Source of the DNA: Iodidimonas nitroreducens
GTDB taxonomy: Bacteria > Pseudomonadota > Alphaproteobacteria > Sphingomonadales > Rhodothalassiaceae
Length of the DNA stretch: 35,223 nt
NCBI GenBank assembly: GCA_000710935.1
Contig: BAYV01000018.1
Location: 1-35,223, forward strand
Reading direction: 5' to 3'
Part shown: in pieces, positions 1 through 35,223 of the stretch
How the letters are laid out: the number at the start of each line of letters is the position of its first letter
How positions within the stretch are numbered: the first letter of the stretch is position 1
Made by a program: the position numbers and the translations under genes
Notes under the pieces: generated by a model
Database searches by the model: none
The model's input: the letters and a program-made list of their open reading frames with translations, nothing else
What the model was told of the DNA's origin: nothing

Positions 1-738
1 ATAGGTGAATTGCACATCCCGGGTTTCGCCCACCCCCAGATCCTGAAAGCCTTCACCGGGATCAAAGCTGAAACTGCCATCCGCATTGACCACCACCGTG
101 CCTTCAGCAGGCCCTTCGATCAGGCCATAGGTGAGGATATCGCCATCCACATCGGTGGCCACCAATTGCCCGATAACCACGCCGCCATCTTCCACCGCAT
201 CCAAAGTTCCGGCCTGCGCCAAAGGATCGGAATTGGCCGCAGCCGTGGCGACGGCAAGGCCATCGACGCCCACCAAGGCCTGTGGCCCCACAGTTGCACC
301 ATCCACTGCAGCAGGGGCAGTCACCGTGCCCTCAGGCGCAAGCTGATTGATCCCCACCTGCCCCTGATTGGCGGGCGGCGAGGCATTACCGGAATTCTGT
401 GCATTGGGGATGAACAAAGGATCGCTGCCATCGCTCAAGCGGAATGGGGTGTCGCGATCAAAGACTAAGGGCGTATCGCGATCAAGGATCAATTGCCGAT
501 CCAGAAGCGGGCTGTCCACAAGCGCCCCTTCATCGGGTGTTACGAGGAACCCTTCCCCGCGATCCGGTGCGCCGATATGAACATTCTGATTGGTCAATTC
601 CGCATTTTCAAAAAGCCCGGGCTCATCAGGGGGCAAAAAGCCTCTCTCCGCATCGGCAGGCGATTCGGTTTCCCTGAACAGGGCCGGATCGGTAGCCGCA
701 TTGCGCAGATTATCTTCTGAAAATGTTTTATCAGCCAT
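1..738 (-). CDS. VCBS/cadherin-like surface protein, N-terminal part (C-terminus beyond left edge)
   Basis: The reading frame is open from an ATG at 738 to the window edge, giving 246 residues and no stop. There is no signal peptide: the start MADKTFSEDN is hydrophilic. Residues about 1-165 are acidic, Pro/Asp-rich linker, including three imperfect octads around LLDRQLI, LDRDTPLV and FDRDTPFR. From about residue 190 a VCBS/cadherin-like repeat begins: AVEDGGVVIGQLVATDVDGD, then TYGLIEGPAEGTVVVNADGS, then FSFDPGEGFQDLGVG. Such repeats are typical of very long RTX-type adhesins exported by type I secretion, whose signal lies at the C-terminus, here out of view. The divergent ABC/HlyD operon next door fits it as the secreted substrate. 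No clear LapG-type cleavage site is seen in this part. The repeat family is confident; the adhesin role is inferred. Confidence 0.85.
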   Translation of the reverse strand, partial: MADKTFSEDNLRNAATDPALFRETESPADAERGFLPPDEPGLFENAELTNQNVHIGAPDRGEGFLVTPDEGALVDSPLLDRQLILDRDTPLVFDRDTPFRLSDGSDPLFIPNAQNSGNASPPANQGQVGINQLAPEGTVTAPAAVDGATVGPQALVGVDGLAVATAAANSDPLAQAGTLDAVEDGGVVIGQLVATDVDGDILTYGLIEGPAEGTVVVNADGSFSFDPGEGFQDLGVGETRDVQFTY

Positions 739-1089
739 GTCATTCTCGCTTTAAATCAAAGGCACAAAAGCATCTGGGATGCATCAGACACGCGCATCAG
801 AAATCCTGCGCCCCCAAGAATCCTAAAAACTTTTCTTATCATAAAGCCCATTGGATCGAAATCATCTAAAATTTTTATTAACTCACTGATTTTTGTGTAG
901 TTTTATAAAATTTAGTTTAAATACAATCTATCTTTGCAGTTGCGTATAAACTTGTTAATCGTCTATGCGCTAAAATAATTTTTCCGATTATATCAGCGAA
1001 AGCATCCAACGCCCCAAGCTGATAAGCGGCAATTTATGAAGTCAAAAAACCAGATTTGATATGAAATTGTTCAATCCCATGGCAGGCCG
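739..1089. promoter_or_regulatory. AT-rich divergent intergenic region of the secretion locus
   Basis: This is about 350 bases between the start codons of the leftward VCBS protein and the rightward ABC exporter operon. It is much more AT-rich than the flanking genes, especially about 830-1075, and has no convincing ORF. It must hold the promoters for both transcription units. I could not single out one sigma-70 pair with confidence, and no long inverted repeat stands out. The ATG at 1090 has only a weak purine stretch (ggcagg) upstream. An in-frame ATG at 1114 is an alternative start for the exporter. Confidence 0.5.
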
Positions 1090-2847
1090 ATGAATAATCC
1101 TAACGGAACCGAAATGAATTCTTCGGCGCCACTCTCACCGGCTGGCGTACAGGATGGCGATATGCTGCATCAGCTTTGGCGTCAGTTCCTGCCCATGTCA
1201 AACAGACCGGTCCTGCTCGCCTCTCTGGCCATCAATCTTCTGGCGCTTGCCCTGCCTTTGATGATCTTGCAGGTTTATAATCGGATTCTGCCTTATGAGG
1301 GATTATCCACCCTTGCCATGCTCAGCCTTGGGGTTTTTGTAGCGCTGATCATCGATCTTGTTTTGAAAATCGCCCGGGCGCATCTATCGGGCTGGGCCGG
1401 GGCGCAATATGAACATAAGGCCGGCTGCATTGCCATGCACCGATTGGCCAGCGGCGATCTGGCGCATATCGAAGCCACACCATCAGGCACCCATCTCGAC
1501 CGTTTATCGAGCATCAGCCAGATTCGCGAATTTTATGCAAGCCAGGCCAGCCTCGTCCTCGTCGATCTGCCTTTCATCGTTATTTTTCTGGGAATTCTGG
1601 CCCTGATTGCCGGGTGGCTGGTTCTCATTCCCCTGTTCATGCTGGTTGTTGCGGCCCTGATTGCCTGGCGATTGGGCAAGCGCCTGCAAAATAAGATTGA
1701 ACAGCGCCATCATTGGGATAGCCGACGCTACAGCTTTCTGATCGAGGTTTTGAGCGGCATTCACACGGTCAAGGCGATGGCCATGGAAAAAATGATGCTG
1801 CGGCGCTATGAGCGGCTTTTGGAAGCCAATGCCTCCCTCAGTGCCGAAGTCTCTGATCTGTCCGGCCATGCCCAAACCGTGGGGACCCTGACCAGCCAGC
1901 TCACCTTGGCCGCAATCGTCGCCTTTGGCAGCCTTTTGGTGATAGATGGCCAGATGACCATGGGGGCGCTGGCCGCCAGCACATTGCTTGCCGGGCGCAC
2001 GGTGCAGCCTGCCTTGCGGGCCTTGGGCTTATGGTCGCAATTTCAATCGGTCAGTCTGGCAGAAGAGAATCTGCGCGATATCGATGCCATCCCCGCGGAA
2101 TCGCGCGGTCAGTTCGTGATGGATCGCTTTCAATCTCTTGAATTGCGCGGGGCGGCCTTTCGCTATGATGCCCCCGACATTGAAACCGATGATGTTTTAA
2201 AAGGCATCGATCTGCATCTGGAACGCGGTGAAGTCATCGGCATCACCGGGCAGAATGGCTGCGGCAAATCCACCCTTTTGCATCTGGCGGCCGGGCAGAT
2301 CAGCCCCAGCCGGGGCCGTGTTTTGCTCAATGGTCAGCCCCCCGAAGATTATGAAGCCGCCAGCATCTTTCGCCAGCTTGCTTATGTGCCCCAAAGGCCG
2401 ACATTATTCCACGGCACGGTGCTCGATAATCTGACGATGTTTCAATCCGATGAGCCCAAAATCATGCAAAGGGCTTTGGAACTGGCGCAAAAGCTGCTTT
2501 TAGATGAGGTTTTTGCCCGCCTGCCCGATGGCTATGATACCGAAATCGGCGATAGCACCACGGCCATCCTGCCCGCAGGCGTTGCCCAAAGAATTACCAT
2601 CGTGCGCGCCATTCTCCATCGCCCCGGGCTGATTTTGCTCGATGAAGCCAATACCAGCCTTGATGGCGAAAGCGATCGCGCTTTATGCGATCTCTTGCGC
2701 AGTTTGAAAGGCGATTGCGCGATGATTCTGGTGAGCCACCGGCCCTCCCTGCTGGCCTTGGCCGATCGGCGCTATAGCCTTGAAGGTGGTCGGCTTTTGC
2801 CCATGAAAACAGCGCCTTTTGTGCCTTCAGAGGAGCCCCAAAGATGA
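1090..2847 (+). CDS. Type I secretion ABC transporter (permease-ATPase), first of tandem pair
   Basis: Predicted inner-membrane ABC exporter half-molecule of 585 aa. About 40 N-terminal residues lead into the transmembrane domain (hydrophobic spans from about 38 to 300). The nucleotide-binding domain follows: Walker A GQNGCGKST from residue 387, Q-loop AYVPQRP, Walker B LILLDEA with D518 and E519, and H-loop LVSHRP. The ABC signature is degenerate: LPAGV (494-498) instead of LSGGQ. It has no C39 peptidase domain. The stop overlaps the next start by four bases (ATGA), so translation is probably coupled. With the second exporter and HlyD it forms a type I secretion operon, most likely for the divergent VCBS protein. 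Whether it works as homodimer or heterodimer cannot be read from sequence. Confidence 0.9.
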   Translation: MNNPNGTEMNSSAPLSPAGVQDGDMLHQLWRQFLPMSNRPVLLASLAINLLALALPLMILQVYNRILPYEGLSTLAMLSLGVFVALIIDLVLKIARAHLSGWAGAQYEHKAGCIAMHRLASGDLAHIEATPSGTHLDRLSSISQIREFYASQASLVLVDLPFIVIFLGILALIAGWLVLIPLFMLVVAALIAWRLGKRLQNKIEQRHHWDSRRYSFLIEVLSGIHTVKAMAMEKMMLRRYERLLEANASLSAEVSDLSGHAQTVGTLTSQLTLAAIVAFGSLLVIDGQMTMGALAASTLLAGRTVQPALRALGLWSQFQSVSLAEENLRDIDAIPAESRGQFVMDRFQSLELRGAAFRYDAPDIETDDVLKGIDLHLERGEVIGITGQNGCGKSTLLHLAAGQISPSRGRVLLNGQPPEDYEAASIFRQLAYVPQRPTLFHGTVLDNLTMFQSDEPKIMQRALELAQKLLLDEVFARLPDGYDTEIGDSTTAILPAGVAQRITIVRAILHRPGLILLDEANTSLDGESDRALCDLLRSLKGDCAMILVSHRPSLLALADRRYSLEGGRLLPMKTAPFVPSEEPQR

Positions 2848-5045
2848 ATGCTCCGGCATCTCCGCGCGGCTCTGATCGTGGGTCCATTCGCCCTAATGCG
2901 GCCCTGAGCCATCAGGATGCAGATGCTTTGGCTTCGGCCATCCGCCGTGGCTCTTTGGGTGATTTCACCGCCCGATCAGGCTTTGCCGCCTGTTTGATGG
3001 CCCTGCTCGATGCCCGGGGATGGCGCGGAACCCAGCGAAGCCTGAGCGAAGCCCTGCCGCATTTTGCATCCGACCTCAATCTGGCCAGCCTGCGCAATGT
3101 TCTGGCGGATCTGAATTTTAAAACTATCGAGCGTCCGATCAAAAAGGGCGAAATCCTCGACCCCCGGTTGATGCCGTGCCTTTATCTCGATGATCAAGGC
3201 AATCCCAGTGCTTTGAGCGTCAATGAACAGGGCATTTTCGAGATTTTTGCCGGGGATGACAATGTCTGGCGAATTCTTGATAAGCCCCTGGAAGCGGGCC
3301 TTGTCATTCTGATCACTGAAATTCCCACCGATCAGGATGCCCCGCGCCCCGAACACAACTGGACTCGCGCCATCCTGCGCCGGATGCGGCCCCGGATCAT
3401 GCGGCTTTTGGGGATGACCTTCCTGCTCAACTTGCTGGCTCTGGTGGGGCCCTTGTTCATCATGGTGGTTTATGATCAGGTGGTGGCGTCGGGCTCTCCG
3501 CGCCTGCTCGTGCCTTTGGTCATCGGGGTGGGGTTGGCCGCCCTCATCGAATTGATCACCCGCATTTTTCGCGGAAAATCCATTGCCTTCATGTCCGGGC
3601 GGCTGGAATTCATTATTTCACGCAGTGTCTTCCGGCAAATTCTGAGCCTGCCCATCACCCGCACGGAATCCGCACCCTTGAGCGGCCAGATTTCGCGCAT
3701 TCGTGAATTCGACAGCATGCGCGATATTTTCATGGGCACGCTGGTGACCGTGCTGCTCGAACTTCCCTTCATCGGAGTGTTTTTGCTGGTGATCGCCTTA
3801 TTGGCAGGCTGGCTGGTGCTCATCCCCTTTGTAATGATCGGAGTGTTCATTCTGATGGGGGCCATCGCCTTGCCATCCCTGAAGCGATCCGTGGCCCGCA
3901 CATCCAACCAAAGATCCCGGCAATATCGCTTTCTGGTCGAATTCGTGACCAATCTGCGAACCATTCGCGAAGCCGGTGCGGGCGAACGCTGGTCTGATCG
4001 CTATCGTGAGATGTCTGCGACCACCAGCCTCGAGCAATTTCGCAATGGCCAGATTGCCTTCACTTTGCAATCCCTGTCGCAATTGATCATGATGATCGCT
4101 GGCGGCGGCACCATCGTCTATGGCGTTATTCTGGTGATCGGGGGCACGCTCACAGCCGGCGGGCTGATCGCGGTGATGGCTTTGGTCTGGCGGATTCTCG
4201 CCCCCATCCAGAATCTGTTTCTCACCCTCACCCGCGCCGAACAAATCTCGATGACGGTGGGGCATCTCGATCAGCTGATGCAATTACGCGGCGAACAAAC
4301 CCGTCATCATTCCGGCGGGATCATCCGTCAATGGGCCGGGGCCATTGATTTCACCCGGGTCAGCTTTCGCTATCGCCCCAATACCGATCCCGCCCTTTTG
4401 GGCATCAGTTTCAAGGCCGATCCCGGCGAGATGATCGCTATCATGGGATCGAATGGATCAGGTAAATCAACCATTTTGCGCCTGATCGCCGGGCTTTATG
4501 AGGCACAGGCCGGTCAGGTCAGCATCGATGGTCTTGATGTGCGCCAGATCGATCCTCAGGAATTGCGCCAGCAGATCGCCTATGTTCCGCAAAATTGCCA
4601 TGTCTTTCACGGCACGTTGGCCCAAAATCTGCGCTTTTCCAACCCCGTGGTGAGCGAACGCGAGATTGAAGACGCCTGCCGCAAGGCCGGTTTGTGGGAC
4701 GAAATCACCCGCCTGCCCGATGGGCTCGAAACCCGTTTTGGGGATCAAACCGTGTGGCAATTGAATGCGGGCTTTCGCCAGCGCATTTCCCTGGCCCGCG
4801 CCTATCTGCGCGATGCCCAACTGATCCTGCTCGATGAACCGGCACAAGCCCTAGATGATGCGGGGGATCAGGCTTTGGTGCAGATGATCCAGAATTTGCG
4901 GGGTGAGAAAACCATCATCATGGTTTCCCACCGCCCCAGCCATATTCGTCTGGCTGATCGTGTTTTGCATCTTGAAAAGGGCATCCTGATCGCTGAGGGC
5001 GCGCCCGAGCAGAGCCTGTCCCGATCCGAAGGCAAGTTTTTATGA
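2844..5045 (+). CDS. Type I secretion ABC transporter with degenerate C39-like N-terminal domain, second of tandem pair
   Basis: A 733-residue exporter. Residues about 20-160 resemble the C39-like domain of RTX exporters (HlyB/LapB class) but lack a recognisable catalytic Cys and His. The stretch ARSGFAACLMALL has Ser-Gly-Phe where peptidases have a Cys-Gly. It should therefore bind substrate rather than cleave it. The transmembrane domain spans about 185-480. The nucleotide-binding domain has Walker A GSNGSGKST from residue 535, AYVPQN Q-loop, Walker B LILLDEP (D664, E665) and MVSHRP H-loop. The signature is LNAGF (about 640) rather than LSGGQ, so both exporters of the operon deviate at this motif. 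It overlaps its upstream and downstream neighbours by ATGA, so the three genes are probably co-translated. Confidence 0.9.
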   Translation: MNAPASPRGSDRGSIRPNAALSHQDADALASAIRRGSLGDFTARSGFAACLMALLDARGWRGTQRSLSEALPHFASDLNLASLRNVLADLNFKTIERPIKKGEILDPRLMPCLYLDDQGNPSALSVNEQGIFEIFAGDDNVWRILDKPLEAGLVILITEIPTDQDAPRPEHNWTRAILRRMRPRIMRLLGMTFLLNLLALVGPLFIMVVYDQVVASGSPRLLVPLVIGVGLAALIELITRIFRGKSIAFMSGRLEFIISRSVFRQILSLPITRTESAPLSGQISRIREFDSMRDIFMGTLVTVLLELPFIGVFLLVIALLAGWLVLIPFVMIGVFILMGAIALPSLKRSVARTSNQRSRQYRFLVEFVTNLRTIREAGAGERWSDRYREMSATTSLEQFRNGQIAFTLQSLSQLIMMIAGGGTIVYGVILVIGGTLTAGGLIAVMALVWRILAPIQNLFLTLTRAEQISMTVGHLDQLMQLRGEQTRHHSGGIIRQWAGAIDFTRVSFRYRPNTDPALLGISFKADPGEMIAIMGSNGSGKSTILRLIAGLYEAQAGQVSIDGLDVRQIDPQELRQQIAYVPQNCHVFHGTLAQNLRFSNPVVSEREIEDACRKAGLWDEITRLPDGLETRFGDQTVWQLNAGFRQRISLARAYLRDAQLILLDEPAQALDDAGDQALVQMIQNLRGEKTIIMVSHRPSHIRLADRVLHLEKGILIAEGAPEQSLSRSEGKFL

Positions 5046-6436
5046 GCCAAAACCCCGATTTTGAACACTCCATCAAAAGATCGCCAGCCATGTTGAACAA
5101 AAAAAGCTCCCGGTCCCTGATGCGTATCAATGCTTATGATCGCGAAGTGCTGAGCCGATCCGTTTATCTTGAAGAAACCGGCCCTTCGATGGGCATGGCG
5201 GCGCTGATTTTTGTGATCGCCGCGCTGATTGCCCTGTTCATCATCTGGTCTGGCCTTACCCGGCTTGATGAAACCGTGGCCGCAAGGGGAACGGTTTCAC
5301 CAATCAGCTTTGTGCAGCCGGTACAGCATCTGGAAGGTGGGATCGTCGCCTCGGTGGAGGTTGAAGAGGGCCAAATCGTCAAGGCCGGTGATCCTTTATT
5401 GACCATGGATAAAACCATTTCGCGTTCCGATTATCTGGCCCTCAAGGTGCGCGAGGCCTCGCTCGCTTTGCAGATCGAACGCTTGCGCGCCTTTGCCCTG
5501 AATGATGAGCCTGATTTTTCCGCCTATGTGGAAAATTATCCCGAATTGGTGAGGGATCAACAGCGCATTTACGAAACACAGATCGATGCCCGCAATGCCC
5601 AGATTGCGATCAGCAACGCCCAGATCCAATCCCGCCAGCAAGAAGCGCTGAGCCTGAGCGAGCATCATGATATGCTTAAAAAGCAGGTTCTTTTGCTGCA
5701 GGAAGAGCTTGAGATGCGCCAAACCCTGCTGGACAAGGGCCTGACCAACAAGATCGTTTTCCTCGATACCCAACGGCGGCTCAATCAGACTGAGGGGGAA
5801 ATCGCCCGCACCCGCGCCGATATGGCCCGCGCCGAAGCCGAAATTGCGCAGGCGCGCGGCGGATTGCTGGAAATGGAAGAACGCCTGCGCGGCGATGCTT
5901 TGGAGGAATTGGGGCGCTTTTCCAATGAGCAGGCTGAAATCAAGGAGCAACTGACCCGGCTTTCGGATCGGGTACAAAGAACGGTGGTGCGCGCCCCCGT
6001 GGCTGGAACGGTGACCGGATTGGCCGTTACCGGTCCCGGTGCCGTGGTGCAGCCCGGGGCAAAGCTGGCCGACATCGTGCCCAATGATCGGCAGATTCTG
6101 GCGGAAACCCGGATCAGCCCGCGCGATATCGGGCATATCAAACCCGGCCAGCCGGTGACAGTGAAAATCGATAGCTATGATTATGCACGCTTTGGTGGTG
6201 TTCCCGGAAAAGTGAAAAGCATTTCTGCCACCAGCTTCATCGATGAGGAGGGTGTCAGTTATTTCCGCTCGATGATCAGCATCGATCAAACCTTTGTTGG
6301 CGAAAATCCGGCAAATAATACGATCACTCCGGGCATGACCCTGGTCGCCGATATCAAAACCGGCGAAAAAAGCCTGCTTGCCTATTTATGGCGGCCCGTT
6401 CAGCAATCAATGTCGGGGGCCTTTTCCGAACGCTGA
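5042..6436 (+). CDS. HlyD-family type I secretion membrane fusion protein
   Basis: A periplasmic adaptor of 464 aa that bridges the ABC exporter and an outer-membrane TolC-like channel. It has a short cytosolic N-terminus, one transmembrane span at about residues 50-72, and a first lipoyl half around GGIVASVEVEEGQIVKAGDP. A long charged coiled-coil hairpin follows (about 130-300, rich in Glu, Gln, Arg and Leu). The second lipoyl half contains VRAPVAGTVTGL, and then a beta-barrel. The length is normal for the family. It is the last gene of the operon, overlapping the second ABC gene by ATGA. No TolC homologue follows, so the outer-membrane partner is outside the window. Confidence 0.93.
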   Translation: MSQNPDFEHSIKRSPAMLNKKSSRSLMRINAYDREVLSRSVYLEETGPSMGMAALIFVIAALIALFIIWSGLTRLDETVAARGTVSPISFVQPVQHLEGGIVASVEVEEGQIVKAGDPLLTMDKTISRSDYLALKVREASLALQIERLRAFALNDEPDFSAYVENYPELVRDQQRIYETQIDARNAQIAISNAQIQSRQQEALSLSEHHDMLKKQVLLLQEELEMRQTLLDKGLTNKIVFLDTQRRLNQTEGEIARTRADMARAEAEIAQARGGLLEMEERLRGDALEELGRFSNEQAEIKEQLTRLSDRVQRTVVRAPVAGTVTGLAVTGPGAVVQPGAKLADIVPNDRQILAETRISPRDIGHIKPGQPVTVKIDSYDYARFGGVPGKVKSISATSFIDEEGVSYFRSMISIDQTFVGENPANNTITPGMTLVADIKTGEKSLLAYLWRPVQQSMSGAFSER

Positions 6437-6459
6437 AAATCCTTACGTCACTTTTGCCT

Positions 6460-6496
6460 ACGGGTTTTCTGGACCCGTCCACACGTCTTTGTTTTT
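6460..6496 (+). terminator. Weak candidate terminator after the type I secretion operon
   Basis: A 6-bp inverted repeat (ACGGGT at 6460-6465, ACCCGT at 6473-6478) with a 7-base loop lies 24 bases after the hlyD-like stop. A T-rich run (TCTTTGTTTTT, to 6496) follows only after a gap of about 7 bases, so the geometry is not ideal. Confidence 0.3.
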
Positions 6497-6755
6497 AGTG
6501 CAGGGGCCCTTTTCTTAAAAAGTGCACCCTAAGATAGATTCGCGCGCAAAGGCTGCACACCACTCTGCCGACCTTAATTGCTCCTGAAACAAAAATAATC
6601 AATAAAAATACACTATATAGGGATAAATTATTTAAAGAATTTACAACATAAAATTTATTGAAATGCAATTATGCCGATAAATAACCGCATAAGTTTCAAT
6701 AATATATTATGAATAACGGATATTTATATTGTTATTTCAACATGAGTTCCTGTAT

Positions 6756-6784
6756 TTATCGGTTAAGTATGGAGTTTATATAAT
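6756..6784 (+). promoter_or_regulatory. Candidate sigma-70-like promoter for the PAS protein gene
   Basis: A perfect TATAAT sits at 6779-6784, 20 bases before the ATG at 6805. Spaced 17 bases upstream is a poor -35 (TTATCG, 6756-6761). The surroundings are AT-rich, so a chance match is possible. A second pair, TTGTTA (6729-6734) and TATTTA (6753-6758) with 18-base spacing, is also possible. Confidence 0.3.
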
Positions 6785-6804
6785 TTATTTTTTGAGACGT
6801 CAGT

Positions 6805-7305
6805 ATGAAAACAGCCATCTTTCCCGTCACAAAAGCCGATATTCTTAATCCATCACTCAAGAATCTGTTCATGCTGTGGGATGAAAAAAAAGCGGGAAAC
6901 CGCTATCCCAACAGAAAAGATTTTTCCTTTGCCGATTTTCGGCCATGGCTGGGATTTTTGATCATCTGTTCGGTCAATCATGAAACGCAGGAAATCTATC
7001 CCGATCTGGTGGGCACGCAGGTCGTCGCTTGGGATGGCGAGGATATGACCCATAAGATCATGCACCCCACAAGGCCGTCAAACTTCCCCACCAAAATTTT
7101 GCAGCCCTTCTATGCTACGCTGGAAAACGGCCAGCCGATGATGGCGGTGCATACAAAACCCGATATCGGTGGCAAGCTGGAACGATTGATCCTCCCCTGC
7201 GCGGCGGATGACAATCTGATCGACAAGATGATTTCCGCCATTCTTCCCAATCCGCCCATGGCTGATTTTCTCAAAACCAATAGCCTGCTGCATCTGATGT
7301 CATAA
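6805..7305 (+). CDS. PAS_5-like domain protein
   Basis: A 166-residue soluble protein that resembles the alphaproteobacterial PAS_5 family. It has the family's opening LFMLWDEKKAGNRYPNRKDF, followed by FADFRPWLGFLII, a mid-region YPDLVGTQVVAWDGEDMTHK, and a C-terminal half with PFYATLENGQPMM and ERLILPC. The family is a stand-alone PAS fold presumed to sense a small ligand. No output domain (kinase, GGDEF, DNA-binding) is present. It lies alone between an AT-rich region and the vWA gene. A link to the secretion operon is possible only by proximity. The family call is fairly confident; ligand and role are unknown. Confidence 0.7.
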   Translation: MKTAIFPVTKADILNPSLKNLFMLWDEKKAGNRYPNRKDFSFADFRPWLGFLIICSVNHETQEIYPDLVGTQVVAWDGEDMTHKIMHPTRPSNFPTKILQPFYATLENGQPMMAVHTKPDIGGKLERLILPCAADDNLIDKMISAILPNPPMADFLKTNSLLHLMS

Positions 7306-7352
7306 AGGGCGGCGAAGCTCTTGCGACATCGGGCTTTTACGCCCATCTTTGC

Positions 7353-8174
7353 ATGAAGCACAGGCAACAGCGGTCGGGGGTCATGATCAAGAGCAGGAAA
7401 ATGCCATTCTCCCAACCTGCAGGCCAGCCTTCGTGCCAATCGAGGAAGCCCGCAAACCCAGCCTCCGGGATTGATCGTTTTCTCAACGATCTGGCCACGA
7501 TCGATCACCAAACCCCATCCCGCTATTCCGGCCAGCCATCCGGGCGCCTGATCTTTGCCCTTGATGCTACTTTGAGCCGCCAACCCACATGGGATATAGC
7601 CACCCATATTCAAAGCCATATGTTTGAAGCCACCGAAGGGCGCGCCCCTTTATCGGTGCAGCTGGTCTATTTCCGGGGCTATCGGGAATGCAAGGCCAGC
7701 CCTTGGGTGCAGGACAGCCGGGCCCTCGCAAAACTGATGCGCGGATTGACATGCCAGGGCGGGATGACCCAGATCGGTCGGGTGCTGGGCCATTGCCTGC
7801 GTGAGCAACGCAAAAGCCTGCAAGATGCCCCCGCGGCGGCACCGATCAATGCCATCGTTCTGGTAGGCGATGCCTGCGAGGAAAAGGCTGATGATCTGTG
7901 CCATCTGGCGGGCCAATTGGGGCTTTTATCGGTGCCTATTTTTGCGTTTCACGAAGGCACGGATGCGGTCGCAAGAACCGCCTTCATGGAATTGGCGCGG
8001 CTTTCGGGGGGGGCCTATGCCCCGTTCGATCATCAAAGCGCCGATCAACTGCGTGATCTTTTAAAAGCCGTTTCGGCCTATGCCTCGGGCGGGGCGGCGG
8101 CCCTCAGCACCTTGGAAGCACAGATGAAGCGCCCCCTTGGTCTCTTGCAGCAGATGAAAGGGCACCGCCCATGA
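7353..8174 (+). CDS. von Willebrand factor A (vWA) domain protein
   Basis: A 273-residue protein without a signal peptide or transmembrane span. After about 60 low-complexity residues a vWA fold follows, with a complete metal-ion-dependent adhesion site. The elements are D71-x-T-x-S75 in FALDATLSRQ, the Thr of CQGGMTQIG (139) and Asp of LVGDACEE (173). It should bind a protein partner through a divalent metal. The start is uncertain: ATG codons at 7353, 7383 and 7401 all lack a well-spaced Shine-Dalgarno site. It overlaps the following J-domain gene by ATGA (8171-8174), which suggests a functional pair. The specific role is unknown. Confidence 0.75.
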   Translation: MKHRQQRSGVMIKSRKMPFSQPAGQPSCQSRKPANPASGIDRFLNDLATIDHQTPSRYSGQPSGRLIFALDATLSRQPTWDIATHIQSHMFEATEGRAPLSVQLVYFRGYRECKASPWVQDSRALAKLMRGLTCQGGMTQIGRVLGHCLREQRKSLQDAPAAAPINAIVLVGDACEEKADDLCHLAGQLGLLSVPIFAFHEGTDAVARTAFMELARLSGGAYAPFDHQSADQLRDLLKAVSAYASGGAAALSTLEAQMKRPLGLLQQMKGHRP

Positions 8175-8929
8175 TCTGGTTGGGGGCCGGTGTCCTCGGC
8201 CTTGTGCTTTTGCTGTTTTCCCTCAATAGCCTTGCCAAGGCGCCGCCGGATCGGGTGGCCCGGGCCGCCCTTCTCACGCTTTTAACGGTGCTTGGCCTTT
8301 TTGGGGGGCTTTTACTGATCACTGGCAAATTTCTGGTGGCCCTGCCTGTTCTGGCCTCGGCGGCGGCGGGGCTTTTCAAGCTGGCGGCGCTTTTACGCCT
8401 GTTTGGGGCGCGCGCCTCATGGAACCGCCCGCGCGCGTCGCAAAACACGAACAAAAGCGCGGATGGCTCGATGGATGAAGAGGCATCAAGCCCTGGCTCC
8501 GATGTCACGAGCTTGTGGCTTTCCATGCATCTGGATCATGAAAGCGGCGAGATCGAGGGAACGGTGCTGGACGGGCCATATCAAGGGGTGAAGCTCAGTG
8601 CCCTTTCTTTTGATGATCTCATCCGCCTGTTGCACGATCTTTATGATCATGATCCGGAAGGCAGCCGCCTTTTAGAAGCCTATCTGGACCGCAATCATGG
8701 GCCTTCATGGCGCAGGGCTAAAGCCCATGAGGCTGGAAAGTCCGATGCCGCAGGTACGATAAGCCTTGATGAAGCCCGAACGATTTTGGGGGTACCAGCC
8801 GATGCCAGCCCCCAGGATATTCAAGCCGCCTATCACCGATTGATGAAAAAAGTGCATCCCGATCAGGGCGGCAGCGCCTATTTTGCGGCCAAACTGAATG
8901 AAGCCAAAGATCGCCTGCTGCGCGATTAA
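8171..8929 (+). CDS. Membrane-anchored J-domain (DnaJ-like) protein
   Basis: A 252-residue protein. Hydrophobic spans at about 1-20, 29-52 and 52-78 anchor it in the inner membrane. A charged linker follows, then a central cytoplasmic segment with SFDDLIRLLHDLYDHD. The C-terminal J domain (about 197-252) runs from SLDEARTILGVPADASPQDI and has the Hsp70-stimulating HPD motif at 229-231 (VHPDQGG). Having the J domain at the C-terminus behind membrane spans is a known alphaproteobacterial type, distinct from DnaJ itself because the Gly/Phe and zinc regions are absent. It would recruit DnaK to the membrane. Translational overlap with the upstream vWA gene suggests they act together. Confidence 0.8.
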   Translation: MIWLGAGVLGLVLLLFSLNSLAKAPPDRVARAALLTLLTVLGLFGGLLLITGKFLVALPVLASAAAGLFKLAALLRLFGARASWNRPRASQNTNKSADGSMDEEASSPGSDVTSLWLSMHLDHESGEIEGTVLDGPYQGVKLSALSFDDLIRLLHDLYDHDPEGSRLLEAYLDRNHGPSWRRAKAHEAGKSDAAGTISLDEARTILGVPADASPQDIQAAYHRLMKKVHPDQGGSAYFAAKLNEAKDRLLRD

Positions 8930-8958
8930 ATGTGAAACAAAATCCAAGGATAGCCCCG

Positions 8959-10356
8959 ATGACCCGATCCCATCCCCTCGACCCCACGATATTGCGGGAA
9001 TATGATATTCGCGGCGTGGTGGATGAAAGCTTTGGCGAAGCCGATGTGCGGGCGCTGGGCCGGGCTTTTGGCAGCCTTGTCCGCCGTGGGGGCGGGCGCA
9101 GTCTGGCAGTGGGCTATGATGGACGCGAAAGCTCGGTCCGCCTTGCGGATGCCCTGATCGAAGGGCTGATATCCACCGGCATCACCGTAAAGATGATCGG
9201 TTTGGGGCCCACGCCGATGATGTATTATGCCGTGCATGAGCTGGCCACCGATGGCGGGCTGATGATCACCGGTTCCCATAATCCGCCCGAATATAATGGC
9301 CTCAAAATGATGCTGGGCACGAAGCCCTTTTATGGCGCCCAGATTCAAAATCTGGGAGAGATGACTGCAAAGGGCGATTTTGAAAGCGGCGAAGGGGTGA
9401 TTGAGCCGGTGGATTTATTTGATCGCTATATCGAGCGATTGGCCCGCGATTTCGATCCCCTGCCCGAGGACGCTGTGCCCATTGATGTGGGTTGGGACCC
9501 GGGCAATGGGGCGGCGGGCGATGCGGTGGCGGCTTTGGTCAAAAAACTGCCGGGCCGGCATCTGGTGATCAATGAAACCATCGATGGCCGCTTTCCCAAT
9601 CATCACCCCGATCCCACGGTGGAAAAAAATCTCGAACAATTAAAAGCGCTGGTCAAAGCTGAAAATCTGTCTCTGGGCCTTGCCTTTGATGGCGATGGGG
9701 ATCGCATCGGGGCGGTGGATCGCCATGGCCGGGTGGTGTGGGGGGATCAGCTTTTGCTGGTTCTGGCGCGCCATCTGCTGGCCACCCAACCCGGTGTTCC
9801 GATCATTGCCGATGTGAAGGCGAGCCAGATGCTGTTTGATGGCATCAGGGATGCGGGCGGGCTGCCGGAAATGTGGAAAACCGGCCATTCGCTGATCAAG
9901 GCCCGAATGAGCGAGGTGGGGGCCCCGCTGGCGGGCGAGATGAGCGGCCATATCTTTTACAAGGATCGCTTTTATGGCCATGATGATGGCCTTTATGCGG
10001 CCATCCGGCTGCTCAATGCCATTGCCGCCCAAGGGGGCGATCTGGCCGCCCTGCGCGATGCCATGCCGCAATTGGTGAATACCCCCGAACTGCGCTTTCC
10101 CTGCGCTGAAGAGCGCAAAAATCCGGTGATCGAAGGGGTTCGCGCCCGGCTTCAGGAGCAAGGTGCCAAGATCATCGATGTGGATGGGGTCAGGGTCATC
10201 ACCGATGATGGCTGGTGGCTTTTGCGGGCATCCAATACCCAGGATGTGCTGGTGGCCCGGGTTGAATCCCATGATGAAGCCGGCCTTTTAAGGCTGAAGG
10301 GTCTTTTGCGCGATCAACTGGTCTTGAGCGGCATCACCCCACCCGAAGATCTATGA
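8959..10356 (+). CDS. Phosphomannomutase/phosphoglucomutase
   Basis: A cytosolic alpha-D-phosphohexomutase (PMM/PGM, AlgC/ManB type) that interconverts hexose 6-phosphate and 1-phosphate for nucleotide-sugar synthesis. It begins HPLDPTILREYDIRG. The catalytic phosphoserine is in TGSHNPPEYNG (Ser about 106), the metal loop is DGDGDRIG (244-251), the sugar-specificity loop is GEMSGHIFY and the phosphate loop is RASNTQDVLVAR. The ATG at 8959 is chosen because AAGGA lies upstream and the protein then starts as in homologues. A GTG at 8932 would add nine residues. Its product feeds the galU/ugd steps further downstream. Confidence 0.92.
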   Translation: MTRSHPLDPTILREYDIRGVVDESFGEADVRALGRAFGSLVRRGGGRSLAVGYDGRESSVRLADALIEGLISTGITVKMIGLGPTPMMYYAVHELATDGGLMITGSHNPPEYNGLKMMLGTKPFYGAQIQNLGEMTAKGDFESGEGVIEPVDLFDRYIERLARDFDPLPEDAVPIDVGWDPGNGAAGDAVAALVKKLPGRHLVINETIDGRFPNHHPDPTVEKNLEQLKALVKAENLSLGLAFDGDGDRIGAVDRHGRVVWGDQLLLVLARHLLATQPGVPIIADVKASQMLFDGIRDAGGLPEMWKTGHSLIKARMSEVGAPLAGEMSGHIFYKDRFYGHDDGLYAAIRLLNAIAAQGGDLAALRDAMPQLVNTPELRFPCAEERKNPVIEGVRARLQEQGAKIIDVDGVRVITDDGWWLLRASNTQDVLVARVESHDEAGLLRLKGLLRDQLVLSGITPPEDL

Positions 10357-10419
10357 CCGGTTGAATTTTTTGAACCATTGACTGCTGATTCGCCTGCCTA
10401 AGCCAGAAGAATCTGTGCC

Positions 10420-10443
10420 CTTGCCCTTTTGGCTGAGGGCAAG
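10420..10443 (+). other. Stem-loop after the phosphohexomutase gene
   Basis: A perfect 7-bp inverted repeat (CTTGCCC 10420-10426, GGGCAAG 10437-10443) with a 10-base loop lies about 65 bases past the mutase stop. No T-run follows, so an intrinsic terminator is not shown. It could stabilise the 3' end or be incidental. The rest of 10357-10566 has no gene; a GGAGC Shine-Dalgarno site precedes the next ATG. Confidence 0.35.
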
Positions 10444-10566
10444 TTCATGAACGCCATCAGCCTTTTATGCTGCACTGCAAAAAAATCTTTTGACGCCCTG
10501 CGCACCGATGGGTTAATTTTAACCCCGAACAGTGGCGATATTCAAAGCTGATTATGGAGCAGCGAC

Positions 10567-11493
10567 ATGACGCAAAACAGCACAGAGCCCGGCAAAAAAA
10601 CGGCCAACGACCCCTCGGCCACGGCGCATGTGGCGGAAAAATCGGCTGCTCCGGCGGGGGGCACCCCACCGGCTCAGGCGGAAACGGCCCCAAAAGCTTC
10701 GGCAGCAAAGCCTGTGGAGGTCGCGGCAGCTGCGGTGAAGGCAGCAGAGCCCGCCAAAACCACAGCCCCCAAAGCTGATGAGCCCAAAGCCGACGCCCCA
10801 AAAGCGGAAACGGTTAAGGCTGATCCAGTGAAAACGGTAACGGCCAAAACGGCTCCCAAAAAAGCGCCAAAAGCTGCCCCAAAGCCAACTATGAAATCAG
10901 CCGTGAAAGCATCGTCCTCAACGTCGGTGCGCGAATCCGAACGGGTGTTTGCTGAAGCCACCCTTCATGCCGCAAAAGATAAAGATGGCAGCAAAACAGC
11001 GTCCAAATCTGCCGCCAAAGCTTCGGCAAAGCTAAAGACACCGGCCAAAAGCACAAAACCCGCGACATCTGCCAAAAAATCCGTATCGGTGGCCCATGAT
11101 GAGCTTGATCTATCCGCCGATCTTGGCCAGCGCGTTGTCAGCGATCTGTTTGGCAGCATGGGGGCGATGATAAATATGCAGCAAAAAACATTGAGTAATC
11201 TCCTCGATGCCGCCCTGTCTGCGACCGAACGTGCTGAAAATATGACCGATCATTATTCCGGTCTGGCCCAAAAAATCGGCCAAAGGCAAAATTCCTTCAT
11301 TGATCGTTTACGCGATGCAAAAGATCCGCTCAGCGCCAGCGAGGCCCAGATCGGGTATTTCAAGGATTGCTGCGATGATCTGATGAAGGAATGTTCCGTC
11401 GCCACGGAATTATGGATTCGCGCCAGCCAGCAAAGCATCAATCCCATCAGCACACAGTTTTCCGTTCTGATCGATCAGATGAAGGGGCGTTAA
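10567..11493 (+). CDS. Phasin-like protein with Ala/Lys/Pro-rich N-terminal tail
   Basis: A 308-residue protein in two parts. Residues about 1-175 are low-complexity and basic, rich in Ala, Lys and Pro with KAxAP/AKPA-type repeats, like histone-H1-like tails. Residues about 178-305 are a helical phasin-like domain, for instance GSMGAMINMQQKTLSNLLDA and AQKIGQRQNSFIDRLRD. Phasins coat polyhydroxyalkanoate granules; a basic tail may bind DNA as in PhaF, where the tail is C-terminal instead of N-terminal. GGAGC precedes the ATG by about 10 bases. Its place directly upstream of clpS-clpA is usual for alphaproteobacteria. No phaC or phaZ gene is in the window, so granule association is inferred from family only. 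Confidence 0.65.
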   Translation: MTQNSTEPGKKTANDPSATAHVAEKSAAPAGGTPPAQAETAPKASAAKPVEVAAAAVKAAEPAKTTAPKADEPKADAPKAETVKADPVKTVTAKTAPKKAPKAAPKPTMKSAVKASSSTSVRESERVFAEATLHAAKDKDGSKTASKSAAKASAKLKTPAKSTKPATSAKKSVSVAHDELDLSADLGQRVVSDLFGSMGAMINMQQKTLSNLLDAALSATERAENMTDHYSGLAQKIGQRQNSFIDRLRDAKDPLSASEAQIGYFKDCCDDLMKECSVATELWIRASQQSINPISTQFSVLIDQMKGR

Positions 11494-11810
11494 GCCGCCG
11501 CATCCGCTTCTTTTTTTAATGGCTTCGGCGGCGCCAGGCACCGAAGACTAGAGCTGCGCAGAAACAAGTGTTCTGCGCAGCGTTATGGCTGTGTTAAGAT
11601 TACATCTGCATGATCATGATTGATGCCTGAAGGATTGGGGCCATGTCATTCGAGCTTTTTTAAAAACTGTGTTGTGAAGGGGGTGTTATTCCCTTGGCCT
11701 TGCCTTATCTATGGACAGTTGGGGCTCGCGCCCGAGATGTATTTAAAAAAGCGGGGCCATTTCAGACAGGCAAGGCAGCGGCTGGTAAAATGAGCGTAAA
11801 GTACATATCT
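11494..11810. other. Intergenic region between phasin-like gene and clpS
   Basis: About 315 bases, depending on the clpS start. The first 90 bases hold three inverted repeats: GCCGCCG/CGGCGGC (11494-11500 with 11526-11532, loop containing a T7 run), CTTCGG/CCGAAG (11523-11528 with 11541-11546), and a long perfect hairpin at 11553-11581. These probably form the end of the phasin transcript. The remainder (about 11590-11810) should contain the clpS promoter, but I see no clear consensus. An open frame runs from 11694 into clpS, but its N-terminal extension does not look like ClpS. Confidence 0.45.
11553..11581 (+). terminator. Perfect 11-bp stem-loop downstream of the phasin-like gene
   Basis: GCTGCGCAGAA (11553-11563) pairs perfectly with TTCTGCGCAGC (11571-11581) around a 7-base loop. 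It lies about 60 bases after the phasin stop. No U-tract follows, so it is either a factor-assisted terminator, an mRNA-stabilising hairpin or a binding site for a dimeric regulator. Confidence 0.4.
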
Positions 11811-12137
11811 ATGTCTGAGAATGAACAGGATGGCACGGGTGCACCCCATACGGGTTTATTGACCAAAACCGAGCCCAAAACCAAGAAACCATCCATGTAC
11901 AAGGTTCTGATGCTGAATGACGACTATACGCCGATGGATTTTGTCATTCATGTCTTGAAGCGCTTTTTCAGGATGTCATCAGAGCAGGCGACACAGGTGA
12001 TGCTGCATGTTCATCAAAAAGGCGTGGGCGTTTGCGGCGTGTTTACCTATGAAATTGCCGAAACCAAAGCAACGCAGGTTGTGGATTATGCGCAAAAACA
12101 TCACCATCCCCTGCAATGCACCCTTGAAAAAGAGTGA
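11811..12137 (+). CDS. clpS: ATP-dependent Clp protease adaptor ClpS
   Basis: A small cytosolic adaptor that delivers N-degron substrates to ClpAP. The core is typical: [20 protein letters not shown], then [20 protein letters not shown], then [20 protein letters not shown]. Asn-Asp and Asp-Tyr of NDDYTPMDF and the Met/His residues line the N-end-residue pocket in known ClpS proteins. The start is set at ATG 11811 (MSENEQDG), giving 108 residues, normal for the family. ATG 11790 would add seven residues, and neither has a strong Shine-Dalgarno site. The longer frame from 11694 adds a non-conserved segment and is not accepted. clpA follows 83 bases later in the same direction. Confidence 0.93.
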
Positions 12138-12220
12138 GATGTGATGACAGGATCAGGAGGACGAGCGCGAACCGGTTGAATGACCGTCATCACGTTTTTT
12201 GAGATAAAGGATACCGAACC

Positions 12221-14566
12221 GTGCCGAGTTTTTCACCACATCTGGAACAAACGCTCCATCGCGCCCTGGCGGAAGCCAATAAGCGCCGGCACGAATATGC
12301 AACCCTTGAGCATTTATTGTTCGGGTTGCTGGATGATGAAGATTCTGCCGCCGTTCTCAATGCCTGCAATGTCGATATTCATATTTTGCGCGCCAATCTT
12401 GCCGGTTATCTGGATAAAGAACTTGATAGCCTGAAAATTGATGATGATGGCATCGAAGCCACCCCCACAGCCGGATTTCAAAGGGTTGTGCAGCGGGCCA
12501 TCCTGCATGTGCAAAGCTCGGGGCGCGAGGAAATGACCGGTGCCAACGTGCTGGTTGCCCTGTTTTCCGAACGCGAAAGCCATGCGGTTTATTTTCTGCA
12601 ACAACAGGATATGACCCGGCTGGATGCCGTGAGCTATATCAGCCATGGCATTGCCAAATCACCCCAGCAGGGCGACAGGCGGGCGGCATCTGGCGGCGCA
12701 ACGGATGAGGAAAGCGGCCCCGGCGCCCCGGAATCCGCGCATCGGAATGAGCCGAAAAAAGGCGACAGCGCCCTTGAAAATTATTGTGTCGATCTCAATC
12801 AGCGGGCCCGCATTGGCAAAATCGATCCCCTGATCGGACGACAAAGCGAAATTGATCGCACCATTCAGATTCTGTGCCGCAGATCCAAGAACAATCCCCT
12901 GTTCGTGGGTGATCCCGGCGTTGGGAAAACCGCCATTGCCGAAGGGTTGGCGCGCAAGATCGTTGAAGGTGATGTGCCCGAGGTGCTGCTCGATGCCACG
13001 ATTTTCGCCCTTGATATGGGATCGCTGCTGGCTGGCACCCGCTATCGCGGTGATTTTGAAGAACGCCTGAAAGCGGTGGTAAAAGAACTGGAAGATCATG
13101 ACGGCGCGATTTTGTTCATCGATGAAATTCATACGGTGATCGGCGCGGGTGCCACATCGGGCGGGGCCATGGATGCCTCAAATCTTTTGAAACCCGCTTT
13201 GGCATCCGGGGCGATCCGCTGCATCGGGTCCACCACCTATAAGGAATTTCGCGGTCATTTTGAAAAAGATCGCGCCCTTTTGCGGCGCTTCCAGAAAATC
13301 GACGTGGCCGAGCCCACTTTGCCCGATACCATCAAGATCATGCAGGGGTTAAAGCCCTATTTTGAAAAGCATCATCGGGTGCGCTATACCGCCGATGCCA
13401 TCAAGGCCGCAGTAGAATTATCCGCCCGCTATATCACCGATCGCAAATTGCCCGATAAAGCGATTGATGTGATCGATGAAACGGGTGCGGCCCAGATGCT
13501 GCTGCCCTTATCCCGGCGCAAGAAAACCGTTGGGGTGAAGGATGTGGAGGCCGTGGTTGCCAAGATCGCGCGGATTCCGCCGAAATCGGTCTCGAAAGAT
13601 GATGCCAAGGTGATGGCCAATATCGAACGCGATTTAAAGCGTGTGGTTTTTGGTCAGGATCGTGCGATTTCCGCCCTGGCCGCCAGCATCAAGCTTTCGC
13701 GCGCGGGCCTGCGCGAGCCGAACAAGCCCATTGGTTCTTATCTTTTTTCCGGCCCAACGGGGGTGGGCAAAACCGAAGTGGCCCGCCAGCTTGCCCTGCT
13801 TTTGGGGGTTGAACTCACCCGATTTGATATGTCGGAATATATGGAGCGGCACACGGTTTCCCGGCTGATCGGGGCGCCTCCGGGCTATGTCGGCTTTGAT
13901 CAGGGCGGCCTGCTGACCGATGCGGTGGATCAGCATCCCCATTCCGTTTTGTTGCTTGATGAGATCGAAAAGGCGCATCCCGATCTGTTTAACCTGCTTT
14001 TGCAGGTGATGGATGCGGGCACCCTTACCGATCATAATGGCAAAAAGATCGATTTCCGCAATGTGATCCTGATCATGACCACCAATGCCGGGGCGTCTGA
14101 AATGGCCAAAACCGCTATTGGCTTTGGCCGCGATCAGCGCGAGGGCGAAGACGAAGAAGCCATCAAGAAGCTGTTTACTCCGGAATTTCGCAATCGCCTT
14201 GATGCCGTGGTGCCCTTTGATTATCTGCCGACCGAAGTGGTGTCGCGGGTGGTTGAGAAATTCATCCTTGAACTGGAAATTCAGCTTGCCGAGCGCGATG
14301 TGATGATCTCGGTCACGGAAGATGCCAAAAAATGGATGGCGGAAAAGGGTTATGATAAATCCTTTGGTGCCCGCCCCCTTGGCCGCGTGATCCAGGAAAA
14401 TATCAAAAAGCCGCTGGCCGATGAATTGCTGTTTGGTCGCCTGCAGAAAGGCGGCGAGGTGGTAATCCGGCTGATTGATGGTAAGATCGATTTCGAAATC
14501 ACCCCCAATGCCGCCCCTCCGGGCAATCGGAAAAAGCGGAAGCCAAGGCCCGCACCTGTTGAATAG
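12221..14566 (+). CDS. clpA: ATP-dependent Clp protease ATP-binding subunit ClpA
   Basis: A hexameric AAA+ unfoldase of 781 aa that feeds substrates to ClpP. The N-domain (about 1-145) starts FSPHLEQTLHRALAEANKRR and carries the ClpS-binding double repeat. The first AAA+ module has Walker A GDPGVGKT (about 230-237) and Walker B ILFIDEIHTV. The second has Walker A GPTGVGKT (about 511-518) and Walker B VLLLDEIEKAHPD. It starts at GTG 12221, preceded by AAAGGA nine bases upstream, and the protein then begins MPSF as in homologues. Co-transcription with clpS is likely because there is no terminator between them. clpP is not in the window. Confidence 0.97.
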   Translation: MPSFSPHLEQTLHRALAEANKRRHEYATLEHLLFGLLDDEDSAAVLNACNVDIHILRANLAGYLDKELDSLKIDDDGIEATPTAGFQRVVQRAILHVQSSGREEMTGANVLVALFSERESHAVYFLQQQDMTRLDAVSYISHGIAKSPQQGDRRAASGGATDEESGPGAPESAHRNEPKKGDSALENYCVDLNQRARIGKIDPLIGRQSEIDRTIQILCRRSKNNPLFVGDPGVGKTAIAEGLARKIVEGDVPEVLLDATIFALDMGSLLAGTRYRGDFEERLKAVVKELEDHDGAILFIDEIHTVIGAGATSGGAMDASNLLKPALASGAIRCIGSTTYKEFRGHFEKDRALLRRFQKIDVAEPTLPDTIKIMQGLKPYFEKHHRVRYTADAIKAAVELSARYITDRKLPDKAIDVIDETGAAQMLLPLSRRKKTVGVKDVEAVVAKIARIPPKSVSKDDAKVMANIERDLKRVVFGQDRAISALAASIKLSRAGLREPNKPIGSYLFSGPTGVGKTEVARQLALLLGVELTRFDMSEYMERHTVSRLIGAPPGYVGFDQGGLLTDAVDQHPHSVLLLDEIEKAHPDLFNLLLQVMDAGTLTDHNGKKIDFRNVILIMTTNAGASEMAKTAIGFGRDQREGEDEEAIKKLFTPEFRNRLDAVVPFDYLPTEVVSRVVEKFILELEIQLAERDVMISVTEDAKKWMAEKGYDKSFGARPLGRVIQENIKKPLADELLFGRLQKGGEVVIRLIDGKIDFEITPNAAPPGNRKKRKPRPAPVE

Positions 14567-14605
14567 CCCCATGGGCGCATGATCATTGGCCGATCGCCTC
14601 TACGC

Positions 14606-14640
14606 AAAAAAGCATGTCTTGGATAAGGCATGCTTTTTTT
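14606..14640 (+). terminator. Strong intrinsic terminator after clpA
   Basis: A-rich lead (14606-14611), then stem GCATGTCTT (14612-14620) pairing with AAGGCATGC (14625-14633) through one G-U pair and a 4-base loop, then a run of seven T. The flanking A and T runs extend the pairing and could allow bidirectional activity. It separates clpA from galU. Confidence 0.9.
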
Positions 14641-14744
14641 GTAATTTGGTGATATCTCGCCGTGCATAAAAAGCCGATAAACGGATAGACAGCAAGACAG
14701 GGCTGGACGACATTAAGCAACGGAACGATCGAAAAGGGGAAACC

Positions 14745-15617
14745 ATGAAAGCCAAAGTCCGCAAGGCGGTGATGCCCGTAGCCGGATTGGGAACGCGCTT
14801 TCTTCCGGCAACGAAAGCCATGCCGAAAGAAATGCTGCCGGTTGTCGATAAGCCGATCATTCAATATGCCGTAGAAGAAGCCTTTGCTGCGGGCATCGAG
14901 GAAATCATCTTCGTCACCGGTCGAGGCAAATATCTTCTGGAAGATCATTTTGATCATGCCTTCGAGCTGGAAGCCACCCTGGCCGAACGCGGTAAGGATG
15001 AAGCCCTTGAAATCGTCCAGTCGATCATCCCCAAGGCTGGCGGCGTCAGCTATACGCGCCAGCAAAAGCCGCTGGGGCTGGGCCATGCCGTATGGTGTGC
15101 GCGCAATCTGGTGGGGGATGAACCCTTTGCCGTGCTGCTGCCCGATGATCTGGTGCAGGCCCAGGTGCCCTGCCTAAAGCAGATGATGGAGGCTTATGAA
15201 GAAAAAGGCGGCAATCTGCTGGCGGTGATGGATGTGCCCCGGGATCAAACCCAGCGCTATGGGATTGTGGATGCGGATCAAAATGATGGGGATCTGGTCA
15301 CGGTCAAAGGGCTGGTGGAAAAACCCCTGCCCGCCGATGCCCCCTCAACTTTATCGATCATTGGCCGCTATATATTGCAGCCCCAGCTTTTTGATGCGCT
15401 GGCTCGCAAGGAACGCGGTGCGGGCGGTGAAATTCAATTGACCGATGCCATGGTCCATCTGATCGGCCAACAGCCTTTCCACGGTTTTCGTTTTAGCGGA
15501 ACACGCTATGATTGCGGCGACAAACTCGGGTTTCTAAAAGCCACCGTGGCCATGGCGCTGGAACGAGATGACCTTGGATCGGAATTCGCCGACTATTTAA
15601 AATCGCTCAGCATTTAA
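14745..15617 (+). CDS. galU: UTP-glucose-1-phosphate uridylyltransferase
   Basis: Makes UDP-glucose and pyrophosphate from UTP and glucose 1-phosphate in the cytosol. The 290-aa length is usual for bacterial GalU. The nucleotide-binding start VMPVAGLGTRFLPATKAMPK is followed by EMLPVVDKPIIQYAVEEA. Further conserved blocks are LGLGHAVWCARNLVGDEPF, AVLLPDDLV, the VEKP segment (GLVEKPLP) and GGEIQLTDAM. A GAAAAGGGG Shine-Dalgarno stretch precedes the ATG. It is followed by ugd after 13 bases, so the two form an operon for UDP-glucose and UDP-glucuronate, drawing on glucose 1-phosphate from the mutase at 8959. Confidence 0.96.
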   Translation: MKAKVRKAVMPVAGLGTRFLPATKAMPKEMLPVVDKPIIQYAVEEAFAAGIEEIIFVTGRGKYLLEDHFDHAFELEATLAERGKDEALEIVQSIIPKAGGVSYTRQQKPLGLGHAVWCARNLVGDEPFAVLLPDDLVQAQVPCLKQMMEAYEEKGGNLLAVMDVPRDQTQRYGIVDADQNDGDLVTVKGLVEKPLPADAPSTLSIIGRYILQPQLFDALARKERGAGGEIQLTDAMVHLIGQQPFHGFRFSGTRYDCGDKLGFLKATVAMALERDDLGSEFADYLKSLSI

Positions 15618-15630
15618 CGGAGCAGGATAT

Positions 15631-16944
15631 ATGCGTGTTACAGTTGTGGGGACAGGCTATGTGGGCCTGGTATCGGGGGCCTGTTTTTCGGAATTTGGTC
15701 ATCATGTCACCTGTGTTGATGTGAATGCGGATAAAATTAAGGCTTTGAAGGCAGGATCAATTCCGATTTTCGAACCGGGCCTCGATGCTTTGGTGGAGCG
15801 GAATGTGAAAGCCGGACGGCTGGATTTTTCCACCCGGCTTGGCGATAGCGTGGGGGCATCTGATGCGGTGTTCATCGCTGTGGGCACCCCCTCGCGGCGC
15901 GGCGATGGCCATGCCGATTTGAGCTATGTGTATAAAGCGGCCGAAGATATTGCCGATCTGCTTTATGGCTATACCGTGGTGATCACCAAATCCACCGTTC
16001 CCGTGGGCACCGGCGCACAGGTGGAAAAGATTTTGCGCGATCGGGCGGGCGACAAGGAATGGGATGTGGCTTCCAATCCCGAATTTTTGCGTGAAGGGGC
16101 GGCCATCGATGATTTCATGCATCCTGATCGGGTGATCGTCGGCACCCGTTCAGAGCGCGCGCAAGCGGTCATTCGCGAGCTGTACCGGCCCTTGTTCCTC
16201 AATGAAACGCCGGTGATGTTTACCGCACTTGAAAGCGCGGAACTGATCAAATATGCCGCCAATGCCTTTCTCGCGACTAAAATCAGCTTCATCAATGAAA
16301 TCGCCGATCTGTGCGAGGAATTGGGCGCCGAAGTGCAGGATGTGGCCAAAGGCATCGGGCTGGATAATCGCATCGGCCGCAAATTTCTCAATGCCGGGCC
16401 GGGCTATGGCGGCAGTTGTTTCCCCAAGGATACGCTGGCCCTGTTGCGCACCGCCGAAGAAATCAACAGGCCCCTGCGCATCGTGCAGGCCACTGTGGAT
16501 GCCAATGATCAGCGCAAGAAATCCATGGCAGACCGGATCATCAAAGCCCTTGGCGGATCGGCCAAAGGCAAGCATGTCGCCCTTTTGGGGCTGACCTTCA
16601 AGCCCAATACCGATGATATGCGCGATAGCCCCAGCCTTGATATCGTCCCTGCCCTGCTCAAAGCCGGGGCAACCATCGCCGCCTATGATCCCGAAGGCAT
16701 GGAAGAGGCGAGAAAACTGCTGCCCGAGATCACTTATTGCGATGATGCCTATGCCACCATGGACAAGGCAGATATTCTGGTGATCCTCACGGAATGGAAC
16801 CAATTCCGGGCCCTTGATCTGGATCGCGTCGGTTCATTGCTGCGCCAGCGCATACTGGTGGATCTGCGCAATATCTATGGCCGTGGCGAGCCGCAGGCCC
16901 ATGGTTTTGAATATAGGGGGATCGGGCGCAAAAACGTTGGCTGA
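15631..16944 (+). CDS. ugd: UDP-glucose 6-dehydrogenase
   Basis: Oxidises UDP-glucose to UDP-glucuronate with two NAD+. The 437-aa protein has an N-terminal Rossmann fold MRVTVVGTGYVGLVSGACF, a second conserved block STVPVGTGAQVEKIL, and the catalytic cysteine in GPGYGGSCFPKD at about residue 263. The C-terminal UDP-binding part includes LGLTFKPNTDDMRDSPS. GGAGCAGG precedes the ATG. It is the second gene of the galU-ugd pair. UDP-glucuronate would serve exopolysaccharide, lipopolysaccharide core or glucuronyl-lipid synthesis; no glycosyltransferase nearby decides which. Confidence 0.96.
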   Translation: MRVTVVGTGYVGLVSGACFSEFGHHVTCVDVNADKIKALKAGSIPIFEPGLDALVERNVKAGRLDFSTRLGDSVGASDAVFIAVGTPSRRGDGHADLSYVYKAAEDIADLLYGYTVVITKSTVPVGTGAQVEKILRDRAGDKEWDVASNPEFLREGAAIDDFMHPDRVIVGTRSERAQAVIRELYRPLFLNETPVMFTALESAELIKYAANAFLATKISFINEIADLCEELGAEVQDVAKGIGLDNRIGRKFLNAGPGYGGSCFPKDTLALLRTAEEINRPLRIVQATVDANDQRKKSMADRIIKALGGSAKGKHVALLGLTFKPNTDDMRDSPSLDIVPALLKAGATIAAYDPEGMEEARKLLPEITYCDDAYATMDKADILVILTEWNQFRALDLDRVGSLLRQRILVDLRNIYGRGEPQAHGFEYRGIGRKNVG

Positions 16945-16988
16945 CCGCTTTTCCATGGATTCTTTTTCATCAATATAAACATTAACCC

Positions 16989-17017
16989 TTGCGGCGCATC
17001 CCGTGCTTGGTTATACG
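16989..17017 (+). promoter_or_regulatory. Candidate promoter of tRNA-Leu
   Basis: TTGCGG (16989-16994) and TATACG (17012-17017) are spaced by 17 bases and end 14 bases before the tRNA 5' end. Matches to the sigma-70 consensus are three and four of six. Position and spacing are good, but the boxes are only moderate. Confidence 0.4.
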
Positions 17018-17031
17018 GCAATTCGGTTTAC

Positions 17032-17120
17032 GCGGACGTGGCGGAACTGGTAGACGCGCAGCGTTGAGGTCGCTGTGGGGCTAATACCCCGTGGAAGTTC
17101 GAGTCTTCTCGTCCGCACCA
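17032..17120 (+). tRNA. tRNA-Leu (anticodon GAG)
   Basis: The acceptor stem GCGGACG (17032-17038) pairs with CGTCCGC (17110-17116), followed by discriminator A and an encoded CCA (17118-17120). The anticodon arm is CAGCG-TTGAGGT-CGCTG with anticodon GAG at 17066-17068. A long variable arm (GGGG-CTAATA-CCCC region) marks a class II tRNA, and the T-loop contains TTCGAGT. Anticodon plus long variable arm give leucine, reading CUC and CUU. Length is 89 bases. Confidence 0.97.
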
Positions 17121-17122
17121 AT

Positions 17123-17158
17123 GAAAGCCCGCAGGTGACCGCCTGCGGGCTTTCGTTT
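17123..17158 (+). terminator. Terminator after tRNA-Leu
   Basis: A perfect 13-bp stem, GAAAGCCCGCAGG (17123-17135) with CCTGCGGGCTTTC (17142-17154), a 6-base loop and a short T-rich end (GTTT). It begins two bases after the CCA end, so it most likely ends the tRNA transcript. Confidence 0.8.
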
Positions 17159-17224
17159 ATGATAGGCCCCGATCTGGCCTTCCCTTATGATCGATCCTGT
17201 TTTCCCCTGACCAAGGAGACGCTT

Positions 17225-18700
17225 ATGAGCGCGCCGGAAGATCAAGATGATCTGATGACCAAAGATCCGGAACGCGCTCAATCCGAACATGGCGGGGAGG
17301 ATCAATCCCAAAGCAAAGCATCGGAAATCGCTCAGGATCTGAACTACGGCATGGATATTCATCTGCAGCCGGATTTCGTGCGCTCGGTCATTGAAGCCGT
17401 TCATGCCGAAGATCGTGAGCTGGCGCGATCCCTGGTGGCCGAACAGCATGTGGCTGATATCGCCGATCTGTTCGAGGTGCTGCCCCCTGAAGAACGCCGG
17501 ACTTTGGCGGTGCTGGTGGCCGATAGCCTTGATCCGATTTTCCTGTCGGAACTGGAAGGCGCCGCCTTTGATGATGTGATCAGGGTGATCTCGCCACAGG
17601 TGATCGCCGATGCGGTGCAGCAGCTTGATACCGATGATGCGGTTTATATTCTCGAAGATCTGGATGCCGATGCCCAGCATCAGGTGCTTCATGCCCTGAC
17701 CCGTGAGGATCGGATGGCGTTGGAGGAAGGCCTCGCCTTCCCCGAAGATAGCGCCGGACGTCTGATGCAGCGCGATCTGGTGGCGGTGCCGGAATTCTGG
17801 AGCGTCGGCCAAACCATCGATTATCTGCGGGCCCATGATGATCATGAGCAGCCCCGGGATTTTTATGAACTCATCGTCATCGATCCTACTTATCGGCCCA
17901 TTGGCACGGTCCCTTTATCGCGGCTTTTGGGCTGCCAGCGGCCGGTTCGCATCCGGGATGTGATGACCCCGGAGCCGCATATCGTCTCGGTCAGCACCGA
18001 TCAGGAGGAAGTGGCCCGGCAATTTGCCAAATACCATCTGATTTCCGCCGGGGTGGTGAATGAACATGGCCGCCTTGTGGGGGTGATCACCGTTGATGAT
18101 ATCGTCGGCGTTATCGAGGATGAGGCGAGCGAGGATATTCTGGCCCTTGCCGGGGTCAGCGAGGGCGATGTCAATAATTCCATCCGCGATGTGACCCGAA
18201 CCCGCTTCATCTGGCTGTTCGTGAATATGGGAACGGCCATTCTGGCCTCAATGGTGATCGGCCTGTTTGAAGCCACATTGGAAACCATGGTGGCTTTGGC
18301 GGTTTTGATGCCCATTGTTGCCTCGATGGGGGGCAATGCCGGGACCCAGACGATGGCCGTGGCGGTGCGGGCTTTGGCCACCAAGGAACTTTCGCCAGCC
18401 AATGCCATGCGCATCGTCAATAAGGAACTGATGGTCGCCCTGATCAATGGCGCGGCTCTTGCCGTCATCGTCGGCTTTGTGGGGATCATCTGGTTTGGCG
18501 ATATATTGCTGGCTTTTGTTTTGGCAGCCGCGATGATCATCAATATCGTGATGGCCGGGCTTTCGGGTATCCTGATCCCGATGATGCTGGATCGTTTCGG
18601 TATCGATCCGGCTGTGGCTTCAAGTGTTTTTGTCACCACGATCACCGATGTCGTGGGCTTTTTCGCCTTTTTGGGCCTGGCCGCACTGATTCTGATCTAA
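17225..18700 (+). CDS. mgtE: Magnesium transporter MgtE
   Basis: A homodimeric inner-membrane Mg2+ channel of 491 aa. The order is: acidic N-terminus; MgtE N-domain (about 50-155, with DLFEVLPPEERRTLAVLVAD); a CBS pair (about 160-290, with IRDVMTPEPHIVSVSTDQEE and LVGVITVDDIVGVI); and about five membrane spans. The pore signature is PIVASMGGNAGTQTMAVAVR. The acidic N-terminal and CBS parts sense cytosolic Mg2+ in known homologues. The ATG at 17225 has AAGGAG upstream. A longer open frame back to 17075 runs through the tRNA gene and is not real. No Mg2+ riboswitch is recognisable in the short leader. Confidence 0.94.
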   Translation: MSAPEDQDDLMTKDPERAQSEHGGEDQSQSKASEIAQDLNYGMDIHLQPDFVRSVIEAVHAEDRELARSLVAEQHVADIADLFEVLPPEERRTLAVLVADSLDPIFLSELEGAAFDDVIRVISPQVIADAVQQLDTDDAVYILEDLDADAQHQVLHALTREDRMALEEGLAFPEDSAGRLMQRDLVAVPEFWSVGQTIDYLRAHDDHEQPRDFYELIVIDPTYRPIGTVPLSRLLGCQRPVRIRDVMTPEPHIVSVSTDQEEVARQFAKYHLISAGVVNEHGRLVGVITVDDIVGVIEDEASEDILALAGVSEGDVNNSIRDVTRTRFIWLFVNMGTAILASMVIGLFEATLETMVALAVLMPIVASMGGNAGTQTMAVAVRALATKELSPANAMRIVNKELMVALINGAALAVIVGFVGIIWFGDILLAFVLAAAMIINIVMAGLSGILIPMMLDRFGIDPAVASSVFVTTITDVVGFFAFLGLAALILI

Positions 18701-18742
18701 ACATCGATACAAACCCGGAAAAAGAATGAAAAAGGTGCAGGT

Positions 18743-19498
18743 TTGACGATCCTTCTGATCGACGATGATCCGGCGATTGGCCGCCTTTATGGGGCCGCGA
18801 TCCAAAAGCGCGGCTTTAATGTAAAGCTGTGCACGGCAGGCGATCAGGCTTTGGAATTTCTTCATCGCCAAAAGCCGCATTTGATCGTCTCGGATGTGGA
18901 AATGCCGGGGCTGAGTGGCCATGATGTGGCGCTGCGCCTGTTGCAGCGCGGCCCCCGCCCCTGCCCCATCCTGTTTTTATCGGCCAATGATACGGTTGAA
19001 AGCGTGTTGCAAGGATTACGCTGCGGCGGCGACGATTTTCTGATCAAAGGTGAAGCCCTCAATCACATGATCGACCGCATGGCCTTTTGGCTGACCAGCG
19101 GCTTTCGCGCTTTGCCCTTGGTGGCTCGTCATGCCGCTATGGATATGCTGGAAACCATGAACCCCATCGCCCCCCTGCTGCCGCAAATCAAAAAAGATCG
19201 GGCTCTGGTGGATATGGCTTTTGAAAGCCTCTATCGGGATGTGCAAAGCACCCCGCCGGGCTATGGGGTGCGGCTGATCGAACGAATCGAGGTGATGGGG
19301 CGCACGGCAGAATTGATCGAACGGCAATGCACCGAGCCTGCCCATTGGCTGCGCTTTCCCGATGCCGTGCTTTCGGTCATCCACAAGCTCCGCACCCCAT
19401 GGGCCTTGGATATCGGGGTTTTATGTCGCCATTATGAGCTGCTATCACGCGATCCGCGCTTTCAAAAAGCCCGCACGATGCTCAGAGCCGATCACTGA
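18743..19498 (+). CDS. Orphan response regulator with unrecognised C-terminal domain
   Basis: Residues 1-110 are a complete CheY-like receiver: acidic cluster D7-D8-D9, phosphoacceptor D51 (VSDVEMPGLSG), Ser80 in LFLSAND, and Lys102 (FLIKGEAL). The remaining 140 residues are mostly helical, with FWLTSGFRALPLVARHAAMD and CRHYELLSRDPRFQKA, and match no output domain I know (not a winged helix, LuxR, GGDEF, EAL or HD-GYP). The start is TTG 18743 with AAAGG eight bases upstream; a nearby ATG at 18726 meets a stop after six codons. No histidine kinase is adjacent. It follows mgtE by 42 bases and may be co-transcribed. Confidence 0.75.
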   Translation: MTILLIDDDPAIGRLYGAAIQKRGFNVKLCTAGDQALEFLHRQKPHLIVSDVEMPGLSGHDVALRLLQRGPRPCPILFLSANDTVESVLQGLRCGGDDFLIKGEALNHMIDRMAFWLTSGFRALPLVARHAAMDMLETMNPIAPLLPQIKKDRALVDMAFESLYRDVQSTPPGYGVRLIERIEVMGRTAELIERQCTEPAHWLRFPDAVLSVIHKLRTPWALDIGVLCRHYELLSRDPRFQKARTMLRADH

Positions 19499-19524
19499 AA
19501 AATCCCCGATCATCGGGCCGCCCT

Positions 19525-20430
19525 TCAGATCGCCAGATTATCCAAAAGCCGGGTGGGGCCAAGGCGGGCCACCGCCAAAAGCCGCGCCGGGGCATTGAGG
19601 GTGGTGATGGTCTCAAGGCTTTGTGCATCGCGAAAGCTGACATAATCCACGCGATCAAAGCCCGCATCAATAAGGGCCCTTGTTCCCATCTGCTCCAAAG
19701 CTCCGAGATCCGCCCCCGCCCCTGCCCCCGCCAAGGCCTTTGCCCGCAAATCCGCCAAAATCACATTGAGCTTTCCGGCTATTTTACGCTGCGGCGCGCT
19801 TAAATACACATTGCGCGATGAAGCGGCCAAACCATCGGCTTCGCGCACGATGGCACCGCCCAGAATCTCCACAGGCAGATCCAGATTACGCACCATATGC
19901 CGGATCATCACCAATTGCTGATAATCCTTTTCCCCGAAAATGGCGGCATCGCAGCCGCTTTGGGTGAAAAGCTTCAAAACCACGGTGGCCACACCATCGA
20001 AATGGCCGGGGCGCACGGCGCCTTCCAGATCATCGGTGATACGCCCCACCCGCACCGAGGTTAAAAAACCGGGGGGATACATTACATCCGCCGCAGGGGC
20101 ATAAACCAGATCGGCCGGCGTGCCCTGCAAGCGCAGGCAATCAAGCGCTTCCTGCCGGGGATAGGCCGCGAAATCTTCCTGAGGGCCAAATTGCGCGGGA
20201 TTAACAAAAATCGAAACGATCACCCGATCCACATCCTGCGCCAGCCTGCGCACCAGCGAAAGATGGCCTTCATGCAGCGCCCCCATAGTGGGCACCAGCC
20301 CAACCTTCAGGCCCTTAGCCTTCCAGTCCCCTACGCGATCCCGCAGATCAGCAATGCTGCGCACCACATCCATGGGGTTTTCGGGCGAATTTATCTGGCT
20401 GATCGCGCTCATCAGAGGATCCATGCTCAT
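19525..20430 (-). CDS. panC: Pantothenate synthetase (pantoate-beta-alanine ligase)
   Basis: Joins pantoate and beta-alanine using ATP, the last step of pantothenate (vitamin B5) synthesis. The ATP-binding HIGH-like motif is in LVPTMGALHEGHLSLVRRL. Further signatures are IFVNPAQFGPQEDFAAYPR, FGEKDYQQLVMIRHMVRNL and the ASSRNVYLS loop. The longest frame (301 aa) exceeds the usual length of about 280. Starting at ATG 20373 (MDVVRSIADLRD) would match family length best, and ATG 20412 is another option; none has a strong Shine-Dalgarno site. It is convergent with the response regulator and divergent from the TRAP operon. panB is not in the window. Confidence 0.95.
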   Translation of the reverse strand: MSMDPLMSAISQINSPENPMDVVRSIADLRDRVGDWKAKGLKVGLVPTMGALHEGHLSLVRRLAQDVDRVIVSIFVNPAQFGPQEDFAAYPRQEALDCLRLQGTPADLVYAPAADVMYPPGFLTSVRVGRITDDLEGAVRPGHFDGVATVVLKLFTQSGCDAAIFGEKDYQQLVMIRHMVRNLDLPVEILGGAIVREADGLAASSRNVYLSAPQRKIAGKLNVILADLRAKALAGAGAGADLGALEQMGTRALIDAGFDRVDYVSFRDAQSLETITTLNAPARLLAVARLGPTRLLDNLAI

Positions 20431-20535
20431 GCCATAGACTTATGCCATATATTGGGCCCTTTTAGTGCAGCGCAGCACAATCGGCAAGCTCTCAGGATTG
20501 ACAGCCGCTATCCCAACCGGCTTTGATCAGCTGTC

Positions 20536-21621
20536 ATGACCCAAAATCGCGCCATGTCCCTAGCCCAAATCCTTCAGGCCCTGATGCTGATCATGGCGCT
20601 TTCCCTGTTGACCTTCGGGCTATCGCGATTGGTGGAGCGGCCCGCCGCCCCCCTTGATCTGTCATTGCCCTGGGGGGCTGAGGAATTTCACGTCAAAAAT
20701 GCCCGGCTTTTTGCCCAAAGCATTCGCGAACGCACCCATGGCCGGGTCGAGATTGCGCTCCATCCCGGGGCGGTTCTGGGCATCAAGGGGCCGGGGTCCT
20801 TACGTGCCGCCCGGGATCATCTTATCGCCATGGTCGAGATGGGCGGTTTCCAGCAGGTTGGCGAAGCTCCGATTCTAGGGCTTGATGCCCTCCCCTTTCT
20901 GGTTCGTGATCAGCAGGAATTGCAGATTCTTTATGAGGATTTCCGCCCGATCATCAAACAGACATTGGCCCGCCATGGCATGCAGCTGCTTTATGCCGTG
21001 CCCTGGCCCGCCCAGAATATCTATGCGGATCGCCCCTTTCATAAGCTTGCCGATTTTAAGGGCCAGAAGGTGCGGACCATCGATGCCAACACCACCGATC
21101 TCGCCCGCAGCCTTGGCATGGCACCGATCCAGATGGCCTCGGCCGATGTGGTGCCCGCCCTTGCCACCGGCAGCCTTGATGCGGTGATGACCTCGACCAC
21201 CACAGGAGTGGCCCAGAAATACTGGCAATTTTTAAGCCACATCCATCGCACCAATCATGGCTGGCTGACAAATCTGATGGTGATCAATGATCGGGCGCTG
21301 GCAAGGCTCAGCCCCGAAGATCAGCAGGCGCTGTTTGATCTGGCCCAGGATATGGAGCCCGATTTCTGGGCTGTTTCAAAAGCGGACGACCAGGAAAAAC
21401 TGGCCCGGCTCAAAGCCGAAGGGATGCGCATCATCATCCCCGATGTCGCCCTCCAATCCGCATTGGAAGAACAGGCGCGGCCCCTTTGGGCGGCCTTTGC
21501 CCAAAGGGTTCCGGGCAGTGCGCCGATCATCAATCGCTTTTTGATCCGCACCCATCGCGCCCCCCTTGATCTGCCCATCAAAACCATGCCCCGCCAAAGC
21601 ACCGACAAGGACCGCCGATGA
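20536..21621 (+). CDS. dctP: TRAP transporter substrate-binding protein (DctP family)
   Basis: A periplasmic solute receptor of a tripartite ATP-independent transporter. The N-terminal hydrophobic segment (about residues 7-30, SLAQILQALMLIMALSLLTF) is a signal peptide or uncleaved anchor. The mature part has the family core: FKGQKVRTIDANTTDLARSL, MAPIQMASADVVPALATGSL, and DAVMTSTTTG. The conserved Arg in the KVRTID block normally binds a carboxylate ligand, so an organic acid substrate is likely, but which one cannot be told. The start could be the ATG at 20536 or 20554. It overlaps the dctQ-like gene by ATGA. The symbol names the family; the ligand is not C4-dicarboxylate by proof. Confidence 0.88.
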   Translation: MTQNRAMSLAQILQALMLIMALSLLTFGLSRLVERPAAPLDLSLPWGAEEFHVKNARLFAQSIRERTHGRVEIALHPGAVLGIKGPGSLRAARDHLIAMVEMGGFQQVGEAPILGLDALPFLVRDQQELQILYEDFRPIIKQTLARHGMQLLYAVPWPAQNIYADRPFHKLADFKGQKVRTIDANTTDLARSLGMAPIQMASADVVPALATGSLDAVMTSTTTGVAQKYWQFLSHIHRTNHGWLTNLMVINDRALARLSPEDQQALFDLAQDMEPDFWAVSKADDQEKLARLKAEGMRIIIPDVALQSALEEQARPLWAAFAQRVPGSAPIINRFLIRTHRAPLDLPIKTMPRQSTDKDRR

Positions 21622-22157
21622 CCCCACGCCGCCCCATTCTTACGCCACTTTTGCAGGGGATCGATGCCCTTGGCCTGTTGGCGGCCCGGGCAGGCGCTTT
21701 GTGTTTGGCGGTGCTGTTTTTACTGGGGCTTGCTGAAATCATTCTGCGCGCCAGCATCGGTCAATCCCTTGGCATCACCTTGGAATATAGCGGTTATCTG
21801 GTGGCCTTGATCCTGTTTCTTGGCAGTGGCGAGGCCCTGCGTCGTCATCGCCATATCCGGGTGATGCTGGTGCGCGATCATCTGCCCGCATGCCTTATTT
21901 CGGTGCTCGATCTGGCAGCCAGCCTCATCGCCTTTTTGATCAGCGCCCTTTTGAGCTACGCCCTGATCCGCTATGCCATCGAGAGCGCGCAATGGGATAT
22001 GCGCTCGTTTTTTCCCACCCGCACGCCTTTATGGATCATACAGTTTTTATTCAGCCTTGGGCCTTTGGTGCTGACATTGGCGCTTTTAGCCCGCATCATC
22101 AGGCTGATCATCGGTGAGGCGGAACGGCCTTCAACAGCGCAAGATCAGCCCTCATGA
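21618..22157 (+). CDS. dctQ: TRAP transporter small permease (DctQ family)
   Basis: A 179-residue inner-membrane protein with four hydrophobic helices at about 10-40, 50-70, 90-115 and 130-155. The family signatures are visible: EIILRASIGQSLGITLEYSG in the first half, then the basic loop SGEALRRHRHIRVMLVRDHL. It pairs with the large permease and is required for Na+-driven uptake. Translational overlap with both neighbours (ATGA at each end) gives a compact three-gene operon. Length is typical. Confidence 0.88.
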   Translation: MTPRRPILTPLLQGIDALGLLAARAGALCLAVLFLLGLAEIILRASIGQSLGITLEYSGYLVALILFLGSGEALRRHRHIRVMLVRDHLPACLISVLDLAASLIAFLISALLSYALIRYAIESAQWDMRSFFPTRTPLWIIQFLFSLGPLVLTLALLARIIRLIIGEAERPSTAQDQPS

Positions 22158-23428
22158 GCGCCTTGATCATCAGCATCACCAGCCTTTTGATCCTGCTTTT
22201 GGGGGCCGGGCTGTGGGTGGGTCTGGCGCTTTTAGGCACCGGCATCATCAGCCTGTCCCTGTTTCGTGATCTCGATGTTCTGGCCTTTCTGGCGGGTGAT
22301 CTTTGGCGCAGCCTCACATCCGCCGAGCTTGCGGCTTTGCCCCTGTTCATTCTGATGGGGGAAATTCTCAATCGTACCCGGCTGGCGGCCCAATTATTTC
22401 GCGGGCTTTCCCCCTTCATGACCCCCCTGCCCGGCGGGCTTTTGCACAGCAATATCGTGGGATGCACCCTTTTCGCTGCCGTCTCCGGCTCATCGGCGGC
22501 CACCACCGCCACTGTCGGCCGGATCACCATGCGCGAATTGGAACAGCGCGGCTATGATCGCTCGCTGGCCATGGGCTCCTTATGCGGGGCCGGAACCCTG
22601 GGGTTTCTGATCCCGCCATCGCTGGTTTTGATCATCTATGGTGTGCTGGCCGAGGTCTCTATCCTCAAGCTTTTTCTGGCCGGCATCCTGCCCGGCTTAT
22701 TGCTGGCTTTGGGTTATATGGCCTGGGTGGCCTTGGCCTCGGTGGGCAAAAAACAGCGCCCCTTAAAAGATAGCGCACCGGCAATGGGCAGAATCAAGGC
22801 GCTTTTCGCCCTGTTGCCGGTGATTTTATTGATCGGGCTGGTGATCGGATCGCTGTATCTGGGTTTGGCCGGACCATCCGAAGCCGCCATCATCGGGGTG
22901 GCAGGCGCTTTGATCATTGCCGCCTTCCACAAAGCCTTGAGTTTTGCGCGGCTGACCGAGGCCCTGATGGCCAGCATCGAGACCTCATCAATGCTGGGGC
23001 TGATTCTGGCCGGGGCCTTTTTCCTGTCAAAACTCGCCGCCCTGTTCGGCCTGCCAACCGCCGCTGCTGCTGCGGTGGATGCGCTGCATTTATCGCCTTT
23101 GGGCCTGATCAGCCTGCTTTTGCTTTTCTATATTCTGCTGGGCATGGTGCTTGATGGGCTATCCATGATCGTGATGACCTTACCCCTTGCCCTGCCCCTT
23201 GTGGTGGGGGCTGGCTATGATCCTTTATGGTTTGGCATTTTTCTGGTGATCGCCGTGGAAATGGCGCAGATCACGCCCCCCATTGGTTTCAATCTTTTTG
23301 TGGTGCAGGATCTGACCGGCGAGCCGATGGGGCGCATTGCCGCTGCCGCCTTTCCGTTTTTCCTGATGACCGCCGCCATGGTGTTTATCCTCGTGCTGTT
23401 TCCCGATCTGGTTTTATGGGTTTTATGA
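22154..23428 (+). CDS. dctM: TRAP transporter large permease (DctM family)
   Basis: The 424-residue translocating subunit with about 12 membrane segments. Typical blocks are LPLFILMGEILNRTRLAAQL, FAAVSGSSAATTATVGRITM, GAGTLGFLIPPSLVLIIYGV and, near the C-terminus, EMAQITPPIGFNLFVVQ. The SGSSAATTA and ITPPIG regions are the hairpin and Na+-site segments of the DctM/ion-transporter fold. It closes the dctP-dctQ-dctM operon. The gene ends 11 bases before the convergent recO stop with no terminator visible between them, so overlapping 3' ends are likely. Confidence 0.92.
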   Translation: MSALIISITSLLILLLGAGLWVGLALLGTGIISLSLFRDLDVLAFLAGDLWRSLTSAELAALPLFILMGEILNRTRLAAQLFRGLSPFMTPLPGGLLHSNIVGCTLFAAVSGSSAATTATVGRITMRELEQRGYDRSLAMGSLCGAGTLGFLIPPSLVLIIYGVLAEVSILKLFLAGILPGLLLALGYMAWVALASVGKKQRPLKDSAPAMGRIKALFALLPVILLIGLVIGSLYLGLAGPSEAAIIGVAGALIIAAFHKALSFARLTEALMASIETSSMLGLILAGAFFLSKLAALFGLPTAAAAAVDALHLSPLGLISLLLLFYILLGMVLDGLSMIVMTLPLALPLVVGAGYDPLWFGIFLVIAVEMAQITPPIGFNLFVVQDLTGEPMGRIAAAAFPFFLMTAAMVFILVLFPDLVLWVL

Positions 23429-23439
23429 AATTGCGCGCT

Positions 23440-24189
23440 TCAGCCCAAAAAGCGTTGCAAAACCCGCAGCCTTTCCCCCGGCAAAGGGCGGGCATGGCAA
23501 TCGCTGACCAGGCGTTCGAGGAAAAAACCGGTGAGCTTCAGGCCATCGGCAATGGCCGATTTTGGGAGCGCGCCGCTCTCCTCGCGCAGATTTGGCCGGG
23601 CCAGCAAAAAGCCGGGCAAGGGCAAAAGCCGATGCTGCCAGGGGGCTCCGGCATCCGCGCTCACCGCCCGCCCGCTTTTGGGGGAGACATAAATCAGATC
23701 CTCCACCGCCCCGCTGACCGCGCAGGCGCTGAGATCAAGGCCATAGCCAAGATCGGCGAGCAAACCCATTTCCACCTGTACCAACGCCGCCCCCCAGGCA
23801 ATCTCGGTGATCCGCTGATCTTCCAATAGATCGAGAAAGGCAATGGCTGCATGATAAACGCCGGGGTGCGCCTCGCGCTCGGGCAGGCAGGCGGCCAAAG
23901 TGGCGCATAGGCTGACCAAAGCCGACAGCCGCGCCGGATCATCCATCAAAGAACCGGCCCGGCTATGGCGCGGCTCCACGGTCACGGTTCCCAATTGGCT
24001 TTCCAGCCGGGCCCGCCACGCCATTTCGATTTCATTGCCGGGCTGCAAAAGACCCGATAAACGCCGCCCCTTGCCGCCGCGCACCAAGCCCCGCCAGCGG
24101 CCATGCTCGGCGGTCAGCACATCGATAATGGCATGATGTTCGCCATAGCGACCGGCTGATAAAATCAGCGATGGTGCGGCCCATTGCAT
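23440..24189 (-). CDS. recO: DNA repair protein RecO
   Basis: Recombination mediator that loads RecA with RecR during gap repair. The N-terminal OB fold shows SLILSAGRYGEHHAIIDVLT and HGRWRGLVRGGKGRR. The C-terminal helical part contains VSLCATLAACLPEREAHPGV. The zinc-binding cysteines of some RecO proteins are incomplete here. The ATG at 24189 is chosen because the protein then starts MQWAAPSLI like other RecO proteins and GAAGGG lies upstream; an ATG at 24219 would add ten residues. It is the last gene of the minus-strand housekeeping block, 54 bases after era. Confidence 0.9.
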   Translation of the reverse strand: MQWAAPSLILSAGRYGEHHAIIDVLTAEHGRWRGLVRGGKGRRLSGLLQPGNEIEMAWRARLESQLGTVTVEPRHSRAGSLMDDPARLSALVSLCATLAACLPEREAHPGVYHAAIAFLDLLEDQRITEIAWGAALVQVEMGLLADLGYGLDLSACAVSGAVEDLIYVSPKSGRAVSADAGAPWQHRLLPLPGFLLARPNLREESGALPKSAIADGLKLTGFFLERLVSDCHARPLPGERLRVLQRFLG

Positions 24190-24243
24190 AACAAAAGACC
24201 CTTCTTCCAAGCATGACATTGCCCGGGCGCGGCAAAGCCGCCC

Positions 24244-25164
24244 TCAATCGACGTAATTCAGGCCCATCGACAGATAATGTTCGCGATCTTCGGCCCAGCG
24301 TTCGGTGACCCGGACAAACAAAAACAGATGCACCCGGCGGCCAAACATCGTTTCCATATCATGGCGGGCGGCTTCGCCAATGGCTTTCAGGCTTTGGCCG
24401 CGCTTGCCGATCACGATCCCCTTATGGCCATCGCGAGACACATGGATCACCTGATGGATTTCAAAGGAGCCATCGGCCCGATCATCCCATTTTTCGGTTT
24501 CAACGGTAATGCCATAGGGCAATTCCTGATGCAGGCGCAAAAAAACCTTTTCGCGGGTGATTTCCGCTGCCAGCACGCGGCTGGTGATATCGGTGATCTG
24601 GTCTTCGGGATAAAGCCATGGGCTTTTGGGCAGGGCCTTGGCCAGATGGGTTTTCAGATCCGCCACCCCATCGCCGGTGAGGGCCGAAATCATGAAGATA
24701 TCGCCCGCCACCCCTTCATCCTGAATTTTCTGGGCCAATCCCAGCAGCCGATCGCGGGGCACCGCATCGATCTTATTGAGGGCGATCACCGCCTTCCGGC
24801 CAGACTCCTTCAAGCCTTTGATGATCCGCTCTTCATCCTCGCGGATGCCCTTGGCGGCATCGATCAAAAACACCACCTGATCGGCATCATTCGCCCCATC
24901 CCAGGCGGCGGCCACCATCGCCCGATCCAGCCGACGGCGCGGCGCAAAAATGCCCGGCGTATCAACAAAAACAAGCTGGCTCTGGCCTTCGATGGCAATG
25001 CCGGTGAGGCGGGTGCGGGTGGTTTGCACCTTATGGCTGACAATGGCGATCTTTTGCCCCACCAAAGCATTTAAAAGCGTAGATTTTCCGGCATTGGGCG
25101 CGCCAATCAGGACGATGAAGCCGCAGGCGGTCTGCTGCTCGGGTTTTTGGTCAGATGGGTTCAT
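24244..25164 (-). CDS. era: GTPase Era
   Basis: A 306-aa GTPase that binds the 3' end of 16S rRNA and assists 30S assembly. The GTPase domain has G1 GAPNAGKST, G3 DTPG (VFVDTPGIF) and G4 NKID (VIALNKIDAV). The C-terminal KH domain contains HVSRDGHKGIVIGKRGQSLK, including the GxxG-type RNA-binding loop. Length and order are typical. Its start overlaps the rnc stop by ATGA, so era and rnc are translationally coupled as in many proteobacteria. Confidence 0.97.
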   Translation of the reverse strand: MNPSDQKPEQQTACGFIVLIGAPNAGKSTLLNALVGQKIAIVSHKVQTTRTRLTGIAIEGQSQLVFVDTPGIFAPRRRLDRAMVAAAWDGANDADQVVFLIDAAKGIREDEERIIKGLKESGRKAVIALNKIDAVPRDRLLGLAQKIQDEGVAGDIFMISALTGDGVADLKTHLAKALPKSPWLYPEDQITDITSRVLAAEITREKVFLRLHQELPYGITVETEKWDDRADGSFEIHQVIHVSRDGHKGIVIGKRGQSLKAIGEAARHDMETMFGRRVHLFLFVRVTERWAEDREHYLSMGLNYVD

Positions 25165-25907
25165 GGGGTCTCGTCCTTGCCTGTCAGCATATCCAGAAGC
25201 CGGGTGGCTGCCAATTGCTCGGCACTGCGTTTCGATGCGCCGCTGGCTTCAGCCTTGCCCGCCGTGCGCACCTCGACCCTCATCTGGAAAACCGGACTAT
25301 GATCAGGCCCGCTACGGCCCAAAAGCTGATACACCGGAAGCGGCAGGCCCCGGCCCTGCGCCCATTCCTGCAGCGCAGTTTTGGCATCGCGATAGGCGGA
25401 TGGCCCGGCCTTCACCCGATCCGCCCAAAAACGGTGGATCATCTGCCGGGCAGCATCCAATCCCCCATCCAGATAAACCGCACCGATCAAAGCCTCGCAA
25501 ATATCGGCCAGCACCGCCGATGCTTTTGCCGTGCCTTCGCTGCGGGCCCCGGCTTCCATGCGGATCATTGGCCCCAGATCAAGCTTTTGGGCCAGATCGC
25601 TTAAAGTTTCCCGGCGCACCAAAGCGGTAAAGCGACGATTGAGCTGGCCTTCGGCTTCATCGGGATATTTTTCATAAAGCCAGTGCGAAATCACTAACCC
25701 CAAAACCCGATCCCCCAAAAATTCCAGCCGCTGATAATGCGCCCCACCCGCCAAAGATGGATGGGTGAGAGCCATTTTCAAAAGGCTTTCATCGGCAAAA
25801 TCATAGCCGATGCGCCGGGCGATCCGGCTCTTGAGGCCATCATCCTGATCCGGCTTTGCTTCGGCATCCGGTTGCTGGGCGCGATCCGATTGCATGGTCA
25901 TAAGCAT
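25161..25907 (-). CDS. rnc: Ribonuclease III
   Basis: Cleaves double-stranded RNA in rRNA and mRNA processing. The 248-aa protein has the RNase III signature QRLEFLGDRVLGLVISHWLY with E62 and D66, and the second acidic pair in LADICEALIGAVYLDGGL. The double-stranded RNA-binding domain is at about 178-245 (AKTALQEWAQGRGLPLPVYQ through ASGASKRSAEQLAATRLL). The N-terminus is about 20 residues longer than E. coli RNase III and low in conservation, so the start could lie a few codons downstream. It sits three bases after lepB and overlaps era. Confidence 0.96.
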   Translation of the reverse strand: MLMTMQSDRAQQPDAEAKPDQDDGLKSRIARRIGYDFADESLLKMALTHPSLAGGAHYQRLEFLGDRVLGLVISHWLYEKYPDEAEGQLNRRFTALVRRETLSDLAQKLDLGPMIRMEAGARSEGTAKASAVLADICEALIGAVYLDGGLDAARQMIHRFWADRVKAGPSAYRDAKTALQEWAQGRGLPLPVYQLLGRSGPDHSPVFQMRVEVRTAGKAEASGASKRSAEQLAATRLLDMLTGKDETP

Positions 25908-25910
25908 CGC

Positions 25911-26774
25911 TTAATGCAGATCATTGAACAAACGCCCATAGCGGATGGATTGGAACCAGAACCATGGCTCCCATAAACGGGCCCCGCCATCGGTGGCAAA
26001 AAAGATGATTTCCGCCCGGCCCACCAGATTTTCAGCCGGAACATAACCCACCCCCACCGATTGCGGACGGCGGCTATCCTGAGAATTATCGCGATTATCG
26101 CCCATCATGAAAAAATGACCTTCAGGCACCACAAACACCCGGGTATTATCAGAAGGGCCATCAAGCTGCATATCCAGGGTGTTGTAGCTCACCCCATTGG
26201 GCAGGGTTTCGCGATATTGGCGATAGCGGCAAAAGGCATCCCCCGTGGCCGACATCACCCGGTAATTTGAGGCGCAGGTGGTATTATCAGATATCTTGAC
26301 TTCAAAATCGGCGATCCGCTCGCGCTCTACGGGCTGATCATTGATCCACAAGGCACCCGCGCGCATCTGCACCCGGTCTCCCGGCAGGCCGATCACCCGC
26401 TTGATATAATCGGTGCTGTTATCGCGGGGCAATTTAAACACCACCACATCGCCGCGTTCGGGGGCTGAATATAAAATACGGCCATCAAATAAAGGCGGGC
26501 TGGTGACGATGGAATGATGGGAATAGCCATAGGCATATTTAGATACGAACAGATAATCCCCAACCATCAAAGTAGGCAGCATCGATTCCGAAGGGATATT
26601 GAAAGGCTCGAATAAAATCGTTCGCACCCCCAGAACGATCAGGGCAACACTGAGAACGAAGCTGACCGTTTCCTTGATCTGGTTTTTAAAACTTTTATTC
26701 ACGCTTCCGCCCGTTCCGACCGCTTGTGCCTCATCGGTTCGCCCCTGTTGTTGCTGGAAATCGCTATCGCCCAT
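25911..26774 (-). CDS. lepB: Signal peptidase I
   Basis: An inner-membrane serine protease that removes signal peptides on the periplasmic side. The 287-aa protein has a hydrophilic N-terminus and one membrane span at about 36-53. The catalytic Ser64 is in PSESMLPTL and the general-base Lys125 in DYIKRVIGLPGDRV. The conserved box E region is MGDNRDNSQDSR. GAAAGG precedes the ATG by about nine bases. It belongs to the acpS-lepB-rnc-era run typical of alphaproteobacteria. Confidence 0.97.
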   Translation of the reverse strand: MGDSDFQQQQGRTDEAQAVGTGGSVNKSFKNQIKETVSFVLSVALIVLGVRTILFEPFNIPSESMLPTLMVGDYLFVSKYAYGYSHHSIVTSPPLFDGRILYSAPERGDVVVFKLPRDNSTDYIKRVIGLPGDRVQMRAGALWINDQPVERERIADFEVKISDNTTCASNYRVMSATGDAFCRYRQYRETLPNGVSYNTLDMQLDGPSDNTRVFVVPEGHFFMMGDNRDNSQDSRRPQSVGVGYVPAENLVGRAEIIFFATDGGARLWEPWFWFQSIRYGRLFNDLH

Positions 26775-26824
26775 GATCTGCGCCTTTCAATGAAAAGGCA
26801 TCAAGCCGAGCCGCCTTCGCATTG

Positions 26825-27256
26825 TCAAGTTTGATGGCTTAGATGATGCGAAAATTCAGCCGGAACCGCCGTGATCAAAACGATCGCCTGCGCCCAGGGA
26901 TGATCATCGGTGATGGTCAGATTGATCTGGGCCGTCATGCCATTTGGGGTGATCGCCCTGAGCCGATCCATCGCGCCATTGGTCAGCATCAGGCTGGGCT
27001 TGCCGCCGGGCAGATTCACCACCCCCAGATCCCGCATGAAAACCCCGGCGGCAAAGCCGGTGCCCAGGGCTTTTGCACAGGCTTCCTTGGCGGCGAACCG
27101 CTTGGCATAGCTGGCCGCCCGATTGGCCCGGCGTTCGGATTTGGCGATTTCGATCTCGGTAAAAACCCGATGGATGAAGCGCGTGCCAAAACGCTGCAAG
27201 GATCGATCGATGCGGCGGATATCGATCATATCATTGCCCATGCCCAAAACGATCAT
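26825..27256 (-). CDS. acpS: Holo-[acyl-carrier-protein] synthase
   Basis: Transfers 4'-phosphopantetheine from CoA to apo-ACP, activating fatty-acid synthesis. The 143-aa length is normal. The Mg2+-binding Asp9 is in [13 protein letters not shown], and the second signature is [19 protein letters not shown] with its conserved Glu and Lys. Residues around [14 protein letters not shown] form the C-terminal strand. Its ATG overlaps the pdxJ stop (ATGA, 27253-27256). panC in this window contributes to the same CoA and pantetheine supply. Confidence 0.96.
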
Positions 27257-28098
27257 CGGGCCTCATCCACGTGCATCCCGATCCCGTTCCCATCGTTTTC
27301 GGGCACCTCATCAATGGCTTCATCGATCGTTCGACGCATCCGCCGAATGGCCGCTTCAAAACCAACAAACAAAGCCTCGCCCACCAGATGATGGCCGATA
27401 TTCAGCTCCATGATCCGGGGGATTTGCGCCACCGGCCCCACATTGGCATAATCCAGCCCATGACCGGCATGCATCTCAAGCCCCAATTCGGTGCCAAAAG
27501 CCGCCGCATCGGCCAAAAGGCGCAGATGATCTGTGATCGATCCCGCGGGCACCCCGGATGCCGAGCCAGACATCGTGGCATGGGCATAAGCCCCGGTGTG
27601 CAATTCCACGGCCTGAGCCCCCAGCGCATGGGCGGCTTCGATCTGCCGCGGATCTGCATCGAGAAACAAAGCCACCCGGCAACCGGCATCGGCAAGGGCA
27701 GCGATGATCGGGGCCAGAATTTTTCGGCCCCCCACAGCATCCAGCCCGCCTTCTGTGGTCAGTTCAGCCCGGCGTTCGGGCACGATGCAAATGGCAAAGG
27801 GGCGATGGCGCAGGGCAATCGCCAGCATCTCGTCGGTAGCGGCCATTTCCATATTGAGCGGCAAGGAGACTTCCGCCATCAGGCGTTCGATATCGGCATC
27901 TTTGATATGGCGGCGATCTTCACGCAGATGCGCGGTGATCTGATCCCCCCCGGCCACCGCCACCAGATGGGCGGCGCGCACCGGATCGGGATGCAACCCA
28001 CCCCGGGCATTGCGCACGGTGGCCACATGATCGATATTAACCCCCAGCCTCGTTCGTCCCATGGGCTTAGCAGCCATTGCGGCAGTCATCCTTTTCAT
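27253..28098 (-). CDS. pdxJ: Pyridoxine 5'-phosphate synthase
   Basis: Condenses 1-deoxyxylulose 5-phosphate with aminoacetone phosphate to make pyridoxine 5'-phosphate (vitamin B6). A TIM-barrel of up to 281 aa with [17 protein letters not shown] near the start, then [30 protein letters not shown] and the C-terminal [11 protein letters not shown] and [14 protein letters not shown]. The start is not certain: ATGs at 28098, 28089, 28077 and 28062 are in frame, and the family usually begins a few residues before LGVNIDH. It is followed by acpS with a four-base overlap. Confidence 0.97.
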
Positions 28099-28154
28099 TC
28101 CACAATTCTGATCTGGTGATAAAGACGCATCTTAGGGGCAAGAGGGGGACGCCA

Positions 28155-28751
28155 TCAAGCGCGCTTCATGCCCCCACCGCGATCCTGATCCTGATGGTTC
28201 AAGACCTTTTTGCGGACCATTTCAAGCTTGATCCGCCGCGCTGCCTGAAAGCGTTCGATAGAACGCCGCGCCAGCCAATAGGTGACGAACCATGAAATCA
28301 AGGCTAAAGGCAGACCGCCAATCGCCATGGGTAGCAATAATGGGCCCAAAGCCTGTGTGGGATGATGCACCAGAAGATCAAAGCTCAGCCCTGATGCTGC
28401 GGCTTCACCCATTGTGCCGCCGATAATCCAATTGCCGAGCCGATAGGTTCCCATCCAGATGAACGGAAAGGTCCAGGGATTACCAACCAAGGTTCCGGCC
28501 CATGCCGCCAAAACATTGCCGCGCGCCGCAAAGGCAATCCCCATGGCTCCGATGAGATGAAACCCCATGAAGGGGGTAAAGGAAATGGCTACACCCGATG
28601 CCACCCCCGCCGCTACGCCATGGGCGCTGTCTTTCAGCCGCACAAGACGATGCCAGATATAGAGGAACGCCCGTGACCAGCCCCTTTTAGGCCACAGCAT
28701 CTGGCGCATCTTCTGCCATAAATTCAATGGTATTTTGCGACGAAACAACAT
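28155..28751 (-). CDS. DUF2062 membrane protein
   Basis: A 198-residue inner-membrane protein of the DUF2062 family, whose function is not established. After a basic N-terminus (LFRRKIPLNLWQKMRQMLWP) come the family blocks GVAAGVASGVAISFTPFMGF and WAGTLVGNPWTFPFIWMGTY, with spans at about 50-90 and 95-125, and another hydrophobic pair at about 145-170. The C-terminus is basic and ends HQDQDRGGGMKRA. It sits between pyrE and pdxJ, a place where alphaproteobacteria often carry this gene. Confidence 0.85.
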   Translation of the reverse strand: MLFRRKIPLNLWQKMRQMLWPKRGWSRAFLYIWHRLVRLKDSAHGVAAGVASGVAISFTPFMGFHLIGAMGIAFAARGNVLAAWAGTLVGNPWTFPFIWMGTYRLGNWIIGGTMGEAAASGLSFDLLVHHPTQALGPLLLPMAIGGLPLALISWFVTYWLARRSIERFQAARRIKLEMVRKKVLNHQDQDRGGGMKRA

Positions 28752-28788
28752 CCGATTTCACATAGGTCCATATATCAAAAGGCCCAAA

Positions 28789-29367
28789 TCATAAAGCGCG
28801 GCTGCCCGGCTTGACGGCGGGAAGTGCGCGCAATTGTGGGGGAAGATCATCAGCGCTATAAACCGGTGCCGTGATCTGCGCCAAAGAGATGAGAGGCACC
28901 CCCACATCCGCCGCCCCCCCCGACCGATCAATCAAACAGGCAGCCGCCACCACATGGCCACCCGAGGCCCGAATAGTGGCGATACATTCCCGCGACGACA
29001 GGCCGGTGGTCACCACATCTTCAACCATGAGAACTCTTTGCCCCGGCTTCATGGCAAAACCGCGACGAAAAGCGAATTTTCCGGCCACCCGCTCCACAAA
29101 AACCGAGTCTGCGCGCATTTGCCGCGCCATTTCATAGCCCACAATCACCCCGCCCATGGCCGGCGACACCACCAAAGGGATTTCCCCATAATGATCCCGC
29201 ACCCTTTGTGCCAATGCCGCGCATAAACGCGCCGCCCGCACGGGGTCCATCAAAACTCTGGCACATTGCAGATAAACCGGGCTGTGCAATCCCGACGACA
29301 GCAGAAAATGCCCTTCCAGCAAGGCCCCTGCGTTCCGAAATTCCTGCAAAACCGTGTCCCGATCCAT
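28789..29367 (-). CDS. pyrE: Orotate phosphoribosyltransferase
   Basis: Makes orotidine 5'-monophosphate from orotate and PRPP in pyrimidine synthesis. The 192-aa protein carries the type I phosphoribosyltransferase PRPP loop VLMVEDVVTTGLSSRECI and the N-terminal FLLSSGLHSPVYLQCARVL. The flexible loop FVERVAGKFAFRRGF holds the catalytic basic residues. A strong GGGGAGAG Shine-Dalgarno lies just before the ATG. It lies between rsh and DUF2062; pyrF is not in the window. Confidence 0.96.
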   Translation of the reverse strand: MDRDTVLQEFRNAGALLEGHFLLSSGLHSPVYLQCARVLMDPVRAARLCAALAQRVRDHYGEIPLVVSPAMGGVIVGYEMARQMRADSVFVERVAGKFAFRRGFAMKPGQRVLMVEDVVTTGLSSRECIATIRASGGHVVAAACLIDRSGGAADVGVPLISLAQITAPVYSADDLPPQLRALPAVKPGSRAL

Positions 29368-29465
29368 CTTCGCTCTCCCCTATTACAAATATGGCACAAA
29401 GTTCATTAACCAAGACTTGACGGTCATGGCCAAAAAACTTTTAACCCCACAGATTTTTAAAGTTT

Positions 29466-31622
29466 TCAGCTTCGCAGGCGTTCGGCGGAATTAACGACCC
29501 GGATCGCCCGCAGGCTGGCTAGAATATCGATCAGATGCCGCAGGTCTCTTACCTCTACATCAATCCGCATGGTATGAAATTCACGATCACGTTCGGCAAT
29601 AGTGAGATTGGCGATATTCCCGCCTCTTTTGGCCACCACCGAGGCAATATTGGCTAAAGCCCCCATTTCATTGAGCACCACCAATTCCAGCCGTCCGGTG
29701 AAAAAGACCGCCTCATCTTCGGGCAGCCGCCATGCCAGGTCGAGCCAGCGATCCGGCTCTTCGGAATAGGCCGCCAGCTTATCGCAATCGATGCTGTGCA
29801 CCTTCACCCCTTCGCCCGGAATCATGATCCCCACGATTCTGTCGCCCGGCATGGGATGGCAGCAATCCCCCAGCCGCACGGCCATGCCATCGCTCAATCC
29901 CGAAATAGGGATAGCCCGAGCCCCCGGGGTCTGTTTCGAGCCGGTATCATGCCATTCGCGCATCACTTGTGGCAGGCCTTTTTGATCTTCGCGCGTGACC
30001 GTGCCGGGATAGCAGGCCTGCAAAATCTCGAACACGGTCATCTGGCCCTGGCCCACCTCGAAATAAACATCCTCGATAGTCTGGCGTTTCAATTTGGGCA
30101 GGGCCCCGGTGAGAATACGCTCCGAAAAATCGAGATCTTCAGCCTCGAAAGCCCGCTCCAGAAGGGTTTCACCCAGGCTTTCATATTCTTCCCGCTCCAT
30201 CTGGCGAAAAGTGCGGCGGATCGCCGAACGCGCCTTGCCCGTTACCACAAAGCTTTCCCAACGCGGGCTGGGCTCCTGACCTTTCGAGGTGAGAATTTCC
30301 ACCTGATCGCCATTGAGCAATTGATGGCGCAGGGGCACAAGGCGGCCATTCACCTTTGCCCCCACACAGCGATTGCCCACTTCGGTATGCACCGCATAGG
30401 CAAAATCCACCGGCGTAGAGCCGCGCGGCAAGGCGATCAGATCGCCTTTGGGGGTAAAGCAAAAAACCTGATCATTGAACATTTCAAGCTTGGTATGTTC
30501 CAGAAATTCCTCAGGCGTGGAGGCATTTTCCAGAATTTCCAGCAAGGATCTGATCCAGCGATAGCGCGCGCCTTCCGCCTTTTCAGGCGATTGCTTATAT
30601 TGCCAATGGGCGGCCACCCCCAATTCCGCCACATCATGCATTTCATGGGTGCGGATCTGGATTTCGATGCGCGATTGCCGTGGGCCGATCACCGTGGTGT
30701 GGATCGATTGATAGCCATTGCGTTTGGGGGTCGAGATATAATCCTTGAACCGCCCCGGCACCATCGACCATTTGCCATGCACGATCCCCAGCGCCCGATA
30801 GCAATCGGGCACATTATCGACCACGATCCGAAAGGCCATCACATCGGAAATCTGCTCAAAAGGCGCGCGGGAATTTTCCATTTTCTGCCAGATGGAATAG
30901 GGCTGTTTTTCCCGCCCGCTGATGCGCGCCGGCAAAGCATTTGCCTGCATCGTCTGATCCAATTCACGCACCACATCATCAACCAATGTGCCCGCTTCGG
31001 TGCGCAGATAATTGAGCCGGGTGGTGATGGTTTGAAACGCTTCCGGTTCGATCTGCTGAAAGGCCAGTTCTTCCAGTTCGTCTTTCATCTCGCGGATGCC
31101 GATCCGCTCCGCCAAGGGCGCGTAAATCTCCAGTGTTTCCAATGCGATGCGCCGCCGTTTTTCGGGCTTTTTAATATAGTGCAGCGTCCGCATATTATGC
31201 AGGCGATCCGCCAGTTTCACCAGCAACACGCGGATATCGTTCGACATCGCCAGCACGAATTTACGGAAATTTTCGGCATGGCGGGCATGTTCGGTTTGCA
31301 TTTCGATCCGCGAAAGCTTGGTCACCCCATCGACCAACTCAGCGATCTTGGGACCAAACAGCGCGGCCAGTTCCTCGACCTTGGCATCGGTATCTTCGAC
31401 CACATCATGCAAAAGCGCCGTAGCGATGGTGGCGCTATCAAGCTTCATACCCGTCAAAATCCCGGCCACTTCAAGCGGATGGGAAAAATAGGGATCGCCC
31501 GAAGCCCGTAATTGGCTGCCATGCGCCTTCATCGAATACACATAGGCCCGGTTCAAAAGCCCTTCATCCGCATTGGGATCATAGGCCCTCACCCGCTCCA
31601 CCAATTCATATTGCCTTATCAC
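29466..31622 (-). CDS. rsh: Bifunctional (p)ppGpp synthetase/hydrolase (RelA/SpoT family, Rsh)
   Basis: Controls the stringent response by making and degrading (p)ppGpp. The 718 aa comprise an HD hydrolase domain with intact H72-D73 in LLHDVVEDTD; a synthetase domain with the RFKDYISTPKRNGYQSIHTT block, where RFKD is the form found in bifunctional enzymes rather than RelA's EFDD; a TGS domain (about 395-455, from VFCFTPKGDLIALPRG); and a C-terminal ACT domain (about 645-715). The start is GTG 31622 with GAAGGA about 10 bases upstream. It lies downstream of rpoZ, and the omega subunit is itself part of a ppGpp site on RNA polymerase in proteobacteria. Confidence 0.97.
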   Translation of the reverse strand: MIRQYELVERVRAYDPNADEGLLNRAYVYSMKAHGSQLRASGDPYFSHPLEVAGILTGMKLDSATIATALLHDVVEDTDAKVEELAALFGPKIAELVDGVTKLSRIEMQTEHARHAENFRKFVLAMSNDIRVLLVKLADRLHNMRTLHYIKKPEKRRRIALETLEIYAPLAERIGIREMKDELEELAFQQIEPEAFQTITTRLNYLRTEAGTLVDDVVRELDQTMQANALPARISGREKQPYSIWQKMENSRAPFEQISDVMAFRIVVDNVPDCYRALGIVHGKWSMVPGRFKDYISTPKRNGYQSIHTTVIGPRQSRIEIQIRTHEMHDVAELGVAAHWQYKQSPEKAEGARYRWIRSLLEILENASTPEEFLEHTKLEMFNDQVFCFTPKGDLIALPRGSTPVDFAYAVHTEVGNRCVGAKVNGRLVPLRHQLLNGDQVEILTSKGQEPSPRWESFVVTGKARSAIRRTFRQMEREEYESLGETLLERAFEAEDLDFSERILTGALPKLKRQTIEDVYFEVGQGQMTVFEILQACYPGTVTREDQKGLPQVMREWHDTGSKQTPGARAIPISGLSDGMAVRLGDCCHPMPGDRIVGIMIPGEGVKVHSIDCDKLAAYSEEPDRWLDLAWRLPEDEAVFFTGRLELVVLNEMGALANIASVVAKRGGNIANLTIAERDREFHTMRIDVEVRDLRHLIDILASLRAIRVVNSAERLRS

Positions 31623-31726
31623 TGCGCGCGTTTTCCTTCATGAGCAGACGACCGATCCGGTCTTCATGAATAAGACGTTAGAAGCCCCATGGAAAGAGCG
31701 GATCAAGGCCAAAGCTGCGCCGAACG

Positions 31727-31753
31727 AAAAAAGCCCCGCTTAATCAGCAGGGC
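31727..31753 (-). terminator. Intrinsic terminator after rpoZ
   Basis: On the minus strand, GCCCTGCT (31753-31746) pairs with AGCGGGGC (31740-31733) with one G-U pair and a 5-base loop, followed by six T (31732-31727). It lies 36 bases past the rpoZ stop and about 100 bases before the rsh start, so rsh probably has its own promoter or depends on read-through. A T-run on the plus side (31755-31760) could make it bidirectional. Confidence 0.8.
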
Positions 31754-31788
31754 CGTTTTTCGATGCAAAGGCGATGGATCCGCGCAGC

Positions 31789-32094
31789 TTAGCTGCCAGA
31801 GCCTTCGCCCGCCGAACGACGACTGCGCATCATCAAAGCCATATCATCTTCTTCGGGCTCATCCACATCCACATGCTTTTGCATGCTTTGGATCACCGAT
31901 TCCCGCATGCTATCGGGGCTGATCTTTTCTTCGGCAATTTCGCGCAAAGCCACCACCGGATTTTTATCATTATCCAGATCAACCTGTGGTGTGGCACCGG
32001 ATGAAATCTGGCGTGAACGCTGGGCTGCGAACATCACGAGTTCAAATCGATTGGTAATCTTATCGACACAATCTTCAACGGTGACGCGGGCCAT
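31789..32094 (-). CDS. rpoZ: DNA-directed RNA polymerase omega subunit
   Basis: A small subunit that helps fold beta' and assemble RNA polymerase. The 101-aa protein begins [20 protein letters not shown] and continues [20 protein letters not shown], both classic omega blocks. The C-terminal third is acidic ([10 protein letters not shown]) with a short basic end. The ATG at 32094 is chosen for its near-perfect GAAGGAG seven bases upstream; the open frame extends further to 32130 but without support. A terminator follows 36 bases downstream. Confidence 0.96.
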
Positions 32095-32262
32095 GCGTTG
32101 CTCCTTCAGGGCATAGACGGGGTAGATCATCAGAAGAGATCAATTTCGGCGAACCACCAAAGCGATGCACAGCAAAAAGCCATGCCGATGCTTTGCATTG
32201 CGCCATCAATCCCGCTTCCATACAATCTTGCCATCCATCTGTAAAGCGCAGATCGCCTAAAA

Positions 32263-32298
32263 CAGCCATCAATAACGCAACAGCCTTCAATAACGCAA
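32263..32298. repeat. 18-bp tandem direct repeat upstream of rpoZ
   Basis: Two adjacent 18-base units, CAGCCATCAATAACGCAA (32263-32280) and CAGCCTTCAATAACGCAA (32281-32298), differ at one base. They lie in the 243-base gap between the 45-aa ORF and rpoZ, about 170-205 bases before the rpoZ start on its coding strand. They could be operator sites or a simple slippage duplication. Confidence 0.75.
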
Positions 32299-32337
32299 AA
32301 GCGCCATCACATCCCTTCCAGGCTTGGCCTTACAGGT

Positions 32338-32475
32338 TTAATCCGCTTTGGGGGTGGCATAGCCGGGCGGATCGCTGGCGGGGAAGCTTTCGTCCAAAGC
32401 CTCGTCGATATCGCCATTCTTCTTCTTTTCGTGGGTTTTATCTGGTTCATTTTTATCTTGATCAATCTTTGCCAT
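32338..32475 (-). CDS. Small acidic 45-aa protein with DESFPASDPP core
   Basis: ATG at 32475, TAA at 32340-32338, 45 residues. The N-terminal half is very charged (MAKIDQDKNEPDKTHEKKK), followed by GDIDEALDESFPASDPPGY and a short tail. AAGGA lies about six bases before the ATG, a good Shine-Dalgarno spacing. The ALDESFPASDPP core recurs, from memory, in small uncharacterised proteins of proteobacteria, which argues that it is real. No transmembrane span or signal is present; it is probably cytosolic and partly disordered. It is divergent from the antiporter gene and precedes rpoZ on the same strand by 243 bases. Function unknown. Confidence 0.75.
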   Translation of the reverse strand: MAKIDQDKNEPDKTHEKKKNGDIDEALDESFPASDPPGYATPKAD

Positions 32476-32667
32476 TGCCTATCCTTGTGCTTTCATTAAC
32501 CTCGGTTTTCTAGGTCTCGGCCCCATGGTCCTTGATCCGAAACAAATCAGGCCATCTGCTTCATAAACGCCACAAACATCGATGCTGTTCCGCAAAGTTT
32601 TAACGTTCCGCGCCTCGTTGTTTCGTCATGAAAATTCTCACCATGACCACATTAAAGGACAGGATGT

Positions 32668-34545
32668 ATGACCTTACCCAATGACCCGGCCGTGGTCTTG
32701 TCCTTCATCATTGCCGCGGGCATTGCGGCACAATGGCTGGCGGCTCGCTTTCGCTTTCCCTCGATCCTTCCCCTGTTGCTGATCGGCTTTATCGCTGGCC
32801 CCATCAGCGGGCTTTTGAACCCGGATGCCGTGTTTGGTGATCTTCTCCTGCCCGGTGTGCAGCTTGGAGTTGCGGTCATCTTATTTGAAGGCGCGCTCAC
32901 CTTGCGCTTTGCCGATCTCAAGGGGGCGGGCAATATTGTCCTGCGTTTGATCACCATCGGGGTTTTGACGACCGTGGTGGTGATTGCGATTGCCACCCAT
33001 ATCGCCCTTGATTTCCCCTGGTCCTTGGCGATCCTGTTCGGGGCCATCACCTGTGTATCCGGCCCCACTGTGATCATCCCGCTTTTGCGCGCCGTGCGGC
33101 CGAGCGAGCGGCTTTCAAAGGTGCTGCATTGGGAAGGGATTTTGATCGATGCCATCGGCGCGGTTCTCGCCGTGGTGGTTTTCGAGGTTATCGTTTCCGG
33201 CTCGATGGAAAATGCCAGTCCGGTCCTGTCACTTGCCAAATTGTTTATTTTGGGGGGATTGGTTGGCGTCGTCGCGGGCTTTCTTGTGGGGCAGTTGCTC
33301 AAGCGCCATATTCTTCCCGATTTTCTGCGCAATGTCGCCACCCTGAGCGCCGTTTTGCTGACCTTTGTGCTGGCCAATATGATCGGTCATGAAGGCGGGC
33401 TGGTGGCGGTGACGACGATGGGGCTGGTGATGGCCAATATGAAGGGGATGCCGCGGGATGGCATTCTGGATTTCAAGGAAAGTCTCTCGGTCTTACTGAT
33501 TTCCTCATTATTCATCGTGCTGGCGGCCAGAATCGAATTGGAAAGCCTGGCCTTGCTTGGCCCCGGCCTTGTGGTGATCTTGCTGGCGATCTTATTCATC
33601 GCCCGGCCGCTCGCCGCCCTCGTTTCCTCATTGGGGAGCGATATGCCATGGCGAGAACGCGCCCTTTTGGGCTGGATGGCACCGCGCGGGATCGTCGCCG
33701 CTGCGGTTTCGGCCCTTTTTGGATTACGTCTCGAAGATGCGGGGATCAGCGGTGGCGAATTGCTGGTGCCCCTGACTTTTTCAGTGATCGTCGTCACGGT
33801 GGTGGTGCATAGCCTCACATCGCGGCCTTTGGCGCAGATTTTAAAGGTGGCCGAGCCGGAAGCCCATGGCGTTCTGATCGTGGGGGGCAATCTGGTTGCT
33901 GTTAAAATAGCCGAAATCCTGAAAAACAATCAGATCAAGGTATTGCTGGCAGATCCCAATTGGCTCCAGGCGCGCCGGGCGCGGATGCTGGGGATTCCGA
34001 CATTTTTCGGCAGCGCGGTTTCGGAATATGCGGATCGCAAGATGGATCTGGTGGGCCTTGGGATGCTTTTGGCCTTATCGCGCCGCTCCAGCCTCAATGC
34101 CTTGGCCTGCTTGCGTTATCGTCAGGAATTTGGCAGCGCCAATGTCTATACCGCCCGGCGCAATCCCAAAAATATCGATCGTGAGCAGGAAACGGTCTCC
34201 TTCAGCTTTCGCGGTCGCCTGCTTTTTAAAGAAAGCATGACCCTTGATCGGCTCGAAGAAGAACTGGAACAGGGCCGCAAAATCCATCTCACCCGCTTCA
34301 GCGACGATTTTCCCTTTGATACCCTGCTCAAAAAGCTGGGGAGCACCGATCCCATGCTGTTTGCCCTGTCGCCACAGGGAAAGCTGCATCCTTTTGCTGA
34401 AGAACCCGGCTTTACCATCACCAAAGGCTGGAAAGTGGCCTATCTGGCCGCCGAAGACACAAAAATGGCGGAACAGGATGAGCGGGATGGCAAACGCTCG
34501 AATGACTGGCCGGCCGAGCCCAATGGCTCTGAAGCATCGGCGTGA
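32668..34545 (+). CDS. Cation/proton antiporter (CPA family) with RCK-like C-terminal domain
   Basis: A 625-residue inner-membrane exchanger. About 12 membrane spans fill residues 1-395. The fold's unwound-helix region reads CVSGPTVIIPLLRAVRPSER, followed by the ion-site helix HWEGILIDAIGAVLAVVVFE with E156 and D161. A cytosolic Rossmann-like RCK_N/TrkA-N domain follows (about 405-520), starting HGVLIVGGNLVAVKIAEILK, which in relatives binds nucleotide and gates transport. The last 100 residues look like an additional regulatory domain ending in a polar tail. Na+ or K+ as substrate cannot be told from sequence. The ATG at 32668 follows AAAGGACAGG. Confidence 0.88.
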   Translation: MTLPNDPAVVLSFIIAAGIAAQWLAARFRFPSILPLLLIGFIAGPISGLLNPDAVFGDLLLPGVQLGVAVILFEGALTLRFADLKGAGNIVLRLITIGVLTTVVVIAIATHIALDFPWSLAILFGAITCVSGPTVIIPLLRAVRPSERLSKVLHWEGILIDAIGAVLAVVVFEVIVSGSMENASPVLSLAKLFILGGLVGVVAGFLVGQLLKRHILPDFLRNVATLSAVLLTFVLANMIGHEGGLVAVTTMGLVMANMKGMPRDGILDFKESLSVLLISSLFIVLAARIELESLALLGPGLVVILLAILFIARPLAALVSSLGSDMPWRERALLGWMAPRGIVAAAVSALFGLRLEDAGISGGELLVPLTFSVIVVTVVVHSLTSRPLAQILKVAEPEAHGVLIVGGNLVAVKIAEILKNNQIKVLLADPNWLQARRARMLGIPTFFGSAVSEYADRKMDLVGLGMLLALSRRSSLNALACLRYRQEFGSANVYTARRNPKNIDREQETVSFSFRGRLLFKESMTLDRLEEELEQGRKIHLTRFSDDFPFDTLLKKLGSTDPMLFALSPQGKLHPFAEEPGFTITKGWKVAYLAAEDTKMAEQDERDGKRSNDWPAEPNGSEASA

Positions 34546-34588
34546 AAACGGTGGGCGCGCCTTTCTGGCCTCACGCCCCCTTCTTCCC

Positions 34589-35223
34589 TCAGGCCCTCTC
34601 TTCGATAGGGCGGATATGATCGGGCAATGTACCGGTCTCGATCATTTCATCAAGGGCATCGCTCAGGCGTTCGGTTTCAGCCAAAACCGTGCGCCATGCC
34701 GCTAATCGATCCTCAGTGGATAAAGCCCTGAAATCCTTGCGATCCGGGATTTTTCCATAAGGCAGCCGCGCCACAAAGGCTGGTGAGGGGGCGATCAGCA
34801 AAACATTGGCAGCATGGGTGGCGCGGGCCTTGCGCCAGCGTAAAGGTTTATCAAACCAGCCGGGGATGATCCGATCAATGAAGTGGGGATAAAGCACGAT
34901 CTTGTCCCGATTATCCGGCTTTTCCCGATTGTCCGGCTTGTTAGGATCATTTGGGAAAAATGGCAGATCGAAATGATAATCAATGATCCCGCCATCCCGA
35001 TAAAGCCCCCCCATCGCGCCGGGAATATCGCCAATACCGTTCAAAACCATGGGGATCGAGCAGGATGCCATGATTGCCTGCCGAAGATTATCGGCATTGA
35101 GATCAAAGCGCCGAAAGGGAAATCCGCCCCAATCGGCATAATCAAGGGTGCTGCGCGGATCGGCAAACAGGGCGCGCTCAAAAAATCCACCCAGCGCCCG
35201 ACGGCTGATCAGATTGCCCGCCG
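34589..35223 (-). CDS. Patatin-like phospholipase, C-terminal part (N-terminus beyond right edge)
   Basis: The frame is open from the window edge to TGA at 34591-34589, 210 residues. The catalytic Asp block is present: MASCSIPMVLNGIGDI, then GAMGGLYRDGGIIDYHFDLP with the DGG of the Ser-Asp dyad. The Ser-containing GxSxG motif lies beyond the edge. Patatin-type enzymes hydrolyse acyl esters of lipids. Upstream visible residues include ISRRALGGFFERALFADPRS. The loop after DYHFDLPFFPND contains an in-frame six-residue duplication (KPDNRE KPDNRD). Convergent with the antiporter gene, 43 bases apart, with no clear terminator between them. Confidence 0.85.
   Translation of the reverse strand, partial: AGNLISRRALGGFFERALFADPRSTLDYADWGGFPFRRFDLNADNLRQAIMASCSIPMVLNGIGDIPGAMGGLYRDGGIIDYHFDLPFFPNDPNKPDNREKPDNRDKIVLYPHFIDRIIPGWFDKPLRWRKARATHAANVLLIAPSPAFVARLPYGKIPDRKDFRALSTEDRLAAWRTVLAETERLSDALDEMIETGTLPDHIRPIEERA
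34906..34941. repeat. 18-bp in-frame tandem duplication inside the patatin-like gene
   Basis: CCCGATTATCCGGCTTTT (34906-34923) is followed by CCCGATTGTCCGGCTTGT (34924-34941), with two mismatches. On the coding strand it gives two copies of a Lys-Pro-Asp-Asn-Arg-acidic hexapeptide in a hydrophilic loop. It has no sequence similarity to the 18-bp repeat at 32263. Confidence 0.8.

Follow-up and report, generated by a model that had tools for sequence, protein, structure and literature searches.

J domains on the DnaK side of a membrane stimulate DnaK locally, and Pam18 (Tim14), which is anchored by one membrane helix, does likewise for mitochondrial Hsp70. In Escherichia coli, the membrane-anchored J proteins of the DjlB/DjlC-HscC system are thought to place Hsp70 at the inner membrane, according to the available part of the account (PMC8215388). 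For the NorQ/NorD couple, the available text of PMC9976466 reports that the MIDAS of the vWA protein is required to obtain an active client but is dispensable for NorQ binding, and proposes that this MIDAS grips the membrane client. Another vWA protein, RL3273 of Rhizobium leguminosarum, is described as required for root attachment in the part of PMC11406972 at hand; considered as a member of the vWA family treated here, it was not identified with it and was set aside. A search of the open-licence literature returned no paper on a vWA/J pair or on a MIDAS adaptor acting with Hsp70. Here, we describe such a pair from Iodidimonas nitroreducens, within a stretch of 35,223 nucleotides, the whole of which is called the window below.

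Results

A vWA gene and a Pam18-type J gene

The features of the pair, all on the forward strand, are as follows.

7353..8174, +: vWA gene, 273 aa (ORF list, predicted structure, hydropathy)
7563..7577, +: MIDAS loop 1, D71-A-T73-L-S75 (D71, T73 and S75 each 170/170)
7767..7769, +: MIDAS T139 (170/170)
7869..7871, +: MIDAS D173, followed by E176 and E177 (D173 and E176 170/170, E177 169/170)
8171..8174, +: ATGA overlap of the vWA stop (TGA, 8172-8174) and the J start (ATG, 8171-8173), from the sequence
8171..8929, +: J-protein gene, 252 aa, Pam18/Tim14 type with an extra domain
8171..8404, +: N-terminal membrane region of J (model helices 2-23, 26-50 and 54-77; hydropathy 1-24 and 29-78)
8483..8548, +: N-terminal hairpin of the extra domain, J 105-126, with the motif LDHxSG at 121-126
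8489..8743, +: extra domain, J 107-191, predicted beta-beta-beta-alpha-alpha-alpha, missing in short relatives
8756..8926, +: J domain, residues 196-252 (library, single-sequence, profile and fold matches)
8855-8863, +: HPD, J 229-231

Residues of the vWA protein are numbered from the ATG at 7353; its true start codon is uncertain, and residues 1-60 are variable and mostly of low confidence (pLDDT ~50). The vWA alpha/beta fold is evident in the AlphaFold model at residues ~61-257 (pLDDT 80). With this model, Foldseek returned 324 matches at E<=0.001, the top ones including TFIIH subunits and the integrin I and VWF A domains, and VIA gave a highest Z of 19.1, over 175 residues. In sequence libraries the protein was barely detected (best match Pfam VWA_2, E 0.23; a second search gave no vWA match), and E<=0.01 was reached by 24/68 relatives. 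Hydropathy identified no membrane-like stretch, and the secondary structure of the predicted model no long insertion.

A complete MIDAS had been reported in a preliminary description of this DNA, and its five residues (D71, T73, S75, T139 and D173) are indeed in place. The signature is DxTxS in place of DxSxS, plus T and D. The same residues occur in 68/68 vWA alignment rows, and all five are invariant in the 170/170 vWA proteins paired with a long J (one that has the extra domain), as are R76, W80, Q140, E176 and G202. On sequence grounds, the metal site is very likely used.

The model of the J protein consists of a membrane part, a low-confidence stretch, the extra domain (107-191) and, at the C-terminus, the J domain, and predicts the arrangement of N-terminal anchor and C-terminal J domain of the Pam18/Tim14 type. 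The membrane J-domain protein with intact HPD that had been described was confirmed by the membrane stretches found by both hydropathy and model, and by the HPD, which is unchanged in 62/62 J alignment rows. The J domain is of the Tim14/Pam18 type, nearer to Tim14 than to other J domains: the best PDB match by single sequence, profile and fold is yeast Tim14 (2guz_A), the profile search giving it E 2.3e-17 versus 1.4e-8 for the next match, DnaJ, and VIA giving it Z 10.4 (rmsd 4.0 over 66), the next match having Z 8.3 (rmsd 1.6 over 55). In the window's own genome, the sole match of PF03656 (Pam16-like) was this J gene, and there was none in 14 control genomes (0/14). The Pam18/Tim14 likeness, the extra domain tied to the vWA protein and the wide spread of the pair had all been missed in the preliminary description.

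Linkage and spread of the pair

The vWA gene runs over the start of the J gene by four bases, as had been noted. We compared this junction in 80 named loci (L039-L118), the best 80 of at least 579 confirmed relative stretches. In 71 of them both frames are whole, and tight same-strand spacing is conserved, with fewer than 30 bases in 56/71 pairs; the 4-base overlap itself is not, occurring in 12/71 only, with a 1-base overlap in a further 3/71. Six of the other nine are truncated at locus ends (L053, L057, L085, L096, L112 and L117), L063 and L092 have a broken J frame downstream of vWA, and L115 has a vWA gene with no J gene within ~4.9 kb downstream.

In a survey of 190 genomes of the class, we identified vWA in 68, as 69 genes, and J relatives at E<=1e-8 in 123. 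The vWA gene lies immediately upstream of J on the same strand in 66/69 cases, the gap ranging from a 1-base overlap to 241 bases by profile bounds. On plasmids, all 12/12 vWA records have an adjoining same-strand J match, and one further record has J alone. The preliminary description had allowed that the two genes might be unlinked in most relatives, which these figures contradict. Within the window's order, vWA was found in 12/99 genomes; in 11 a long J adjoins it, and the twelfth (G005) ends at a contig end. Read from the J side, 11/11 matches spanning the extra domain in this order adjoin vWA. No natural in-frame vWA-J fusion was present among the ORFs of the loci examined. The two proteins make up a widespread unit whose J member is of the Pam18 type, and in our view the two genes very probably function as one.

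Neighbouring genes and transferred copies

One further gene follows the pair directly.

8932..10356, +: pgmG phosphoglucomutase/phosphomannomutase ORF, an old neighbour

This gene is not thought to be part of the vWA/J module. Just upstream of vWA, at 6805-7305, lies a gene for a small PAS protein, weakly MopJ-like (E 0.0003, below the cut-off), and the ABC transporter and HlyD-like genes at 2844-6436 resemble a type I secretion unit on visual inspection of the ORF list. Downstream of pgmG, 10567-14566 holds a phasin-like gene, clpS and clpA. Among the best 80 named loci, a 144-aa gene (representative DUF1489) was found ~1.8 kb upstream of vWA in 35/80, and an opposite-strand gene downstream in 41/80 (representative a D-alanyl-D-alanine carboxypeptidase with a SPOR domain).

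The pairing could in principle be an inherited arrangement of genes (MipZ-like ATPase, vWA, J, pgmG/galU and, at a greater distance, clpS-clpA), with no direct tie between vWA and J. Consistent with this, in the 19 loci of the window's order with a short J form (L020-L038; 143-176 aa, membrane part and J domain alone), a MipZ-like ATPase gene adjoins J in 19/19, with pgmG in 15/19, and clpA lies within ~4 kb downstream of the pair in 29/59 named loci with enough sequence, from the best 80, on the other strand once among those 29. The window's own genome has its best homologue of the MipZ-like gene on a different contig, C90. The transferred copies argue against this explanation. Two plasmid copies, annotated as "VWA domain-containing protein" and "DnaJ domain-containing protein", keep the pair in differing surroundings, with galU retained downstream only in that of the Azospirillum brasilense pair (WP_137142927.1 and WP_175426645.1). 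The pair is also present in some gammaproteobacteria, and neither MipZ-like genes nor pgmG, galU, clpS or clpA were found near it in L060, L071, L076 and L080. In trees of 89 rows, made up of the gammaproteobacterial ones and one in two of the others, 7/8 gammaproteobacterial rows form one group for both proteins; in the vWA tree L113, from a metagenome bin, falls outside this group. Long J proteins occur, moreover, in two genomes where vWA is unlinked (G163 and G179), and the hairpin decay described below likewise speaks against mere gene order, which we regard as improbable. The vWA-J pair moves as a unit, and clpS-clpA and the MipZ-like genes are old neighbours that are not common to the transferred copies examined.

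These surroundings bear equally on the suggestion that the vWA protein serves an AAA+ ATPase of the ClpA or MoxR type, the J protein being a second, parallel arm. Pairing of vWA proteins with MoxR AAA+ ATPases is documented in the available text of PMC9976466, the preliminary description had pointed to AAA+ partners, and clpS-clpA is downstream in the window, with clpA near the 29/59 named loci from the best 80 given above. This hint received no direct support: the vWA gene of the window has the PAS protein, J and pgmG genes as neighbours and no MoxR AAA+ gene next to it, the annotation of the two plasmids examined shows no AAA+ gene next to the pair, and clpA was not found in the four gammaproteobacterial loci. 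In the secondary structure of the predicted vWA model, in addition, no long insertion that could form a "finger" is seen. We regard an AAA+ arm as very unlikely.

The extra domain and its N-terminal hairpin

The extra domain comprises ~85 residues between the membrane part and the J domain, and is modelled with high confidence from residue 111 (pLDDT ~95). No Pfam family covers it, and the Foldseek and VIA matches of the J protein are mostly to the membrane part and J domain.

We typed 110 J copies of the class, down to E 5.9e-14, with weaker matches left out, a contig-end fragment of G105 omitted and two pieces of G000 joined. All 66 vWA-adjacent J proteins have 71-123 residues beyond the model, which derives mostly from short forms. 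The 30 end-to-end-matched J proteins without adjacent vWA comprise 26 with -12 to 24 extra residues and four with 76-96, two of the latter (G163 and G179) from genomes with an unlinked vWA and two (G167 and G285) from genomes with none. Outside the scored 96, 14/110 copies were not matched end to end; four of these are long without vWA, having 72-82 extra residues (G143, G267, G266 and G127), and a longer read revealed a fifth (G185). The reverse exception is G197, with a short J and a diverged, unlinked vWA that keeps the MIDAS residues.

The association of extra domain and vWA is one-sided. In a sample of 299 genomes of the phylum, vWA was found in 23, of which 20 belong to the class, including the window's own genome, and 3 to one genus outside it, and 23/23 carry a long J. 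Conversely, 16/39 genomes with a near-full-length long J (>=200/235 positions) have no detectable vWA (7 of family f155, 8 of f77 and 1 of f50), indicating that the extra domain has a role without vWA. The class survey, which holds few genomes per family, understates this one-sidedness. In the genus outside the class (G345, G408 and G441), the vWA/long-J pair is accompanied by a second J gene elsewhere, which matches the J-domain end of the model only.

We compared 20 long J proteins that lack vWA (6 families) with 96 that have it (66 families); genomes of both kinds occur in f77 and f155. G420, with an incomplete extra domain, is omitted from the hairpin comparison, and rows without a group code from the family counts. 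The J domain is retained without vWA, with an identity to the vWA-positive consensus of 0.71-0.88 versus a mean of 0.86. The hairpin (105-126), in contrast, has decayed in most families that lack vWA: its identity to this consensus is 0.83 over the 66 vWA-positive families, versus 0.30 in f77, 0.08 in f53, 0.42 in f50, 0.33 in f95 and 0.25 in f37; the conservation of the remaining protein would predict 0.65-0.78 in these families (z -3.3 to -7.0). In f77, f53 and f50 the extra domain is otherwise normal; in f95 and f37 the decay extends over the whole of it. Against an observed hairpin identity of 0.37, the six most diverged vWA-positive families have 0.65, and 0/20,000 random sets of six vWA-positive families were as low (lowest 0.67); these statistics are descriptive, since the limits of the hairpin were chosen after its decay had been seen. 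A scan along the J protein placed the largest drops at 98-113 and ~112-132, with another at 1-15.

At single positions, H123 is present in 62/66 families with vWA versus 2/6 without (Fisher p 0.0009), and S110 in 65/66 versus 2/6, while L142 and D161 of the extra domain do not differ between the two sets. H123 is missing in 9/171 vWA-positive rows, four of which belong to the window's order (G003, G004, G006 and G008). Within f77, it is kept in the two genomes with vWA and lost in the eight without.

The sixth family, f155, retains its hairpin (0.86). A stretch resembling the vWA C-terminus lies directly upstream of J in one f155 genome (profile E 0.0033) and in a second at E 0.2, the best of 6,977 control pieces having 0.31; with tblastn, a vWA-like stretch was found in 3/7 f155 genomes (E 0.001, 0.065 and 0.094). 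Likely vWA remnants were seen upstream of J in L298, L299 and L300, most clearly in L300, and G395, of the same genus as the genomes with remnants, still has the pair. To judge from these traces, the vWA gene was lost recently in these f155 genomes, probably in one event, the first genome being the only one that is clear by itself.

A test of extra domain against vWA on a tree of the J core was not significant, because only one independent contrast fell on well-supported branches; this tree covered 129 genomes (77 long with vWA, 45 short without, 6 long without and 1 short with), and its best topology had 16 extra-domain changes, 13 vWA changes and good support at 18/126 inner branches. In 170 pairs, the top inter-protein mutual information values were scattered, many of them in the membrane part, and were taken as noise.

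Discussion

The arrangement of the J protein is consistent with a module that recruits DnaK to the membrane, as had been proposed from the sequence of the window: the proposal fits the anatomy, and the client selection by vWA that accompanied it is possible. The N-terminal helices would anchor the J protein in the inner membrane and leave its C-terminal J domain in the cytosol, on the side of DnaK, as in Pam18/Tim14. The extra domain would then be a docking platform for the cytosolic vWA protein, chiefly through the beta-hairpin around LDHxSG. The MIDAS face of vWA may grip an acidic residue of this platform, for which D122 and the E or D at 124 in the hairpin are candidate ligands, or may face and hold a client instead. 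By either route, vWA would determine the site or the target at which the membrane-bound J domain activates DnaK. By analogy with NorQ/NorD, a vWA protein docked on the extra domain might present a client or gate the J domain.

We grade the parts of this proposal separately. Direct docking of vWA on the extra domain seems to us reasonably likely. The whole explanation, in which a dedicated vWA docks on the extra domain and steers DnaK to an inner-membrane client, is one that we favour by a small degree only. That the vWA protein is an adaptor for a client or target, rather than a mere regulator, is put forward tentatively.

A regulatory role would have vWA act on J itself, for instance as a cap or release factor, dependent on Mg2+, that turns the stimulation of DnaK on or off without delivering a client. 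Long J proteins lack vWA in 20 genomes (6 families), as expected if such a regulator were optional, and hairpin decay shows a dependence on vWA but not its sense. The analogy with NorQ/NorD weighs on the other side: there, in the available text of PMC9976466, the MIDAS serves the active client, so that a MIDAS would tend to face a client. We hold a pure regulator to be rather unlikely, and retain the docked vWA that steers DnaK as the preferred reading.

If this reading is true, Hsp70 has a MIDAS adaptor working alongside it at a bacterial membrane, bacterial relatives of Pam18 acquire a partner and a task that can be tested, and a J-protein domain outside the Tim14 match may have found its use. 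The decay of the hairpin in the absence of vWA points to the residues to be mutated first.

Comparison with known systems

The window J protein resembles Pam18/Tim14 in its membrane N-terminus and its C-terminal J domain with HPDxGGSxxxAxKxNEAKDxL. It differs from Pam18/Tim14 in having two to three predicted membrane helices, not one, in the extra domain between the membrane part and the J domain, and in its vWA partner gene, no Pam16-like partner (PF03656) having been found in its own genome. The short alphaproteobacterial Pam18-like J proteins share the membrane part, the J domain, the MipZ-like neighbour and mostly pgmG, but are without the extra domain and, in all scored genomes except G197, without vWA. 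DjlB and DjlC are likewise membrane J proteins, working with the specialised Hsp70 HscC; unlike the window J they are tail-anchored, and no vWA partner is mentioned for them in the available part of PMC8215388.

With the MoxR AAA+/vWA couples (NorQ/NorD, RavA/ViaA and CbbQ/CbbO), the window pair shares a MIDAS vWA protein coupled to a chaperone system. The partner here is a J protein, hence presumably Hsp70, and not an AAA+ ring, and the secondary structure of the window vWA model shows no long insertion of the "finger" kind. A wider picture, which we regard as speculative and somewhat doubtful, would be that of an alphaproteobacterial membrane Hsp70 machine, in which a J relative of Pam18 carries a purpose-built dock for a MIDAS vWA adaptor. 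Such a machine would be built on the principle of the MoxR/vWA couples, Hsp70 taking the place of the AAA+ ring, and would possibly give an image of what the pre-mitochondrial ancestor of Pam18 did.
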